Part shown: piece by piece, positions 1-64,000 of the stretch
Numbering within the stretch: position 1 is the stretch's first letter
Layout: every line of letters begins with the position of its first letter
Assembly (NCBI RefSeq): GCF_013004105.1
Contig: NZ_CP053085.1
Coordinates: forward strand, 1,488,001 to 1,552,000
Source: Gemmatimonas groenlandica
GTDB taxonomy: Bacteria; Gemmatimonadota; Gemmatimonadetes; Gemmatimonadales; Gemmatimonadaceae
DNA: 64,000 bases
Direction: 5' to 3'
Translations under genes and position numbers: made by a program
Notes under the pieces: generated by a model
Told to the model about the DNA's origin: nothing
Seen by the model: the letters and a program-made list of their open reading frames with translations, nothing else
Database searches by the model: none

Positions 1-768
1 AGTCGCGGCCGTTGGCGTCGCGGACACCGCAGCGGCGGCTGGGGTGACGACGGCCGGACGCTCGGCGACCGGTGCCGGCTGGGGCGTCGACAGTGGCGCA
101 GGACGCTGGGCCGGAGCCGCATCCCTACGCTCGAAGGCGACAGGCTTGGGCTTCGGCTTGGCGGCGGCCACTTCGACGACGGGCGCTTCCGCTTGCACTG
201 GAGCGGGCTCGGCGGCCGCGGCCGCCTTGAGCTCGGCCGCGCGCTCGACCGACACGTGTTCGATGTCCGCACGGACCTCGGGCGCCGGTTCGACGGGCGC
301 TTCGACGGGCGCAGCGACTGACGGCGGGGTTACCTCGGCCTTCGCTTCTACCGGGTGCGCGTCTTCTTCACGAGGCGCTTCGGCGTGATGCGTGTCCGCA
401 TGCGGGACATCACCGGCGGGAACGTCACCCGCATGGGCGTCGAGCGCATGCACATCGACCTCAGCCGCGCGACGGCGACGAACCGCCGGGGCGGGCGCTT
501 CGGCCTCGACCACCGGAATCGGAGCATCGGGTGCAGCCGCGGCTCCCGTGCGACGGCGCCGCGGTGCGGCAGCCGGTGCGGGCTGCGCTTTTTCGGCGCG
601 CACGCGCTTTTCGCGCTCCCATCGGGCGCGAATACGGGAAACCTGATCGTCGGTCAGCAGCGACAAATGGCTGCGAACTGGAACATCCATCTGGCGCAGC
701 AGCGCGATAACCTCGTCAGCCGAGATACCGAACTCACCCGCCATGTCATGCACACGAAGCTTGCTCAA
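1..768 (-). CDS. infB: Translation initiation factor IF-2, N-terminal part (cut by window edge)
   Basis: IF-2 is the GTPase that brings initiator tRNA to the 30S subunit. Only the first 256 codons are here; the G domain and C-terminal domains lie beyond base 1. The start is a TTG at 766-768 preceded by GGAGG at 774-778, a good Shine-Dalgarno at 5 nt. The product begins SKLRVHDMAGEFGIS and continues with ADEVIALL and VRSHLS, matching the conserved IF2_N helical domain. After about residue 60 it becomes a long Ala/Pro/Glu/Val-rich, low-complexity linker, typical of IF-2 from high-GC bacteria. It is the last visible gene of the rimP-nusA-L7Ae-infB run, the usual position for infB. Identification is secure from domain plus context; the linker itself is not diagnostic. 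Confidence 0.93.
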   Translation of the reverse strand, partial: MSKLRVHDMAGEFGISADEVIALLRQMDVPVRSHLSLLTDDQVSRIRARWEREKRVRAEKAQPAPAAAPRRRRTGAAAAPDAPIPVVEAEAPAPAVRRRRAAEVDVHALDAHAGDVPAGDVPHADTHHAEAPREEDAHPVEAKAEVTPPSVAAPVEAPVEPAPEVRADIEHVSVERAAELKAAAAAEPAPVQAEAPVVEVAAAKPKPKPVAFERRDAAPAQRPAPLSTPQPAPVAERPAVVTPAAAAVSATPTAAT

Positions 769-777
769 CCCGTCCTC

Positions 778-1158
778 CTAACGCGAAACGCGCGTCGCGT
801 CGCCTGCCGGGGTTGCCCCGGCCACGGCGCTACGGATACCGCGCGCCAGCGCTTGATCTACTATCCCGATCGCCGCTGTCGTATCCCGCCCGACAGCACC
901 GCCCAGCTCGGCCGCACTCGGCCACTCCAACGTTTCGATGCGACGGGCCCGAAGGACCGGCACGACCTTCTCCAGCGAATGCCGCGAGACATCGCTCGCG
1001 ACCACCGCCAGCACCACTTTCCCCTTTCCTGCTTCAATGGCGACGCGTTCGGCGCCCACCACGATGAGCCGGCCGCGCGCGCCGAGCCCGATCAGTCCGA
1101 GTACCTTTCGGCGTACGGCATCGTCGAGCGTCGGCACTTCGCGGGGTTCATCACTCAC
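778..1158 (-). CDS. L7Ae/YlxQ-like RNA-binding protein
   Basis: A 126-aa protein between nusA and infB, where many bacteria carry ylxR and/or ylxQ. The core (VRRKVLGLIGLGARGRLIVVG, then GKVVLAVVASDVS, then VPVLRARRIETL) follows the L7Ae/L30e/Gadd45 fold: a GLARKAG-like first helix, a strand ending in a small-residue turn, and a hydrophobic C-terminal half. The family binds kink-turn RNA; the exact role of YlxQ proteins is poorly known. It starts with GTG at 1156-1158, overlapping the nusA stop in a GTGA, so translation is probably coupled. Its TAG stop (778-780) directly abuts the infB Shine-Dalgarno. No separate ylxR gene is present between nusA and this gene. Confidence 0.8.
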   Translation of the reverse strand: MSDEPREVPTLDDAVRRKVLGLIGLGARGRLIVVGAERVAIEAGKGKVVLAVVASDVSRHSLEKVVPVLRARRIETLEWPSAAELGGAVGRDTTAAIGIVDQALARGIRSAVAGATPAGDATRVSR

Positions 1159-2471
1159 TCGCTAGAACTCCCAGCTTCGCCTTCGTCTTCCGTGGTGAGC
1201 TCGTCGATGATGGCCATGATCCGATCGGCCTCTTCGGGAGCGATACCAGGCAAACGCAGGAGATCATCGCGATCGAGATCGAGAATGTCGTTGAGCGTCG
1301 TCAGGCCAGCTTCTGCCAGGACGGCGACCGTTCCGATTTCGAGCCCTTCGATCTCGTTCAGCGGCACATCTGCTTCTTCTTCCTCGGGGAGCGGTGCGAA
1401 CAGCGGCGCTTCTCCGCCCTTCTCCATCCACTCACGGCTCGAGTACAGATCGATCTTCCATCCCGTGAGTTCAGAGGCGAGACGCACGTTCTGGCCGTTG
1501 CGGCCGATCGCCAGCGACAGCTGGTCTTCGTCCACGACCGCCTGAATCGTCCGCGACATCGCGTCACTGAACACGCGTGCCACACGGGCCGGCGCGAGCG
1601 CCAGCTTGGCAAAGCGTTCCGGATCGGGCGACCAGGGCACAATGTCGATGCGCTCGCCGCCCAGTTCGTTGACGACCGCCTGGACGCGCGATCCCTTGAG
1701 GCCGACGCACGCGCCGACCGGATCGACTGCGTCATCACGGGAGGTGACGGCAATCTTGGTACGGCTGCCGACTTCACGCGCGGCCGCCTTGATTTCCACG
1801 ATGCCCTGCTGAATCTCGGGCACCTCGAGCTTGAAGAGCGCCTGCACGAACAGCGCATCAGAGCGGCTCAGAATCAGACGCGGACCCTTCGGCGTGTCTT
1901 CGACTCGCTTGAGGACCGCTCTGACGGGCTCACCCTGATGGTAGTGCTCGCGATGGTTCTGCTCGCGATACGGAATGATCGCTTCCGCTTCGCGGAACTT
2001 GTTGAGCATGACGACGAGCTTGCCGCGCTCGATCTGTTGCACTTCACCGGAGAGGAGATCTCCGACGCGGCCGGCGAACTCATCGCGGATACGCGTACGC
2101 TCACCTTCGCGTACACGCTGCACGATGCGCTGTTTGGCGGCTTGCACGGCGGTGCGGCCGAATTCATTGAAGTCGACCTCGATTTCCATCACGTCCCCGA
2201 TCTGGAACTCGGGGTCCATGAACCGTGCCTCTTCAAGCGGGACTTCACGAGCGGCGTCGGTCACTTCTTCCACCACCGTCTTGAGCAGCACGATGCGGAT
2301 AGCGCCCTTCTCCTCGTTGATCTCGACTTCTGCCTGCACGTTGGCCCCGTGCTTCTTAGCCAGAGCGGCATGAATGCCGTCCTGGAGAAGCCCGTGCAGC
2401 TCCTCGCGCGTGATCTGCTTCAGATTCGACAGTTCACGGAATGCTGCGAGAATTTCCGCTGATCCGGCCAT
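1155..2471 (-). CDS. nusA: Transcription termination/antitermination factor NusA
   Basis: 438 aa. NusA binds RNA polymerase and nascent RNA and modulates pausing, intrinsic termination and antitermination. Domain order: N-terminal polymerase-binding domain (about 1-130, beginning AEILAAFRELSNLK), S1 domain (about 135-205, VGDLLSGEVQQIERGKLVV), two KH domains (about 235-370; VGACVGLKGSRVQAVVNEL in KH1, LAIGRNGQNVRLASELTGW in KH2), then a C-terminal helix-hairpin-helix segment (about 385-430, LLRLPGIAPEEADRIM) and an acidic tail. The start ATG at 2469-2471 follows AGGGGAGA. It lies 9 nt after the rimP stop and overlaps the next gene by 4 nt, so it belongs to a translation-coupled rimP-nusA-L7Ae-infB operon. 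Confidence 0.96.
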   Translation of the reverse strand: MAGSAEILAAFRELSNLKQITREELHGLLQDGIHAALAKKHGANVQAEVEINEEKGAIRIVLLKTVVEEVTDAAREVPLEEARFMDPEFQIGDVMEIEVDFNEFGRTAVQAAKQRIVQRVREGERTRIRDEFAGRVGDLLSGEVQQIERGKLVVMLNKFREAEAIIPYREQNHREHYHQGEPVRAVLKRVEDTPKGPRLILSRSDALFVQALFKLEVPEIQQGIVEIKAAAREVGSRTKIAVTSRDDAVDPVGACVGLKGSRVQAVVNELGGERIDIVPWSPDPERFAKLALAPARVARVFSDAMSRTIQAVVDEDQLSLAIGRNGQNVRLASELTGWKIDLYSSREWMEKGGEAPLFAPLPEEEEADVPLNEIEGLEIGTVAVLAEAGLTTLNDILDLDRDDLLRLPGIAPEEADRIMAIIDELTTEDEGEAGSSSE

Positions 2472-2480
2472 CCGTCTCCC

Positions 2481-2948
2481 CTATCGTTTCCAGTGAAACG
2501 CCAATCGCGCTTGGGTGACCTCGACGAGCGGGAGTTGGAACTCCCGACCCTTCGGGTCACGCACCAGCGCGACTTCGGCGCCTTCCTCGCCATCCAGCGC
2601 AAGGATCTCGACTTCCTGTTTACCCCCCGCCAGCGCGCCGCTCGTTACCGTTGCTCGGCGTCCGACGAATCGGCGCCAATCTGCAGCGGTTTTCAACGGC
2701 CGGTCTGCGCCAGGCGAAGAAACTTCCAATACATACTGCTCTCCAACCAACGCCTGGGCTTCCAGTCGCGCTTCCACCGCACGGGATGCCTTGGCACAGT
2801 CTTCGATCGTCACCTTCGTGCCGTCGCGCCGGTCGATCCGGATCTCGAGTACGGGACGAGAGCGTGAGCCCCCGCGCCGCAGCTCGACCAAATCGAAACC
2901 AAGCGTGTCAAGCTCTTGTGCGACAATGGGTTCGACGATCTCGCCCAC
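2481..2948 (-). CDS. rimP: Ribosome maturation factor RimP
   Basis: RimP is required for 30S subunit maturation. With GTG at 2946-2948 as start the product is 155 aa, the usual family length: N-terminal alpha/beta domain (VGEIVEPIVAQELDTLGFDL, with LEIRIDRRDGTKVTIEDC) and C-terminal SH3-like domain from about residue 85 (LEVSSPGADRPLKTAADWRR, with FQLPLVEVTQARLAF). I prefer this GTG because GGAG lies 8 nt upstream. An in-frame start at 3020 would add 24 residues encoded by a terminator hairpin and poly-T tract, which is implausible. First gene of the rimP-nusA-infB operon. Confidence 0.9.
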   Translation of the reverse strand: MGEIVEPIVAQELDTLGFDLVELRRGGSRSRPVLEIRIDRRDGTKVTIEDCAKASRAVEARLEAQALVGEQYVLEVSSPGADRPLKTAADWRRFVGRRATVTSGALAGGKQEVEILALDGEEGAEVALVRDPKGREFQLPLVEVTQARLAFHWKR

Positions 2949-2990
2949 CTGCACATCTCCAGTAAGAACCAGAAAAAAACCAAACACCGA

Positions 2991-3024
2991 AGAACAAAAA
3001 AGTGTGGGGACCATCCCCACACTT
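2991..3024 (-). terminator. Intrinsic terminator or attenuator in the rimP leader
   Basis: Perfect 11-bp inverted repeat (3000-3010 against 3014-3024, 3-nt loop, arm AAGTGTGGGGA read on the minus strand), followed on the minus strand by TTTTTTGTTCTT. This is a textbook rho-independent terminator. It lies 43 nt upstream of the rimP start and downstream of pgeF. It either ends the murA-pgeF transcript or attenuates transcription into rimP-nusA-infB. Confidence 0.85.
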
Positions 3025-3079
3025 CACCCACCCGCGCTAGGCGGGCGAAAGTCACGAAGGAGTTACTACGTAGACTCGC

Positions 3080-3108
3080 AACCTACGCCCCACCCCCTAC
3101 AAGGTCAA
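3080..3108 (-). promoter_or_regulatory. Candidate sigma70-type promoter for rimP-nusA-infB
   Basis: Minus strand: TTGACC (3103-3108), exact 17-nt spacer, TAGGTT (3080-3085). The -35 overlaps the pgeF stop codon. Predicted start near 3073 would give a leader of about 125 nt that contains the hairpin at 3000-3024. Found by consensus match only. Confidence 0.45.
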
Positions 3109-3818
3109 GATGACTGGAGCGCAATGACGCCTAACTGCCGACCCGGATCTCCGCCGCGGTGGCTGAAGAAGCGGTCGGCGTGGCACCGTGTGCAGGCGGC
3201 ACTGGCGGAAATCTGCTGGACCCCTCGCCGGCGAGCCTGCTCGCGCAGCACCTCCCGCACGTCGAGCTGTCCTTTTCCCGTTGCCGGGATGCCGTACACC
3301 GCGCTCAAGACCTCAGATCCCACCTCGTAGCAGGCACCGCAAATCGACGGACCGAGGTGCACCACGCACTCATCGGCCGGATACCCCATTGCGGTGAGGG
3401 CGTCGAGCCCCACGTCCAGGATCCGGGCGGCCGTTCCCCGCCAGCCGGCATGCAGCGCCGCCACCGCACCGCGGGGGTGCGCCACGAATACCGGAGTGCA
3501 ATCGGCGATCGTGACGGCCAGCGCGGTACCGGGGGTGTTCGTGACGTGCCCGTCCACGCCGCGGAGTCGCAGCCATCCTCGCCAGCTGCCATCGTGCCGC
3601 TCTACGACCGCCCCGTGGACCTGATGGGCCGTGGCGAGTCGGTCGATGCGGAGCGAGGCGAGATCCTCCTGCAGACGCGCCCACCGCTCCATCACGTCAG
3701 CGACCGGCTCTTGGGAACCCATGCCGAACGAGCCGTCGGCGCGCGTCGTTGTCCATGCCAACACACCGTCGGGCATATCCGGAACCGATTCGGCCGATCC
3801 GAGCGGCGCGAGGCTCAT
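3105..3818 (-). CDS. pgeF: Peptidoglycan editing factor PgeF (laccase-domain/YfiH family)
   Basis: About 237 aa. YfiH/PgeF proteins hydrolyse mis-incorporated residues from peptidoglycan precursors; older annotations call them multicopper polyphenol oxidases. Family motifs in order: ATAHQVHG, VTIADCTPV, ALHAGWRGTA, GPSICGACYEV and a C-terminal CTRCHADRFFSHR, which together supply the His/Cys metal-site residues. The ATG at 3816-3818 lies 13 nt after the murA stop with GGGG upstream. An in-frame GTG at 3840-3842, overlapping murA, is an alternative that adds 8 residues. Position directly after murA, the first committed step of peptidoglycan synthesis, fits the proposed cell-wall role. Confidence 0.88.
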   Translation of the reverse strand: MSLAPLGSAESVPDMPDGVLAWTTTRADGSFGMGSQEPVADVMERWARLQEDLASLRIDRLATAHQVHGAVVERHDGSWRGWLRLRGVDGHVTNTPGTALAVTIADCTPVFVAHPRGAVAALHAGWRGTAARILDVGLDALTAMGYPADECVVHLGPSICGACYEVGSEVLSAVYGIPATGKGQLDVREVLREQARRRGVQQISASAACTRCHADRFFSHRGGDPGRQLGVIALQSS

Positions 3819-3831
3819 CGTTGTCCCCGAC

Positions 3832-5127
3832 TCAGCGCGCACTCAGCTCGACGCGACGGATGCGGGCACCAAGAGCACCGAGCCGCTCCTCGATCCGCTC
3901 GTAGCCGCGCTCGATCTGCTGCGCGTTGTTGATGACGCTCGTGCCGTCGGCGCAGAGGGCCGCCAGCAACATGGCCATCCCGGCCCGGATGTCGGGCGAC
4001 TCCACCGTGCTGCCGCGCAGCTTGGTGGGCCCGGACACGATGGCGCGATGCGGATCGCACAGCACGATGCGGGCCCCCATACTCACGAGCTTGTCGGTGA
4101 AATACAGGCGCGACTCGAACATCTTTTCGTGCATGAGGATCATGCCTTCGCATTGTGTCGCCGTAACAATGGCGATGGACATGACATCAGCGGGAAACGC
4201 GGGCCACGGCTGATCTTCGAGCTTCGGCACATGTCCACCGAGGTCGCTCTGGATCACGCGCGACTGTTCGGCGGGTACGATCAGGTCGTCGCCGTCAATG
4301 ATGCACGAAATGCCGAGACGCTCGAAGCCCATCAGCGTGCTGCGGAGATGTTCGACGCCCGCGCGTTCGATTCGAATCTCCGAGCGGGTCACCGCGGCGA
4401 GGCCGATGAACGAGCCGACTTCGATATGGTCGGGACCGATCTCATGCGTCGCACTACCGAGTGGCAGGCCGCCTTCGATGGTGTAGACATTCGATCCGAT
4501 CCCCTCGATGCGCGCGCCGAGTGCGACGAGAAAGCGTGCGAGGTCTTGCACATGCGGCTCGCTGGCTGCATTGCGGAGGATCGTACGTCCCTTCGCCGCA
4601 ACGGCCGCCATCAGGGCGTTCTCCGTGGCCGTGACGCTCGGCTCGTCAAGAAACACGTCGGCGCCAGTGAGCGCCTTGGCGGTAAAGCGGAATCGCTCGC
4701 CCAGTTCGTACTCGGCCCCGAGCGCCTGCAGCACGTGGAAGTGCGTATCGAGTCGGCGACGACCGATGACGTCTCCGCCGGGGGGAGACAGCGTGACCGT
4801 ACCGCAACGCGCGAGCAGTGGTGCGGCGAGCAGGATCGAGGCGCGGATCCGCGCGCACATCTGCGGATCGAGATCGGCCGCTTGCACCGATTTCGCGTGC
4901 ACACGCAGGGAGTTCGGCCCGTTCCATTCGCACTCCGCTCCCGTGGTGCGCACGAGTTCGACGAGCGTCTCGATATCGCGGATTCGAGGCACGTTATGCA
5001 GCTGAACCGGCTGGTCGGTCAGCAGTGTGGCAGCGACGATCGGCAGAGCGGCATTCTTATTGCCTGCTGGACGGATCGAGCCGCTGATACGCTGACCCCC
5101 TTCGACAATGAACTGGACGGCGGACAT
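3832..5127 (-). CDS. murA: UDP-N-acetylglucosamine 1-carboxyvinyltransferase MurA, Asp-type active site
   Basis: 431 aa. MurA transfers enolpyruvate from PEP to UDP-GlcNAc, the first committed step of peptidoglycan synthesis. The start MSAVQFIVEGG is followed by AGNKNAALPI with the conserved PEP-binding Lys24; inverted alpha/beta-barrel repeats run the full length. The catalytic-loop region reads SPPGGDVIGRRRLDTH. The residue equivalent to E. coli Cys115, which fosfomycin alkylates, is Asp119 here. Cys-to-Asp MurA occurs naturally in, for example, Mycobacterium and Chlamydia and is known to make the enzyme fosfomycin-insensitive. The gene reads ahead of pgeF and is divergent from the gene at 5248. 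Confidence 0.95.
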   Translation of the reverse strand: MSAVQFIVEGGQRISGSIRPAGNKNAALPIVAATLLTDQPVQLHNVPRIRDIETLVELVRTTGAECEWNGPNSLRVHAKSVQAADLDPQMCARIRASILLAAPLLARCGTVTLSPPGGDVIGRRRLDTHFHVLQALGAEYELGERFRFTAKALTGADVFLDEPSVTATENALMAAVAAKGRTILRNAASEPHVQDLARFLVALGARIEGIGSNVYTIEGGLPLGSATHEIGPDHIEVGSFIGLAAVTRSEIRIERAGVEHLRSTLMGFERLGISCIIDGDDLIVPAEQSRVIQSDLGGHVPKLEDQPWPAFPADVMSIAIVTATQCEGMILMHEKMFESRLYFTDKLVSMGARIVLCDPHRAIVSGPTKLRGSTVESPDIRAGMAMLLAALCADGTSVINNAQQIERGYERIEERLGALGARIRRVELSAR

Positions 5128-5247
5128 GCACTCGGGGTTAGGCGCGGCGATTGGGCGGAGCGGTCGGGCGATCGGAAGGATAGCAGCCGCGAAAGCCTCA
5201 CGCACGCCCCCCTTCCCGACCCTGCCGGAAACCCTTAGATCATCATC

Positions 5248-5811
5248 ATGACCTTTGTCAGTGCGTTGCCTGCGCGGCTTCTGCAGGCCGCCGCGTTCCC
5301 GGACACCATCATCGCCCGCACGATCCCCGAGCGTGGCATGCTGGACTGGACGAGTGGTGTTCTCCAGATCATCGTGCTGCTTCTCGGCATCGGCGTACTG
5401 ATCGCCACGATTCTGCTGATCCTCTCGATGCGCGCCGGGGTGCGTAAGTTCAACGAGACGGTCGATCGCCTGTCGACGGAGACGAAGCCGTTGCTGGCGA
5501 GCGCGACCGCCATCGTCGGCGACGCCCGCGAAGTCGTCTCGATGCTGCGGACTGATGTAGAGCGCGTCACCGGTGCGGCGGAAGCACTGAGCGAGCAGCT
5601 GCTCGATGCGGCCGACCGGACGGCTCGGCGCGTGGACGACGTGAATGCGGTGCTGGATGTGCTGCAGGATGAGTTGGAAGACACCGCGCTGTCGGCCGTC
5701 TCGGCGATTCGCGGCGTTCGCGTCGGCGCGGGCGAAATGACTGCGGGGTTGAGCCACCCGCGACCGCGACGTGCTCCATTCCCTGTGGATGCCGACGACG
5801 ACGAAGCCTGA
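5248..5811 (+). CDS. DUF948-like membrane protein with coiled coil
   Basis: 187 aa with one clear transmembrane segment at about residues 36-60 (VLQIIVLLLGIGVLIATILL), then a long helical region (about 65-160; RLSTETKPLLASATAIVGDA, VERVTGAAEALSEQLLD) with heptad-like spacing and an Arg/Pro then Asp/Glu-rich tail. This layout matches small DUF948/YtxG-type proteins of unknown function. The ATG at 5248 has no strong ribosome site. An ATG at 5338 (MLDWTSG), just before the membrane segment, is a credible alternative start. It overlaps the start of the next gene, so the two are probably co-transcribed. Confidence 0.6.
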   Translation: MTFVSALPARLLQAAAFPDTIIARTIPERGMLDWTSGVLQIIVLLLGIGVLIATILLILSMRAGVRKFNETVDRLSTETKPLLASATAIVGDAREVVSMLRTDVERVTGAAEALSEQLLDAADRTARRVDDVNAVLDVLQDELEDTALSAVSAIRGVRVGAGEMTAGLSHPRPRRAPFPVDADDDEA

Positions 5812-6757
5812 GCGATCCGTGCGCTTCTGCCAACGCGCTTGGATCGCCGGGGGACTCGCCGTGTTCGTCGCGCTGATTCTTTTCCCGACGGATGCTTGGG
5901 CGTGGACGCCGGGAACCCATGTGTTTCTGGGCGACGCACTCCTTCGAAATCTGTCGCTCGTGCCATCACACATCGCCGAGCTGTTGGCTGCCTACCCCAC
6001 GGATTTTCTGTACGGGTCCATCGCCGCCGACACCAGCATCGCCAAGAAGTACGCCGAAGTGGGACGCCATTGTCATTCGTGGCGTGTCGGACTCGAGATT
6101 CATGACGATGCCGAGCCAGCCGCGTTGCGCGCGTTCGGCCTGGGGTATCTCGCGCATCTAGCCGCCGATGTGGTTGCACACAACTTCTTCGTACCGCGAC
6201 AGCTTGCAGTGACATCGAGTACCACCGCCCTGGGTCACAGCTACTGGGAGAGCCGGATCGACACGCATCTCGGCGATCCATGGCCACGTCGAGCGCGCGA
6301 GCTCTTGTCGGTTGACCACTCGTCGGCGGACCAGCACCTGGACCGCATTCTCAGCCCGACGCTTTTCGGCACGCCCACCAACCGTCGCATCTTTCGCGGT
6401 ATGGTGTATGTGACCGACACGGACTCGTGGCAGCGCATCTTCCAGCTCGTCTCCGAGAAGAGTCGCTGGGACTTGAGTGACGCCGAAGTCGGTCGCTACA
6501 TGGCGCGCTCGTTCGACTACATCGTCGACCTGCTCAATCGCTGGGACACCAGCGATGCCTTTCGCTTCGATCCGTCGGGCGACGGACCACTGCGCGACGC
6601 GAAGAAGGTACGCCGCCAGGCCAAGCGCGAAGGCGGCGATGTCCGCGCCGCGCTCGAAGCGGATCGCATGTTCGGCATGCCGGTGTCTGATCTCCGGCAT
6701 GCCGCCTCGCTGTCAGCGCCACTGTTTACTCCGCGCGAGCGGCCAGCAGCTGATTGA
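5789..6757 (+). CDS. Secreted zinc-dependent phospholipase C family protein
   Basis: About 322 aa. N-terminal signal peptide (IAGGLAVFVALILFPTDAWA) ends just before AWTPGTH, so the mature protein would begin near Trp, as in bacterial phospholipase C where the N-terminal Trp ligates zinc. Further His/Asp motifs: DFLYGSIAADT, HCHSW and GYLAHLAADVVAHNFFVP, the signature of the Zn_dep_PLPC family. Substrate is unknown; many relatives are uncharacterised. ATG 5789 is chosen; GTG 5819 is possible and would leave only the signal peptide ahead. It overlaps the upstream gene by 23 nt and its 3' end overlaps the convergent gatB by 32 nt, with no terminator seen between them. Confidence 0.72.
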   Translation: MPTTTKPERSVRFCQRAWIAGGLAVFVALILFPTDAWAWTPGTHVFLGDALLRNLSLVPSHIAELLAAYPTDFLYGSIAADTSIAKKYAEVGRHCHSWRVGLEIHDDAEPAALRAFGLGYLAHLAADVVAHNFFVPRQLAVTSSTTALGHSYWESRIDTHLGDPWPRRARELLSVDHSSADQHLDRILSPTLFGTPTNRRIFRGMVYVTDTDSWQRIFQLVSEKSRWDLSDAEVGRYMARSFDYIVDLLNRWDTSDAFRFDPSGDGPLRDAKKVRRQAKREGGDVRAALEADRMFGMPVSDLRHAASLSAPLFTPRERPAAD

Positions 6758-8189
6758 CTTTCTTCGGGTCGGCTGAGCCCTTCGACTTCTTCATGACCTG
6801 ACCGACCAGCACGCCTTGCAGTTTGCGCTCGCCAGCCATGAAGCGCGCGGCCTCGGTGGGTGATTCGGCAAAGACTTCGTCAATCCACGCCACGAGCGCG
6901 GAGTCGTCAGAGACTTTCAACAGGCCATCGCGCGTCGCGATCGCCAGCGGCTCGGTCGATTCCCGCTCCATCAGCGTGAAGATCTGTCGGGCGGCCGTGT
7001 TCGAGACGTCGCCCCGCGCTTCGAGTTTGATGAGCGCACCAAGTCGGTCCGGATCGACGGCATGGTCGAGCAGCGACCCACCGGACGCGTTCACCGCCGC
7101 CAGCACAGGTCCCAGCATCCAGTTAGCCGCGCGGCGCGCATCACCGGCCGCCGAGGCGACGGCTTCGAAGCGAACCGCCAAGGTGCGGTTCCCGATGAGC
7201 TGATCGACGTCGGCCGCGCCAAGTCCGTACTGCGTGGCAAAGCGATCGCGCTTGGCGGCCGGCAACTCCGGAAGGGCCTCGCGCTGACGCTGCACGAACT
7301 CGTCGACCAACACGAGCGGCGGAAGATCCGGCTCCGGGAAGTAGCGGTAGTCGTGGCTACCTTCCTTGCTGCGCGCGGAGCGCACCTGATTGCGTTTCTC
7401 GTCGTACAGCAACGTCTGCTGCTCGACGCGACCACCACTCTCGAGAATGGCTCGCTGCCGCGCAAACTCCACTTCGACGGCGCGCTCAGCGGACGAGAAC
7501 GAATTGAGGTTTTTGACTTCAGTCTTGGTGCCGAGTGTCTCCACGCCGCGCGGTCGTATGGAGATGTTCACGTCCACGCGGAGCGAGCCTTCCTCCATGT
7601 TCGCGTCGGAGACTTCGGTGTACTCGAGGATCTGCTTGAGGCGGCGGAGATAACTCACCGCATCGGCCGCCGAGTGAATCTCCGGCTCCGACACGATTTC
7701 GATCAGCGGCGTGCCGGCGCGATTCAAATCGATCGCGGTCGCGTCGCGGAAGCGATCGTGCACCGACTTTCCCGCATCCTCTTCCATGTGCACGCGATGC
7801 ACGCGGATCGCGCGAGGAGGCGTGGCGGTGTCATCGACGACAATGGTGCCACCGGTCGCGATAGGTAAATCGAATTGCGAGATCTGATAGCCCTTGGGCA
7901 AGTCGGGATAGAAATAGTTCTTGCGCGCGAACACCGAGGTGTTGTGCACGGTGCAGCCGAGCGCGAGTGACGCGCGCGTAGCGAGTTCAACGGCGTGCGC
8001 GTTCAACACCGGCAACGCGCCTGGCAAGCCGAGGCAGACCGGACAGGTATTCGTGTTGGGTGCCTCGCCGAATGACGTTGCACAGCCGCAAAAGATCTTG
8101 CTTCGTGTCTTGAGCTGGCAGTGTACTTCGAGTCCGATCACGAGCTCCCAGTCGATGGGCGCGCCGGTGCTTGGCGATGCAGTGCTCAT
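6726..8189 (-). CDS. gatB: Aspartyl/glutamyl-tRNA amidotransferase subunit B
   Basis: 487 aa. GatB is the tRNA-binding kinase/transamidase subunit of GatCAB, which converts Glu-tRNA(Gln) (or Asp-tRNA(Asn)) to the amidated form in bacteria lacking GlnRS or AsnRS. Motifs: WELVIGLEVHCQL at the N terminus, FCGCATSFG and NTCPVCLGLPG (zinc cysteines), YFYPDLPKGYQISQ, and a C-terminal YqeY-like tail domain from about residue 335 ending KKSKGSADPKKVNQLL. Length is normal. It overlaps the gatA stop by 4 nt (ATGA), so subunit synthesis is coupled. Confidence 0.97.
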   Translation of the reverse strand: MSTASPSTGAPIDWELVIGLEVHCQLKTRSKIFCGCATSFGEAPNTNTCPVCLGLPGALPVLNAHAVELATRASLALGCTVHNTSVFARKNYFYPDLPKGYQISQFDLPIATGGTIVVDDTATPPRAIRVHRVHMEEDAGKSVHDRFRDATAIDLNRAGTPLIEIVSEPEIHSAADAVSYLRRLKQILEYTEVSDANMEEGSLRVDVNISIRPRGVETLGTKTEVKNLNSFSSAERAVEVEFARQRAILESGGRVEQQTLLYDEKRNQVRSARSKEGSHDYRYFPEPDLPPLVLVDEFVQRQREALPELPAAKRDRFATQYGLGAADVDQLIGNRTLAVRFEAVASAAGDARRAANWMLGPVLAAVNASGGSLLDHAVDPDRLGALIKLEARGDVSNTAARQIFTLMERESTEPLAIATRDGLLKVSDDSALVAWIDEVFAESPTEAARFMAGERKLQGVLVGQVMKKSKGSADPKKVNQLLAARAE

Positions 8190-9610
8190 GCGCCGCCCTC
8201 CTGAGCCATCGCATGCTCGAGCGCGGCCGCCGCCTTGAACATGGTGGCCTCATCGAAACGCGCCGCCATGAACTGACCACCAACGGGAAGGCCATCGACG
8301 AGGCCGATGGGCTGCGACATCGCCGGGATACCAGCGAGATTGGCCGTCACGGTGTAGATGTCGCTGAGATACATGTCGTACGGATCGGACACCTCGCCGA
8401 TGCGGAACGCCGGCGTTGGCGCGGTGGGTGTGAAGAGCACGTGCACCCCCTCGGCGAAGACGCGTTCGAAATCCTGCGTGATGAGCGTGCGCACGGTCTG
8501 CGCGCGGCGATAGTAGGCGTCGTAGTAGCCCGCACTGAGCACGTAGGTGCCGAGCAGAATACGGCGCGTGACTTCGGCTCCAAAACCACCCGACCGCGTG
8601 CGTTCGTACATCTCGCGGAGCCCGTCGGCCACGGCACGCTGCCCGTAACGCACGCCATCGTAGCGCGCGAGATTGCTGGACGCCTCCGCCGGGGCGAGCA
8701 CGTAGTACACGGGAATCGCGAGCGACGTGTGCGGCAAGGAGACGTCACGCACTTCGGCGCCGAGCGACCGCAAGCGTTCGCATGCCGCGTCGCAGTGCGC
8801 GCGAATACGCGGATCGAGCGCATCGGTGAAGTACTCGACCGGTCGACCAACCACGAGGCCGGCGAGCGGCTGCGAGCGGTCAGCAATCACGGCAGACTGC
8901 CGCAACGCTGGCACGGGACGCGCCGAGCTCGTAGCATCGTACGGATCGTGTCCGGCGATGATCTCGACCCCGAGTGCCGCATCGAACACGTTCTGTGCGA
9001 GCACGCCGACGTGGTCGAGTGACGATGCGTAGGCGACCAAGCCGAAACGACTGACGCGTCCGTACGTGGGCTTCACCCCGACGATCCCGCAAAACGCCGC
9101 CGGTTGGCGAACGGAGCCACCGGTTTCGGAGCCAAGCGCGAGACGGACCACGCCCGCCGCGACGGCGGCGGCCGAGCCACCGGAGGAACCGCCAGGCACG
9201 CGCGAGCGATCGACGGGATTCCTGGTGGGCCCGTACGCGCTATTCTCGGTGGACGATCCCATGGCGAATTCATCCATGTTCGTCTTGCCGATCACGATGG
9301 CACCGGCGTCTCGCAGCTTCCTGACGGCGGTTGCCTCGAAAGGACTGACATACCCCTCGAGAATGCGCGAGCCGCACGTGGTCGGCAGCGTGAGGGTGGC
9401 GAGATTGTCCTTGATCGCGACGGGAACTCCCGCGATATCGCCGCCGTCTGCTGGCGAGGACACGGCGTTGGCCACGAGCTTCGCGGCAGCCATCGACCCA
9501 TCACGGTCCACGGAAAGGAACGCGTTCAATCCGGTCGGTCCAGCATCAACCGCGTCGTATTGCGCCCACGCCGATTCGACGGAGTGCGCCTTCAGCGACT
9601 CCGCGCTCAT
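8186..9610 (-). CDS. gatA: Glutamyl-tRNA(Gln) amidotransferase subunit A
   Basis: 474 aa amidase-signature enzyme that releases ammonia from glutamine for GatB. The Ser-cisSer-Lys triad is visible: Lys67 (PVAIKDNLA), Ser142 (VPGGSSGGSAAA) and the nucleophile Ser166 (GSETGGSVRQPA). The spacing 75 and 24 residues agrees with characterised GatA proteins. Starts with ATG overlapping the gatC stop (ATGA) and ends overlapping gatB, giving a coupled gatC-gatA-gatB order. Confidence 0.97.
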   Translation of the reverse strand: MSAESLKAHSVESAWAQYDAVDAGPTGLNAFLSVDRDGSMAAAKLVANAVSSPADGGDIAGVPVAIKDNLATLTLPTTCGSRILEGYVSPFEATAVRKLRDAGAIVIGKTNMDEFAMGSSTENSAYGPTRNPVDRSRVPGGSSGGSAAAVAAGVVRLALGSETGGSVRQPAAFCGIVGVKPTYGRVSRFGLVAYASSLDHVGVLAQNVFDAALGVEIIAGHDPYDATSSARPVPALRQSAVIADRSQPLAGLVVGRPVEYFTDALDPRIRAHCDAACERLRSLGAEVRDVSLPHTSLAIPVYYVLAPAEASSNLARYDGVRYGQRAVADGLREMYERTRSGGFGAEVTRRILLGTYVLSAGYYDAYYRRAQTVRTLITQDFERVFAEGVHVLFTPTAPTPAFRIGEVSDPYDMYLSDIYTVTANLAGIPAMSQPIGLVDGLPVGGQFMAARFDEATMFKAAAALEHAMAQEGGA

Positions 9611-9924
9611 GCGTCACCCTCGGACGAGGCGCCGGCATCGCCGTGGGTGGCGAGCCGCGGCACCAGAAAAAATCCGTCACGCGTGGCTGGCGCGAAGGCC
9701 TCCCGTGCGCGCTGTAACGCGACCGACGGTCTGTCGTCGTCGCGGAGCGGCATTCCGTCGACCGCTCGCGCACCGAGGTCGGCGGGAATGGGAGCCTGCT
9801 GCAGCGCATCGATATGCCGCAGGATGCCGTTCAATTCAGCGACGAGCCCGGGGAGCCGCGCGTCGTCGATTGCCAAGCGCGCCAGTTGCGCCACGTGCAG
9901 CACATCATCGTTGGTGACGGACAC
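9607..9924 (-). CDS. gatC: Glutamyl-tRNA(Gln) amidotransferase subunit C
   Basis: 105 aa, the small subunit that wraps around GatA and GatB. N-terminal HVAQLARLAID and ELNGILRHIDAL helices and the conserved segment RDDDRPSVALQRA are typical. The C-terminal tail (DGFFLVPRL) is characteristic. It starts with GTG at 9922-9924 immediately after the pcrA TAG stop (9925-9927), so it depends on pcrA-linked transcription and probably on re-initiating ribosomes. Confidence 0.92.
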   Translation of the reverse strand: MSVTNDDVLHVAQLARLAIDDARLPGLVAELNGILRHIDALQQAPIPADLGARAVDGMPLRDDDRPSVALQRAREAFAPATRDGFFLVPRLATHGDAGASSEGDA

Positions 9925-12351
9925 CTACTCCCACCCGCGTTCAAGTTTGGCCTGCGCCAGCACCAGTGTCTTTCGACCGATCTCTTCGTCCTCGAAATCA
10001 ATACGCACCTTCAAGTCGCGCCCGCTGCCCGTGAGCTCGGCAATGGTGCCCGACCCGAACTTCGCGTGGCGCACCTTCTCGCCGACCGCGAACAGGGGCG
10101 CATCCTGCGACTCGTCCTCCGGCTCGGTGGGGCGGTCGCGTCGAGCCGGCGTCGAGAAGGACCCGGCACTCTTGCCGAATGCGGTGCTGCCGGCACCGTA
10201 CGACGCGCTGCCATACTGACTGGCCGGACGTTTGGCGCCGCCGCCGCCCGCACTGTAGCTGCTGCGTCCCCACGAATCGTCGCTGTCGCGTGAGGACTGC
10301 GTGCCGCCGATGGACGCGAAGCCACCGCGTCCTTCGGTCTTGGCGCGCGCCGTCTTCTGACGTTCCGCCAGCGAGATCGTGACCTGTTTGAGAAAGCGCG
10401 AGGGCATGGAGAACATCATCTCGCCATTCCGCCGACGCTGCTCGGCGCAGGTGAGGTACAGCTTCGTCTCGGCGCGCGTGATGCCCACGTAGAACAGTCG
10501 ACGTTCTTCTTCGAGCTGACTCGGATCCTCGGCGGCACGCGCCAGAGGAAACAACCCATCCTCGAGACCCGATACGAACACGAGCGGGAACTCGAGTCCC
10601 TTCGCGTTGTGCATCGTCATGCAGGTAACGGCGTCGGCATTCGGGTCGAGCTTGTCGATCCCGGCCACCAGCGTTGACGACTGCAGGAAGTGATCGAGCG
10701 GCGTGAGTCCGACTTCACCGCCCTCATCGGCCACGACTTCAGCGGCACCGGCGATCAGTTCGCGCACGTTCTCGATGCGCTCCTGCCCTTCGGGCCCCTC
10801 GGCGCGCAGGTGGTCGGCGTACTTGATCGAGGCGGCCAGATCGCGAAGCAGCTCATCGACGGCGGAATCGACAGCGGCAGTGCGCAGGCGCTGCACGAGC
10901 GACACGAAATCGGCCAGCGCGGTCCGCGCCGCGGGGCGTAGTTCGGCCACGACATCGATGCGTGATGCGATGGTGAGCAAGGGGACGCCTTCCCGTTGCG
11001 CCCGCTCGACCAGCAGCGTGATGGTCGCATCGCCGAGGCCGCGCTTGGGCACGTTCACGGCACGGCGGAATGCCTCGTCGTCGGCCGGATTCGCCACGAG
11101 CTTCAGGTACGCCATGATGTCACGGATTTCGCGACGATCGTAGAATCGCACGGCTCCGACGAGACGATACGGGATATTGCGACGGCGGAACGAGTCTTCA
11201 ATGGCGCGGCTTTGCGCGTTGGTGCGATAGAGCACCGCGCAATCACGCCGCGAAAGATCGGAGCGCGACATACGCGCCGTGATCGTGTCGGCGATAAAGT
11301 CGGCTTCGTCGCGCTCGTCGAGCGTTTCCACGAGCGTGACCGTTTCGCCGGCCGGACGCGTGGCGCGCAGTGTCTTGCCCCGCCGCTCCGTGTTCTCGGC
11401 GATGACGGCGTTGGCGAGGGCAAGGATGTTCGGCGTGGAGCGGTAGTTCTCCTCGAGGCGCACGATGCGCGCGCCGGGAAAGGCGCGCTCGAAGTCGAGG
11501 ATGTTGCGGATGTCGGCGCCGCGCCACCCATAGATCGACTGGTCATCGTCGCCGACCACCATCACGTTGCGATAGCCGCCGCCCATGAGCTGCACGAAGC
11601 GGAACTGCGCGGCGTTGGTGTCCTGATACTCGTCGACCAGCACGTACTTGAAGCGGCGCTGATAGTGCGCGCGCAACGCCTCGTCCTGCTCGAGCGCGCG
11701 AACCGGCAACACCAGCAGATCGTCGAACGTGACGGCGTTGGCCTGCTGCAGCGCGTGTTCAAGATCGGTGTACACGCCAGCCACGGCCGTCGTGAAGGTG
11801 TCACGGGCGGTGCGCGCGTATTCGCTGGGCGAGACGAGCGCGTTCTTGGCACTCGAGATCGCACTGAGAATCGCCTTCGGCGCGAACTGCGTGGGACTGA
11901 GCTTGCGACGTTCCATGACGCGCTTGACGGCACCGATGGTGTCGTCTTCGTCGTAGATCGTGAAGTTCTGCTCGCGTCCGACGATCGGCGCCACGCCGCG
12001 CAGCATGCGCGCACCGAGCGCGTGGAAGGTGCCGCACCACATGCCCTTCGGTTCGTGCCCGAGAAACTTGGCAATGCGGGCGCGCATTTCGCCGGCCGCC
12101 TTGTTCGTAAACGTGACGGAGAGGATTTCGTGGGGCGCCACGCCGCGATCGCCGATGAGTCGGGCGATGCGCGTGGTCAGTACCCGGGTCTTGCCGGAGC
12201 CCGCGCCGGCCAGGACCAGCGCCGGACCATCGTCATGAAATACGGCCTCGCGCTGCCCGGGATTGAGGCCTCGCGTCAGCGCTTCGAGATCGAGCGCAGG
12301 TGCCGCAGGCACCGCGTCAAAAAGGGAACCGGACCAACCCGTCGTCGTCAT
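9925..12351 (-). CDS. pcrA: UvrD/PcrA-type superfamily 1 DNA helicase
   Basis: 808 aa ATP-dependent 3'-5' helicase used in excision repair, replication restart and conflict resolution. Motifs in order: Q motif LNPGQREAV, Walker A GAGSGKT (about 49-55), TFTNKAAGEMR (Ia), DEYQDTN (II), DDQSIYGWRGAD (III), LEENYRST (IV), MTMHNAKGLEF (V) and VGITRAETKLYL (VI). A Gly/Ser-rich linker follows at about 690-745, then a C-terminal Tudor-like domain (GEKVRHAKFGSGTI). That domain binds RNA polymerase in PcrA proteins. It overlaps the kinase gene upstream by 4 nt and abuts gatC downstream. UvrD versus PcrA naming is a convention here; the Tudor tail favours PcrA. Confidence 0.94.
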   Translation of the reverse strand: MTTTGWSGSLFDAVPAAPALDLEALTRGLNPGQREAVFHDDGPALVLAGAGSGKTRVLTTRIARLIGDRGVAPHEILSVTFTNKAAGEMRARIAKFLGHEPKGMWCGTFHALGARMLRGVAPIVGREQNFTIYDEDDTIGAVKRVMERRKLSPTQFAPKAILSAISSAKNALVSPSEYARTARDTFTTAVAGVYTDLEHALQQANAVTFDDLLVLPVRALEQDEALRAHYQRRFKYVLVDEYQDTNAAQFRFVQLMGGGYRNVMVVGDDDQSIYGWRGADIRNILDFERAFPGARIVRLEENYRSTPNILALANAVIAENTERRGKTLRATRPAGETVTLVETLDERDEADFIADTITARMSRSDLSRRDCAVLYRTNAQSRAIEDSFRRRNIPYRLVGAVRFYDRREIRDIMAYLKLVANPADDEAFRRAVNVPKRGLGDATITLLVERAQREGVPLLTIASRIDVVAELRPAARTALADFVSLVQRLRTAAVDSAVDELLRDLAASIKYADHLRAEGPEGQERIENVRELIAGAAEVVADEGGEVGLTPLDHFLQSSTLVAGIDKLDPNADAVTCMTMHNAKGLEFPLVFVSGLEDGLFPLARAAEDPSQLEEERRLFYVGITRAETKLYLTCAEQRRRNGEMMFSMPSRFLKQVTISLAERQKTARAKTEGRGGFASIGGTQSSRDSDDSWGRSSYSAGGGGAKRPASQYGSASYGAGSTAFGKSAGSFSTPARRDRPTEPEDESQDAPLFAVGEKVRHAKFGSGTIAELTGSGRDLKVRIDFEDEEIGRKTLVLAQAKLERGWE

Positions 12352-13499
12352 CCGTTCAAGATAACGTCGAACGCCGCTCCGCGGTCGGTGTCGGCGAGCA
12401 TCAGCTTGCCTTCGTGATTCTCCTGTACGATGCGACGCGCCAGCGACAAGCCGATGCCCCAGCCGCGATCCTTCGTGGTGAAGCCGGCATCGAAAATCCG
12501 CTTGCGCAACTTGCGAGGAATACCGGGACCGTCGTCCTGCACGCGAATACGCACGCCCCCCTCCGGCAGCGGAATCGCCGACACGACGACTTCCCCGTCA
12601 CGACCAGCGAGTGCGTCCATGGCGTTCTTGATCAGCACTTCCAGGACCCACTCCAGCAGCACTTTGTCGCCGCGGGTCATCAATGGGCCGTCGGGGTGCT
12701 CGCTGCGAATGCGGACGGTGCGCGCCAGAGTGGGCGCACGCGCCGCGAAGTACGATGCCAGCCGATCAACGAGCGCCGCGCAGTCGACCTGTTCGTCACG
12801 CGGCGGCCGGCCGATGCGTTCAAAACGATGCGACACCCGCTCCAAACGCTGCAGATCCTGCTCCATCGCTTCGACGGCACGTGACGCGGTGGTGGTGGTC
12901 ACCATGTCGCGCAGCAGCTCGAGCCATCCGGCCATCGCTGACAGCGGGGTGCCGAGTTGGTGCGCCGCCTCACGGGCCATGCCGGCCCACACCTTCTCGC
13001 GATCGGCCCGCCCGCGTTCGATCAGCGCGTAGATGCCGAAGGCCACGAGCAAGCCGATGCCGATGGCCTGCAGGATGGGAATGACCTGCAGTCCGCGCAC
13101 GATCGGGCTGTCACCGTAGTGCACACCGCCGAAGCCGGGCTGCAAAATGGGCGCGTTTTGCCGGTCGAGGTCGCGCACGAAGGCCTTCGTGCGCTCGCCT
13201 TCCAGCGGTTCGTCGAACGGCAGATTCGCGGCGCCGTAGACGCGGCCGTCGGGATCGGTGAGCACGAGGGGTAATCCCGATTCACGAATCTGTTGGGACA
13301 GCTCCAGCAGCGTGACCGTGGGGTCCTGCGTGGCGCTGGTATCCTGCAGTGCCCGGAAGATGCGGGAGTACATCTGCCCCTGCCCCGCCGCGGCGACGCG
13401 GAGCTGGCGCACGACGTGCTGCGTGTAGACGACGTACCACGTGAGCAGCCCCAGCACGCCGAGCACCATGACGACTACGGGCCATCGGCGACGGCGCAT
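12348..13499 (-). CDS. Membrane sensor histidine kinase (orphan)
   Basis: 383 aa. Transmembrane segments at about 7-26 and 137-160 enclose a roughly 110-residue periplasmic sensor region. The DHp helix carries the phospho-acceptor His180 (AREAAHQLGTPLSAM). The HATPase domain shows N box (LEVLIKNAMDAL), G1 (QDDGPGIP) and G2 (GWGIGLSLARRIV). The signal is unknown. No response regulator is adjacent; the nearest receiver (15936-16376) is on the opposite strand beyond two genes. The gene sits 12 nt after serS and overlaps pcrA by 4 nt, an unusual place for a two-component sensor. Confidence 0.9.
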   Translation of the reverse strand: MRRRRWPVVVMVLGVLGLLTWYVVYTQHVVRQLRVAAAGQGQMYSRIFRALQDTSATQDPTVTLLELSQQIRESGLPLVLTDPDGRVYGAANLPFDEPLEGERTKAFVRDLDRQNAPILQPGFGGVHYGDSPIVRGLQVIPILQAIGIGLLVAFGIYALIERGRADREKVWAGMAREAAHQLGTPLSAMAGWLELLRDMVTTTTASRAVEAMEQDLQRLERVSHRFERIGRPPRDEQVDCAALVDRLASYFAARAPTLARTVRIRSEHPDGPLMTRGDKVLLEWVLEVLIKNAMDALAGRDGEVVVSAIPLPEGGVRIRVQDDGPGIPRKLRKRIFDAGFTTKDRGWGIGLSLARRIVQENHEGKLMLADTDRGAAFDVILNG

Positions 13500-13511
13500 C
13501 GGTGGCGGCGC

Positions 13512-14789
13512 TTAGCGCAGTTCGGCGCGACCGAGGTACGGCTGCAGCGCCTCGGGAATCCGGACGGAGCCATCGGGCTGCTGGTGATGCTCGAGAATGC
13601 TCGCGATGACGCGCGAGAAGGCGAGCGCCGACCCGTTCAGCGTGTGCACCAGTTTCGGCTTTTCACCCGGCGCGGGACGAAAGCGGATGTTGGCGCGACG
13701 CGCCTGAAAATCGGTGAAGAGGCTGCAGCTCGAGACTTCGAGCCACTTACCGACGCCAGGGGCGAACACTTCGAGGTCGTAGGTCTTCGCGCTGGAGAAG
13801 CCAGTGTCCCCGGCCGCCAGCAGCAACACACGATACGGCAGTTCGAGCCGCTGGAGGATCGTCTCGGCCTGGCTCGTGAGCAACTCCAGCTCATCGAGCG
13901 AGGTCTCGGGATTGGCGTAGCGCACCAGCTCGACCTTGTCGAATTCGTGCACGCGCAGCAGGCCGCGCGTGTCCTTCCCGGCGGCCCCCGCTTCACGACG
14001 GAAGCAGGCGCTGAACGCGCAGAAGCGCTTCGGCAATTCACTCGCGTCGAGAATCTCGTCGCGATAGAGATTGGTGACCGGGACTTCGGCCGTGGGAATG
14101 AGGAACAGCTCGTCTTCGGTAACAGCGTAGGCGTCTTCCTCGAACTTGGGGAAGTTGCCCGTGCCCGTCATCGAGGCCCGATTCACGACGAGCGGCACCC
14201 ACGTCTCTTCGTAGCCGTGCTCCTCGGTGTGGATGTCGAGCATCATGTTCATCAAGGCGCGCACAAGGCGCGCGCCGCGACCGCGATACACGATGAAGCC
14301 CGAGCCGCTGATCTTCGCGCCGCGGGCGAGGTCGATCATACCGAACGCTTCGCCCTTCTCCCAGTGCGGCGCGATGGACGCATCGGGTGTGCGCGGCGTG
14401 CCCCAGCTGCGCACGACCGTGTTCGCGGTTTCGTCGCCTTCGGGGACGTCGGGTAACGTGATGTTCGGCAGTTCGTAGAGCATAACCGAGACGGCCGCTT
14501 CGGTTTCCGCCCGACGCTGTTCGAGCATGGCAATCTGCTCGCCGATGGCCCGCCCTTCGGCCATGAGCTCGGTCGCGTCTTCGCCCGCCTTGCGGCGCTG
14601 TCCGACCTCCGCCGTCACCTTGTTCCGACGCGCCTGCTGGGCCTCGAGTTCCGTGATGGCGCTACGACGCTCCCGTTCGAGCGACTCCGCACGGTCGAGC
14701 ATGGGGCCGAGTTCAGCGAGCTTGCCGCGACGGCGCATACCGTCGCGCAGGTGCTCGAGCTGGTCGCGCAACAACCGAATGTCATGCAT
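13512..14789 (-). CDS. serS: Seryl-tRNA synthetase
   Basis: 425 aa class II aminoacyl-tRNA synthetase. N-terminal long coiled-coil arm (about 5-105) that grips the tRNA(Ser) variable arm; class II motif 2 near CFRREAGAAGKDTRGLLRVH and motif 3 GSALAFSRVIASILEHHQ; also LIPTAEVPVTNLY. The start is set at ATG 14787-14789 (MHDIRLLRDQ), 8 nt after the stop of the upstream lipoprotein. An in-frame start 9 codons upstream would lie inside that gene and adds non-conserved residues. Confidence 0.96.
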   Translation of the reverse strand: MHDIRLLRDQLEHLRDGMRRRGKLAELGPMLDRAESLERERRSAITELEAQQARRNKVTAEVGQRRKAGEDATELMAEGRAIGEQIAMLEQRRAETEAAVSVMLYELPNITLPDVPEGDETANTVVRSWGTPRTPDASIAPHWEKGEAFGMIDLARGAKISGSGFIVYRGRGARLVRALMNMMLDIHTEEHGYEETWVPLVVNRASMTGTGNFPKFEEDAYAVTEDELFLIPTAEVPVTNLYRDEILDASELPKRFCAFSACFRREAGAAGKDTRGLLRVHEFDKVELVRYANPETSLDELELLTSQAETILQRLELPYRVLLLAAGDTGFSSAKTYDLEVFAPGVGKWLEVSSCSLFTDFQARRANIRFRPAPGEKPKLVHTLNGSALAFSRVIASILEHHQQPDGSVRIPEALQPYLGRAELR

Positions 14790-14796
14790 GCGAAAA

Positions 14797-15423
14797 TCAG
14801 TTCTTCGGGATACCAACCGTCAGCGCGCGGAAACCACAATTGCGGTTCACCAGCGAGCCGACCACGATGCGCCGTTGGGCGGCGATGATGCTATCGACCA
14901 CGAGCTTCGCATAATACGGCTCGCCGTAGATGCACCCGGAGCCGGGAAGCTGCAGCACCACGGTTTCGCCGATGCCGACGATGAGCGTGGAATCGACCGT
15001 GTAGCCGCGATCCGGGGCGCGTTCGAGGGCGCTGTAGGCACTCGCCGACTTGAGCATGCCGACACTCGACACCCCAGCGGGCGGAAGCGGTACGACCGCG
15101 CGGACGGGCAGGAGTTTGACCTTGTTATCGCTCGTCAGGTCGAAGGCCAGGTCGAAGTTGACGCCGCCGTTGGACAACAACTGCGGACGCGCGAGGAGCT
15201 CCGACGTGAACTTGTACGCCGCCGGCAGCGCCGACGGTGTGCCCGTCAGCGCGTAGACGCTGTAATTGCGCGCCGTGTTCTCGGACGACGCTGCGTTAAG
15301 CAGGCTGTTCGAGTCACCACAGGCGGCGAGGGCGACGGCCGTGACGATCAGGGCCGGAAACGACATGGCGCGCCGAGCGACTCGAGGCGCGCCGAGGAAA
15401 CGAGCGAGCAGGGTAACTCCCAT
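14797..15423 (-). CDS. Putative lipoprotein of unknown function
   Basis: 208 aa. Signal peptide with a Leu/Ala core and lipobox LAAC-G (Cys35), so it should be lipidated and exported. The mature part contains a Ser/Asn-rich start, several beta-strand-like stretches (NFDLAFDLTSDNKVKLLPV, TVVLQLPG) and two further cysteines near the C terminus (GSGCIYG, NRNCGFRAL). I do not recognise a family. ATG 15366 would shorten the signal peptide to a more usual length. First gene of the run serS-kinase-pcrA-gatCAB. Confidence 0.65.
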   Translation of the reverse strand: MGVTLLARFLGAPRVARRAMSFPALIVTAVALAACGDSNSLLNAASSENTARNYSVYALTGTPSALPAAYKFTSELLARPQLLSNGGVNFDLAFDLTSDNKVKLLPVRAVVPLPPAGVSSVGMLKSASAYSALERAPDRGYTVDSTLIVGIGETVVLQLPGSGCIYGEPYYAKLVVDSIIAAQRRIVVGSLVNRNCGFRALTVGIPKN

Positions 15424-15561
15424 GGTCGGAAGCGATAGCGGTACGGGTGTGGAGGTTACCGCTCAACTCGTGTCCGGGCAAGCGCTTGGTGCCGCAATGC
15501 TACCGCAATCACGTGAGCATCCTCGCTTGACTTCACCCCGCTTCGCGACCAGCGTTCCGCC

Positions 15562-15915
15562 ATGCCCACCATTCGCGATCTCGTCAGTGCATTACGCCGC
15601 CGCGACGGTGTGGATGCCGCCATCGTCCTGGGGCGCGACGGCCTCCTGATCGACGGCGCGACTGATGCCGCGCTCGACCCGGAAGGACTGGCCGCCTTCG
15701 TGCCCCCGATGGCGCTCGCCGCCGTCGAGATGGGCGTCGCCGCCGGTCGCGGTGACTTCGGCCTCATGGTGCTCGAATACAGCACCGGCACGGTCGTCGT
15801 GACCTCGGTCTCCCCGGACGCATTCCTGCTCGTGCTCCTGCGCCCCGATGCCAATCTGGCGGCGCTCTTGTACGACCTCCGTCGCTTTCGGGCGCAGATC
15901 GCCTCGCTCGTCTGA
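15562..15915 (+). CDS. Roadblock/LC7 domain protein
   Basis: 117 aa, essentially one roadblock/LC7 domain: IRDLVSALRRRDGVDAAIVL, then GRDGLLIDGATDA, and the hydrophobic dimer helix VPPMALAAVEMGV, then DFGLMVLEYSTGTVVVTSVS. These domains act as GTPase-activating or scaffold partners, often of MglA-like small GTPases controlling polarity or motility. No GTPase gene is adjacent. It precedes a single-domain response regulator by 20 nt. Confidence 0.72.
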   Translation: MPTIRDLVSALRRRDGVDAAIVLGRDGLLIDGATDAALDPEGLAAFVPPMALAAVEMGVAAGRGDFGLMVLEYSTGTVVVTSVSPDAFLLVLLRPDANLAALLYDLRRFRAQIASLV

Positions 15916-15935
15916 GCGCGCGCGCCTCAGTCCCG

Positions 15936-16376
15936 ATGCCCGTTGATCCGGCCGCCGGGGTGACCGTGCTCGTGGTGGACGACGAGCCGCACATCGGGCG
16001 CATCATCCGGACGCGTCTGGAGCAGGCCGGCTTTACGGTGCATCTGGCGGAGCACGGTGCCGAGGCACTCTCCACTCTCGAGTCGACGCCGGCGGTCGCG
16101 CTCGTTGTCCTGGACCTCATGCTACCGGGCATGTCGGGGACGGAAATCCTCCGCGTGCTGCGCGGTGATACCCGGTGGCGTCCCCTACCCTGCATCGTCC
16201 TCACGGCAGCAGGACAAGATGCGCAGTTGCGCGAAGTCGAATCCCTTGGCGTTTCCGAAATCATGACCAAGCCTTTCAGCCCGCGGCGCCTGCTGGAGCG
16301 TGTCCGCGCGCATACCGGAACCACTCTGCCCGAGCCGGCGTCGACGGAGCTCTCGTCCCCCCCGGTGCGGCCATGA
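15936..16376 (+). CDS. Single-domain response regulator (CheY-like receiver)
   Basis: 146 aa with one receiver domain and a short Pro/Ser-rich tail. The acidic pocket (VVDDEP), phospho-acceptor Asp60 (VVLDLMLPG), Thr/Ser switch (VLTAAG) and Lys112 (MTKPFSP) are all present. There is no output domain, so it should act by protein-protein contact. It starts 20 nt after the roadblock gene and its TGA overlaps the manC ATG. Its kinase is not identified; the orphan kinase at 12348-13499 is a candidate by proximity only. Confidence 0.9.
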   Translation: MPVDPAAGVTVLVVDDEPHIGRIIRTRLEQAGFTVHLAEHGAEALSTLESTPAVALVVLDLMLPGMSGTEILRVLRGDTRWRPLPCIVLTAAGQDAQLREVESLGVSEIMTKPFSPRRLLERVRAHTGTTLPEPASTELSSPPVRP

Positions 16377-17404
16377 ACCGCTGGAACGTCGTGCTCGCCG
16401 GTGGCGTGGGCTCCCGCTTCTGGCCGCTGTCCACGCCCGAACGTCCGAAGCAGTTGCTGCCGCTGATCAGCGAGGTGCCCATGCTTCGGGACACGCTCGA
16501 CCGGATGCGGCCGCTGGCGCCGTTGTCGCAGACGCTCGTGCTGACCAACGCCTCGCTGCGCGACGCGGTGCTCGCACTCGAGCCCGATTTGCCGCCCGAG
16601 AACGTGATTGCCGAGCCACGGCCGGCGGGCACGTGCGCGGCGCTGGCCTGGGCGGCGCAGGTCATCGCGCAGCGCGCTGGCGGCGACGCCGTGATGATCT
16701 GCGTACATGCCGACTGGGCCATTGGTGATGTCGACGCGTACCGGGAGACACTGGCGGAGGCCGCGCGTGTCGCCTTCGAAGAGCGGGCACTGGTGACGGT
16801 CGGGATCGTGCCGTCCCGCCCCGATCCAGGCTTCGGCTATATCCAGCCGGGGGCGCCGGTGCGCACCGGCGTGCAGCGCGTGGCGCGATTCGTGGAAAAG
16901 CCGGACCGTGAACGGGCGGCGCAAATGGTCGCCGAGGGCTACCTCTGGAATTCAGGAATCTTCGCGTGGTGCGTGGGCGATCTCCTCGACGAGATTCGCG
17001 ACCATACGCCGGAAGTGCAGCCGGCGCTGTCGGCTGCCGGTGACGATCTGGCGGCGTTCTTCGCGCAGGTCAAGTCGGTCGCGATCGACGTCGGCGTGCT
17101 GGAGCGCAGTGCTCGCGTGCTGGTGCTACCCGGGCAGTTCGGATGGGATGACGTGGGCACCTGGGCCGCGTTGCATCGCGTGCGCACCCGGGATGCGCAG
17201 GACAATGCCATGCTCGGCCCCACGTTCGCCCTGCAGGCGACCGGGAACGTGGTGCACGCCGACGGTACTCAGGTGGTGCTCTATGGCGTAGACGATCTTG
17301 TGGTCGTCGCGCGCGAGGGCTTGGTGATGATCACGACGCGCGAGAAGGCGGCCGATCTCAAGACGCTGCTCGATGCGCTACCGCCCGAGGTACGCGGCTC
17401 GTGA
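16373..17404 (+). CDS. manC: Mannose-1-phosphate guanylyltransferase
   Basis: 343 aa. Makes GDP-mannose from mannose-1-phosphate and GTP for surface polysaccharides. N-terminal nucleotide-binding signature VVLAGGVGSRFWPLST with PKQLLPL; further motifs ENVIAEPRPAGTCAALAWAA, FGYIQPG, VEKPDRERA and LWNSGIFAWC. It is the short form lacking a C-terminal phosphomannose isomerase domain. The start is ATG 16373, overlapping the receiver stop (ATGA); an in-frame start about 200 nt upstream lies inside the receiver gene and adds unrelated residues. It overlaps the next gene by 4 nt (GTGA). Confidence 0.9.
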   Translation: MNRWNVVLAGGVGSRFWPLSTPERPKQLLPLISEVPMLRDTLDRMRPLAPLSQTLVLTNASLRDAVLALEPDLPPENVIAEPRPAGTCAALAWAAQVIAQRAGGDAVMICVHADWAIGDVDAYRETLAEAARVAFEERALVTVGIVPSRPDPGFGYIQPGAPVRTGVQRVARFVEKPDRERAAQMVAEGYLWNSGIFAWCVGDLLDEIRDHTPEVQPALSAAGDDLAAFFAQVKSVAIDVGVLERSARVLVLPGQFGWDDVGTWAALHRVRTRDAQDNAMLGPTFALQATGNVVHADGTQVVLYGVDDLVVVAREGLVMITTREKAADLKTLLDALPPEVRGS

Positions 17405-18669
17405 TCGCGCTGTACGACGATGCCGTGGCACGGCGCTTCGAACCGTTCGCCACCAGCCGCCCGCTCGGCGAGATGCGCGCGGGCGCGCTGCTCATTCGCG
17501 AACGCTGGGAAATAGTGCTCGGTGTCGAGAGCCGTGGATTCGTGGGGGCACCGCATCTGCATGGATTCGCCGAGTTCGACGCGCCGACCTTCGTGAACGG
17601 ACAGGCGCTCGCCGCCGGCACGTGGCTGGTGAATACGCGCGCGCTGCCATACCTCGATGGCCCCGCGATCGCCGTGTCAACGACCGCGTTGACGATCACG
17701 ATCGGCGGGGAAATCGCCGCGATTCGACTCGACAGCGACGCGCGTGACGCGCGCACCCTCGCCGCGTTGGCGGATGGATCGTATGGGCTGACGCACGACC
17801 GGGCACTCCCCGACGGCACTGGCGATGAAGCCGAAGCACTCGAGCTCGACGGCGTCTGGTTGGACGACGTGTGGGATGTGATCGGCACCCTGCAGCCGCT
17901 ACTGCAGCGCGACATCCCTGCCCTCGCCTCTCGTCTTTCCGTCACCACGTTGCACACTGGCGGCAGTGCGTCGGCAACCATTTTGGGATCGCATCCGGTG
18001 TATGCGGAAGTGGGCGCCACGATTGAACCGATGTCGGTGTTCGACACCAGCACGGGGCCGGTGCTGCTGCGGCGCGGCGCGCAGGTACATGCGTTCACGC
18101 GCGTCATCGGACCGTGCTACGTGGGCCACGACAGTGTGGTGACGGCCGACCGCATTGCCGGGTCGTCGATCGGCGAGACGTGTCGTGTGCACGGCGAACT
18201 CTCGACGTCGATCTTCATCGGCCACGCGAACAAGGGGCATGACGGTTTCGTCGGACACTCCGTGCTCGGTCGATGGGTGAATCTCGGTGCCGGGACGATC
18301 ACCAGTAATCTGAAGAACACGTACGGCGCGGTGGCCCTGTGGACGCCCGACGGTGTGCGTGAAAGCGGCCTGCAATTCCTGGGCACGATGTTCGGCGATC
18401 ACGTGAAGACCGGCATCGGACTACGACTGACGACCGGATGTGTGCTCGGCGCCGGAGCGAATGTCTTCGACGCGATGCCGCCGAAGGTCGTGGCACCATT
18501 CTCGTGGGGCGCTCGTGCACCGTACGATGCGTTCGACGTGACGAAGTTCGTGCAGACGGCCGAGCGCATGATGGCGCGGCGCGGCGTGCCGCTCACTGAA
18601 AGCAGCCGCGCGTGGTGGACCAGCGTGCACGCTCTGTGCGCCGCCGACGGCCGCTGGCCACGTCGCTGA
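17401..18669 (+). CDS. GlmU-like putative sugar nucleotidyltransferase with left-handed beta-helix
   Basis: 422 aa. The C-terminal half (about 190-375) has the hexapeptide periodicity of a left-handed parallel beta-helix with GlmU-type motifs: IGHANKGHDGFVGHSVLGRW and LGAGTITSNLKNTYG, near the acetyl-CoA/GlcN-1-P site of GlmU. The N-terminal half shows no classic G-x-G-T-R-M pyrophosphorylase signature; fragments such as WLVNTRALPYLDG match proteins annotated as putative sugar nucleotidyl transferase, well known in Bacteroidetes. GTG start overlaps the manC stop. Predicted acyl- or nucleotidyl-transfer on a sugar phosphate; substrate unknown. Confidence 0.7.
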   Translation: MIALYDDAVARRFEPFATSRPLGEMRAGALLIRERWEIVLGVESRGFVGAPHLHGFAEFDAPTFVNGQALAAGTWLVNTRALPYLDGPAIAVSTTALTITIGGEIAAIRLDSDARDARTLAALADGSYGLTHDRALPDGTGDEAEALELDGVWLDDVWDVIGTLQPLLQRDIPALASRLSVTTLHTGGSASATILGSHPVYAEVGATIEPMSVFDTSTGPVLLRRGAQVHAFTRVIGPCYVGHDSVVTADRIAGSSIGETCRVHGELSTSIFIGHANKGHDGFVGHSVLGRWVNLGAGTITSNLKNTYGAVALWTPDGVRESGLQFLGTMFGDHVKTGIGLRLTTGCVLGAGANVFDAMPPKVVAPFSWGARAPYDAFDVTKFVQTAERMMARRGVPLTESSRAWWTSVHALCAADGRWPRR

Positions 18670-18712
18670 GCGCGGTGTTCATCGCGGAGCGGCGCGCCGT
18701 CGCTGGGCACGC

Positions 18713-19555
18713 ATGCTCCGTATAACGGTTCTCGGCAGCGGGAGTCGCGGCAACGCCATCCTGATCGACGGCACGGATGGCGCGGTGCTGGTTGATGCGG
18801 GATTCGGCCCGCGCTCGCTCGCGCGACGGCTGAAGGCGGTGGGCCGTCGGCCGGAAGAGATCAGTGCGTTGCTGCTGACGCACGAGCACACCGATCACGC
18901 GAGCGGCGCCGGCGTCGCGTGCACGCGCTGGGGCTGGCCGATGTACGGGTCGGCGGGCACGATCGAGGCGTTGGGCGTGGCCAGCGCAACGGACGTCTCA
19001 TTGCGTGCGGGGCGAACCTTCACCGATGACGGCCCGACGTCGATCAGCGGTTTCCTGGTCGAGACGACCTCGGTGCCGCATGACGCGCGGGATTGTCGTG
19101 CGCTCGTATTCACCGATATCCGGAGTGGCGCGCGCGCAGGAGTGGCGATGGATGTCGGGCGCGTTCCGGAGGCGCTGCCGGTTTCCTTTGAGCGATTAGA
19201 CCTGATCGTGGTCGAATCAAACCACGATGAGCAGATGCTTGCACGTGGTCCGTATCCCTGGTCGCTGAAACAACGGATCAGCGGAGGCCTCGGGCATCTC
19301 TCGAACGGTGCGGCCGCCGGGTTCGTAAGCGCGTGTGCGCATCGCGGACTGCGCGGTGTGTTGCTGACACACTTGAGCGAGACGAACAACCTTCCCGCGC
19401 TGGCGATCGAGCGGACGCGCGACGCGCTGCGCCGGGCCGGTTGGTCGCGCGACGCGCTGTCGGCGGCGTCACAACATCTACCGCTGCCGCCGATGACATC
19501 GACCGGTGAAGCGGCGTGGTTGGTGCGCGCGTCGCAATTATCGCTCGGCTTCTAA
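18713..19555 (+). CDS. Metallo-beta-lactamase-fold hydrolase (YycJ/WalJ-like)
   Basis: 280 aa. N-terminal ITVLGSGSRGNAILI and metal motif LLLTHEHTDHASG (His57, His59, Asp61, His62), later VPHDARDCRALVF and ESNHDEQML, GHLSNGAAAGF and LLTHLSETNN supply remaining ligands. This order is that of the YycJ/WalJ group, thought to be exonucleases that coordinate division or repair. It starts 43 nt after the GlmU-like gene and ends at a strong hairpin facing groEL. Confidence 0.85.
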   Translation: MLRITVLGSGSRGNAILIDGTDGAVLVDAGFGPRSLARRLKAVGRRPEEISALLLTHEHTDHASGAGVACTRWGWPMYGSAGTIEALGVASATDVSLRAGRTFTDDGPTSISGFLVETTSVPHDARDCRALVFTDIRSGARAGVAMDVGRVPEALPVSFERLDLIVVESNHDEQMLARGPYPWSLKQRISGGLGHLSNGAAAGFVSACAHRGLRGVLLTHLSETNNLPALAIERTRDALRRAGWSRDALSAASQHLPLPPMTSTGEAAWLVRASQLSLGF

Positions 19556-19580
19556 CCGCCACGCGACGGGTTCGAACGGC

Positions 19581-19610
19581 AGAACGGGCGCCCGATTGGG
19601 CGCCCGTTCT
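19581..19610. terminator. Bidirectional intrinsic terminator between the hydrolase gene and groEL
   Basis: Perfect 13-bp inverted repeat (AGAACGGGCGCCC, 4-nt loop GATT) between convergent genes. A T-rich stretch follows on the plus strand (GTTTCCTT). It can serve both groEL and the plus-strand operon. Confidence 0.88.
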
Positions 19611-19634
19611 GTTTCCTTCGACTGTCTGAACGGC

Positions 19635-21287
<1,653 letters not shown>

Positions 21288-21312
21288 TTACCGTTGAGTG
21301 GTTCGAAGACGA

Positions 21313-21615
21313 TTAGCTGATCACCGCGAGCACATCCGACTCGCGGAGGATGAGCAGCTGCTCACCGTCGATCGTCACTTCCGTACCGCTGTACTTCCCG
21401 TACAGGATCTTGTCGCCGACCTTCACGTCCATCGGAACGCGGGTCTCCTTCTCGAAACGGCCCGGTCCAACCGCGACAACAGAACCCTGCTGCGGCTTTT
21501 CCTTGGCGGTATCCGGGATGTACAGCCCACCGCGCATCTGTTCCGCTTCTTCGCTCGGCTTCACGACGACGCGATCAGCGAGCGGCGCTACCTTGGCGGC
21601 ACTCTGAGTGGCCAT
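21313..21615 (-). CDS. groES: Co-chaperonin GroES (Hsp10)
   Basis: 100 aa. Start ATG 21613-21615 (MATQSAAKV) with GGAGAC upstream. Core motifs: [20 protein letters not shown] with the mobile-loop region, and [21 protein letters not shown] short Ala/Lys-rich N-terminal extension precedes the usual start of the fold. First gene of groES-groEL, preceded by promoter and CIRCE. Confidence 0.98.
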
Positions 21616-21669
21616 AACTGTTGTCTCCTGCGTATGTGTCAGGGATCGAACCAATGAGTATGCTCGATG

Positions 21670-21696
21670 TTAGCACTCAACCGAGTCGAGTGCTAA
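21670..21696. promoter_or_regulatory. CIRCE element (HrcA operator) of groESL
   Basis: Exact consensus arms TTAGCACTC (21670-21678) and GAGTGCTAA (21688-21696) with a 9-nt spacer. It sits at the predicted transcription start of groESL, so HrcA repressor binding would block initiation and be relieved on heat shock. hrcA itself is not in the window. Confidence 0.97.
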
Positions 21697-21703
21697 CGAC
21701 CCA

Positions 21704-21732
21704 AAGCTAAGCGCAACGGCGGTGGCAGTCAA
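21704..21732 (-). promoter_or_regulatory. Sigma70-type promoter of groESL
   Basis: Minus strand: TTGACT (21727-21732), 17-nt spacer, TAGCTT (21704-21709). The predicted start near 21697 falls at the upstream edge of the CIRCE, the classical arrangement. Consensus-based. Confidence 0.7.
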
Positions 21733-21841
21733 GCGGGGCTCACCGTCGATACAATTTCGTAACTTCAAGCAATGAAAGCATTTAGGACGTTACAATCACT
21801 GCCGAATCGACATTGGCGGGCCCGATATGGCAGAAGAACTT

Positions 21842-21862
21842 CCACGAAGGCTGCCTTCGTGG
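21842..21862 (-). terminator. Intrinsic terminator after coaX
   Basis: 9-bp perfect stem (CCACGAAGG against CCTTCGTGG, loop CTG) 27 nt after the coaX stop. On the minus strand it is followed by AAGTTCTTCT, a moderately T-rich tract. Likely ends the long minus-strand block. Confidence 0.6.
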
Positions 21863-21889
21863 CAGCGCCAGAACCGCGGAGAAGCGGGT

Positions 21890-22666
21890 CTACTGCTGAA
21901 CAAGCAGGTCGTATGCCAAACGCAATCCCTGCAGGGTCAGTGTTGGCTCGATGAGATCGAACTCCGAGCACCACGGCTGTAGGGTCTCCGCCAGACCGCC
22001 CGTGGCGACCACCAGCGGGACCTCGCGCCCAGGCCACTCCGCCTTGATGCGACGCACGATGCCATCGATCGCATCGGCGGCTCCGAAGAGCACTCCGGCA
22101 CGAATGCACTCCTCGGTGCGCGTGCCGATGACGCGCTTGGGAGGAATCAGTTCGGTGGCCGGCAGCTTCGACGTACGCCGCGTCAGGGTTTCCGCCGACG
22201 TGCGCACACCGGGCATGATGACGCCACCGAGAAACACGCCGTCGGCCGTAATGCAGTCGAAGGTGGTGGCGGTGCCGAGGTCGACGCAGATGGTGTCGCG
22301 CTGATACAACTGGCTCGCGGCGAGCGTGTTGATCAGCCGATCGGCGCCCACACTGAGCGGCTCGTCGACCTGCACCGTGATCGGCAGCGCCGCTTTCGCA
22401 TCGACCAGAATCGGCGTGACGCCGAAGTACCGCTCGCACGCCTTCGCGAGCGGATCCGTGATCGGCGGGACAACCGAGCCGATCGCGGCGGCCGTGACGG
22501 CGCGGAGCTCCACGTTCGACGCGTGGAGGAGACTACGCAAGACGATGCCGAATTCATCGGACGTTCGCGGTACGGCCGTCATGATGCGCCAGTCGGCGCG
22601 CAGCGTGGTCCCCTCGAACAGACCGATGGTGGTCTCGGTGTTGCCGACATCGAAGACGATCAGCAT
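21890..22666 (-). CDS. coaX: Type III pantothenate kinase
   Basis: 258 aa. Phosphorylates pantothenate in CoA synthesis; the CoaX type is feedback-resistant and needs a monovalent cation. The start ATG 22664-22666 opens the ASKHA phosphate-binding motif MLIVFDVGNTETTIGLF. Later motifs: GADRLINTLAAS and ICVDLGTATTFDCITADG, FLGGVIMPGV and the C-terminal VVATGGLAETL. Starts 22 nt after birA. Pairing of birA and coaX is common in bacteria. Confidence 0.94.
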   Translation of the reverse strand: MLIVFDVGNTETTIGLFEGTTLRADWRIMTAVPRTSDEFGIVLRSLLHASNVELRAVTAAAIGSVVPPITDPLAKACERYFGVTPILVDAKAALPITVQVDEPLSVGADRLINTLAASQLYQRDTICVDLGTATTFDCITADGVFLGGVIMPGVRTSAETLTRRTSKLPATELIPPKRVIGTRTEECIRAGVLFGAADAIDGIVRRIKAEWPGREVPLVVATGGLAETLQPWCSEFDLIEPTLTLQGLRLAYDLLVQQ

Positions 22667-22688
22667 GACGAACCACTCACGGCGCGGC

Positions 22689-23423
22689 TCATTGTGCCTC
22701 CCCGGCGAAGACGAGCGAGCCACTGCGGGCGGCGTACATGGCACCGCGTGACTCGGCAATCAGCAGCGCACCGGTGGCATCAATACCCATGGCACGTCCG
22801 GCGCGTGGCTCGAGGATGTCGCGACCGAAGGCCAGATCACGTTCGGCCCAGCGCGCGCATTCCTCTGGCGTAAGTCGGCCAGGCTGAGCGGCCGCTCGCC
22901 GCATGGCGGGCAGCATCGCCCGCAGCACATCGTCGCGAGGAATGTCCTCACGTAGTGACGTGGCATCGGGAAAGGCCTCTGGGATGCGACGGTTGACGCC
23001 GACGCCGATCGCGACCCACTCGGGGAGCGATTCGCGCCACCGTGCTTCGATCAAGATTCCCGCCAGCTTCCCCGCGCCGACAAACAGGTCGTTGGGCCAC
23101 TTGAGCCGAATGCGGCCTTCGCAAAACGGTTCGAGTGCGTCGGACAGCGCCAAGCCGATACGTAGGGCGAGCACATCGAGCGCGTGCTGATCACGAGGGC
23201 GTTCGATGAGTGTCATCCACAGCCCCGCACCGGGTTCAGAGACCCAACTCCGGCCGCCGCGACCACGTCCGCTTTCCTGCGCGTCTGCGAGCACGAGGGT
23301 GCCCGCTTCGGCGCCGGCCTGCGCGAGACGATGCGCCTCGTCCATTGTCGATCCAACCAGAGCATGGTAGTCGAGGCGGGCGAGTCCGCACTCGGCCGCA
23401 AGCGTCGGCGAGGGCGTGACCAT
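22689..23423 (-). CDS. birA: Biotin-[acetyl-CoA-carboxylase] ligase
   Basis: 244 aa, the monofunctional class that lacks the N-terminal DNA-binding domain, so it should not repress biotin genes. Biotinylates acetyl-CoA carboxylase carrier protein through biotinyl-AMP. Motifs: VGSTMDEAHRLA, SGRGRGGRSW (about 51-60), LKWPNDLFV and KLAGILIEA, then a small C-terminal SH3-like domain ending DATGALLIAESRG. Start overlaps the uppP stop by one base (TGATG). Confidence 0.93.
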   Translation of the reverse strand: MVTPSPTLAAECGLARLDYHALVGSTMDEAHRLAQAGAEAGTLVLADAQESGRGRGGRSWVSEPGAGLWMTLIERPRDQHALDVLALRIGLALSDALEPFCEGRIRLKWPNDLFVGAGKLAGILIEARWRESLPEWVAIGVGVNRRIPEAFPDATSLREDIPRDDVLRAMLPAMRRAAAQPGRLTPEECARWAERDLAFGRDILEPRAGRAMGIDATGALLIAESRGAMYAARSGSLVFAGEAQ

Positions 23424-24226
23424 CAGCTGCGCGTGGCGATGGTGGCGAAGACGACGGCGGCCAGGATGACACGGTACACGGCAAACACACCGAAACTATG
23501 CTTGCTCACATAACGCAGCAGTACGGTAATGGCTAACCAGCTGCTGATGGCGGCCGCCACGACACCAGCGACCAGTGGCGCGGAGACGCCTTCCGAGCGC
23601 ACGGCTTCGGGCACCTTCAGAATGACCGCCGCGAGCGTGATCGGCATGCTCATGAGAAAGCTGAAGCGCGCCGCGCTTGGGCGATCGAGCTTGAGAAAGC
23701 GCCCCGCCGTGATCGTCGAGCCTGAGCGTGAGACACCGGGGATGAGGGCAAGCACCTGCGCACACCCGACAATGATGGCATCACGCATGGTGACTTCTTC
23801 GATCGTTCGGGAGCGGGCGCTCCAACGATCGATGGCCCAGAGCAGTACACCCATCACGATCAGCGCCGTGCCGATGATCATCGGCGAACGAAAGGTGGTC
23901 TCGGCGAGGTCATTGAGCAGCAAGCCGCCGACGCCCGCCGGAATCGTGGCAACGACCAGATACACGAGGCGTCGGTCGTGTACCGTCTCGATACGCCGCG
24001 TCGACGCGATCTTCCACGCACTTTTCGTCATGTCGATCCACTCCGCGCGGAAGTACCACACCAGCGCGATCAGTGTACCGAGATGGAGCGCGACGTCGAA
24101 GGCGAGACCCGGATCTTTCCACCCGAAGAAATACGGCGTGAGCGCCAGGTGTGCCGAACTCGAAATCGGCAGCAGCTCAGCGAGTCCCTGCACGATGCCG
24201 AGCACTACCGCCTGAAAAATCGTCAC
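23423..24226 (-). CDS. uppP: Undecaprenyl-diphosphatase UppP (BacA)
   Basis: About 267 aa integral inner-membrane enzyme that dephosphorylates undecaprenyl pyrophosphate to recycle the peptidoglycan lipid carrier; overproduction gives bacitracin resistance. Signatures: LGIVQGLAELLPISSSAHL and PGVSRSGSTITAGRFL, with about eight hydrophobic segments. The chosen start is GTG at 24224-24226 (VTIFQAVVLGIV), which gives the usual family length. A longer in-frame reading from 24349 would overlap bshA and add a charged, non-membrane N-terminus. Confidence 0.92.
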   Translation of the reverse strand: MTIFQAVVLGIVQGLAELLPISSSAHLALTPYFFGWKDPGLAFDVALHLGTLIALVWYFRAEWIDMTKSAWKIASTRRIETVHDRRLVYLVVATIPAGVGGLLLNDLAETTFRSPMIIGTALIVMGVLLWAIDRWSARSRTIEEVTMRDAIIVGCAQVLALIPGVSRSGSTITAGRFLKLDRPSAARFSFLMSMPITLAAVILKVPEAVRSEGVSAPLVAGVVAAAISSWLAITVLLRYVSKHSFGVFAVYRVILAAVVFATIATRS

Positions 24227-24257
24227 GCGTTCATCCACCCACGGAAAAGTCCCGAAC

Positions 24258-25403
24258 TCATCGACCGGCAACCGCCGATGCGATGGTGCGCTCATAGAGC
24301 GCTTCGTACTGCGCGACGACGGCATCTTCGGAGAATCGTTTCCGCGCATCGGCGGCAGCGGCGGTGCTCATGGTCTGCCACATCGCGGGATCCGTCAGCA
24401 GGCGCACGCCGGCCGCCGCCATCGCCTCCACGTCACCGACCTCGCAGAGGAATCCTGTTTCCCCGTCGATGACGACTTCGGGGAGCCCGCCCGCGCGTGC
24501 ACCGATGACGGGCACGCCCGACGCCAATGCCTCGAGGGCGCTGAGGCCGAAGGACTCCTTGTCACTCGTGAGCAGAAACAGATCGGCGCCGGCGAGCAGT
24601 GGCGCGATCGCATCGATCTTGCCGAGGAAGAGCACATGTTCCGCCACGCCAAGATCGCGTGCTTCCGCTTCGGCTTCGACGCGTTCCGGTCCATCACCGA
24701 CCATCACCAGCACCGCCGGCACTTCCTTGTTCACGCCGGCAAAGACGCGCACGACATCGCGCACGCGCTTCACTGGTCGGAAGTTCGAAATGTGCATGAG
24801 CACCTTTCGCCCCGTCGTGACGTCGGTGGGAATCGGAAAATGGTGACGGCTGCGGTCGTACAGCGCAGGATTGATGAAATTCGGAATGACTTCGACGTCG
24901 CAGCCCACGCATCCGAACGCGCGGTACGTCTGGTCGCGCAGATAGTCGGATACGGCGGTCACACTGTCGGACTTTTCGATCGAGAAACGCGTGATGGTAT
25001 AGAACGAGCGTTCCTGTCCGACGATGGTGATGTCGGTGCCGTGCAACGTCGTCACCACGCGCACATCCGCATTGCCCTCCCGCAGCATCTCGCGCGCGAT
25101 CCAAGCGCTCGTAGCATGCGGGATGGCGTAATGACAATGCAAGATGTCGAGCTGATGATCGCGCACGACTTCGTGCATGCGCACCGCGAGGGCGAGGTCG
25201 TACGGCGGATATTCGAAGAGTGGATAGCGTCCGACATCCACCTCGTGAAACCAGACCCGCGGCAGAAAACTCGGCAGGCGGAATGGCTGCTGATAGGTGA
25301 TGAAGTGCACTTCGTGGCCACGTGCGGCGAGTGCGATGCCGAGCTCAGTCGCAACGGCGCCCGATCCCCCGTACGTCGGATAGCAGGTGATGCCGATCTT
25401 CAT
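24258..25403 (-). CDS. bshA: N-acetyl-alpha-D-glucosaminyl L-malate synthase (bacillithiol synthesis)
   Basis: 381 aa GT4 glycosyltransferase. BshA joins UDP-GlcNAc and L-malate, the first step to the thiol bacillithiol. Motifs: MKIGITCYPTYGGSGAVATE, HCHYAIPHATSAWIARE, LHGTDITIVGQ, HISNFRPVKRV and the nucleotide-binding EX7E region KESFGLSALEALASGVPVIG. The sequence GGSGAVATELG and the HYAIPHA block are typical of BshA rather than generic GT4 enzymes. The ATG at 25401-25403 overlaps the miaA stop (ATGA). bshB and bshC are not in the window. Confidence 0.88.
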   Translation of the reverse strand: MKIGITCYPTYGGSGAVATELGIALAARGHEVHFITYQQPFRLPSFLPRVWFHEVDVGRYPLFEYPPYDLALAVRMHEVVRDHQLDILHCHYAIPHATSAWIAREMLREGNADVRVVTTLHGTDITIVGQERSFYTITRFSIEKSDSVTAVSDYLRDQTYRAFGCVGCDVEVIPNFINPALYDRSRHHFPIPTDVTTGRKVLMHISNFRPVKRVRDVVRVFAGVNKEVPAVLVMVGDGPERVEAEAEARDLGVAEHVLFLGKIDAIAPLLAGADLFLLTSDKESFGLSALEALASGVPVIGARAGGLPEVVIDGETGFLCEVGDVEAMAAAGVRLLTDPAMWQTMSTAAAADARKRFSEDAVVAQYEALYERTIASAVAGR

Positions 25404-26422
25404 GCGGTCCTCGTGTGCATCGCGTGGTTCGCGACGGATTCCTCGTGATCCCACCAGGCTAGCGCCTGATCGAGCGCCTCGGGCGCGTCCGGGTTGATTC
25501 GCGTGACCTGTTCCGCCGGCATCTGATGCCGGAACCACGTACGCTGCCGTTTGGCGTACTGCCGCGTCTCGATGATCACCCGCTCGATGGCGGCATCGAC
25601 CGCGCGCGTGCCGCCCGCTCCTTCGAGGGCGTCGCGCACGACGCGATAGCCGCTCGCGGACCACGCCGGGGCGTCGTGGGCGATCGACTCTCTCAAGCGT
25701 TCAACTTCCTGCACAAAACCGTCAGCGATCATCTGGTGCACGCGGTGAGCAATCCGTTCGGCCAGTACGGGCCCCGGATCTACCACAAGATACCGTGCGG
25801 AGGGCGGCGTCGAGACATCGGCCGGGTTCTCCCTTGAGGTACCGGGGCGGTCGACTGACCGGAGAGCCTCGCTGAGGCGCGTCCCTGCCAGCAGCGCGGT
25901 TTCGACGGCCCGCAACAGCTGCGTACGCCCCAGATGCGCGCGGGCCGGATCGAGGCGGCGGCACCAGCGCGCCAGCTCGTCGAGCGGGCACGCCGCCAGC
26001 CACGCCCCGAGCGCCTCACGACGGTCGGGATCGAGCGTCGGGACCGCATCGAGGGGCGAGACCAATGCCTTCACGTAGAGCCCGGTCCCACCCACAACGA
26101 CGGGCGGGGTCCCTGCCTGCTCGGCGTCCTCGCACCAGCGCACCGCGTCGTCGGCCCAGGCGCGGGCCGAGTACCGAATGGTGGGAGCGACCACGTCAAT
26201 GCCGAAGTGCGGAATTGCTTGCCGGTCGGCGAGCGGAGGCTTCGCGGTGCCGATGTCGAAGCCATCATACACCTGCCGCGAGTCAGCGCTGACGATCGCC
26301 AAGCCTCGCTGCCGCGCGAGATACATCGCCAAGGCTGATTTGCCGGCGGCTGTCGGGCCAACGATGATGCGCCTCGGCGTCCACGACCGCGAAGCGGAAC
26401 CGCCGGTGCTCGCGGCGGTCAC
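25400..26422 (-). CDS. miaA: tRNA dimethylallyltransferase MiaA
   Basis: About 340 aa. Adds a dimethylallyl group to A37 of tRNAs reading UNN codons. Walker A-like GPTAAGKSALA, then SADSRQVYDGFDIGTAKP, VVVGGTGLYVKAL and the late KRQRTWFRHQ. I prefer GTG 26420-26422, which overlaps the mutL TGA as GTGA like many neighbours. An ATG at 26455 would extend the protein by 11 residues inside mutL. The mutL-miaA order is shared with Escherichia coli and many others. Confidence 0.93.
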   Translation of the reverse strand: MTAASTGGSASRSWTPRRIIVGPTAAGKSALAMYLARQRGLAIVSADSRQVYDGFDIGTAKPPLADRQAIPHFGIDVVAPTIRYSARAWADDAVRWCEDAEQAGTPPVVVGGTGLYVKALVSPLDAVPTLDPDRREALGAWLAACPLDELARWCRRLDPARAHLGRTQLLRAVETALLAGTRLSEALRSVDRPGTSRENPADVSTPPSARYLVVDPGPVLAERIAHRVHQMIADGFVQEVERLRESIAHDAPAWSASGYRVVRDALEGAGGTRAVDAAIERVIIETRQYAKRQRTWFRHQMPAEQVTRINPDAPEALDQALAWWDHEESVANHAMHTRTA

Positions 26423-28203
26423 TTCCGACCGAATCGCCGGTCGAGCTCGTCCCATGACAAGCGGACAATCGTCGAGCGACCGTGCACGTCGTGGGCAGGC
26501 AACTTGGTGTTGGCCAGCGCGATATAGAGCGCACGCATCTCGCCCGGCGACATGATGTCGCCGGCCTTGATGGCGGCCTTACATGCGAACGTGGCGGCGA
26601 GCCGTTCATGTCGCTTGGCGTCGCCAGCCGCACGATCGCCGGTGAGTGCGGCGAGCGTTTCGCGCAGACAGCGTTCCGCGTCAAAGCGCGGGTGCGGCAT
26701 GGGTACAGCGTTCACCAGGAGCGAGTGTCCGCCGAAGCCCTCCATCTCGAAACCCAGCTTCTCGAACGACGAGCGATTGGCGTCGAAGGCCTCGGCTTCA
26801 TCGGGGCCGAGGTGCAGCGTCATCGGAAAGAGCAATCGCTGCGACGGAGCCTCGCCGCGCTCGAGCACACCGAGGAACTCTTCGTACAGCACGCGCTCGT
26901 GGGCCGAGTGCTGATCAATGAGAATGACGCCGTCTTCGTGCTCGAACATGAGATACATGCGCCGGAGTTGCAGCAGCGGCGGCACGGAAATCGGCGCGTC
27001 GTCGACCGCGCGTACGTCGGTGTCGCGCATCTCGACGGCGACGGCCGCCGCGTACGCGGGGGCGTCCGCCGGGGCGTCGGCTTCGGCGGGCGCGGCGAAG
27101 AGTCCTTCGGCGGCCGGCGTGGCACGTAGCGCCGCCGGTTCCATGCCATGCACGTCATCGCGCCATGATGGCGCAGCCGCCGGCGTCCAGGTTCGCCACC
27201 CGATGCCGGCACTCGCGTCGAAGAGGCCGAGGGCGCGGCGGACAGCGTTCTCGACGGCGCGTTCGGTGGGCCAGCGATCACGCAATCGCACTTCTGACTT
27301 CGCGGGATGCACGTTCACGTCGACATCGCCGCCGGGCACGTGAAGCGATAGCACGAGTGATGGGCGCACACCGGACGGCAAAGTGGACCGATAGGCGGCT
27401 TCGGCGGCGCGCACGATGCCGTGATCGCGAACGACGCGTCCGTTGATGATGAGCAGCACCCGGCGTGTAGCCGTGCCGACATCAGCCGGACGCTCGACCA
27501 TGCCGGTAATGTGGATGGGCCCCTGCACATCGTCGATATCGACAAACCGCTGCACGTCGCGATGTCCCCACAACTCGGCGAGTCGGGCGCGGAGTGTGGG
27601 CACGGCGGGCAGATCGAGGGCGATCTTGCCATCGTGGCGCACCGTGAAGTGCACGTCGCGACGGAGCGCGCCGATAGCGTGCATGGTGTCCATGATGCCG
27701 CGCCATTCCGATCGCGCACTGCGCAGGAATTTCTGTCGCGCGGGCGTGTTGTAGAAGAGCCGCTGCACCGACACCGTGGTGCCCCGACGTCGCGTGGTCT
27801 CGCGTGTCTCGAGTACAGCCCCGGCGGCGGCGCGCACCTGGGTTCCTGCCCCGTCTTCCGATGCCGTCTCGATCATCAGCTCGGAGACCGACGCGATGGC
27901 GGGCAACGCTTCTCCCCGGAAGCCGAAGCTGCGAACGCCTACCAGCTGTTCGGCGGCCGTGATCTTCGACGTGGCGTGTCGCGACAGGCAGAGCACGGCA
28001 TCGTCGCGATCCATGCCACTGCCGTCGTCGGCAATACGGATCAGCGCGCGGCCACCCTCCTCGACGGTGACGTCAACGGTGGTGGCACCGGCGTCGAGCG
28101 CATTCTCCACGAGTTCCTTGACGACCGACGCGGGTCGTTCCACGACTTCACCGGCCGCGATCTGGTCGGCAACAGCACTGGAGAGAATGGCGATACGCGA
28201 CAT
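26419..28203 (-). CDS. mutL: DNA mismatch repair protein MutL
   Basis: 594 aa. GHKL ATPase N-terminal domain: VVKELVENALDAGAT, IADDGSGM and RSFGFRGEALPAIASVSEL. C-terminal dimer domain contains DQHSAHERVLYEE, close to the DQHA-x2-E-x4-E metal site of nicking MutL proteins (Ala to Ser at one position). This predicts a methyl-independent MutL endonuclease. A Pro/Ala-rich linker (about 330-400) joins the domains. mutS is not present here. It follows the batD-like gene by 8 nt. Confidence 0.95.
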   Translation of the reverse strand: MSRIAILSSAVADQIAAGEVVERPASVVKELVENALDAGATTVDVTVEEGGRALIRIADDGSGMDRDDAVLCLSRHATSKITAAEQLVGVRSFGFRGEALPAIASVSELMIETASEDGAGTQVRAAAGAVLETRETTRRRGTTVSVQRLFYNTPARQKFLRSARSEWRGIMDTMHAIGALRRDVHFTVRHDGKIALDLPAVPTLRARLAELWGHRDVQRFVDIDDVQGPIHITGMVERPADVGTATRRVLLIINGRVVRDHGIVRAAEAAYRSTLPSGVRPSLVLSLHVPGGDVDVNVHPAKSEVRLRDRWPTERAVENAVRRALGLFDASAGIGWRTWTPAAAPSWRDDVHGMEPAALRATPAAEGLFAAPAEADAPADAPAYAAAVAVEMRDTDVRAVDDAPISVPPLLQLRRMYLMFEHEDGVILIDQHSAHERVLYEEFLGVLERGEAPSQRLLFPMTLHLGPDEAEAFDANRSSFEKLGFEMEGFGGHSLLVNAVPMPHPRFDAERCLRETLAALTGDRAAGDAKRHERLAATFACKAAIKAGDIMSPGEMRALYIALANTKLPAHDVHGRSTIVRLSWDELDRRFGRK

Positions 28204-28211
28204 ACGACAAG

Positions 28212-30518
28212 CTATCGAATGACAGCCGGCGAGACGAGCGGAATGGTGCGTTGCGCCGGCAGCCAGCCGCGACGTCCGTCGGCGTGCAACACCTTGAGCC
28301 AGCCGTCACCAGCGTCTTCGACGCGCACGACGTCACCGGTGGCGACACCACCCATCGCGTTCGCGTCATTGCCCGGCGCGGTACGCATCGTTTCGGGCCG
28401 GCGCACGACCAGCACGCCGGTGGCATCGAGCTCCCGGAATCCCCACGCCGCAGCAGCACCGGTGCCCACCGCGAGCAGCAGCGCGAACACGGCGGCCGTG
28501 GAAGCGAATCCCATCCACGCCGACGCATCGCCACCGCGGCTTCGTGCGCGCACGACGGCAAGCAGACTCCATCCCAGCAGCCACGCGGCGATCGAGGTCA
28601 GCACGAGCGCCGGCACGGGAATCATGGGAACTTCGGCGACTCCGCCGCGCGCACCCGCGGGCAGCGATGTCAGTCGCTCCTGCAGATCGACGGCGACGGG
28701 TTCGAGTCGTGCAGCACGTTGCCATGCGATCACGGCCGAAACGGTATCTCCGGCGGCCCAGGCGGCGGCCCCCCAATTGGCAAGCAGATCAGCGTCGGCA
28801 GAGCGTGCATCCACGGCCTCGGCAAACAGTTCGGCCGCGCGAGAATACTGGCGCTGTGCGTAGAGATCCGTCGCGCGCGTCACCGTGGCCTCGAGGGCAC
28901 CTCGATCGGGAACAGACGGCGCCGGAGTGGCCTGCACCGGTGTGGAGATCGTCGGTGTGACCTGCATGGCCGCGCTCGTGCGCGGTGCTGCGGCGACCGC
29001 AGCGCCCCCCAGTGCGACGAACAGCGCAAAGCGTGCCTGTGCGTGCCGGGCACTGCGAATGGCGCGCGCGTGGGTAACGGCCTCGGTGTCGATGCGGGCA
29101 AGCAGCGCGTCGGCACGCGCGGTGAGGTCAGCGCGACCGGTCACCGGCCCGGGCACATCGCTGAAGCCCTGTTCGGCCAGCGCATCGAGCAGCGTGAGCA
29201 AAGCCTTGGTGGTGTCGCGCGTGACACCACGACGTCGCACGGTGCGCTCGACGTCGCGCCGCGACACGAGTTCCTGCGGTGAGACGTTCAATCGCTGCGC
29301 GAGCGAGCCGAGCAACGTGCGCCGCGTGTAGCGCGCATGGTCGCCGTCATCATCACTGACGACCCGCGGAGCAGCCGCGCCGGCCCCTCCCTCGGCCGCG
29401 GCGTTCCGTGCGCGACGGGCGCCACCGACGCGCCCACCAATCACGATCGCGAGCCAGGGGAGCGGCGCCAACAGCAACAGGGCAGCGAGCGGCACGCGCC
29501 AGGCGGCCAACTTCACGGCCAGCGACTCGGTCGAGGCGCCACGCCACTGGCGGAGCGGGACCACTGATACGTTGTCGCCTTCAGCGGCGGCGGCGAGCGT
29601 GCCGTCGTCGACCGAGAGAGCGCTCGGGGTGGTTTCTGCGTAGGCGTATTGGCCGCGATACGGATCGAAGTAGCTGTAGCGCAGCGTGGGGACTTCGACA
29701 CTCCCGGCCTGCGTCGGGGTGAGAATCCAATCAAACTCCTTATAGCCGCGCACCATCGCGCCGCTCGTGTCCACGCTGACGCGCTCGGTGCCCGGCACGG
29801 TGGAGGCCCATGACACTTCGAGCACCGGGCGCGGCAGCAGCTTCACATTGCCGGTGCCGTCCACGCGCATGGTCAGTACCAGCGGATCGCCGACGCGCGC
29901 GGTGGACGAATCGAGTTTCACCGACGCGCGCAGAACACCGACGGCGCCTGTGTAGTCCTGCGGACGGCCAGCGTCGGGCAGCGGCTTCACGACCAGCTGC
30001 GCACTCTCGGCCCGCACGATGTAGCGCTCTTCGCGGCTGAAGTAGCTGGACGATTGCGGCAGCGTGTAGCTGAGTTGCGGTGCCGGCACCATGAGCGTGC
30101 CCGGCGCCACGGCAAAGAGCGCGCGCTGAAACACGTGCGCCTCGAAGGTGCCGCCGCCGTAGCTGCGCGGCGCGACACGACGCGGTGTGCCGAGCTCGTA
30201 GGCCAACAGCCCTCGCAACTCCGGGGGCAGGAACTCCGGATTGCGGCGCAGCCGAGCGCGCGCCGACTCGCTGAGCAGCACCGCCACTTGATAGGTGACC
30301 TGCTGCCCGACGTACACCGTGTCGGGAAACGTGGCGGCATGAAAGTCGATCGGGCGAGTGCCGTTGGCCTGCAGGCGATCGAGGATGGCGGTAGGCGACG
30401 GCTGCGCGCGTAGCGTGGCCGTCGCGGGGAACCGCATCGCGAGACCGCTCACGAGCGCGAGAACGAACCGAACATGCCGCCGCAGGCGCGCGTGTTGCAT
30501 ACACGAAGCTCGCATCAC
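28212..30518 (-). CDS. BatD-like protein fused to TPR and SH3 domains (BatD-BatE type)
   Basis: 768 aa. N-terminal signal peptide (to about 38), then a BatD oxygen-tolerance domain made of immunoglobulin-like strands (TVYVGQQVTYQVAVLLSES, ARVGDPLVLTMRVDGTGNVK), a membrane helix near 335-355, a cytoplasmic helical part, a second hydrophobic segment, a TPR-like region (about 550-620; RATDLYAQRQYSRAAELFAEA, LLANWGAAAWAAGD), two more membrane helices (about 635-690), and a C-terminal SH3-like domain (TMRTAPGNDANAMGGVATGD, DGWLKVLHADGRRGWLP). BatD and BatE are usually separate genes. GTG at 30518 or ATG at 30515 overlaps the stop of the displaced batC end. Bat proteins are linked to stress and envelope integrity; molecular role unclear. 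Confidence 0.8.
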   Translation of the reverse strand: MMRASCMQHARLRRHVRFVLALVSGLAMRFPATATLRAQPSPTAILDRLQANGTRPIDFHAATFPDTVYVGQQVTYQVAVLLSESARARLRRNPEFLPPELRGLLAYELGTPRRVAPRSYGGGTFEAHVFQRALFAVAPGTLMVPAPQLSYTLPQSSSYFSREERYIVRAESAQLVVKPLPDAGRPQDYTGAVGVLRASVKLDSSTARVGDPLVLTMRVDGTGNVKLLPRPVLEVSWASTVPGTERVSVDTSGAMVRGYKEFDWILTPTQAGSVEVPTLRYSYFDPYRGQYAYAETTPSALSVDDGTLAAAAEGDNVSVVPLRQWRGASTESLAVKLAAWRVPLAALLLLAPLPWLAIVIGGRVGGARRARNAAAEGGAGAAAPRVVSDDDGDHARYTRRTLLGSLAQRLNVSPQELVSRRDVERTVRRRGVTRDTTKALLTLLDALAEQGFSDVPGPVTGRADLTARADALLARIDTEAVTHARAIRSARHAQARFALFVALGGAAVAAAPRTSAAMQVTPTISTPVQATPAPSVPDRGALEATVTRATDLYAQRQYSRAAELFAEAVDARSADADLLANWGAAAWAAGDTVSAVIAWQRAARLEPVAVDLQERLTSLPAGARGGVAEVPMIPVPALVLTSIAAWLLGWSLLAVVRARSRGGDASAWMGFASTAAVFALLLAVGTGAAAAWGFRELDATGVLVVRRPETMRTAPGNDANAMGGVATGDVVRVEDAGDGWLKVLHADGRRGWLPAQRTIPLVSPAVIR

Positions 30519-30695
30519 CAGTCCTTTCCTCCCGGCGGTGTGCGGCCCTGTCGCTGCTTACGCCCCTGTACGTCGCGCTCTTCGCGCGCTGCGCTGTTGA
30601 GGAGTGCTTCGGCCTGCTTCTGGTCGAGCCCACCCTGATTCTGCGGCTGCTCGTCCTGCTTGTCGTTTTGCGAGTCACCACCGCCGCCCCCCCCC
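30515..30695 (-). pseudogene. Frame-displaced C-terminal end of the batB-batC gene
   Basis: Downstream of the nine-G tract, another frame encodes GDSQNDKQDEQPQNQGGLDQ, then KQAEALLNSAAREERDVQ and ends GGKDW at 30515-30517. This is the Gln-rich stretch plus conserved DQKQAEALLNS and GKDW ending expected at the C terminus of BatC proteins. In the main frame the product instead ends GGRRW at a TGA (30675-30677). The stop of this fragment overlaps the start of the batD-like gene (GTGA), so it is in the place where the intact gene should end. Either a 1-nt sequence error, a mutation, or slippage at the homopolymer. Confidence 0.75.
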
Positions 30696-32231
30696 GCCGC
30701 CCCCGCCCTGCGGAGGCGGCGTCTTGCGGAGCGCGAGCTCGTAGTTCCACTTGGCGTCGGCATCGACGGGGCGATCGGTGAGGAACGCCCGATACGCCGC
30801 GCGCGCTGCCGCAAAGGATGCTTCGGCTTCGGGGTTCTGCGGCGCGCGTCCCATCACGAGCGACGCATAGCCGGCATTGAAGCGGGCACGCATGCGCGTC
30901 TCGCCATCGCTGTCGCGTCGCACCATCTCCAGCAACTCGGCGGCGGCTTTGAGCGAATCGGCGCCTATGAGCGCGGTGCCCAGATTGTAGCGCGTGCGCA
31001 CGGTCGTATCGCCGCTGGCCATCTGCGCGCGGTAACCGGCGATGGCCGCGGCGACGTTGCCTTCGGCGAACAATGCCGCCGGATCGGGTGCTTGTTTGCA
31101 CGACATGAGCGCGACAGGCAGCGCGATCAACAACAGCTGCACCACCTGCGGCATCGTCGATGGGACCGAAGACCGCGCGTCGTCGCGATCCTTCATGGCG
31201 TCGCGCGACACTCGCCGGCGCGTGAGTAACCACGTGTCGTAGGCCAGCAGTGCCAGCGCGGGGAGCAGCAGCCACAGATACCGCGGCACGTGATCCTCGC
31301 GCGAATCCACCTTGCGCTTCGCGGTTCGCAGCGAACGCAGCGCGCCGCGTACACGCGTAGCCTTGTCGGACGCTTCGGCGGGAATGAAGGTGCCGCCGGC
31401 GGCCTTGGCGGCGTCTTCGAGCAGTTCGGGCGAGTAGCGTGTGATCACCACCTTCCCTTCGTCGTCGCGCTTCTCTCGCGTGACGGAGCCATCCTGAATG
31501 GGGATCGTGCTGCCCTGTGCGGTGCCGAAACCGACGGTCACCAGGCTCACGCCTTTCACGCCCGCTTCGGTGGCCGCGGCCTTGACGTCTTCGGCCGGTT
31601 CGAAGGCCTCGCCATCCGTCATGAGCACGAGCGCGCGATCGGCACTGCCGTCACTGGCCAACAGGAGTTCAGTGCCCTGGCGAATGGCGCGGGCAATCGA
31701 GCTGCCCGCCTGCCCCACGACCGACGGATCGAGATTATCGAGGAAGAGTTCGATGGCTCCGTCGTCGCTGGTGAGCGGCGTGAGGATGTAACTGCGGCCG
31801 GCGAAGGCGATCAGCGCGACACGATCGGCCTGCGACATCGCGCGCAGGCGACGCACTTCCTGCTTCACCCGTTCCAGTCGCGACGGCCGTTCATCGGGCG
31901 CCATCATGGACAGCGACGCATCGATCGCGATGGCCATGTCGATGCCACGCGCGCTCACCGGTCCGTGGGCGAGTCCCCAGCGCGGCCCCGATAGCGCGAG
32001 TCCCGCGAGGAAGGCAAGAAGCACGAGCCGCACGGTGCGGCCGCCTTCGTCGGGGTCGGTGATCATGACCAGCCGACGCAGCGCCGACGACTCGGCGTAG
32101 CGCGCGAGGCGGACGCGTCGCTGCCGTGTGCGCACCGACCGCATCCACCAGACCACCAGTGGTAGGAGCAGCGCCGCGAGCAGCAACCACGGCACGTCGA
32201 AGACCAGGGGAGGGAGCGTGCCGAGATTCAT
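30675..32231 (-). CDS. BatB-BatC fusion: VWA membrane protein plus TPR, frame ends at a poly-G tract
   Basis: 518 aa as read. Two N-terminal membrane segments (about 14-30 and 66-80), a von Willebrand A domain with MIDAS residues DASLSM (104-109) and MTDGEAF, a third membrane segment (about 318-336), then a second hydrophobic stretch ending in a lipobox-like ALMSC (Cys378), followed by TPR-like repeats (about 382-490; AALFAEGNVAAAIAGYR, RYNLGTALIGADSLKAAAELL). So a BatB appears fused in frame to a BatC that still keeps its signal-like start; an internal ATG at 31196 could start BatC alone. The last residues (GGGGGGGRRW) come from a G9 run (30687-30695) where one base fewer restores the conserved BatC end. 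Overlaps batA by 4 nt. Confidence 0.8.
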   Translation of the reverse strand: MNLGTLPPLVFDVPWLLLAALLLPLVVWWMRSVRTRQRRVRLARYAESSALRRLVMITDPDEGGRTVRLVLLAFLAGLALSGPRWGLAHGPVSARGIDMAIAIDASLSMMAPDERPSRLERVKQEVRRLRAMSQADRVALIAFAGRSYILTPLTSDDGAIELFLDNLDPSVVGQAGSSIARAIRQGTELLLASDGSADRALVLMTDGEAFEPAEDVKAAATEAGVKGVSLVTVGFGTAQGSTIPIQDGSVTREKRDDEGKVVITRYSPELLEDAAKAAGGTFIPAEASDKATRVRGALRSLRTAKRKVDSREDHVPRYLWLLLPALALLAYDTWLLTRRRVSRDAMKDRDDARSSVPSTMPQVVQLLLIALPVALMSCKQAPDPAALFAEGNVAAAIAGYRAQMASGDTTVRTRYNLGTALIGADSLKAAAELLEMVRRDSDGETRMRARFNAGYASLVMGRAPQNPEAEASFAAARAAYRAFLTDRPVDADAKWNYELALRKTPPPQGGGGGGGRRW

Positions 32232-33289
32232 GGCAGCACTCCGCGCCGGGCGCGTAAGGCGAGTTCGCCGAGCAGCGCGGCCAGCCCGAACAGGAGCGGC
32301 CAGCGGAAGCGCTCGGTGTAGCGGATGTACGCGCGCGCTTCGACGATGGAGCGTTCGAGCGCGTCGATCTGTTCGTAGATGCTCTGCAGCGCCTGGGCGT
32401 CCTTGGCGCGGAAGTAGCGACCGCCGGTGTTCGTGGCGATCTCGGTGAGGAGCGCTTCGTCGATTTTCACCGGGCGATTCTCGTAGCGCAGCCCGAACAA
32501 TCCGCGGCCGACGGGCACCGCAGCCATACCTTCGCTGCCCACGCCAATGGCGTAGATGCGAATGCCGAAGGTCCCGGCGGCCTGGGCCGCGGTGCGCGGA
32601 TCGATGGCGCCGCGGTTGTTCTCACCGTCGGTGAGCAGCACCATCACGCGTGACCGACCGGGTGCGGTGCGCAGCCGATTGGCCGCTGTGGCGATGGCGG
32701 TGCCGATGGCGGTGCCGTCTTCGAGCTGACCGACCTGCAGATTGTCGATGGCGGTGAGGACCACAGGGTAGTCGGTGGTAAGCGGCACCTGCGTGAGCGC
32801 TTCACCGGAGAAAGCGACGAGCCCCACGCGGTCGGATTTCCGGCCGACGACAAAGCGCTTCACCTTCTCCTTGGCGACTTCGATGCGATTCTGCGGCTGA
32901 AAGTCTTCGGCGAGCATGGAGCTCGAGATGTCGACGACCAGCGCGATATCGATGCCTTCACTCGACACGCGTTCGGCCCGCGCGCCTGATCGCGGTTGCG
33001 CGGCGGCCACGATGAACCCAGCCAGCGCGAGTGACCGCAGCCACGGCAACCAGCGCACCCACGACAGCGACGGTCGCGGTCCGAGACCGAGCACGGAGGC
33101 ACGCGAAAACGGGATGGCACGCTGCGGCGCGGCACGGCGACGCCACCACGACCAGAGCGGCAGGAGCAGCAACAGCAAGAGCAGCGCCGGGTGCGCGAAG
33201 TTGATGCCGAAGAGCGACCACGAGTCGGGGCTGAGCGAGCCACTGAACTCGCTGATGAATTCGCGGAACCAATCGACGGCGCGGTTCAT
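32228..33289 (-). CDS. BatA-like VWA domain membrane protein
   Basis: 353 aa. Membrane segments at about 35-48 and 83-98, a large VWA domain with intact MIDAS (Asp120, Ser122, Ser124 in VVDISSSM; LLTDGENN further on), and a C-terminal membrane helix (about 330-345). N-terminal part LFGINFAHPALLLLLLLLPL is the usual BatA start. Acts probably in a MoxR-chaperoned membrane complex. Overlaps its neighbours on both sides by 4 nt, between the DUF4381-like gene and batB-batC. Confidence 0.88.
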   Translation of the reverse strand: MNRAVDWFREFISEFSGSLSPDSWSLFGINFAHPALLLLLLLLPLWSWWRRRAAPQRAIPFSRASVLGLGPRPSLSWVRWLPWLRSLALAGFIVAAAQPRSGARAERVSSEGIDIALVVDISSSMLAEDFQPQNRIEVAKEKVKRFVVGRKSDRVGLVAFSGEALTQVPLTTDYPVVLTAIDNLQVGQLEDGTAIGTAIATAANRLRTAPGRSRVMVLLTDGENNRGAIDPRTAAQAAGTFGIRIYAIGVGSEGMAAVPVGRGLFGLRYENRPVKIDEALLTEIATNTGGRYFRAKDAQALQSIYEQIDALERSIVEARAYIRYTERFRWPLLFGLAALLGELALRARRGVLP

Positions 33290-34416
33290 GTCGCCCCTGC
33301 CTTCGGTCGGCGCGACTTGCGACGCGCGTCGTCCTCTTCCTTCTGCTTCGCGTCACGCTCGGCCTTGGCGGCCGCCGCACGGGCGGCTTCCACGGCGGCT
33401 CGACGAGCGCGTTCGGCCGCCTCGACGTGGTCAACGACGGCGCGCGCGTCGGCAGCCAGTTCGCGGGCACGTGTGCCGGAGACGACACGACGGGCGAATT
33501 TGATGCCATCGCCGTCGGCCATCAACGAGATGAGCCGATCGCGCGGAATGCGCTCGTCATCGGCGACGACGTCGATCAACTCGGAGCTGGTGAGCGACAG
33601 CACGGCCAGCGGATTTCGCAGGACGAGGTAGGTGCGCACCACGTCGATGGCGAGCGCGACATAGCGCCCACGCTCACCGGCATCGGCGAGGGCCAATCGG
33701 TCCAATCGGTCGAAGTCGTGCACCGCGCGCGCGTACGGATCGAGCGACGTGGGCACGGTCGTCGCGGCGCGTTTGCGACGGCGCTTGAGGAGCCACCACA
33801 GCAAAGCGAGCGCCGCGAGCACCAGCAGCGCCGGCCACCAGCGTTGCCACCACGGCACCACCCGCGGGAAGAGATCACGCGGAGGCTTGGGTTTGTGCAT
33901 CGAGGTATCGCCGGGCAATACCGACTTCACGAACACGTTGGCGTCGACGAGCGGCACCTTGAGCGTGGTCGACCCGTAGCGCACGGTCGCGTCTTTGAGA
34001 CCGATCGGGAGCACGCCGACGTTCCAGGCCGCGAGGGCGTACTCGGCCCGTTCCGTGCGACCACCGGCGCGCATCGACTCCTGCCTCACCTTGGTGGGCG
34101 CACGGCTTACGACCATGGCCGTGGAATCATCGAGCGTCGGCCACTCGATGCGCGCACCTTCCGGTACGACCACGGTCACGATGAGCGTAAACGGATCACC
34201 CACTTCGATCGTGTCGGGACGCACCAGAAAGCCAGCTTTGACGCGGGATCCCGTCGGCGGCGTGAGGACACCGCGCGAGACCGGTGGCGCCGGCTGCGCC
34301 GCCGCGGCGGAGTTCCACCATGTGGCGTGCGATGCCGCGGCGAACGCGAACAGCGCCGTAAGGCGCACCGCCGCACGGCGCACCGCCAAAAGGCGAATGG
34401 ACAAGACACGTCGCAT
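33286..34416 (-). CDS. BatD/DUF4381-like membrane protein of the Bat locus
   Basis: 376 aa. Signal peptide region (LTALFAFAAASHATWW), an extracytoplasmic beta-rich domain (VRPDTIEVGDPFTLIVTVVV, EYALAAWNVGVLPIGLKD), one membrane helix near 195-212 (ALLVLAALALLWWLLKRRRK), then a cytoplasmic helical domain (DFDRLDRLALADAGERGRYV, RTYLVLRNPLAVLSLTSSEL) and a Lys/Arg/Glu-rich coiled tail. The order beta-domain, helix, helical domain matches DUF4381/BatD-related genes that sit between DUF58 and batA in Bat operons. Start overlaps the DUF58 stop (TGATG). Function unknown. Confidence 0.7.
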   Translation of the reverse strand: MRRVLSIRLLAVRRAAVRLTALFAFAAASHATWWNSAAAAQPAPPVSRGVLTPPTGSRVKAGFLVRPDTIEVGDPFTLIVTVVVPEGARIEWPTLDDSTAMVVSRAPTKVRQESMRAGGRTERAEYALAAWNVGVLPIGLKDATVRYGSTTLKVPLVDANVFVKSVLPGDTSMHKPKPPRDLFPRVVPWWQRWWPALLVLAALALLWWLLKRRRKRAATTVPTSLDPYARAVHDFDRLDRLALADAGERGRYVALAIDVVRTYLVLRNPLAVLSLTSSELIDVVADDERIPRDRLISLMADGDGIKFARRVVSGTRARELAADARAVVDHVEAAERARRAAVEAARAAAAKAERDAKQKEEDDARRKSRRPKAGAT

Positions 34417-35462
34417 CAGCGGCTCCGCTGATCGGCCACGGACACCGGCGCGATCGGCGCGCGCACCGGCGCGGCCGTGCCGGCGGCATCACCCATCGCC
34501 CCGCGCGGTCCGGTGCGCACCGCGCCATGTGGGCGACGAGTACGTGCGCGGAAGAACGACAAGAGCGCATCGACGTAGCCGTGCTCGGTATGCACCACGA
34601 TCTCGTCGAGCCCCAGACGGCCGAACAGCTTGCGCCGCAGCGTATCCTCGGCGCCGACCTGCTTGGCGAAGGCGGCGCGTACCGACGGATGCGACGTGTC
34701 GATCTCGATGACCTCGCCCGACTCGGGATCCTGCAATCGCGCGGGGCCGATATCGGGCAGCACACGCTCCGACGGATCTTCGAGGGTCACGGCAATGACG
34801 TCGTGTCGTTGCGCGAGTCGCGCCAGCGGCTTCTCGAGATCATCGGCGAGGAAGTCCGACGCGAAGAAGACGACCGAGCGATGCGGCAGCAGACGCATCA
34901 GGCGATCGACCGCCACCGCCACTGAGGTTCCACGACCGACCGGGCTGGTGGTCATGAGATCGCGGATGAGACGCAACGCGTGCTTGCGCCCTTTTCGGGC
35001 CGGCAACGCATGTTCGACGCGATCGGAGAACATGAGCAGACCCACGCGATCGTTGTTGCGCGTGGCGGCGAGGGCCAGCACGCCGGCCATCTCGATCGCG
35101 AGTTCATGCTTGAAGTGGGCGCGCGTGCCGAAGCGCGACGAACCGGACATATCGATCACGAGCATGATCGTGAGCTCGCGCTCTTCGACATAGCGCTTGA
35201 CGAACGGGCGTCCCATGCGGGCTGACACATTCCAGTCGATCGAGCGGACTTCGTCGCCGGGCTGATACTCGCGGACCTCGGCGAACTCCATGCCCTGCCC
35301 TTTGAACAGCGAGCGGTACTCACCGGCGAACCGCGAGTCGACGAGACGCCGCGTACGCACCTCGATGCGACGCACCTGCCGCAGCACTTCAGCCGGTGCC
35401 ACCGACATGGGTGACACGGCGGCGGGTACGCCAGGCTGCGCAGACGGGTCGGACTTCGCCAC
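34416..35462 (-). CDS. DUF58 domain protein of the MoxR/Bat locus
   Basis: 348 aa, soluble. Carries the DUF58 signature GEYRSLFKGQGMEFAEVREY, then PGDEVRSIDWNVSARMGRPF, followed by a VWA-like fold (MLVIDMSGSSRFG with DxSxS, RVGLLMFSDRVE, FFASDFLADDLE). Long C-terminal tail rich in Ala/Pro. DUF58 proteins are nearly always beside moxR; the ATPase is thought to remodel them. It lies 5 nt downstream of moxR. Confidence 0.9.
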   Translation of the reverse strand: MAKSDPSAQPGVPAAVSPMSVAPAEVLRQVRRIEVRTRRLVDSRFAGEYRSLFKGQGMEFAEVREYQPGDEVRSIDWNVSARMGRPFVKRYVEERELTIMLVIDMSGSSRFGTRAHFKHELAIEMAGVLALAATRNNDRVGLLMFSDRVEHALPARKGRKHALRLIRDLMTTSPVGRGTSVAVAVDRLMRLLPHRSVVFFASDFLADDLEKPLARLAQRHDVIAVTLEDPSERVLPDIGPARLQDPESGEVIEIDTSHPSVRAAFAKQVGAEDTLRRKLFGRLGLDEIVVHTEHGYVDALLSFFRARTRRPHGAVRTGPRGAMGDAAGTAAPVRAPIAPVSVADQRSR

Positions 35463-35467
35463 GGCGA

Positions 35468-36442
35468 TCAGGGCGCTTCGACGACGGCGAGCAGACGCGA
35501 AACGATGGTGTCGCTGGTGACGCCTTCGGCATCGGCCTCGAACGACGTCAACACGCGGTGCCGGAGTACGTCGGGCGCGATGCTCTTCACGTCGTCGGGC
35601 GTGACGAACGCCCGGCCGCGCAAGAAGGCATGGGCCCGGGCCGCCTGCGCGAGTGAAATCGTGGCGCGCGGCGACGCGCCGAACTCGATGAGCGGGCGCA
35701 GATCGGCCGCGCCGACATCAGCCGGCGAGCGCGTGGCGTGAACGAGATCGACGATGTAGTCCACGATGCGCTCGTCCATGTACAGCTCGGAGATGCGACG
35801 GCGGGCATCGAGCAGTTCTTCCGGCGAGGCGATCGGATTGACCACGATGCTTTCACCACCTGCCATACGACGAAGGATTTCCTTCTCCTCGGCGCGGGTG
35901 GGATAACCGACCCGCAGCTTCATCATGAAGCGGTCGACCTGCGCCTCGGGCAGCGGATACGTGCCTTCCTGCTCGATGGGATTCTGCGTGGCCAACACGA
36001 GAAACGGCTCGGCCAGACGATAGGTGGTGCCACCGATCGTGACCTGCTTTTCCTGCATCGCCTCGAGCAGGGCCGCCTGCACCTTGGCCGGGGCGCGATT
36101 GATTTCGTCGGCGAGGATGATGTTGGCGAAGATCGGCCCGTGTTTGACGCGGAACTCGCCGGTGGGCTGGTCGAAGATCTGCGTGCCGACGACGTCGGCG
36201 GGCAGCAGATCGGGGGTGAACTGGATGCGCTGGAAGCTCGTGCGCACCGTTTCGGCGAGGGTGCGCACGGTGAGCGTCTTCGCGAGCCCCGGCACGCCTT
36301 CCAGGAGCACGTGACCGCCGGTGAGGAGCGCGATCAGCAAGCGCTCCACCATGTATTCCTGTCCGACGATTCGCTTGGCAACTTCGCGCAGGACACCCTG
36401 CACCAGGGCCGCGTCCTGCGACGCGGCAACGCTCGTGGTCAC
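35468..36442 (-). CDS. MoxR family AAA+ ATPase
   Basis: About 324 aa. Motifs: VGQEYMVERLLIALLTGGHV, Walker A GVPGLAKT (about 49-56), Walker B IILADEINRAPAKVQ, ALLEAMQEKQVTIGG, sensor 1 LATQNPIEQEGTYPLPEAQ and RFMMKL; C-terminal lid with ISLAQAARAHAFLRGR. I place the start at GTG 36440-36442 because GAGGAG lies 9 nt upstream and the family starts close to this point; longer in-frame starts exist upstream. Likely chaperone for the VWA proteins encoded directly after it. Confidence 0.93.
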   Translation of the reverse strand: MTTSVAASQDAALVQGVLREVAKRIVGQEYMVERLLIALLTGGHVLLEGVPGLAKTLTVRTLAETVRTSFQRIQFTPDLLPADVVGTQIFDQPTGEFRVKHGPIFANIILADEINRAPAKVQAALLEAMQEKQVTIGGTTYRLAEPFLVLATQNPIEQEGTYPLPEAQVDRFMMKLRVGYPTRAEEKEILRRMAGGESIVVNPIASPEELLDARRRISELYMDERIVDYIVDLVHATRSPADVGAADLRPLIEFGASPRATISLAQAARAHAFLRGRAFVTPDDVKSIAPDVLRHRVLTSFEADAEGVTSDTIVSRLLAVVEAP

Positions 36443-36553
36443 GATCTGCTGCTCCTCTTTTTGGTGGCTCGTTCCGTCGAGCATACCCGACAGCGTCCGG
36501 TCTGCTCCCTTTCGGGGTTCCCTCATGTGCCCAGTTGGCACGTTCCGACGGCT

Positions 36554-37615
36554 TTACTTGCCGCCGACCATGAGGGCTTCGAGTACTTCGCGCTCGGTGC
36601 TGTTGAGTGCCCGGGCGCCGCCCGACGGCAGATCCCCGAGCCGCACAGGACCGAACCGCGTGCGCACGAGGCGCTCCACTTCGAGTTCAAGCGCATCACA
36701 GAGGCGACGGACTTCATGCGTCTTGCCTTCGGCGATGGTGATCTCGAGGGCCCAACGGCGTCCGCCGAGCGGATGGGCGACGACTTCTCGGGGAACGACC
36801 AGCCCGTCTTCAAGCTGGACACCGCGACGGGCGACCTTGGCGGCAGTCACGGCATCCCCGCGCACCGTGGCGACGTAGGTGCGCTCCACCTCATTGCTGG
36901 GGTGCGTGAGCGCATGCGCGGCGCGGCCATCGGTGGTGAGCAGGAGCACGCCTTCGGTCATGAAGTCGAGGCGCCCGACGTAGACGAGCCCCGGGACGTC
37001 GTCGACGAGATCGAACACGGTCGTGCGTCCCTCGGGATCCTTGCGGGTCGTCATGACCGCGGCCGGCTTGTGGATCACGATCCAGGTATGCGACGTCACG
37101 CGCGTGATGACGGGCGTCCCGTCGAGCGTGATGACGTCGCGAAACGGATCGACGACCTGTCCGACGGTGGCGATGGAGCCGTTCACGTGGACGCGACCCT
37201 CGGCTACCGCCTGATCGGCGCCACGGCGCGATACGACGCCGGCGCGGGCGAGGGCCCGCTGGACCCGCATGGGGCCTTCGCGATCGGCCTTGACTGTGCC
37301 ACCGGCCTTTGACGGCGGTGCTTCGGCTGAGCGCTGCGGCTTGACGCGACGCTTGGAAGAGCCGGCCTCGCTGCGATCGCGCACGGGCTTCTCGCGTGGC
37401 GTGGACTCGCGTGACTCGGCGCTACGCGATTCCGCATCGCGTACGCTGCGCTCACGGGGCGGCTTGGGCTTGGCGACCGATGGCACGCCACGCTTGTCGT
37501 TGGCGGCGCGGGCGGCCGCTCCGCGAGCGGACGGTCCCTTGGGGGTCTTCTTCTGCGTGCCGCGGCGGTACTCGCCCTTCTTCTCGGCCGCCGTCTTCTT
37601 CGGGGGCTTGGTCAC
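36554..37615 (-). CDS. RsuA/RluB-family pseudouridine synthase with long basic N-terminus
   Basis: 353 aa. A Lys/Arg-rich disordered extension (about 1-113) precedes an S4 RNA-binding domain (MRVQRALARAGVVSRRGADQ, EGRVHVNGS) and the catalytic domain with VGRLDFMTEGVLLL (catalytic Asp), IVIHKPAAVMTTRKDPEG and GKTHEVRRLCDALELEV. Isomerises a uridine in rRNA; RluB (23S U2605) is the most likely type, but RluE/RluF/RsuA specificity cannot be told from sequence. GTG start overlaps scpB (GTGA). Linkage to scpA-scpB is common in many phyla. Confidence 0.85.
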   Translation of the reverse strand: MTKPPKKTAAEKKGEYRRGTQKKTPKGPSARGAAARAANDKRGVPSVAKPKPPRERSVRDAESRSAESRESTPREKPVRDRSEAGSSKRRVKPQRSAEAPPSKAGGTVKADREGPMRVQRALARAGVVSRRGADQAVAEGRVHVNGSIATVGQVVDPFRDVITLDGTPVITRVTSHTWIVIHKPAAVMTTRKDPEGRTTVFDLVDDVPGLVYVGRLDFMTEGVLLLTTDGRAAHALTHPSNEVERTYVATVRGDAVTAAKVARRGVQLEDGLVVPREVVAHPLGGRRWALEITIAEGKTHEVRRLCDALELEVERLVRTRFGPVRLGDLPSGGARALNSTEREVLEALMVGGK

Positions 37616-38166
37616 TCCGGCACGACGGCTGTGTTACCGGCGCCACGCAGGGCAATCGCCAACTCATCGGCGCGCGGGAGTTCTTCCAGGTGTCGCAACG
37701 CAAACTGCTCGAGGAACTGAGAGGTGGTTCCGTACAGCAGCGGACGGCCGATGCCCTCGCTGCGCCCAACGATGTCGATGAGCCCGCGCTCGTGGAGCGA
37801 CTTCAGCACGGAGCCTACGGCGACGCCGCGGATTTCTTCGATTTCAGCTCGGCCGATGGGCTGGCGATACGCGATGATGGCCAGCGTTTCGAGCGCGGCA
37901 GCGGAGAGTCGCTGCGGACGGACCGCTACTTGCGCGCGCTCGATGGCTTCGGCGAATTCGGCGCGCGTGAGGACCTGCCAGCCGCCTCCCTGCTCGACCA
38001 GTTCGACGCCATGTCCATCGACGTCGTAGTGCTCGCGCAGTTCGTCGAGGGCCGCGGCTACCGCGGCGGGACTCGATTCGACGTCCAACGCCGCCAGCGC
38101 TTCCATGGCGATGGGGCGCGGGGCGGCGAACAGGGCGGCTTCAAGCAGCTTCGCTAACGGCGTCAC
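37612..38166 (-). CDS. scpB: Segregation and condensation protein B
   Basis: 184 aa winged-helix kleisin-interacting protein that works with ScpA and SMC in chromosome condensation. Motifs: LAKLLEAALFAAPRPIAMEA at the start, LVEQGGGWQVLTRAEFAEAI, and the conserved LSAAALETLAIIAYRQPIGR with EIEEIRGVAVGSVLKSLHERG. The GTG start at 38164-38166 has GGAG 7 nt upstream and overlaps the end of scpA by 26 nt; a longer in-frame reading inside scpA is not credible. Confidence 0.94.
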   Translation of the reverse strand: MTPLAKLLEAALFAAPRPIAMEALAALDVESSPAAVAAALDELREHYDVDGHGVELVEQGGGWQVLTRAEFAEAIERAQVAVRPQRLSAAALETLAIIAYRQPIGRAEIEEIRGVAVGSVLKSLHERGLIDIVGRSEGIGRPLLYGTTSQFLEQFALRHLEELPRADELAIALRGAGNTAVVPE

Positions 38167-38890
38167 GACGGATCTCCACAGAGGCGAAGGCGTGATGCTG
38201 CGCGATCCGCAGTTCACCGAGCTTCGCCATTTCAAGCAACGCGAGCAGGACTGACAGAATCTGCCAGGGCTCGGCGTCACGACCAACCATATCGAACCAC
38301 CGGGCCGAACGGCGCATGGCGAGCACCGCACGGACCGTGACCATCGCGCCGGCGACATCGAGCGCACGCGGGATGACCTCGTGCAGGGCCGGTTCCTTGG
38401 TCGTGCGCAGCACGCGGTCGACGGCGGCCAGCAACTCGCCGAGCGAGAGCGAGAGCGGCGCGTTGATGGGCGTGATATCCGCCGCCTGCGGCACCCAACG
38501 ACGCGGGAACTGGTGCCGACGCTCCTCGCCCCGACGCTCGAGGAGATCGACGACTTCGCGCATCTGCTGGTACTCGAGCAGTCGGCGCACGAGCTCAGCG
38601 CGGGGATCCTCCCACGCTTCCTCGCCATCGGCTCGCGGGAGCAGCATCTGCGCCTTGATGCGAAGCAGCCGGGCGGCCATCTCGAGATAATCGGCCGCTT
38701 CATCGAGTCCGAGCGTACTGATGCGCGCCAGGAACTGCTCGGCGATCCGGGCAATCGGGATGTCGTAAATGTCGAGCTGTTCGTCGCGGATGAGCGACAG
38801 CAACAGATCGAGCGGGCCCGTGAAGTGGCTCAGCTCGACGACAAAGGAGGGCGCCGTGGTTTCGGCGTGGCGGAAATTCGGAGCGATCAC
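38141..38890 (-). CDS. scpA: Segregation and condensation protein A (kleisin)
   Basis: 249 aa. N-terminal VELSHFTGPLDLLLSLIRDE, IYDIPIARIAEQFL and YLEMAARLLRIKAQMLLP are classical ScpA motifs; the C-terminal winged helix (LLALLEMAKLGELRIAQHHAF) binds the SMC head. GTG start at 38888-38890, 7 nt after the M50 protease gene. scpA-scpB-rluB form one coupled unit. Confidence 0.94.
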   Translation of the reverse strand: MIAPNFRHAETTAPSFVVELSHFTGPLDLLLSLIRDEQLDIYDIPIARIAEQFLARISTLGLDEAADYLEMAARLLRIKAQMLLPRADGEEAWEDPRAELVRRLLEYQQMREVVDLLERRGEERRHQFPRRWVPQAADITPINAPLSLSLGELLAAVDRVLRTTKEPALHEVIPRALDVAGAMVTVRAVLAMRRSARWFDMVGRDAEPWQILSVLLALLEMAKLGELRIAQHHAFASVEIRRDAVSEAA

Positions 38891-38897
38891 GCGGCCT

Positions 38898-39578
38898 TCA
38901 CGCGAAGGGGTTGGGCAGCATGTACGGGAAGTAGAACTGCTCGGCCAGCGCTCGCAGAATGTATGCGGGTGCCAGCCAGATATTCACGAGCGGCCGGGCG
39001 AATGAGAGCACGGCGAAGAGCAACAGCAGTCCGACTCCTCCGAGGCGCTGATACTGGAGCGACCACTTCGGTGGGAGCAGATACTTGAAGACGTGCGATC
39101 CATCGAGCGGCGGAATCGGGATCAGATTGAACGCCGCGAGAATCAAGTTGATGAAGATACCGGCGGCGAGCATTTGTTGCAGCACGCCGAGGGGGCGAAT
39201 CAGTGAGGGAAGATACTGTCCGAGCAGGCCAACGCCGACAATCAGCGGCACTATCAGGAGCGCGATCAGGACATTGGTGGCAACACCGGCCAGCGAGACG
39301 ATGATATCGCCCCGGCGGTAGTGCCGATAATTCCGCGGGTTGACCGGGACCGGCTTGGCGCCGCCGAAGATCGGCGCACCGATAAGCGCGAGCATGACCG
39401 GGAGAATGATGGTCATGAACGGATCGATGTGCTTGAGGGGATTCCAGGTGAGGCGCCCGAGCTGATACGCCGTCATATCCCCTTGCTTGAACGCCGCATA
39501 GCCGTGCGCATACTCGTGGGCGACCATCGAGAAGAGCAGCACAGGTGCGATGAGGACGAGTTGCTGTGTAGAATCCAC
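38898..39578 (-). CDS. Site-2 protease family (M50) membrane metalloprotease
   Basis: 226 aa, short YdiL/Rip3-like type without PDZ domain. Zinc motif HEYAHG (His21, Glu22, His25) in the first helix and the distal ligand Asp in LIPIPPLDGSHV; four to five hydrophobic segments. Members cut transmembrane anti-sigma factors or other membrane proteins, but the substrate here is unknown. GTG start. First gene of the M50-scpA-scpB-rluB run; this linkage is common and has no proven functional meaning. Confidence 0.87.
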   Translation of the reverse strand: MDSTQQLVLIAPVLLFSMVAHEYAHGYAAFKQGDMTAYQLGRLTWNPLKHIDPFMTIILPVMLALIGAPIFGGAKPVPVNPRNYRHYRRGDIIVSLAGVATNVLIALLIVPLIVGVGLLGQYLPSLIRPLGVLQQMLAAGIFINLILAAFNLIPIPPLDGSHVFKYLLPPKWSLQYQRLGGVGLLLLFAVLSFARPLVNIWLAPAYILRALAEQFYFPYMLPNPFA

Positions 39579-39735
39579 CGCAGCGGCGATTGGGAAGGGG
39601 CGTCCGGAGGGCGGCGAAGGGCCGGTTCCGGTCTACCCGCGCAGGACGCGAATGCAAGCAAGTGCGAATCGGAAGGTAGCCCAGGTCGGGTCGGGTGTCA
39701 AAGCGACGACGACGGCCTGAGATGCGGGGGGTTCT

Positions 39736-39764
39736 TGACCGCTGGCCCCTTTGCGGGTATGTTT
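39736..39764 (+). promoter_or_regulatory. Sigma70-type promoter of rpsT
   Basis: TTGACC (39736-39741), exact 17-nt spacer, TATGTT (39759-39764). Predicted start near 39771 gives an 80-nt leader before the rpsT GTG. Best promoter match in the window together with that of groESL. Confidence 0.65.
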
Positions 39765-39785
39765 TCCGGTCTATCCGCAGTGGCC

Positions 39786-39800
39786 TGAGGCGATGCCTCA
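39786..39800 (+). other. Small hairpin in the rpsT leader
   Basis: TGAGGC-GAT-GCCTCA, a perfect 6-bp stem with a 3-nt loop within the predicted 5' leader, about 50 nt before the start codon. It may be part of an S20 autoregulatory leader, but no conservation evidence is available here. Confidence 0.35.
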
Positions 39801-39850
39801 CCTCACTGTCGTTTTCGAACTTACCGATTCTACCTGCTGGGGAGTTTTCC

Positions 39851-40099
39851 GTGCCGAATATCAAGTCCGCGAAGAAGGACCTGCGGAAGTCGCGTGCGGC
39901 TGCAGTGCGCAATCGTGCTCAGCGTTCGGCGCTGCGTACGGCCGTCAAGCGGGCGAAGCTCGCCGCTGCTGCTGCCGATGATCGCCTGTCTGCCGTTTCG
40001 CTGCTTGATCGTGCGGCGCGCAAGGGACTCATCCATCGCAACGCCGCTGCTCGTCAGAAGAGCAAGCTGGCGAAGGCTGCCAACGCCGCGGCCGCGTAA
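39851..40099 (+). CDS. rpsT: 30S ribosomal protein S20
   Basis: 82 aa, Lys/Arg/Ala-rich. Start PNIKSAKKDLRKSRAAAVRN and LDRAARKGLIHRNAAARQKS are diagnostic for bS20, which binds 16S rRNA as a helical bundle. It begins with GTG (39851-39853) with GGGGAG six bases upstream. E. coli rpsT also uses a non-ATG start (TTG), tied there to autogenous translational control. Single-gene transcription unit with its own promoter and terminator. Confidence 0.96.
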   Translation: MPNIKSAKKDLRKSRAAAVRNRAQRSALRTAVKRAKLAAAAADDRLSAVSLLDRAARKGLIHRNAAARQKSKLAKAANAAAA

Positions 40100-40123
40100 G
40101 CTTCGCGACATCTGCGGTACAAC

Positions 40124-40154
40124 GAAGGGCCGGACTCACTGAGTCCGGCCCTTC
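40124..40154. terminator. Terminator shared by rpsT and the convergent zinc-ribbon gene
   Basis: 13-bp perfect inverted repeat (GAAGGGCCGGACT and its complement, 5-nt loop that can close further), followed on the plus strand by GTCATTT. It is placed between convergent genes. Confidence 0.85.
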
Positions 40155-40178
40155 GTCATTTGCGGTCGCTCGCTCGCG

Positions 40179-41306
40179 TCAGAACGCGGCGAGTTCTCCA
40201 CCACAACGCTCGCAGTACCACTCGGTGGGCAGGTTCATCGTGCCGCACTCGGTGCAACGCAGGGTCTTGAGTGGCTCGTTGGAGGCTGCCGCCGTCGGGA
40301 CCGCCGTCGGGACCGACGACACGCCCGGTGACGAACCGGCGGGCGTGGGATCGATGACGGACCGTAGGAACGCGAGGTCATCGAACACGTCACCGGCGTC
40401 GACGGGAGCCGAGTTCGCCGGCGTGGCGGTGGCGGTGTTGGCCTGCGGTGCGGACGGCGCGGACATCGACGTGGCGCCGTGGACGTCGAGCTCGACCTCG
40501 ATGCCTTCGAGGGATCGGGTGAAGGTCGGGTCCGGTGTGCCCGTGCTGTCGGCGAACATGGCCAGGGCATCGTCGAACTCGGTCGAGGACTGGTCGGCCG
40601 TCGGCTGTGAGGTTGGCGACGTAGTCGGCACCAGCTCGGGCATCTCGGTCACCAGGCGCACGTCGGACATCACGTCGGGCGTGCCGCCGAACGCGACATC
40701 GACGTCGGCAAAGGGTTCCACCTCGAGCGAGACCGGCGGCTCGATCGCCGCCAGATCGCCCGTGGCGAAGAGGGGACGGACCGAATCCATCTCGACCGTC
40801 TCGACCGCTTCGACCGCCTCGTCGATCGTGACGTCCTCCGCGGGCGCTTCGACGGCGGCCACCAGCGGTTCGCTGCTGGCGCTCGAGAGCAACGTGCGGA
40901 TCTCGTCAATTTCCGTGAGCAGGGCGCCGCGCTGTTCGCCGAGTGAGGCGATCTTGGTTTCGACGTCCTGACGGACCGTCTCCCAGCGATCGTCGTCGTA
41001 CTCACCGACGGCGGTGCGCAGCATGGCTTCGACCCGTTCGTCCTCGAGCGTGGCCAGTTCCGCCTCGAGGGTGCTGAGCCGGCCGTCGAGCTCATCGCCA
41101 TGCGAGGAGAGCGAGCCAACATGCTCACGAAGCTGCGCCATCACGGCGTCGCGACGCGCCACGTAGTCGCCGTGAACGCGATCAAACACGCGGCTCGGTG
41201 TCTCCGCGCGACGCGCGTCGAGCGCGGTCAACCAGTCATCATAGCGTTGCCGCTCGGCAACGAGCGACCGGACTTCGTCGATGGACACTGCGCGAGACTC
41301 CGTCAT
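40179..41306 (-). CDS. Coiled-coil protein with C-terminal zinc ribbon
   Basis: 375 aa. Residues about 10-145 form a charged alpha-helical coiled coil (DELDGRLSTLEAELATLEDE, VRQDVETKIASLGEQRGALL). Residues 150-340 are acidic, Val/Pro/Ser/Thr-rich and probably disordered. The last 25 residues contain LRCTECGTMN and WYCERCGGEL, two CxxC knuckles of a zinc ribbon. I recognise no specific family. It shares a terminator with rpsT. Its 102-nt upstream gap holds an imperfect palindrome (41360-41383). Confidence 0.7.
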   Translation of the reverse strand: MTESRAVSIDEVRSLVAERQRYDDWLTALDARRAETPSRVFDRVHGDYVARRDAVMAQLREHVGSLSSHGDELDGRLSTLEAELATLEDERVEAMLRTAVGEYDDDRWETVRQDVETKIASLGEQRGALLTEIDEIRTLLSSASSEPLVAAVEAPAEDVTIDEAVEAVETVEMDSVRPLFATGDLAAIEPPVSLEVEPFADVDVAFGGTPDVMSDVRLVTEMPELVPTTSPTSQPTADQSSTEFDDALAMFADSTGTPDPTFTRSLEGIEVELDVHGATSMSAPSAPQANTATATPANSAPVDAGDVFDDLAFLRSVIDPTPAGSSPGVSSVPTAVPTAAASNEPLKTLRCTECGTMNLPTEWYCERCGGELAAF

Positions 41307-41407
41307 GTGAGGGCGCTGCTGAATGAACGAACCGACTCCAGATGCGAACCAGACGAATATGGCCGAGGTGAATCACGGCCATGTGTGACACAAGTCGCAA
41401 TGTTACG

Positions 41408-42115
41408 TCAGGCGCTGTTCGTCCGCGATGCATCCTCGTACCGGGGATGCAGTGAAGCAAGCACGGCCGCTTCGGTTGGGGGGAGCGATTGTGCGCCACC
41501 CAACAGCCGCGCCACCGCTAGGATGCGCGCGGATTGCTCCACGCTTTCCATGCGCAGTAAGGCGTCTTCGATCGAGGTGCCGAGGGCGGTGACCCCGTGG
41601 TTGGCCAAGAGGAAGACTTCGTGGGTCGCGAGGAACGGACGCATGGCGTCGGCGAGGGCCGGCGTGCCCGGGCGCCCGTAGGGCACCAGCGCGATCGGCC
41701 CCACGACGACGGGCAACTCCGGCAAGACGTCCGCCGGCATCGGAATCCCGGCAGCGGCAAACCCGGTGGCTGCCGGGGGATGGGCATGCACGATCGCCTG
41801 CACATCGGCGCGAGCCGCATAGCAGGCGAGATGCATCCCCAATTCCGACGAGGCGCGGCGTGTGGTGTCACGCGTGCGGGGGTCACCCGGCAGCGCCTGC
41901 GCTCGTTCCTCGTGACAGGGCGTGCCGTCGGCGTGTACCCGGATGACTTGGGTATGGTCGATGGTCCCCTTGTCGACGCCGCTGGCGGTCACCAGAAGAT
42001 CGCCGTCGGACAGCCGGCAGGAGAGGTTTCCCTCCGCGCCGGCCAGCAGGCCGCGCGCATGCAGGCGCCGGCAGGCGGCGGCGAGCATGACGCGCAGTCC
42101 GTGCTCGTCGGTCAC
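41408..42115 (-). CDS. Class II aldolase/adducin-family protein
   Basis: About 235 aa. LHARGLLAGAEGNLSCRLSD, LLVTASGVDKG, the zinc motif VQAIVHAHPPAATGFA and later LLANHGVTALG are family hallmarks (L-fuculose-phosphate aldolase, methylthioribulose-phosphate dehydratase and relatives). Substrate cannot be assigned. GTG at 42113-42115 is the chosen start, 7 nt after the pyrC stop; a TTG at 42154, inside pyrC, is possible. It is the last gene of the pyrR-pyrB-pyrC run, which hints at cotranscription but not at a pyrimidine function. Confidence 0.82.
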   Translation of the reverse strand: MTDEHGLRVMLAAACRRLHARGLLAGAEGNLSCRLSDGDLLVTASGVDKGTIDHTQVIRVHADGTPCHEERAQALPGDPRTRDTTRRASSELGMHLACYAARADVQAIVHAHPPAATGFAAAGIPMPADVLPELPVVVGPIALVPYGRPGTPALADAMRPFLATHEVFLLANHGVTALGTSIEDALLRMESVEQSARILAVARLLGGAQSLPPTEAAVLASLHPRYEDASRTNSA

Positions 42116-42122
42116 CGTCGGC

Positions 42123-43409
42123 TCAGTCGGCGCGATAGACGACGCGGCCGCCAACGACGGTGAGGCGGGCCTGTCCGGTAAGCTGGTGGCCTCCGTAGGG
42201 CGTATTGCGGCCCTTCGACTTGAACGCCTTCGGATCGACAGTCCAGGTACGAGTCGGATCGAAGACGGTGACGTCGCCGAGGCTACCCCGACTGAGCGTG
42301 CCGCCCGGGAGATGGAAGACCTTGGCGGGTTTGCAGCTCATCGCGTCGACCAGCTGCGACATGGTCATGATGCCGCGATGCAGCAGATACGTGCAGTTGA
42401 TGCCGAGCGCGGTTTCGAGACCGACGATGCCATTGGGCGCGTCGGCGAACTCGCGTTCCTTCTCGTCGTAGTGGTGCGGCGCATGATCGGTGACGAGCAG
42501 ATCGATGGTGCCGTCGGCGAGGCCTTGCTGCAGCGCTTCGACATCGGCCGCGGTGCGCAGCGGCGGATTCATCTTCGCGTTGGTGTTGTAGCCTTCGACC
42601 GCATCTTCGGTGAGCGAGATGTGGTGCGAGCACACTTCCGACGTGACGTTGATGCCGCGTTCCTTGCCCCACCGCACGAGCTCCACCGAGCCCTTGGTGC
42701 TGAGATGGCACAGGTGGATATGGCCACCGGTACGCTTCGCGAGCAGGATGTCGCGGATGACATAGATCTCTTCGGCTTCGGCGGGAATGCCCTTGAGACC
42801 GAGCTTGGCGCTCATGATGCCTTCGTTCATGCTGCCGCCGCGCGCGAGCGTCATGTCCTCGCAGTGTTCGGCGATCGGCACGTTGAACGCGCGCGCGTAC
42901 TCGAGGGCAGTGCGCATGAGTTGCGCACTTTCCACGGGCTTGCCGTCGTCGCTGAACGCCACCGCTCCCGCCCCGACCATCTCGGCGAGTTCGGCGAGCG
43001 TCTCACCCTTCTGCCCGACCGAGATGGCGCCGTACGGATAGACGCGCGCATAGCCAGCGGCCTCTCCCTGACGCTTCACGAAGCCGACCACCGCCTGATT
43101 GTCGGTGACGGGCTTGGTGTTCGGCATCGCGCAGACGCCGGTGAATCCACCGGCCGCCGCGCTGTGCGCGCCGGTGGCGATGGTCTCCACGTCTTCTCGG
43201 CCCGGTTCGCGCAGATGGATGTGCACATCGATCATGCCGGGCGTGACCACCAGTCCGGTCACGTCGATGACTTCGGCGCCGTCGGGCGTCCCGATGCCAC
43301 TTCCACACGACTCCACGCGGCCGTCGCGCAGCAGCACGTCACCGATGGTGTCCATTCCCTGCGACGGATCGACAATGCGTCCGCCGCGGAGCAGCAGGTC
43401 CCGGCTCAT
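42123..43409 (-). CDS. pyrC: Dihydroorotase
   Basis: 428 aa, class I type. Third step of de novo pyrimidine synthesis. Metal motif [16 protein letters not shown] with two His, then [38 protein letters not shown] and [17 protein letters not shown]-terminal [14 protein letters not shown] is usual. Start overlaps the pyrB stop (ATGA), giving coupled pyrB-pyrC translation. Confidence 0.95.
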
Positions 43410-44365
43410 GCGCCTCCCTTCTTCGCCGCTTCGGCGAGTTCCGGCTTGCCGCCGGCAAGCAGATACAGAACGGCCATGCGGACCGCCACGCCATTGGTGA
43501 CCTGATCGAGGATCACCGAGTGCGGCCCGTCGGCCACGTCACTGTCGATTTCCACGCCGCGATTCATCGGGCCAGGGTGCAGGATGAGAATATCGCGCGG
43601 CGCCTTCTCGAGCCGCGCGCGGGTAACGCCATACACGCGATTGTATTCGCGCAACGACGGGATGTAGCCAGCTTGCATGCGCTCGAGCTGCAACCGCAGG
43701 ACGTTGAACGCATCGGCCCACTCGACCGCTTCTTCGATGCGATCGAACACGGTCACGCCCATCTCGCCGATGGCGTTGGGCAACAGTGAGCGCGGACCGC
43801 ACACGGCGACTTCAGCGCCGAGCTTGGTGAGGCCCCAGATGTTGGAGCGAGCGACACGCGAGTGGAGCACGTCACCGACGATGCAGATGCGGCGTCCGGT
43901 GAGATCCCCAAGGTGATTGCGCAGCGTGAGGATATCGAGGAGCCCCTGCGTGGGGTGCTCGTTCGTCCCATCACCCGCATTGATAACGTTGGACTCGATG
44001 CGTTCGGCGAGGAACTGTGCGGCCCCGGATGCACCATGGCGGATGACCACCATGTCGATCTTCATCGCCTCGAGATTGCGCGCCGTATCGACCAGCGTTT
44101 CGCCCTTCGAAACGCTCGATCCGGCGGACGCGACGTTGACCGTATCGGCGCTGAGCCGCTTTTCGGCGAACTCGAACGAGATACGGGTGCGCGTGGACGC
44201 CTCGAAGAACAGGTTCACGATCGTGGCGCCGCGCAACGTCGGTACCTTCTTGATCGCGCGTTCGGAGATTTCGCGGAACGGAACGGCGGTGTCGAGCACG
44301 AGCCGGATCTGATCGGCCGAGAGCGGCGCGAGTCCGAGGAGATCCTTACCGAGCGGGCCGGCCAT
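43406..44365 (-). CDS. pyrB: Aspartate carbamoyltransferase catalytic subunit
   Basis: 319 aa. Condenses carbamoyl phosphate with aspartate. Carbamoyl-phosphate site [13 protein letters not shown], then [18 protein letters not shown], and [14 protein letters not shown]. Length is normal for the B. subtilis-type ATCase, regulated at expression rather than by a PyrI subunit; no pyrI is seen. Starts 4 nt after the pyrR stop. Confidence 0.97.
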
Positions 44366-44369
44366 AGTC

Positions 44370-44921
44370 TCAGGCCTCGTCGTCGCGCGCGGCGATCAGC
44401 ACTTCGTCACGTCCGTCAAGTTCCTCGATGAACACGTCGACACGCTGGCCGGGATTCACTTCGACCTTACGGCCGATGACATCGGCATGGATGGGCAACT
44501 CGCGACCGCCGCGATCGATCAGCACGGCGAGGGCGATGCGCGCCGGTCGTCCAAAATCCGCCAGTTCGTCGAGTGCTGCGCGGACGGTGCGTCCGGTATA
44601 GAGCACATCATCGACGATGACGACGTTCTGGTCGTCGAGCGTCCATGGCAGCTGCGTGGTGCCGACGACGGGACGCGGCCCGACCGTTTGCAGGTCGTCG
44701 CGATAGAGCGTGATATCGAGCGCACCGCTGCTGATGTCGACGCCTTCCTGCGCTTTGATGATGCGCACGATGCGCTCGGCGAGTTGCACGCCGCGGCGCT
44801 GGATTCCGACGAGCACCAAGTTTTCGGTACCCGCATTCAATTCGACGATCTGGTCGGCCATGCGACGCAGCGTGCGATCAAGCGCGCGGGCATCGAGGAC
44901 GATGGAAGGCTTTCGAGGCAT
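44370..44921 (-). CDS. pyrR: Bifunctional pyr operon regulator PyrR / uracil phosphoribosyltransferase
   Basis: 183 aa. PRPP-binding loop [20 protein letters not shown] and N-terminal [26 protein letters not shown] are typical. PyrR binds leader mRNA in a UMP-dependent way and attenuates pyr transcription or translation. Here it heads pyrR-pyrB-pyrC. There is no visible Shine-Dalgarno before the ATG; TATATT ends only 6 nt upstream, so the mRNA may be leaderless (see findings). Confidence 0.94.
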
Positions 44922-44943
44922 GGCGACAATATAGCGCGACCAT

Positions 44944-44964
44944 GCCTCTCACACGCCTCTCACA
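44944..44964. repeat. 11-nt-phased direct repeat upstream of pyrR
   Basis: GCCTCTCACA occurs at 44944-44953 and 44955-44964 (minus strand TGTGAGAGGC twice), spacing one helical turn. It lies 23-43 nt upstream of the pyrR start, at or near the -35 region if TATATT (44928-44933) is the -10. Possible activator/repressor site; in RNA the GAGAGGC core also resembles part of PyrR-binding loops. Confidence 0.5.
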
Positions 44965-44967
44965 TGC

Positions 44968-45447
44968 TTACCACTCGTGATGGCTGCGCGGCGGCTGCGC
45001 GCCAGCGGCCGGCCGCTGCGTCCAGAGCCCGGAGAGCGGCGACAAATGTCGGGCGGCGGTGCGAGCGGCACGCAGGCGAGACTTGTCGATATACGGTATC
45101 GTGGACGTCGCGGCATACATCGCGATGTCGGCGGCTGCCTCCATGGTGGCCTGGGCAAATCCGTGTGACCAGTCGGGGCCATACGGGTGCGAGTCGGCGC
45201 GCTCCTCGACACCCATTCCAAAGGCCACGCACTTGTCCGCCGCCTCGCGCAGATTCCGGCTGGACGCCAAATGGGCAACGACAACGTGGAAACCGTCGCG
45301 ACGTCCCATGTGGTACGTCGGCGACTGCAAGGCCTCACCAGCCGGCGGCTCGACAACGCCCGATGCGATTCCCGTAAGCATCACGCACAGCTGCGAGAAG
45401 TAGCCACGGATCGGATCAATCGGCGGCTCTTCGAGAATACGGGACAT
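44968..45447 (-). CDS. Hypothetical protein
   Basis: 159 aa from ATG 45445-45447 (MSRILEEPPIDP). Mostly helical prediction by eye: YFSQLCVMLTGIASGVVEP, HVVVAHLASSRNLREAADKC and FAQATMEAAADIAMYAATS, with scattered His and two Cys. No signal peptide or membrane helix and no family I recognise. A longer in-frame reading to 45618 adds an Arg-rich stretch without conserved look. The stop lies 47 nt upstream of the pyrR ATG. Confidence 0.5.
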   Translation of the reverse strand: MSRILEEPPIDPIRGYFSQLCVMLTGIASGVVEPPAGEALQSPTYHMGRRDGFHVVVAHLASSRNLREAADKCVAFGMGVEERADSHPYGPDWSHGFAQATMEAAADIAMYAATSTIPYIDKSRLRAARTAARHLSPLSGLWTQRPAAGAQPPRSHHEW

Positions 45448-45669
45448 GGCTCTTCCGGCTCGGGTCGTCGCGACGGCCGCCATTCGGCGACTTCGCATAC
45501 GGGTAAGGGGGCAAGTGACGTGCCGAACCTTTTCAAGCCCATATCCGTGCGATTTCCCTCTCATTCCCCTCTGAACCGTCACAGATGGGTTCGCCACACG
45601 TTGCGTAGCTCCCACCATAGGTGAGGCAAGCGCGCTACAGCGGACCCATCCCGGCGACCGGCCTATTCC

Positions 45670-46896
45670 TTAACCGGCATAGAGGTTCAGGTCGGTGCCG
45701 ACGGCGTCGGCCATCGCCATCGTGGTCTCCCAATCGGGATGCCGGATCGTGAGATACCCGTCGGACAGCAGGGTGCTCTTCCAATCGCGCCGCGGAGCGC
45801 CGATCGGCAGGAGATCCACCACGCAGATCGCGTCCCCGAAACGTTGACGGAGCTGCTCGAGCCCTACGATGCGCTGGATGCGGCCCTGCCCGTGCGCCCG
45901 CTTCGTAATGCAGGCGGTGTTGTACTTCCGCTCGATCTTCTGCGAGAAGGTGCCGTGGAGCTCTGCCTCGGCCCACCCGTTGAAGAGATCCATGTCGCCG
46001 GAGTAGTTCATCAGATCGACCGTGCGCGCGCCGGGCGGACGGGCCGCCACTTCGCCGAAAACGGCTTCACCGTCAGCCTTGAGATACCACTCCATGTGGG
46101 TGAAGCCGGTGTCGTAGCCGAGCACCTTGAGCACTTTCTCACCCATGGCGCGACCGCCGGCCAGCTTCGGATCATCGACGTTCCTGTACGTGAGCGTCTG
46201 TGGCGAGATCCACTCGTTGGTCCGGGCGATGAGCGGCCGCGGGCGATAAAAGGCGATATGGAAGTACTTGATGTCGCCGCCCGCGCAGACGGTGTCGTAG
46301 GTGTACTCCTCGCCGTCGATGAACTCCTCGACGTCGACGACGGCGATATGCCCGAGCTGCGCGATGGCTTTTGTCACGTCGGCCGCGTCGTCGCAACGGA
46401 ACGTGTCCATGGAGCCAGCACCGGCGATGGGCTTGATGATGAGCGGATACCCGACCTGCTCGGCTGCGGCCCAGACTTCGGCGGGCGTACTGGCGATCGC
46501 GTGATGCGGCACCCGAACGCCGCCTTCGGCGAGCGCCTGCTTCATGAGATCTTTGTTGCGGAATCGGAGCGACTGTTGATACGACTGCCCCGGCACGCCG
46601 AGGGCTTCCCGGATCTGCGCTGCGATCTCGACCCCTGGCTCCCACAGACAGCAGACGCGATCCACCGTGCGGGAGCCAAGCCAACGGCGGATCTGCTCGA
46701 TGGCGACCGTCGGATTCGTGAAGAGATCGGGCGCTTGCAAATAGTCGCTCAGGTGCTGTCGCGCGATGTGCGGCAGATCCTGCACCGACGTGTTCGAGAC
46801 ACCCAACACGGTGGCGCCCTGCTCGGAGAGGCCACGCGTGAAGAGCGGCATTTCACCGGGGAATCCCGGGGTCAGCATCAACACGGTTTTGGACAC
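45670..46896 (-). CDS. ATP-grasp domain enzyme, downstream copy of a tandem pair
   Basis: 408 aa. N-terminal Rossmann-like preATP-grasp (VLMLTPGFPGEMPLFTRGL, RVCCLWEPGVEIAAQIREAL), ATP-grasp core with SLRFRNKDLMKQALAEGGVR, GYPLIIKPIAGAGSMDTF, VVDVEEFIDGEEYTYDTVC and metal-binding EVAARPPGARTVDLM, then a C-terminal domain (HGQGRIQRIVGLEQL, DGYLTIRHPDWE). Such enzymes ligate a carboxylate to an amine or similar nucleophile through an acyl phosphate. The chosen start is GTG 46894-46896. It follows its paralogue by 28 nt. Substrate unknown; the domain order resembles amino acid or dipeptide ligases of the PF13535 group. Confidence 0.78.
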   Translation of the reverse strand: MSKTVLMLTPGFPGEMPLFTRGLSEQGATVLGVSNTSVQDLPHIARQHLSDYLQAPDLFTNPTVAIEQIRRWLGSRTVDRVCCLWEPGVEIAAQIREALGVPGQSYQQSLRFRNKDLMKQALAEGGVRVPHHAIASTPAEVWAAAEQVGYPLIIKPIAGAGSMDTFRCDDAADVTKAIAQLGHIAVVDVEEFIDGEEYTYDTVCAGGDIKYFHIAFYRPRPLIARTNEWISPQTLTYRNVDDPKLAGGRAMGEKVLKVLGYDTGFTHMEWYLKADGEAVFGEVAARPPGARTVDLMNYSGDMDLFNGWAEAELHGTFSQKIERKYNTACITKRAHGQGRIQRIVGLEQLRQRFGDAICVVDLLPIGAPRRDWKSTLLSDGYLTIRHPDWETTMAMADAVGTDLNLYAG

Positions 46897-46924
46897 AGGT
46901 CGGTTTCGCAGAAGGTGGAGGGGC

Positions 46925-48142
46925 TCAGCCGAGTCGAACGCGAACACTGGAAACGATACGCTGTAACGCGTTCTGCACCACCTTTGTGTCGGGGTGGCGA
47001 ACGATGATGTAGCCTTCGCCCTCGTAGCTTCCGGTAGGATGCTGGCCCGGATACGGCAGACGGGAATCGCAAATGAGCGCGCCGAACTGCTCCTGCACGG
47101 CCTCGAGGCCTTCGACGGTGCGCACCTGGCCCGTGCCCTGCCCTCGCAGATACGCGGTGCCGACGGCGAAGCGCCGCACGGGCGGATCGAAGGTGCCGTT
47201 GATCATGAGACGGACCCAGGCCGCGACGAAATCGATGTCGTGCGCCCGGGAGATCATGGTCGTAATGTTGGCACCGGGGGGACGTGCGGCGATCTCACTG
47301 ATGGCGATGGTGCCGTCGTCGCGGCGAAACCACTCGCAGTGCGACACGCCGGTCCCCATGCCCAGCGCCACCAATGCCTTGGCACCGACCGCGCGGATGT
47401 CATCAAATTCGGCGGCGTCGATCTCGCGCGGCAGCAACACCGTCCACTGGATCCACGAGTTCTCGACGACGTCGAGCGGCGTGGGCCCGTAGCGCGTGAG
47501 TGAATGCCAGATGGCCTCGCCGTTAACTGACACGGTTTCCAGCGAGTACTCGGTCCCGCGCAGGAACTCTTCGGCGAGCATTGGATTGGCTGCCGTCGCA
47601 CGGTAGTTCGCGAGCATCGCGTCGAGCGATGCCACATCACGTATGCGCTGCGTAGCGATCGCCCCAGCGCCGGCGGGAGGCTTGAGGACGATAGGAAATC
47701 CGACCTCGGCGATGAACTCCAACGCGTCTTCGCGAGAGGCGATCAGCCGATGTCGCGCCACCGGCACGCCCGCCGCCCGCAACGCATCCTTCATTCGCGC
47801 CTTGTCGCGAAAGTTGTGCGCGGCCTCGCTGCTGAGCCCCGGAATACCGAGTCGTTCCCGCACGCTGGCCAGCGGCTGCTGGAGCTGCTCGTAGGCCCCA
47901 AAGCAGCGGGCGATCGCGCCGTGCGTGGCACCGAGGGCGCGCACCGCCTGCTCGAGCGACGACGCGTTCGTCACGTCATCGACTTGCCAGTGCGCGGCCA
48001 GTCGCGCGGCGACATTCGGCGTCAGCGCCGTCAGCGGTTGTTGCGCAATGACGCCCAAACGCACGTGCGGCACGTTGAGCGCGGCCTCGATCATCTGAGT
48101 CGCCGCCGGCGAGAAGATTGGACAGACGAAGATGACGAACAT
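46925..48142 (-). CDS. ATP-grasp domain enzyme, upstream copy of a tandem pair
   Basis: 405 aa from ATG 48140-48142 (MFVIFVCPIFSPAATQM). Same architecture as the gene downstream: preATP-grasp (about 1-110), NFRDKARMKDALRAAGVPVA, GFPIVLKPPAGAGAIATQ, LAEEFLRGTEYSLETVSVNG, EIAARPPGANITTMI, and C-terminal GQGTGQVRTVEGLEAVQEQF with EGYIIVRHPD. The two proteins align along their whole length, so they are a tandem duplication that has diverged. Residues around the metal site (AARPPGA) are the same. No Shine-Dalgarno is obvious. No carrier protein, NRPS, transporter or modifying enzyme is beside them. Confidence 0.76.
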   Translation of the reverse strand: MFVIFVCPIFSPAATQMIEAALNVPHVRLGVIAQQPLTALTPNVAARLAAHWQVDDVTNASSLEQAVRALGATHGAIARCFGAYEQLQQPLASVRERLGIPGLSSEAAHNFRDKARMKDALRAAGVPVARHRLIASREDALEFIAEVGFPIVLKPPAGAGAIATQRIRDVASLDAMLANYRATAANPMLAEEFLRGTEYSLETVSVNGEAIWHSLTRYGPTPLDVVENSWIQWTVLLPREIDAAEFDDIRAVGAKALVALGMGTGVSHCEWFRRDDGTIAISEIAARPPGANITTMISRAHDIDFVAAWVRLMINGTFDPPVRRFAVGTAYLRGQGTGQVRTVEGLEAVQEQFGALICDSRLPYPGQHPTGSYEGEGYIIVRHPDTKVVQNALQRIVSSVRVRLG

Positions 48143-48194
48143 GGCGGCGCTCAATTGGGAAAGATCGAGAGTGGATCGAGTACGGATACACAAT

Positions 48195-48223
48195 CGCGGT
48201 GCTGCCCAAAGGGCAACACCGCG
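48195..48223 (-). terminator. Intrinsic terminator after the small exported protein gene
   Basis: 13-bp stem with one G-T wobble (minus strand CGCGGTGTTGCCC, loop TTT, complement), 25 nt after the stop of the gene at 48249. The following ATTGTGT is only weakly T-rich. It separates that gene from the ATP-grasp pair. Confidence 0.65.
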
Positions 48224-48248
48224 ACCGATGCCTACTTCGTGATTCGAC

Positions 48249-48656
48249 TTACTGGCAGACCCAAGCGCCGCCGCGGGCCGTTGCCGTGGCCTTGACACCC
48301 GTCGCCGAATCGGCGGCGGTGAACGTTACCGTTTCATTGGCGCCGTCTTCCTGGCTGCTGGTGGTGCACGGCACCACCTTGCGCACGGTGAAAACGCCCG
48401 TGCTGTCGGCGTCGACCAAACCGAAGTCCTGCGGCTTGCTGGCGCCGGGTGCGCGCGAGGCGGTGAGCTTCACGCGGGCAGCGGCGGGCCAGTTCTTCCC
48501 CTTGAAGTTGATGCGGGCGCCCTGCGGCGACCGCTCGGCTTCGATGGAAATCTGTGGCTTTGCCTGTCCAGTGATCGCGCTGGCCGCCGTTGCGGCGAAC
48601 GAAAGCGCGCTAATTGCCAACGCCGGGCCCAGCATGCGGCGCACGAATGCCTGCAT
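48249..48656 (-). CDS. Small secreted protein of unknown function
   Basis: 135 aa. ATG 48654-48656 has AGGAGG eight bases upstream (GGAGG 48664-48668), one of the best ribosome sites in the window. Signal peptide MLGPALAISALSFAATAASA. The mature part of about 105 residues looks beta-rich and immunoglobulin-like (ISIEAERSPQGARINFKGKN, ARVKLTASRAP, VFTVRKVVPCTTSS, ETVTFTAADSATGVKATATA). Two cysteines (VVPC and the penultimate WVCQ) could form a disulfide. No family recognised. Confidence 0.65.
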   Translation of the reverse strand: MQAFVRRMLGPALAISALSFAATAASAITGQAKPQISIEAERSPQGARINFKGKNWPAAARVKLTASRAPGASKPQDFGLVDADSTGVFTVRKVVPCTTSSQEDGANETVTFTAADSATGVKATATARGGAWVCQ

Positions 48657-48811
48657 CGCACATCCTCCTAGTAAGGTGACGCCATCGGACATATGCCGCG
48701 ACGTGAATATGAAAATGGAGAGCGAGAGGAGAGAACGCAAACTGGTACCCCATCTCCCGCTGACTGCCTCATCACGTTCGTGCGCCCGGTCACAGGCGTA
48801 TCACGGGTCGG

Positions 48812-50368
48812 TTACCGCTCCAGCTTGAAGCCGGGATCGATGGAGGGGCGCTTCGGCGTCGTCGCCACGTACCAGCCCGTGAGGTACATCCACTGCGTCA
48901 TGCGGGTGAGCTTCGGATAGTCGATGGCCGATGGCTTGTCGCGCGGCGTGTGGTAATCGGGATGCAGGTTGGTGGAGTACATGACGGCCGGCACGTTCAT
49001 TCGTGCATACGGCACGTGATCGCTGCGGAAGTACCAGCCTTCAGGATGCGTGGGGCGATCCCAGATCGAATCGAGCTTGAAGGCTCCGGTGAGCGTGTTC
49101 GCCCTCAGCGCCATATCAACAAGTTCTGTTGAGTTGCGGTGTGGCGGCTGGATGCCAAGCAGGCTGGCGGAATCGGGGTTGTTGCGGCCGATCATGTCGC
49201 CGTTCAGCACCGCAACGATGTTCTGCAGGGGCACGACGGGATGCGCGGCATGATAGCGCGAGCCAAGCAGACCAAGTTCTTCCGCACCGTGGTACACGAA
49301 GAGCACCGAGCGCTTGCCTGGCTGCTTCACGAACGCGCGGGCGATGGCGAGCAACGCGACACTGACGGTGCCATTGTCGTCGGCACCAGCCCACACGGAA
49401 TCGCCGTCGATGACATACCGCACGCCGTCGTGGTCCTGGTGTGAGCTGTACAGCACATACTCGTCGCGCAGCTTCGGATCGGTACCGCGCACCACGCCGA
49501 TGATGTTGCTGGACGGTGTGGTGAAGTGCTCGACGCGGACGTGCATCTCGGCCATGGCGCCGGCCTTGAGCGCGGCCGCCGTGGCGCCGCGCACGAGGAA
49601 AGACGGCGTCGGTGCTGTGCGCGCCGACTGCGGACGCGCGGCCTGTGTGGCCTGACCGGCGAAGCGCGGCGCGCCTCCGTCCACGTCATACGTGCCACGC
49701 TCACGAAGTACTCCGAGCCCATCAAACGCGACATCGGTGATCGAGTCGGCCACGAGGATGATCGCAACGGCACCACGGCGTTGTACCCTTTGCGTGGCGG
49801 CCGTGATCGCCGCATTCGCGTAGCGCACTTCGGCGGAGTTCGTGGTGGTGCGAATCGAGGCGGCAGGCGGGGTGGTGATCTGTAGCGCCGCAATCTTGCC
49901 GCGCACATCGATCGTGGTATCGGCGCCCGTGCCTACCCACACCACCGGGGCGCTCACATCGGCGTTGGCGGAGCCCAGCGGCACGAAGTCCTTCCACACG
50001 ACGAGCGGCTTGTCGCCGAGTGCGCCCGTCGTGGACACGGTGGAGACGCGCGTCCGCACCATGTTCCACCACTGGAAGTAGCTGCCGTCCTGTCCCATCG
50101 GCTTCACGCCGATGCTGCGCAGTTGGTCGGCCACCCAAATGGAGGCCCGCATCTCGTCCGGCGTGCCGGCCTCGCGTCCACGCATACCGTCACCGGCCAT
50201 CGCGTACAGATCCCGTTCGAGGTCGGTGCGCTTGATAGCGGACATCGCCAGCGGAACGCCCGCGGTGGCGGTGGATTTGCCCTTGGCGGTGGCTTGCGCC
50301 GACAGCGCCAGCCCTGGGGCCAAGGTCGCAGCGAGGGCCGCGAGCCGCATGATTCGAGGAGAGAACAT
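48812..50368 (-). CDS. Secreted M28-family aminopeptidase
   Basis: 518 aa. Signal peptide (LAALAATLAPGLALSAQA), then an M28 domain interrupted by a PA-like insertion (about 130-280). The co-catalytic zinc ligands and catalytic acids follow M28 order: YSSHQDHDG, GADDNGTVSVALL, FVYHGAEELGLLGSRYH, NGDMIGRNNPD and PDYHTPRDKPS. Cleaves N-terminal residues from peptides, probably in the periplasm. The ATG overlaps the stop of the acylase gene (TGATG), so the two are a coupled operon. Final residues GFKLER suggest the end is complete. Confidence 0.9.
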   Translation of the reverse strand: MFSPRIMRLAALAATLAPGLALSAQATAKGKSTATAGVPLAMSAIKRTDLERDLYAMAGDGMRGREAGTPDEMRASIWVADQLRSIGVKPMGQDGSYFQWWNMVRTRVSTVSTTGALGDKPLVVWKDFVPLGSANADVSAPVVWVGTGADTTIDVRGKIAALQITTPPAASIRTTTNSAEVRYANAAITAATQRVQRRGAVAIILVADSITDVAFDGLGVLRERGTYDVDGGAPRFAGQATQAARPQSARTAPTPSFLVRGATAAALKAGAMAEMHVRVEHFTTPSSNIIGVVRGTDPKLRDEYVLYSSHQDHDGVRYVIDGDSVWAGADDNGTVSVALLAIARAFVKQPGKRSVLFVYHGAEELGLLGSRYHAAHPVVPLQNIVAVLNGDMIGRNNPDSASLLGIQPPHRNSTELVDMALRANTLTGAFKLDSIWDRPTHPEGWYFRSDHVPYARMNVPAVMYSTNLHPDYHTPRDKPSAIDYPKLTRMTQWMYLTGWYVATTPKRPSIDPGFKLER

Positions 50369-52545
50369 CAGGGTTCGGGCCGGTAGGAGCGAAGAGTGTG
50401 CGCGGAAATGTCCGCATCGAGAAAATACACGGGCTTGAGCTGACCGCGGGCAAACATCGCGGCCTGATCACTGTAGTGCGGCGACGTCGAGTCGGCGCTC
50501 TGTCCGTAGGCGAGAACCGAATACGCGCGGGGCGCACGCGCTCCGAACTCCACAGCGAGAATCCAGCCGTCGCCCGAGTTGGCGTTGCGGGAGCCGTCGG
50601 GGCGCTGCTCGTAGGAAAGCACGCGGAAGCAGCCGAGGGCGCCGCTGCAGCCGCCAACGGGTTCGTCCACGGGCCCACGCCGCACGCGGTGCACATCGCC
50701 CCATGCCACGTCGACCGTCTTGTAGCGACGCTGCATGTCGTCGACGGCCCAGCTGAAGGCGTCGACGGCGCGAGCCGGCTGACCGAGGCCGCGCGGCGTG
50801 GAGGTCAGCTTCTCCCACGACCACTTTTCGGCGTAGGCCGAGTCGCGCGCCTGCGACTGATAGCGGCGCCACCAGGTCTCGAAGAGCAATCCTCCGCGAC
50901 TGGTCGGCGCGACGGTGTTGTCCCACTGCTCGAGCACGGCGAGTGCCTGGGCGACCGCCGGCGTGGGTGAGGATTTCTTCAGCGCCGCGACGAGATCGGG
51001 CTTCACGCGGTCGGCGAGCAGCATGCGCATACTGTGCTTTCGCACCAACACGTCTTCGAGCGAGAGTTTGTCTTTGCCGCCGATGAGCTGCAACGCATGC
51101 TGGCTGCGCAGCCGTAGTTCCCCGCGCTCCACGTTGTCGGGATACCGTGCCGTGTCGAGCAGGGCGTTCAGATTGGCAAAATGCGGCGCATCGTTCTCGT
51201 TGTGCACGTAGCCGCCGCGAGGGTTGAGCGTCTGCGGCAACGAATCGAGCGCGATTAATCGCGTCCACACGTCGGCTGATCCGCGCGCGGGAATCGGCAT
51301 CGAGTCCCCGCCCGATCGTGTGGGCAGCCGCGGCACGGTGCCCATCCAAATGGTGAGGATGTTGCCGGCGCGATCGGCGTAGGTGAGGTTGGACGTGGCG
51401 CGGGCGCGGGTGGCGAGCGCCCCCTTCCACTCGACAAGACTGCCCGCGCGCATCATGGCCAGGAACTGCGCCCCGGCGCGATACTCGCCATCGGGGCCAG
51501 CGCGCACGACATAGAGCTTGTTCGAGGTGCGATACACGACCGGGCCCAGTGGTGTGAAGGCCATGCGGCGTGTTTCGCTCACCAGCGAGTCGTCCGTGCT
51601 GCCGATGCGATACGGGAGCGTGATGGACTCGTACCGAATGGGAATGGTGGTGCCGTCGAACCGATAGCGATCCGGATTGGTGGGATCGAGGTCGAGCTCA
51701 TAGACCTCGTCGAGATCCGGCGCGTTGTTGGTGGTGGCCCAGCCAAGATCCTTGTTGAAGCCACCGATGACCGAGAAGGCGCTGCCGATGCGGAAATCGC
51801 CGTAGAAATCGAGCTTTCCCGGCACGGTCACGTGCGCTTCCCAGTAGCCGGCCGTCCAAGCGAGATGTGGATTGCGCAGCAGAATCGCACGCCCGGACTT
51901 CGTGCGGCTCGGGGCGAGCGCCCAGGCGTTCGAGCCAACGTCCGCATCAGCTCCGAACAGGGGAGCCGGGTCGACGTCGAGGGCGCCCGTGTCTCGGATG
52001 GCCGGGCGCGCCGTGCCGCCAGCGCTGCGCTGCAGCCATCGCGTCACGAGGCGCTCGGCAGTGGCCACATTCGCGGTGCCGATGTCCCCAGCGGCGACGT
52101 CGTGCCCGTGGAACACGGGCTTGGCCCACGTGGGCAGTGTCTTCGCATTCGCCCGGATGTAGCGGTTCACGCCTTCGGCGAATCCGTCGTACATGTCACG
52201 CGTGTCGGCGTCGAGCAGGTGATAGGTCTGCTCTACGCGGGCGTGCTCCAGAGCCGCCGAAAAATCGGACGACAGGCTGTCACGCCCAAACGTACGGCCC
52301 ATCCATCCTTTCGAACGGATCAGACTGAGTATGACGCGCACGCCATAATCCTCGGCTTGTGCGTAACCGAGTCCGATACCGATGCCGCGAAAGTCGCTGG
52401 CGCTGATGTGCGGCACGCCGTACGCCGTCCGACGAATGATCGGCTCACCGTCAGACGGAGCAGCGTGACTCGCCGCGCCGAGGGCCGTGGCGGCGATGAG
52501 CACTGGAATCAAGAGGCGCGCGCGGCGCGAGACGTGTGAGAACAT
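50368..52545 (-). CDS. Penicillin acylase-family N-terminal nucleophile hydrolase
   Basis: 725 aa preproenzyme. Signal peptide (RLLIPVLIAATALGAASHAA), alpha chain to about 204, then the autocleavage site DVG-SNAWAL with nucleophile Ser205; beta-chain motifs LLRNPHLAWTAGYWEAHVTV, FYGDFRIGSAFSVIGGFNKD and LGWATTNNAPD. The family deacylates penicillins, aculeacin or N-acyl homoserine lactones. The C-terminal part has WGDVHRVRRG and GDGWILAVEFG, as in acyl-homoserine-lactone/aculeacin acylase relatives. Substrate not predictable. The ATG at 52545 is chosen since in-frame residues upstream lack a signal peptide pattern. Divergent from susC (178 bp apart). Confidence 0.87.
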   Translation of the reverse strand: MFSHVSRRARLLIPVLIAATALGAASHAAPSDGEPIIRRTAYGVPHISASDFRGIGIGLGYAQAEDYGVRVILSLIRSKGWMGRTFGRDSLSSDFSAALEHARVEQTYHLLDADTRDMYDGFAEGVNRYIRANAKTLPTWAKPVFHGHDVAAGDIGTANVATAERLVTRWLQRSAGGTARPAIRDTGALDVDPAPLFGADADVGSNAWALAPSRTKSGRAILLRNPHLAWTAGYWEAHVTVPGKLDFYGDFRIGSAFSVIGGFNKDLGWATTNNAPDLDEVYELDLDPTNPDRYRFDGTTIPIRYESITLPYRIGSTDDSLVSETRRMAFTPLGPVVYRTSNKLYVVRAGPDGEYRAGAQFLAMMRAGSLVEWKGALATRARATSNLTYADRAGNILTIWMGTVPRLPTRSGGDSMPIPARGSADVWTRLIALDSLPQTLNPRGGYVHNENDAPHFANLNALLDTARYPDNVERGELRLRSQHALQLIGGKDKLSLEDVLVRKHSMRMLLADRVKPDLVAALKKSSPTPAVAQALAVLEQWDNTVAPTSRGGLLFETWWRRYQSQARDSAYAEKWSWEKLTSTPRGLGQPARAVDAFSWAVDDMQRRYKTVDVAWGDVHRVRRGPVDEPVGGCSGALGCFRVLSYEQRPDGSRNANSGDGWILAVEFGARAPRAYSVLAYGQSADSTSPHYSDQAAMFARGQLKPVYFLDADISAHTLRSYRPEP

Positions 52546-52628
52546 CTGGCAATGCTGCGGCGTCACACGGCCGTCCGCAACCACAGGTACTGAGAGAATC
52601 ACGAACGTCGCGCACCGCGGCAGCGCTA

Positions 52629-52656
52629 TTGCGGGGGCCGCGTGGGAGGATAGCTT
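52629..52656 (+). promoter_or_regulatory. Weak candidate promoter for susC-susD
   Basis: TTGCGG (52629-52634), 16-nt spacer, TAGCTT (52651-52656), 67 nt before the susC ATG, inside the 178-bp divergent region between acylase and susC. Only a consensus match; other sigma factors may be used. Confidence 0.3.
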
Positions 52657-52723
52657 CGCGCAGCCTACTTGCCTAACCAAAGTGGGCGCTACGCCTTCCC
52701 GCGTTTACCCCAAGGAGTTCTTC

Positions 52724-55700
52724 ATGAGTCAGCGAAGTTTGCTCAGTGCGCTGGCCTTCGTCGCCACAGCGCTGATGGCCCCCGTTGTCCAGGCGCAGCA
52801 AGCGTCGACGGGGACCGTGTCGGGCCGCGTGACGGATGCATCGACCGGACAGCCCGTCGGCGCCGCCCAGATTCAGGTGGTGGGCACGACGCTCGGCGCC
52901 CAGACCAACCAAGACGGCATCTATTCCATCCGGGCGGTGCCGGCGGGAGCGGTGCGACTTCGCGTGCTCCGCCTCGGATACTCCGAGCTGAATCAGGCCA
53001 CAACGGTATCGGCCTCGCAGGTCACGACCGTGAACCTGCAGCTGAAGTCCGTGCCGGCCACCCTGAATCCCGTTGTCACCACGGCGACCGGCCAGCAGCG
53101 CCGCAACGAAGTCGGCAATTCCATCGCCCAGGTGAATGCAGCGGAAGTGGTTGAGACGCGCGGTGTGGCCAACATGGCCGACCTGCTCACGGCGCGGGCG
53201 CCGGGCGTGCTGGTGACGCCGGGTACGCAAACGGGTGCCGGTGTGCGCGTGCGTATTCGCGGCACGAGTTCGGTGGCGTTGTCGAACAATCCGATCTACG
53301 TGATCGACGGCATTCGCATCGACGGATCGACCGGTTCGTCGACGCTCAGCGTGGGCGGCACGACGCCGAGCCGCGTGGGCGATTTGAATCCGGAAGAGAT
53401 CGAGTCGATCGAAGTGGTGCGTGGTCCGTCAGCGTCGACGCTGTACGGCACCGATGCGGCGAACGGCGTCATCGTCATCAAGACCAAGCGCGGCGTGGCC
53501 GGCAAGCCGCAGTGGACGTACTACACCGAACAGACGGCACTCACCGACCGCAACGCCTATCCCACGGCGTATCGGGCATGGCGCAGCGGCACCACAGCGG
53601 CGACCACCTCGACGCGCTCGAATGCCGTGCAGTGCTTCCTCACGCAGAAGGCGGCCGGCTCCTGCGCCATCGACAGCGTGAGCAGCTTCAATCTGCATGA
53701 CGACGCGGAGACGACGCCGTACGGCGTGGGCTATCGTCAGCAGCACGGCCTGCAGGTGAAGGGCGGCTCGGAAACCGTGCGCTACTTCCTGCACGGTGAG
53801 TGGGAAGACGAGGACGGCGTGACCAAGCTCACCGAGTTCGATGCGCGGAAGTTGGCGGCGGCCGGTACGCCGTTGAGTGCGATCCAGATGAGCCCCAATC
53901 ATCTGAACAAGATCACGACGCGCGCGAATCTCAATATCGCGTTGTCGCCGAAGGCTGACGTGACGGTCAGTGCGGGCTACACCAATCAGGACCTGCGCCT
54001 GCCGCAGAGCGACGACTCCGGTACGTCGGGCATTGCCGCCAACGTGTACGGCGGCCCCGGTTTCAAGTACAACCTGACAGCCACCGGTGATACGCTGTTC
54101 GGTTGGCGCCAGTTCACGACGCGCGACATCTATCAGTCGGAGTCGGTGCAGAACATCAATCGCATGATTTCGTCGATCGGATCGAATTACCGCCCGACGG
54201 ATTGGCTGGCGGTGCGCGGCAACTTCGGCCTCGACTACGTGAACCGGGTCGACACGCAGCTGTGCCGGTTCCAGAACTGCCCAGACATCGGCACCGATCG
54301 CCTCGGCTACAAGCGCGACAACCGTACGAACTTCTACACGTACACGGTGGACGCCGGCGCGACGGCTACGAAGTCGCTCACGAACGCGATCGAGTCGAAG
54401 ACGACCGTCGGCGTGCAGATGTACCAGAGCATCTTCGACCGCAACGGCGCCACGGGCCTTGTGTTGCCGCCCGGCGCCACGACGGTGACGGCCGGCGCGA
54501 CGGCGCAAGCCGACGAGTCGTACAGCGAGAGCCGCACGCTGGGCGCCTTCGTGGAGCAGAACGTCGGCTTCAACGACCGCCTGTTCCTGACGGCCGCGCT
54601 GCGGTCGGATCGCAACAGCGCGTTCGGTGCGAACTTCAAGACGGTGTTCTATCCGAAGATCGCCGCGTCGTGGGTGCTGTCGCAGGAGTCGTTCTTCCCG
54701 AAGCCGCAGTGGCTCGATCAGCTGCGCTTGCGTTCGGCCTACGGTGCGTCGGGCGTGCAGCCCGGCACGATCGACGCCGTTCAGTACTACTCGGCCACGG
54801 CGGGGCGTCAGGAGAGTGGCGACGTCCCTGCCCTCGTGTACTCGACGCTCGGCAACAAGAATCTGCGTCCGGAGCGCTCGACCGAAACGGAAATCGGGCT
54901 GGACGGCACGTACTGGAACGGCCGCGTCAACACCGAGATCACGTACTACAACAAGCTGTCGAAGGATGCGCTGGTGAGCAAAGTGCTGCCGCCGTCGCTC
55001 GGCACCGGCGCCACCGCACGCCTCGAGAACCTGGGCTCGGTGCGTAATCGCGGTTACGAAGCGCTGATCTCGGCGCAGCTGATTCAGAAGCAGGCCTTCG
55101 GCCTCGATGTCACGCTGAACGGTGCGTACAACGACAACGAGTTGATCAGCCTTGGTGGCCAGCCGACCATCGGCACCACGCAGCAACAGCGCCAGGGCTA
55201 TCCGCTGTATGGCTGGTGGTCGCGTCAGCTCACCGGCTTCGACGACAAGAACGGCAACGGCATCATCGAGTACAACGCGAGCAACGCGCTGAGCGAGATC
55301 ACGGTGACGGACACGTCGGTGTTCATCGGCTACTCCATGCCGAAGACGGAAATGGGCTTCACCACCGGCATCGACTTGTTCAACAAGGCGCTGCGCGTGA
55401 CCGCACTGCTCGACTACAAGGGCGGTCACAAGATCTACAACAACACGGAACGCATTCGCTGCGCGAGCCGACTGAACTGCTCGGGGCTGCTGAATACGGC
55501 CGCTTCGCTCGAGGAGCAGGCGCGCGTGGTGATGGTGCGGGAGCATCCCAGCCGCTCAGTGGCCGGCTTCTTCGAAGACGGCGACTACCTACGCTTTCGC
55601 GAGCTATCGGCGACCTATCAGGTGCCGGCACGCGTGGCCACGCGACTATTCCGTGGCCGTAGTCTGAGCGCCACGGCATCGGTGCGTAACCTCGGCATCC

Positions 55701-55822
55701 TCTGGACCAAGTACACGGGCGTCGATCCGGAAGCGTTCGGCACCACGGGCGATGCGCCGTCGGAGTTCCAGGCCTTCGGCCCGCCGACGTACTTCGCGTT
55801 CCGCTTCACTTTCGGCTTCTGA
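52724..55822 (+). CDS. SusC/RagA-type TonB-linked outer membrane receptor
   Basis: 1032 aa. Signal peptide (LLSALAFVATALMAPVVQAQ), CarboxypepD_reg-like domain (about 28-110; GTVSGRVTDASTGQPVGAAQ, YSIRAVPAGAVRLRVLRLGY), plug domain (about 135-250; NMADLLTARAPGVLV, NNPIYVIDGIRI, ESIEVVRGPSASTLYGTDAA, NGVIVIKTKRG), then a 22-strand beta barrel closing with aromatic FAFRFTFGF. Imports large ligands with a SusD partner using TonB energy. ATG 52724 has AAGGAG at 6 nt. susD follows after 14 nt. Ligand unknown; no glycoside hydrolase is adjacent, but an acylase and a peptidase lie divergently. Confidence 0.95.
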   Translation: MSQRSLLSALAFVATALMAPVVQAQQASTGTVSGRVTDASTGQPVGAAQIQVVGTTLGAQTNQDGIYSIRAVPAGAVRLRVLRLGYSELNQATTVSASQVTTVNLQLKSVPATLNPVVTTATGQQRRNEVGNSIAQVNAAEVVETRGVANMADLLTARAPGVLVTPGTQTGAGVRVRIRGTSSVALSNNPIYVIDGIRIDGSTGSSTLSVGGTTPSRVGDLNPEEIESIEVVRGPSASTLYGTDAANGVIVIKTKRGVAGKPQWTYYTEQTALTDRNAYPTAYRAWRSGTTAATTSTRSNAVQCFLTQKAAGSCAIDSVSSFNLHDDAETTPYGVGYRQQHGLQVKGGSETVRYFLHGEWEDEDGVTKLTEFDARKLAAAGTPLSAIQMSPNHLNKITTRANLNIALSPKADVTVSAGYTNQDLRLPQSDDSGTSGIAANVYGGPGFKYNLTATGDTLFGWRQFTTRDIYQSESVQNINRMISSIGSNYRPTDWLAVRGNFGLDYVNRVDTQLCRFQNCPDIGTDRLGYKRDNRTNFYTYTVDAGATATKSLTNAIESKTTVGVQMYQSIFDRNGATGLVLPPGATTVTAGATAQADESYSESRTLGAFVEQNVGFNDRLFLTAALRSDRNSAFGANFKTVFYPKIAASWVLSQESFFPKPQWLDQLRLRSAYGASGVQPGTIDAVQYYSATAGRQESGDVPALVYSTLGNKNLRPERSTETEIGLDGTYWNGRVNTEITYYNKLSKDALVSKVLPPSLGTGATARLENLGSVRNRGYEALISAQLIQKQAFGLDVTLNGAYNDNELISLGGQPTIGTTQQQRQGYPLYGWWSRQLTGFDDKNGNGIIEYNASNALSEITVTDTSVFIGYSMPKTEMGFTTGIDLFNKALRVTALLDYKGGHKIYNNTERIRCASRLNCSGLLNTAASLEEQARVVMVREHPSRSVAGFFEDGDYLRFRELSATYQVPARVATRLFRGRSLSATASVRNLGILWTKYTGVDPEAFGTTGDAPSEFQAFGPPTYFAFRFTFGF

Positions 55823-55836
55823 GGAGCACTCACCGC

Positions 55837-57201
55837 ATGCATAGCACTTTGCAGTCCCGTGCCCGCGCACTCGCCATGAGCATTCTGGCGGCCGGTGCGT
55901 TGGCGTCGATCGGTTGTAATCCCTCCGAGTTCCTCTCGATCGAGGATCCGGACATCATCAACCCGACCAACGTGTCCAGCGCGGCGGGTGCCAACGCGGC
56001 GCGCGTGGGCGCCATTGCGCGCCTGAACGTGGCGACCGCCGGCGGCGAAAGCTTGCTGCTACTGGGCGGGCTGTTCGCCGACGAGTGGAACAACGGCGAC
56101 TCGTTCATCGCGCGTCAGGAAATCGACCAGCGCGTGATCACGCCGCAGAACAATTTCCTGACTGACGCCAATCGCGCGATGCATCGCGCGCGGTTGTCGG
56201 CCGAGCAGTCGATTGAGCTGCTGAAGCAGTACAGCCCGACGGCACCGGGCTGGCAGTTGGCCGAGATGTACTTCATTCAATCGTATATCGAAGACCAGGC
56301 GGCCGAGCACTACTGTAGTGGTGTCGTGTTCAGCACGGTGGTCGACGGTACGGAGTCCTACGGTACGCCGCTGACCACCGCCGCCGCATTCACGCGGGCC
56401 CTGGCTCACGCGGACTCCGGCCTAGCGCTGGTGACCGGCACGACGGTCGACGACGTACGCGTGCGCAGCGCGTTGCAGGTGATCAAGGGTCGGATTCTCC
56501 TGGGCCTCAACCGCCCGGCCGACGCGGCGACCGCGGTTACCGGAGTGGCGACCTCGTTCCAGTATCTCACGTATCACGCGCTGACGACCACGAGCAACCA
56601 GTTCTGGAATTTCAACAATCTGGCTGGTCGCTACAGCGTGAGCACGAGCGAAGGCGGGAACGGCATGAACTACGCGCTGGCGAACGATCCGCGCGTGCCG
56701 GTGTGCGCGGGCAACGACGTGGTCTGCCGGACGATCGGCGTGACGAAGGCCAGCCGCGACGACCTGAGCACGCCGTACTACGTGCAGCGGTTGTGGCCGG
56801 CGCGTGAGTCGTCGGTGGCAATCGTGTCGGGTCAGGAAGCCCGCCTGATCGAAGCCGAAGCGCAGTTGCGCGCCGGCAACACGGGCGGCTCGCTGACCAC
56901 GCTGAACGCGCTGCGTGCGACGTTCACGGGCCTGACGCCGCTGACCGACGCGGGAACGGAAGCCACGCGGGTGGATCAGCTGTTCCGCGAGCGGGCGTTC
57001 ACGTTGTTCGGGCGTGGCACGCGAACGGGCGACATGCGTCGTTTGATCCGACAGTATGCGCGGACGGCGGCGACGGTGTTCCCGACGGGTGCGTGGCACA
57101 AGGGTGGCAACTACGGCACGGACGTGACGTTGCCGCTGCCGTTGGCGGAGACGAACAATCCGAACGCGGGCGCGGGCGTGTGTATCGACCGTAACCCGTA
57201 G
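55837..57201 (+). CDS. SusD/RagB-type nutrient-binding lipoprotein
   Basis: 454 aa. Lipobox ASIG-C (Cys27), then FLSIEDPDIINPTNV typical of SusD N-termini and helical repeats: RLNVATAGGESLLLLGGLFA, NFLTDANRAMHRARLSAEQS, EMYFIQSYIEDQAAEHYCS; a C-terminal ligand-binding lid and the signature RVDQLFRERAFTLFGRGTRT. SusD sits on top of SusC and delivers ligand. It begins 14 nt after susC. A terminator follows at 57230. Confidence 0.93.
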   Translation: MHSTLQSRARALAMSILAAGALASIGCNPSEFLSIEDPDIINPTNVSSAAGANAARVGAIARLNVATAGGESLLLLGGLFADEWNNGDSFIARQEIDQRVITPQNNFLTDANRAMHRARLSAEQSIELLKQYSPTAPGWQLAEMYFIQSYIEDQAAEHYCSGVVFSTVVDGTESYGTPLTTAAAFTRALAHADSGLALVTGTTVDDVRVRSALQVIKGRILLGLNRPADAATAVTGVATSFQYLTYHALTTTSNQFWNFNNLAGRYSVSTSEGGNGMNYALANDPRVPVCAGNDVVCRTIGVTKASRDDLSTPYYVQRLWPARESSVAIVSGQEARLIEAEAQLRAGNTGGSLTTLNALRATFTGLTPLTDAGTEATRVDQLFRERAFTLFGRGTRTGDMRRLIRQYARTAATVFPTGAWHKGGNYGTDVTLPLPLAETNNPNAGAGVCIDRNP

Positions 57202-57229
57202 GGCTGCTTTGACTGCGTGGTCTGAAAAG

Positions 57230-57268
57230 AAGAGGACACGGGGGCGCGTTTGGCCTTCGTGTCCTCTT
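57230..57268 (+). terminator. Intrinsic terminator after susD
   Basis: 11-bp stem AAGAGGACACG with its exact complement and a 17-nt loop, followed by TGGTTTTG. It begins 28 nt after the susD stop. The 17-mer GCCTTCGTGTCCTCTTT in its 3' arm recurs at 60570-60586. Confidence 0.75.
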
Positions 57269-57423
57269 TGGTTTTGTGGAGGGACCCGGATACGCGATTC
57301 CGCAAGCGCCGCACGTTTTTGGGAACGAAGTTCGGCGTAAAGTTTCGGGCTAAAAGACTACGCGCGTGAGCCCGCGCCGATTCCGCACGTGTCAAGTAGC
57401 CTCTACCGCACGTGTGTTACCAA

Positions 57424-60198
57424 CTACGGATCACATCCGCCGGGCGGGTTGCCGATCAGTTCATACGCGTTCAGGCCCGTGAACATTCCGCCACTGGTGA
57501 TGTTGATTCGCGCGCCACGCTGCTTGGTAAGATCGGGCTGCCAGGTGGCTCGGGCGTTAATCGAGAATTCATCGATCGGCGCCACGTTGTCCGTGAGTGT
57601 CGCGGTAAACACGTCGGTCCCAGGCGTGACCGTCCCACGGAAACGCGCCGCACACCTCAGGGTGCCGTTCACCACCGCTGCGAACGACAGAAACACCGTT
57701 GACCCGCTCTGCCGCACTCGCCACACTTGGGATCCGTTAGCAATGGACCACGCACCGTTGAAATCCTTCAGCGAAACGGAACCCGGTATGAGGTTACTGA
57801 CGCCGTTGGAATGCGTGCCAGAACAGTCGGAGCCCGCGTAGGTAGACGCGATGGTTCTGGTCGCTAGCGTCACGGTTGCGGCGCCGCTCAGCAGGCCGAG
57901 ACATGGGCTGAACTGGTTCAGCGAAAAATTGAGCAACTGACGGCCGGCCAATGTGGCGGATACGGACCCACGCACTCCGTTGAATTGCATGACTTCGTAG
58001 GTCCCGCTCACGCCGTTTTGGTTTTGCGTCAAGCGCACGTTGAGCGGTACGTTGACCGGGAACGACGTACCACTGGGTGTCTGAATGCGACTTGAGAACT
58101 GCCCGGCGTAACTGCCGGTGACGTCGAGCGAGTTGCCGTTCACATCATACGACGCACAGACATCTTCGGCGCCAGCCAAGGCCAGACAGGCCACCAGATT
58201 GACCATGAAGACACTGTTGCCCTGCGCAGTCACGGCCACCGAGAAGATGCCTTGGGCATCACTGTTGGATGGGGACGATTTGGCAAAGGTGGCGCCGCTG
58301 GAGGTAAACCGGACCCTCACAGGCATGGGCCGGGGCGTCGGGCTGCTACCGAACTTGAGCGCGAAGGCCACATCGAGATCGTTCGGGAAATCCGACTGCA
58401 CCGGGTCGGGAAAGTTGGATGAACTGACGACCAGGGATGCGCACAACTGCGCGAGTACGGTGGCGCGTTGCAATGCGCCATTGGCGATGCCGTACAACTG
58501 CGCCACTGACTGCCAGAACAGTACATTTTGCATGGCGGTGAGACTTTGCTGGGCGGAGCAGAGTTGATTGTTACCCTCAATAGCGCGCTGCAACTTTGGC
58601 AGTGCGGCAGCCCTCCATTGTGTCTGGCGATCTCGGATCGCCGGGTCATTGGAGACGAGCGCGAAGACGCCAGTTACAAACGGGCCGGTGTCGCTCCACA
58701 TATCGAAACTCGACACGGCGGTGAGAAGTGCGGCATCCGTATTTGCATCATTCAGCTGCGGAAGCACTCCAAGGTCAAACCATTCGACCAACCGACGAAC
58801 CATGGCCGGGACGTCAGGTGGCGTAACGGCGGCAAGCGAATAGAACGCTTGTGCCGCGAGTTCGGCATCAATCGAGGGGATGATTGGAAGAGGGCTGAGC
58901 GACTGCAGGTCGGCAGACGTTCCAAACGCCGCGCCAGCAGCGGTGAAATGTCCAACGAGCACCGCCACTTCGTTCACTCGGGCAACCGCCACTTCGCGCG
59001 CCGCCTTGGTGCCGTTGTCCGTCATGCTGAATCCAGTCAGCACCAACCCGGCCCGCGGCGGCGCAGTCACCCCGATGCGCAGCGTTGCATTACGCGCAAA
59101 TGCCAAGCCGGATGGCTGCAAATCCACCGCGGCCACCATACCACCGGTCAACGGCAAATTGCCGATACTCGCGATCGGAGTCATGCGGATCAGCGTATTC
59201 GCTTGTAGCGCGTTCGCCGGAATCTCAAGGCGATAGCTGACACCGGCGGCCGACGTGGTGAGCACACCACCCGCTGGGCCGACGGTCGCGCTCGTGGCAG
59301 CCGCCGTGTTCAGAATGGTCACCGCGGGAAGTCGCACGGTGATCACGGCCGTCGCGGCGCGCCCATCGACTGTGGCAGACACGGTGGTGACACCGGCCGT
59401 GAGCGCAGTCACCACACCGGTAGCACTGACGGACGCCACGGCGACGGCGCTCGACGTAAACGTGACCGTCTTCCCGACGACGGCCGAGTTGTCGCCGAAC
59501 GTCAGCAGCGGAACGAGCGTGACCGTTTCGCCCGTGACCAGTGCCCTCGCCGAAATATTGAGAGCGATGCTGGACACGCGACGCGCAATGGTCAGCGCGG
59601 TGGTGGTGCTCACCCCCCCGACGGTTGCCGAGATGATGGCCGTACCGGCGCTCAGCGCGGTCACGCGCCCTGTGTTCGACACCGTTGCCACGCTTGGCGC
59701 ATTCGACACCCACGTCGCAGCACGAACGCTGCTCGTACCGTTGGAGAGCGTCGTGGTGGCCTGCAAGTCGCGCACATCGCCCTCTACCAAGGCTAACGCG
59801 GATGGTGCGATCACCACCGTGCTCACTGCCAATACGACCACGCTGGCCACACCGGTTTTGCCGCCAACGGTGGCGCTTATCGTGGTCGTTCCCGGCGACA
59901 CCGCCAGGACGTTGCCATCACTGGATACGGTGGCGACCGAGGCCGCGCTTGAGGTCCATGCCGTGGGGAGCGTCGTCGTGGTCGAGCCGTTGGAATTCGT
60001 GACGGCTGCGGCCATTGCGGCCGATTCCCCAGCTACCAGCGAGGCATTCGCGGGTGTCACCGCAACCGAGGCTACTGTGGCTGGTGGCGCCGGTGCAGCG
60101 ATAGGATCGCCACCACCGCTGCATGCCGTCAGTTGTCCGCCTGCGAGGGAAAGCGCCGTGATGAACAGGGCACGAAGGGTGGGCTGACGCATCGACAT
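57424..60198 (-). CDS. Large lipoprotein with BIG2-type immunoglobulin-like repeats
   Basis: About 924 aa. Signal peptide with lipobox LTAC-S (Cys26), a Gly/Ala/Pro linker, then three tandem BIG2 (intimin/invasin-like) domains at roughly 40-120, 125-205 and 208-288, each with the ending (A/V)GT..ISATVGG or TTVSATVDG. Then a ZU5-like stretch (GGVLTTSAAGVSYRLEIPAN), an alpha-helical middle (about 440-600) and a C-terminal beta-rich region ending ELIGNPPGGCDP, with several paired Cys. Such proteins act at the cell surface in adhesion or matrix. ATG 60198 chosen; ATG 60192 also possible. No enzyme motif seen. Confidence 0.8.
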   Translation of the reverse strand: MSMRQPTLRALFITALSLAGGQLTACSGGGDPIAAPAPPATVASVAVTPANASLVAGESAAMAAAVTNSNGSTTTTLPTAWTSSAASVATVSSDGNVLAVSPGTTTISATVGGKTGVASVVVLAVSTVVIAPSALALVEGDVRDLQATTTLSNGTSSVRAATWVSNAPSVATVSNTGRVTALSAGTAIISATVGGVSTTTALTIARRVSSIALNISARALVTGETVTLVPLLTFGDNSAVVGKTVTFTSSAVAVASVSATGVVTALTAGVTTVSATVDGRAATAVITVRLPAVTILNTAAATSATVGPAGGVLTTSAAGVSYRLEIPANALQANTLIRMTPIASIGNLPLTGGMVAAVDLQPSGLAFARNATLRIGVTAPPRAGLVLTGFSMTDNGTKAAREVAVARVNEVAVLVGHFTAAGAAFGTSADLQSLSPLPIIPSIDAELAAQAFYSLAAVTPPDVPAMVRRLVEWFDLGVLPQLNDANTDAALLTAVSSFDMWSDTGPFVTGVFALVSNDPAIRDRQTQWRAAALPKLQRAIEGNNQLCSAQQSLTAMQNVLFWQSVAQLYGIANGALQRATVLAQLCASLVVSSSNFPDPVQSDFPNDLDVAFALKFGSSPTPRPMPVRVRFTSSGATFAKSSPSNSDAQGIFSVAVTAQGNSVFMVNLVACLALAGAEDVCASYDVNGNSLDVTGSYAGQFSSRIQTPSGTSFPVNVPLNVRLTQNQNGVSGTYEVMQFNGVRGSVSATLAGRQLLNFSLNQFSPCLGLLSGAATVTLATRTIASTYAGSDCSGTHSNGVSNLIPGSVSLKDFNGAWSIANGSQVWRVRQSGSTVFLSFAAVVNGTLRCAARFRGTVTPGTDVFTATLTDNVAPIDEFSINARATWQPDLTKQRGARINITSGGMFTGLNAYELIGNPPGGCDP

Positions 60199-60617
60199 GG
60201 AAGGTGGGACAGAGGGTGGACGGGCGCCGCTGTTGCCTGGCCATCCTAGTCCTGCGCCGTTAGCCACCCGTTAGCTCGCGGAAAGGTCGCCGCCATGTTC
60301 GTGGTGGATACGACAGGCTACGCGATGTTCGGCAGCGCAGCAATTGCTCCGGAATCTCACGCCGAGTTCGGAACCGAGGAGTGGCGAGTCGTCCGTCGGC
60401 GGACGTCAGCGATTGTCACGGCCGCATGCGCACGCTCCGACTCCGTTCGTCTCCGGGCCAACGCGACGCTCCCAACGTGCCGGCTGCTTGTTCGATGTCT
60501 ACTTCCGCCGCCGTATTGGGCCTAGTGAGGCGTCCACGACCTTGGGGTTACTCCAGCAGGGGCACGCTTGCCTTCGTGTCCTCTTTCGTTTGGCTGGGGT
60601 TGTGGGAACTGCTCTAC

Positions 60618-60647
60618 CGCGGATTGGCGCGGATGGGCGCGGATGAA
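60618..60647. repeat. Three-copy 10-nt tandem repeat
   Basis: CGCGGATTGG, CGCGGATGGG and CGCGGATGAA follow each other directly at 60618-60647. Short CGCGGAT-rich repeats of this kind recur in many GC-rich genomes; whether other copies exist outside the window cannot be seen. Confidence 0.6.
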
Positions 60648-60699
60648 CGGTGTATCCAGTGTATTGCTTGACTAATACGGTTGGTCCGTGCATCGTATG

Positions 60700-60721
60700 G
60701 TGTATTAGGTCACCTATACAC
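60700..60721. promoter_or_regulatory. Operator-like palindrome for the GntR regulator
   Basis: GTGTAT-T-AGGT-C-ACCT-ATACAC, two 10-nt arms that are perfect complements apart from one extra T, 11 nt before the GntR-family GTG. GntR/YtrA sites are typically GTnTA-type palindromes. It overlaps a possible -10 (TATTAG, 60703-60708), so autorepression is plausible. An upstream TTGACT lies at 60668-60673, not optimally spaced. Confidence 0.6.
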
Positions 60722-60732
60722 CTGGCGCTTCC

Positions 60733-61131
60733 GTGCTCATTCTGCTCGACCCCAACAGCGGGGTACCGACCTACCGACAGCTGGTGGACCAGATCCGCTT
60801 TCAGATGGCCAGCGGACGGCTGGTTGCGGGGAGCGAGTTGCCATCCACGCGGGCGCTGTCGCAGGAGCTCGGCATCAACCCGATGACGGTGAGCAAGGCG
60901 TATAGCCTGCTCGAGGCCGAACGGCTGGTGCTACGTCGCCCCGGGCTGCCGCTGGAGGTGTTGGCCCTGTCGGGGCCGGATGCGGATGCGGAGCGCGATG
61001 AGCAGCTGCGTGTGTTGCTGGAGCCGGCGGCGCTCGCGGCGCGACAGTTGGGGATGCGACCGGCGAAGGCGGTGGCCGTGTTCCGTCAGCTGCTTTCAGA
61101 CATCGTGGATTACGAGGAGCGAGATCAATGA
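60733..61131 (+). CDS. GntR-family regulator, YtrA subfamily
   Basis: 132 aa. Winged helix DNA-binding domain (about 12-75): VPTYRQLVDQIRFQMASGRL, GSELPSTRALSQELGINPMT, VSKAYSLLEAERLV. It has only a short helical dimerisation tail of about 50 residues and no effector-binding domain, the YtrA type, which usually represses an ABC exporter operon. GTG start. Its stop overlaps the ATPase start (ATGA), and a palindrome lies at its promoter, fitting autoregulation of the three-gene operon. Confidence 0.9.
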   Translation: MLILLDPNSGVPTYRQLVDQIRFQMASGRLVAGSELPSTRALSQELGINPMTVSKAYSLLEAERLVLRRPGLPLEVLALSGPDADAERDEQLRVLLEPAALAARQLGMRPAKAVAVFRQLLSDIVDYEERDQ

Positions 61132-62075
61132 TTGACGGCACAGACCGCGCATTGTCCGACGTGCTCACACTGGACCGGGTGACGAAGCGCTTTGGCGGCA
61201 CGACGGCGCTGGACAGTGTATCGCTATCGATTCCGCGCGGCACGATCGTGGGGTTGGTTGGACGAAACGGATGCGGCAAGACGACGCTGCTGCATCATGT
61301 CACGGGCATGGTGCTGCCGTCGGCGGGGGCGGTGCGCACGTTCGGCGTCAATGCCGGCTCGTTGGGCAGCGGCGAACTGGCGCGGATTGGCGTGGTGCAT
61401 CAGCACGCACGGTTTCTGGAGTGGATGAGCGTCTATCAGCTGGTGCGCTACGTGGCGACGTTCTACGTGCGCTGGGATGCGGCGCTCGAGAAGGAGCTGA
61501 TCGAACGATTGGCTATCGGGCTGGACACGCGGGTTGGGGCACTTTCACCGGGCAACGTGCAGCGGTTGTCGCTGCTGCTGGCGCTGTGTCATCACCCTGA
61601 GTTGCTGTTGCTGGATGAGCCACTCAGCGATCTCGATCCCACGGCGCGTCAGGAGGTGCTGGCGGTGTTGTTGGAGCGCTTCGATGCCGACGGGCCCACC
61701 ATCGTGATTTCGTCGCATCTATTGCAGGACATCGAACCGGTGGTAAGTCGCATTGTGTGCCTGGATCGCGGGCGCGTGACGGCGGATGCCGAGCTGGATG
61801 AACTGAAAGAGACCTATGAAGAGTGGATCGTGACACCGGTGTCGGTCGCGCTGGACGCCTCGTGGAGTGCGCCGTGGGTGGTAAGCAGCGAGCGCACGGG
61901 CAGCGCGATGCGCTGGGTGGTTCGGGGCATGCGGGGGCGGGCGGCGGCGATCGGCGCCGAGTTGGGGGCGGAGATCGTGGTACGTCCGCTCAACCTCGAT
62001 CGCTTGTTTCCGGTACTCACGCAACTTCCGTCGGCGCCGACGAGTGCGTCGGAACTCGCGGCGGCGGGTCGGTGA
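61128..62075 (+). CDS. ABC transporter ATP-binding protein
   Basis: 315 aa. Walker A GRNGCGKTT, Q-loop region IGVVHQHARFLEW, Walker B LLLLDEPLSDLDP and H-loop VISSHLL are intact. The signature motif reads LSPGNVQRLSL instead of LSGGQ-type, a variant tolerated in several ABC-2-type exporters. A C-terminal extension of about 100 residues (from about 215) follows the ATPase core. Works with the membrane protein encoded next; substrate unknown, YtrA-linked transporters are often induced by cell-wall antibiotics. Confidence 0.87.
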   Translation: MIDGTDRALSDVLTLDRVTKRFGGTTALDSVSLSIPRGTIVGLVGRNGCGKTTLLHHVTGMVLPSAGAVRTFGVNAGSLGSGELARIGVVHQHARFLEWMSVYQLVRYVATFYVRWDAALEKELIERLAIGLDTRVGALSPGNVQRLSLLLALCHHPELLLLDEPLSDLDPTARQEVLAVLLERFDADGPTIVISSHLLQDIEPVVSRIVCLDRGRVTADAELDELKETYEEWIVTPVSVALDASWSAPWVVSSERTGSAMRWVVRGMRGRAAAIGAELGAEIVVRPLNLDRLFPVLTQLPSAPTSASELAAAGR

Positions 62076-62082
62076 GCTGACC

Positions 62083-63372
62083 ATGTACATCGGGGCATTG
62101 TTCCGGCTGTTCTGGCGGCCGGCGGCACTGTCGGCGCTGTTCCTGACGTCGCTGGCTGCGATGGCGCCATTTGCGATGTTCGGCGAGCAGGTGCGCGCGG
62201 TGCAGTCGGCGGTGCACTTGGGGCTCACGTTGCCGCTCATCGTGGGAGTGCTCGCGTCGAGCGCGGCCGACGAGTTGTTGAGGCAACCAGGGAGCTGGAT
62301 GCTTCCGGGGCTCAGGAGGTCACTGGCTGCAGGTGACGTGTTGATGGTGCTCGCGCTCAGTGCGATCGTCGGTGTGGTGGCGTGGCGTGCGGGCGGAGCC
62401 GCTTTGGCGGTGGGTGTGGCGATGATTGCCCCGTTCTGGTACGCGGTTGGTGGTGCTGCCCGGCTGGCGGCGAAGCGGCCGAAGTTGATTGGCGCTTCGG
62501 CGCTGGTGGTGCTCGCAATGGCGGCGGCTCCGGCCCTGTATACGCGGGCGGTCACCGGTGCCCTGCCCTTGGCCGCTGCCGTCGCCGCCTGCGCGACGGT
62601 GCTGCTGATGCGGGCGCGGTGGTCGCCCGGCGTGGCGCGGATGCGGGCAGCAGTGGGCGAGCCGGAGGCGCTGCTGTCGGGTTCGACGGCGGTCTTCTCG
62701 CGTGCGCGCGCGATGAGCCCGCCGGGGCACCTCGACGAAGGGCGTATGCCCACGCTTGCGTTCTGGGTGCGGGCGGCGGCGTACGAGCACATGGCCGGCG
62801 GGCGGACGGCGTTCACGGTGAGCGGCGTGATGATGGCGGTCATTACGCACCTGTTCCAAACGCCGGTGCCGCTCGCGCTGATGTCGGTCTCGCAGCGCGG
62901 ACTGCAGTTGGGTAGCGCGTTGGTATATCCGATCAGTCGCCGCGAGCGCGCTACGATTCTGTACGTGTGCAACGCGATCGACATTGCGTTGCTGGCGTGT
63001 TGTTTTACCGTGACCTACGTGGCGTTGCGGGCGGTACATGCGCCGACGGTGTCGTTCATGGCGTCACTCGCGCAGGGCGTGTGGCCCGTGATGTTGGCGG
63101 CGGCAGTGGCGTTGGCGCCGATTCTGCAGTGGGCGCGGATACGGGGCCCGATCCCGCCGTCACGCGCGTACCGCTTCATGGGATATGCGTTTGCGTTCAT
63201 GTTCGCCACGATGGCGCTCGGATTTGGCGCGGAGAAGTTGTTCGACGCGCAGCGCGGCATGCTGCCGGCGCTGGCGATGATCGTTGTCGTGGGCGTGGTG
63301 GTGCAACTGGTGCAGTTGGCGGCGCTACGGTGGGTGTATGCACGGGCGGACTTGGTGGCGCCGTTGGCGTAG
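62083..63372 (+). CDS. Membrane component of the YtrA-linked ABC transporter
   Basis: 429 aa with about ten hydrophobic segments: FRLFWRPAALSALFLTSLAA, LGLTLPLIVGVLA, LMVLALSAIVGVVAWRAGGA and ALAVGVAMIAPFWYAVGG, LVVLAMAAAPALY, and the C-terminal GYAFAFMFATMALGFGA and MLPALAMIVVVGVVVQLVQ. No strong permease motif is present, but position 8 nt after the ATPase gene in the same operon supports the role. ATG 62083 was chosen over an upstream in-frame start inside the ATPase gene, which adds only an Arg-rich stretch. Confidence 0.65.
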   Translation: MYIGALFRLFWRPAALSALFLTSLAAMAPFAMFGEQVRAVQSAVHLGLTLPLIVGVLASSAADELLRQPGSWMLPGLRRSLAAGDVLMVLALSAIVGVVAWRAGGAALAVGVAMIAPFWYAVGGAARLAAKRPKLIGASALVVLAMAAAPALYTRAVTGALPLAAAVAACATVLLMRARWSPGVARMRAAVGEPEALLSGSTAVFSRARAMSPPGHLDEGRMPTLAFWVRAAAYEHMAGGRTAFTVSGVMMAVITHLFQTPVPLALMSVSQRGLQLGSALVYPISRRERATILYVCNAIDIALLACCFTVTYVALRAVHAPTVSFMASLAQGVWPVMLAAAVALAPILQWARIRGPIPPSRAYRFMGYAFAFMFATMALGFGAEKLFDAQRGMLPALAMIVVVGVVVQLVQLAALRWVYARADLVAPLA

Positions 63373-63401
63373 CGATCGCTTTACCTTGCCAGCCGACGCA
63401 A

Positions 63402-64000
63402 CTACGCTTCGTCCGACGTCTCGAACTTCTTGCGACGACCCGACGCGGCCGTCCACTTCTTCTTCGCTGACGCGAAGAACATTTCACGCCGTCGTGTCTT
63501 GAACGCCCCTTTCCTGAAGTACGACTTCGTCCACACGTCCGCTCCGCTGTCCCGCTCGTCGAGGAACGCGCCTGTCGCATCTCCGCCCTTGGCTTCGATC
63601 TCGTTGGCGACGTCGCGGAAGTAGAAGTGCCGGAAGAGGCGATCGAACTCCGTGAGATAGATGTCCGCGATGCGGGGAACGCCACGAATGAGTAGCATGT
63701 TCTCGTCGTTGGACTCGAGCGAGTTCTTCGAGTAGTTGGCGGAACCCGTGCAGACGAGCAGATCGTCCGAGAGCGGATCGATCAGCAGAATTTTTGTGTG
63801 GATAAAGAAGATGTTTCCCTGCTTGCGGTAGTGCTCCTCACGCGCGAACCACTTGTCGAGGCTGAAGTTCTCGATGCGCACCTTCTGAAACTGCTTGTTC
63901 TTGTACATCGAGGTCTTCCCAAGCTCCGCACCATAGGCGACCACCAGATCACGGTCGCTGCGCAGCTGCGCGGATTCGGCCGCAGTCGGTCGTTTCTCCA
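63402..64000 (-). CDS. Phospholipase D-like (HKD) protein, C-terminal part, cut by window edge
   Basis: The last ~199 codons of a gene whose 5' end lies beyond base 64000; the frame stays open to the edge (a GTG at 63944 is not necessarily the start). It carries one HKD motif: FFIHTKILLIDPLSDDLL followed by CTGSANYSKNSLESNDEN. A two-HKD enzyme would have the other copy in the missing part. The C-terminus is Lys/Arg-rich (FRKGAFKTRRREMF, AKKKWTAASGRRKK). Relatives include nucleases and lipid hydrolases; function cannot be fixed. Converges on the ABC membrane gene with a 29-bp gap and no clear terminator. Confidence 0.72.
   Translation of the reverse strand, partial: EKRPTAAESAQLRSDRDLVVAYGAELGKTSMYKNKQFQKVRIENFSLDKWFAREEHYRKQGNIFFIHTKILLIDPLSDDLLVCTGSANYSKNSLESNDENMLLIRGVPRIADIYLTEFDRLFRHFYFRDVANEIEAKGGDATGAFLDERDSGADVWTKSYFRKGAFKTRRREMFFASAKKKWTAASGRRKKFETSDEA

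Follow-up and report, generated by a model that had tools for sequence, protein, structure and literature searches.

Paralogous ATP-grasp genes resembling amino acid ligases in Gemmatimonas groenlandica, and an apparently undescribed glycogen-linked multi-ligase gene set in its relatives

Closest described ligases

Among described proteins, the pair considered here comes closest to the L-amino acid ligases RizA (4wd3), BL00235 (3vot), and BacD/YwfE (3vmm, 3wnz). The two proteins, here called A and B, likewise have a three-domain ATP-grasp fold (TM 0.75–0.81 by query), and they share with these ligases the ATP and metal residues, the ExxxR motif, and a glutamate in the substrate loop; they differ in being an ancient paralogue pair, in having a glycogen context rather than an antibiotic cluster, and in the replacement of Trp332 of BacD. 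Loci in which several mutually unrelated peptide ligases lie together with hydrolases, as in the gene set described below, were reportedly predicted in 2009 by Iyer, Aravind and colleagues, whose amidoligase neighbourhoods are said to include GCS2/YbdK proteins, circularly permuted ATP-grasp proteins, and peptidases. A precedent for two-step assembly by two ligases of this kind is provided by PnaC and PnaB of phosphonoalamide biosynthesis (PMC11867202). We liken these to A and B by the two-ligase arrangement, and the A/B set differs in that it contains no phosphonate genes and is conserved across phyla, whereas PnaC and PnaB belong to a sporadic gene cluster.

Two intact and diverged ligase genes

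The window (the whole stretch of 64,000 nucleotides that was analysed, positions 1,488,001 to 1,552,000 of contig NZ_CP053085.1) had been described in a first-pass annotation as containing two head-to-tail ATP-grasp genes of about 405 codons separated by 28 nt, and both are present as complete open reading frames, with A upstream of B:

46925..48142, minus strand: gene A, ATP-grasp ligase, 405 aa, ATG start, first of the pair, complete ORF
45670..46896, minus strand: gene B, paralogous ATP-grasp ligase, 408 aa, GTG start, downstream of A, complete ORF
46897..46924, minus strand: intergenic gap between A and B, 28 nt

Both starts are consistent with those of relatives (MFVIFVCPIFSP for A and GTG-VSKTVLMLTPGF for B), and the tandem A-B order is kept across the Gemmatimonadaceae with gaps of 19–201 nt. 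Membership in the ATP-grasp superfamily is indicated by Foldseek, which matched hundreds of solved ATP-grasp proteins, and by the Pfam cut-offs, which A passes with PF02222 (38.4 bits, cut-off 27; 1.3e-9) and with PF13535 (28.9 bits, cut-off 27), the type of family suggested on first reading, and which B passes with PF18130, ATPgrasp_N (28.6 bits, cut-off 27) and PF02655 (27.9 bits, cut-off 23.2). Full-length AlphaFold2 models, for which 54 orthologues of A and 48 of B were supplied, are confident (pLDDT 94.2 and 93.7 respectively), and the sole weak part of the A model is residues 158–161, the glycine-rich ATP loop.

A and B share 33% identity across a 351-residue alignment (E 4e-58), and the AARPPGA core noted in the first-pass annotation is common to both as E-x-AARPPGA. 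In A, residues E85, K114, K154, E191, E192, H268, E270, E283, and R287 are invariant in the 54 orthologues; in B, E86, K115, K155, E190, E191, H267, E269, E282, and R286 are invariant in the 48. These sets cover what we take, by homology with other ATP-grasp enzymes, to be the ATP-binding lysines, the hinge glutamates, the metal-binding glutamates, and the ExxxR motif, and there is thus no sign that one copy is dead in all relatives. Comparison with five close relatives gives dN/dS values of 0.06–0.14 for A and 0.03–0.07 for B, and both genes are under strong purifying selection. The pair occurs in 46 of the 148 genomes of the family, which together with these dN/dS values (0.03–0.14) argues that it is not a chance arrangement. 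B stands by itself in one further genome, a MAG (G127) in which the gene f8 abuts B (L097, G127:C6, 1700-2260) and A has been deleted or was lost in assembly; distant A-like proteins are found in a few other genomes of the family.

Orthologues of both genes are also present in further families of the phylum, in Myxococcota, and in a planctomycete MAG. In a tree of 125 proteins (in which one sequence, from L056, is wrongly labelled M and belongs to Gemmatimonas), A and B form separate clades with support of 0.94 and 0.98, each with members from Myxococcota, Planctomycetota, and Gemmatimonadota, and a third paralogue, C, forms a third separate clade; all three span more than one phylum, so either the split is ancient or the set has moved as a unit. 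No third ATP-grasp match of this kind was found in the window's genome at E 1e-60. It could be argued from the common fold, the common core motif, and the tandem genes that A and B are redundant copies of a single ligase, with only slight differences in specificity between them. We regard this as highly improbable, because the two ancient clades are each kept in every sampled phylum, A and B are retained together in 46 of 47 genomes, and the invariant residues of the likely substrate loops differ (W230, Q232, and W233 in A; W229 and P232 in B), in agreement with the initial impression that the substrate-binding regions are different. A and B are probably two active, distinct enzymes.

Relationship to the amino acid ligases

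Foldseek ranks RizA (4wd3), BL00235 (3vot), and BacD (3wo1) as the nearest solved folds of A, and BL00235 (3vot), RizA (4wd3), and BacD as those of B; a PDB sequence-profile search agrees, with RizA, BL00235, and BacD, all L-amino acid ligases, best for both. PurK, PurT, and biotin carboxylase, which have similar ATP-grasp folds and other products, also match, and because no characterised ligase is more than about 15–20% identical to them, the substrate class of A and B is assigned at the level of the fold. Some correspondences in the pocket can nonetheless be read from the alignments. Pro85 of BL00235 controls substrate specificity (PMC6920838); E85 of A and E86-P87 of B align with the Glu-Pro of BL00235, so that B keeps the full dipeptide. 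The position of the size-limiting Trp332 of BacD is an Ala in both A and B of the window, which we infer would leave space for an amino acid larger than Ala.

None of the curated family models independent of Pfam, those of NCBIfam included, reached its cut-off with A or B. The model for BacD itself (AAntcapLigBacD, NF053745) gives 49.9 bits with A and 21.5 with B against a cut-off of 850, and that for dapdiamide DdaF (NF041595) gives 27.4 and 35.1 bits against 840. The best NCBIfam matches are PRK02186 and PRK07206 (111.5 and 68.6 bits for A; 59.0 and 66.6 bits for B), far under the respective cut-offs of 625 and 302 bits. PRK02186 describes a fusion of an ATP-grasp domain with argininosuccinate lyase; A was considered as such a fusion and rejected, as its match is confined to residues 67–324 with no lyase domain, and B has none either. 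The possibility that both proteins are orthologues of a ligase of known substrate is accordingly not borne out, as the curated families with a known substrate all fall below cut-off. From fold and residues, there is good support for the view that A and B work like amino acid ligases; there is no such support for placing them in a named LAL family.

A recurring gene set in relatives

Partners were sought by clustering the open reading frames around 69 loci and annotating them with Pfam, NCBIfam, and PDB profiles. Recurring with A and B is a glycogen part, composed of a DUF3417 glucan phosphorylase, GlgA, a GH57 branching enzyme, and a GH57-DUF3536 protein, and a second group of CE1 esterases (f17 and f5), a RimK/Ddl-like ATP-grasp protein (f1), a glutathionylspermidine-synthase-like protein (f27), a YbdK carboxylate-amine ligase (f13), and a C26 gamma-glutamyl-hydrolase-like protein (f18). 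The set is seen in other Gemmatimonadota, in Myxococcota, among them the cultured Nannocystis pusilla (L049), and in a planctomycete MAG. At locus L093, for example, the order is GH57 branching enzyme-A-B-CE1b-CE1a-f1-f27 with successive gaps of −4, 41, 3, −1, 6, and 2 nt, and five other loci (L077, L081, L082, L094, and L121) are similar, so that several genera have contiguous genes on the same strand whose ends overlap or nearly touch. Other families of the phylum (L138–L141) also have a contiguous set. In these other Gemmatimonadota families a block of C, an S51-like peptidase, the f19 esterase, f1, and CE1 lies near or divergent to A-B or A, and parts of this arrangement recur in Myxococcota and Planctomycetota; GlgA or GlgP is frequently in the vicinity. 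In L138–L140, paralogue C with the S51-like peptidase, f19, f1, and CE1 adjoins A-B. The genes f1, f27, YbdK, and C26 also form a module of their own (L103:5906-10579; L105, L106, and L111–L118).

The first-pass annotation had regarded the pair, with no recognisable partners, as the window's best candidate for an undescribed small biosynthetic module. That no partner is adjacent holds locally, within the genus; in relatives, and elsewhere in the same genome, conserved partners exist, and the set is larger than two genes. What stands of the module is a pair of intact and diverged ligases, predicted to be active, of which no description was found. Literature on ATP-grasp proteins in combination with glycogen synthase, esterase, YbdK, cyanophycinase, or Gemmatimonas yielded no description of the set, and an earlier prediction in the 2009 survey is possible. 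From homology and gene context, A and B appear to be ligases of the LAL type that belong, with the other ligases, to a conserved and apparently undescribed multi-ligase set linked to glycogen. Such a set, tied to glycogen metabolism in three phyla, would mean an overlooked peptide-like metabolite or modification associated with a common storage pathway, and it would also offer new amide-forming enzymes.

The variety of ligases raises the question of whether A and B modify a protein, by a RimK-like addition of amino acids comparable to peptide-tagging systems that have been predicted around GCS2 and circularly permuted ATP-grasp proteins. The RimK/Ddl-like f1, the glutathionylspermidine-synthase-like f27, and the YbdK ligase f13 would suit such a role; however, the best matches of A and B are free amino-acid ligases and not RimK, and the cluster contains no conserved candidate for a tag or target protein, and we consider this very unlikely.

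The set in the window's own genome

In the genome from which the window is taken the set is scattered over three places, these being the A-B pair in the window, a ligase block beside glycogen genes at 1.81–1.82 Mb, and an esterase at 3.90 Mb (genome coordinates):

1,808,739-1,814,195: GlgP-GlgA-GH57 run
1,818,405-1,821,775: f27, C26, and YbdK genes
1,821,906-1,823,078: f1
3,898,656-3,899,417: CE1a esterase (f5a)

Some 6 kb separate the f1/f27/C26/YbdK block from GlgA. A search of this genome for the S51-like protein, made without a positive control, gave no match. This bears on a simpler view, that A and B make plain dipeptides as a nitrogen reserve or osmolyte, that the glycogen link reflects shared regulation in starvation, and that the S51-like peptidase and C26 hydrolase break the product down for reuse. 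The LAL-like fold of A and B is in keeping with it, as are the presence of an S51-like peptidase and a C26 gamma-glutamyl hydrolase in the cluster and the fact that the neighbours concern a reserve polymer. Besides the missing S51-like protein, the four to six different ligases exceed what such a product would need, and we think this explanation rather unlikely.

Despite the scattering, members of the set tend to occur in the same genomes. Orthologues of f5a (64–100% identity) are present in 37 of the 148 family genomes, all of which have A/B. Counting both genes present, A only, the other gene only, and neither, the 148 genomes divide as 37, 10, 0, and 101 for f5a (Fisher p 5e-26), as 45, 2, 21, and 80 for f1 (p 3e-19), and as 45, 2, 31, and 70 for GlgA (p 5e-15), these tests ignoring phylogeny. 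The flanks of f5a are not conserved between genera and contain no additional conserved partner, so linkage does not explain why f5a tracks A/B; we note also that f5a groups with the CE1 gene directly preceding A in Myxococcota, apart from the f17-linked CE1 type. In one genus (g5), f1, f5a, and GlgA are confined to its three A/B genomes, and as most of these genes are linked there, the pattern may go back to one event of gain or loss. Nor do the genes always come together, for there are ten A/B genomes without f5a, 21 genomes with f1 and no A, and G127 with B and no A. In the 21 family genomes with f1 and no A/B, f1 is usually accompanied by a pair of CE1 esterases (f17 and f5b).

The PADLOC models of anti-phage defence systems gave no match for A, B, CE1a, f1, f27, C, or the S51-like protein; a search of phage families gave a single marginal match, without known function.

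A proposed pathway

We favour, at somewhat better than an even chance, the reading that A and B are consecutive amide-forming ligases of a conserved, glycogen-linked pathway to a short peptide-like metabolite, acting together with f1 and f5a. Each would use ATP to convert a carboxylate, probably from an amino acid or short peptide acid, into an acyl phosphate, and attack by an amine on this intermediate would then yield an amide, ADP, and Pi. Amide formation is suggested by the fold and residues of A and B, and a shared pathway by gene context and co-occurrence. We infer consecutive steps within one pathway, like those of PnaC and PnaB, as well as their order. The RimK-like f1 would also serve the pathway, as would further ligases in many genomes, and f5a, a CE1-type alpha/beta hydrolase predicted to be cytosolic because its sequence has no evident signal peptide, would probably hydrolyse or transfer the product or an intermediate. 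The pathway would be expressed with or beside glycogen synthesis; in relatives its genes share one operon with glgA, the GH57 branching enzyme, and the DUF3417 phosphorylase.

The operon with glgA, the GH57 branching enzyme, GH57-DUF3536, and the DUF3417 phosphorylase, and the several CE1-type esterases within it, invite a different explanation, in which the ligases, via acyl phosphates, put amino-acid or peptide groups on the alpha-glucan as esters or amides and the CE1 esterases take these groups off or shift them, so that the glycogen is decorated. The N-terminal region of f19 in Myxococcota and Planctomycetota, which resembles the enterochelin-esterase N domain, would fit this, and f5a would be in the cytosol alongside glycogen. 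Against it, we know of no ATP-grasp enzyme acting on glycogen, pockets of the RizA/BacD type accept free amino acids, the esterases could equally use a small ester or thioester, and f5a has no glucan-binding domain; we find this quite unlikely. A broader proposal, in which two or three LAL paralogues with the RimK-like, glutathionylspermidine-synthase-like, and YbdK ligases assemble a peptide-like group, either bound to glycogen or co-regulated with it, and the CE1 esterases take this group off, seems to us unlikely too; if true, it would mean that a storage glucan is modified with peptidyl groups, or that a new metabolite controls glycogen.

Surroundings of the pair in the window

The first-pass annotation placed a terminator upstream of the pair, and a terminator-like structure does lie between f8 and A:

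48193..48225, minus strand: hairpin with a strong 15-bp terminator-like stem and a weak U-tract (few U in the tail), from folding
48249-48740, minus strand: f8, 163 aa, no Pfam match, apparent signal peptide; conserved immediately before A in the genus and its close relatives
44968-45618, minus strand: f6, conserved, family unassigned, about 160–230 aa by ORF; in most of the genus it separates B from pyrR-pyrB-pyrC
44370-44921, minus strand: PyrR-like regulator heading the pyrR-pyrB-pyrC run, here outside Firmicutes

A consensus terminator scan called none between f8 and A, its sole minus-strand terminator-like site being inside f8 (48607-48623). A promoter scan around the pair gave no promoter-like site, and an RNA family search there gave no match, including no known leader near pyrR. 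The genes f8, f6, and pyrR/pyrB/pyrC were considered as partners and set aside, as they are conserved neighbours only in the genus and close genera and not in other lineages. Beyond f8 are M28 peptidase and penicillin-amidase (PvdQ-like) genes (48812-52680, minus strand), and divergent to these a large TonB-receptor-like open reading frame (52487-55822), all apparently unrelated to A-B.
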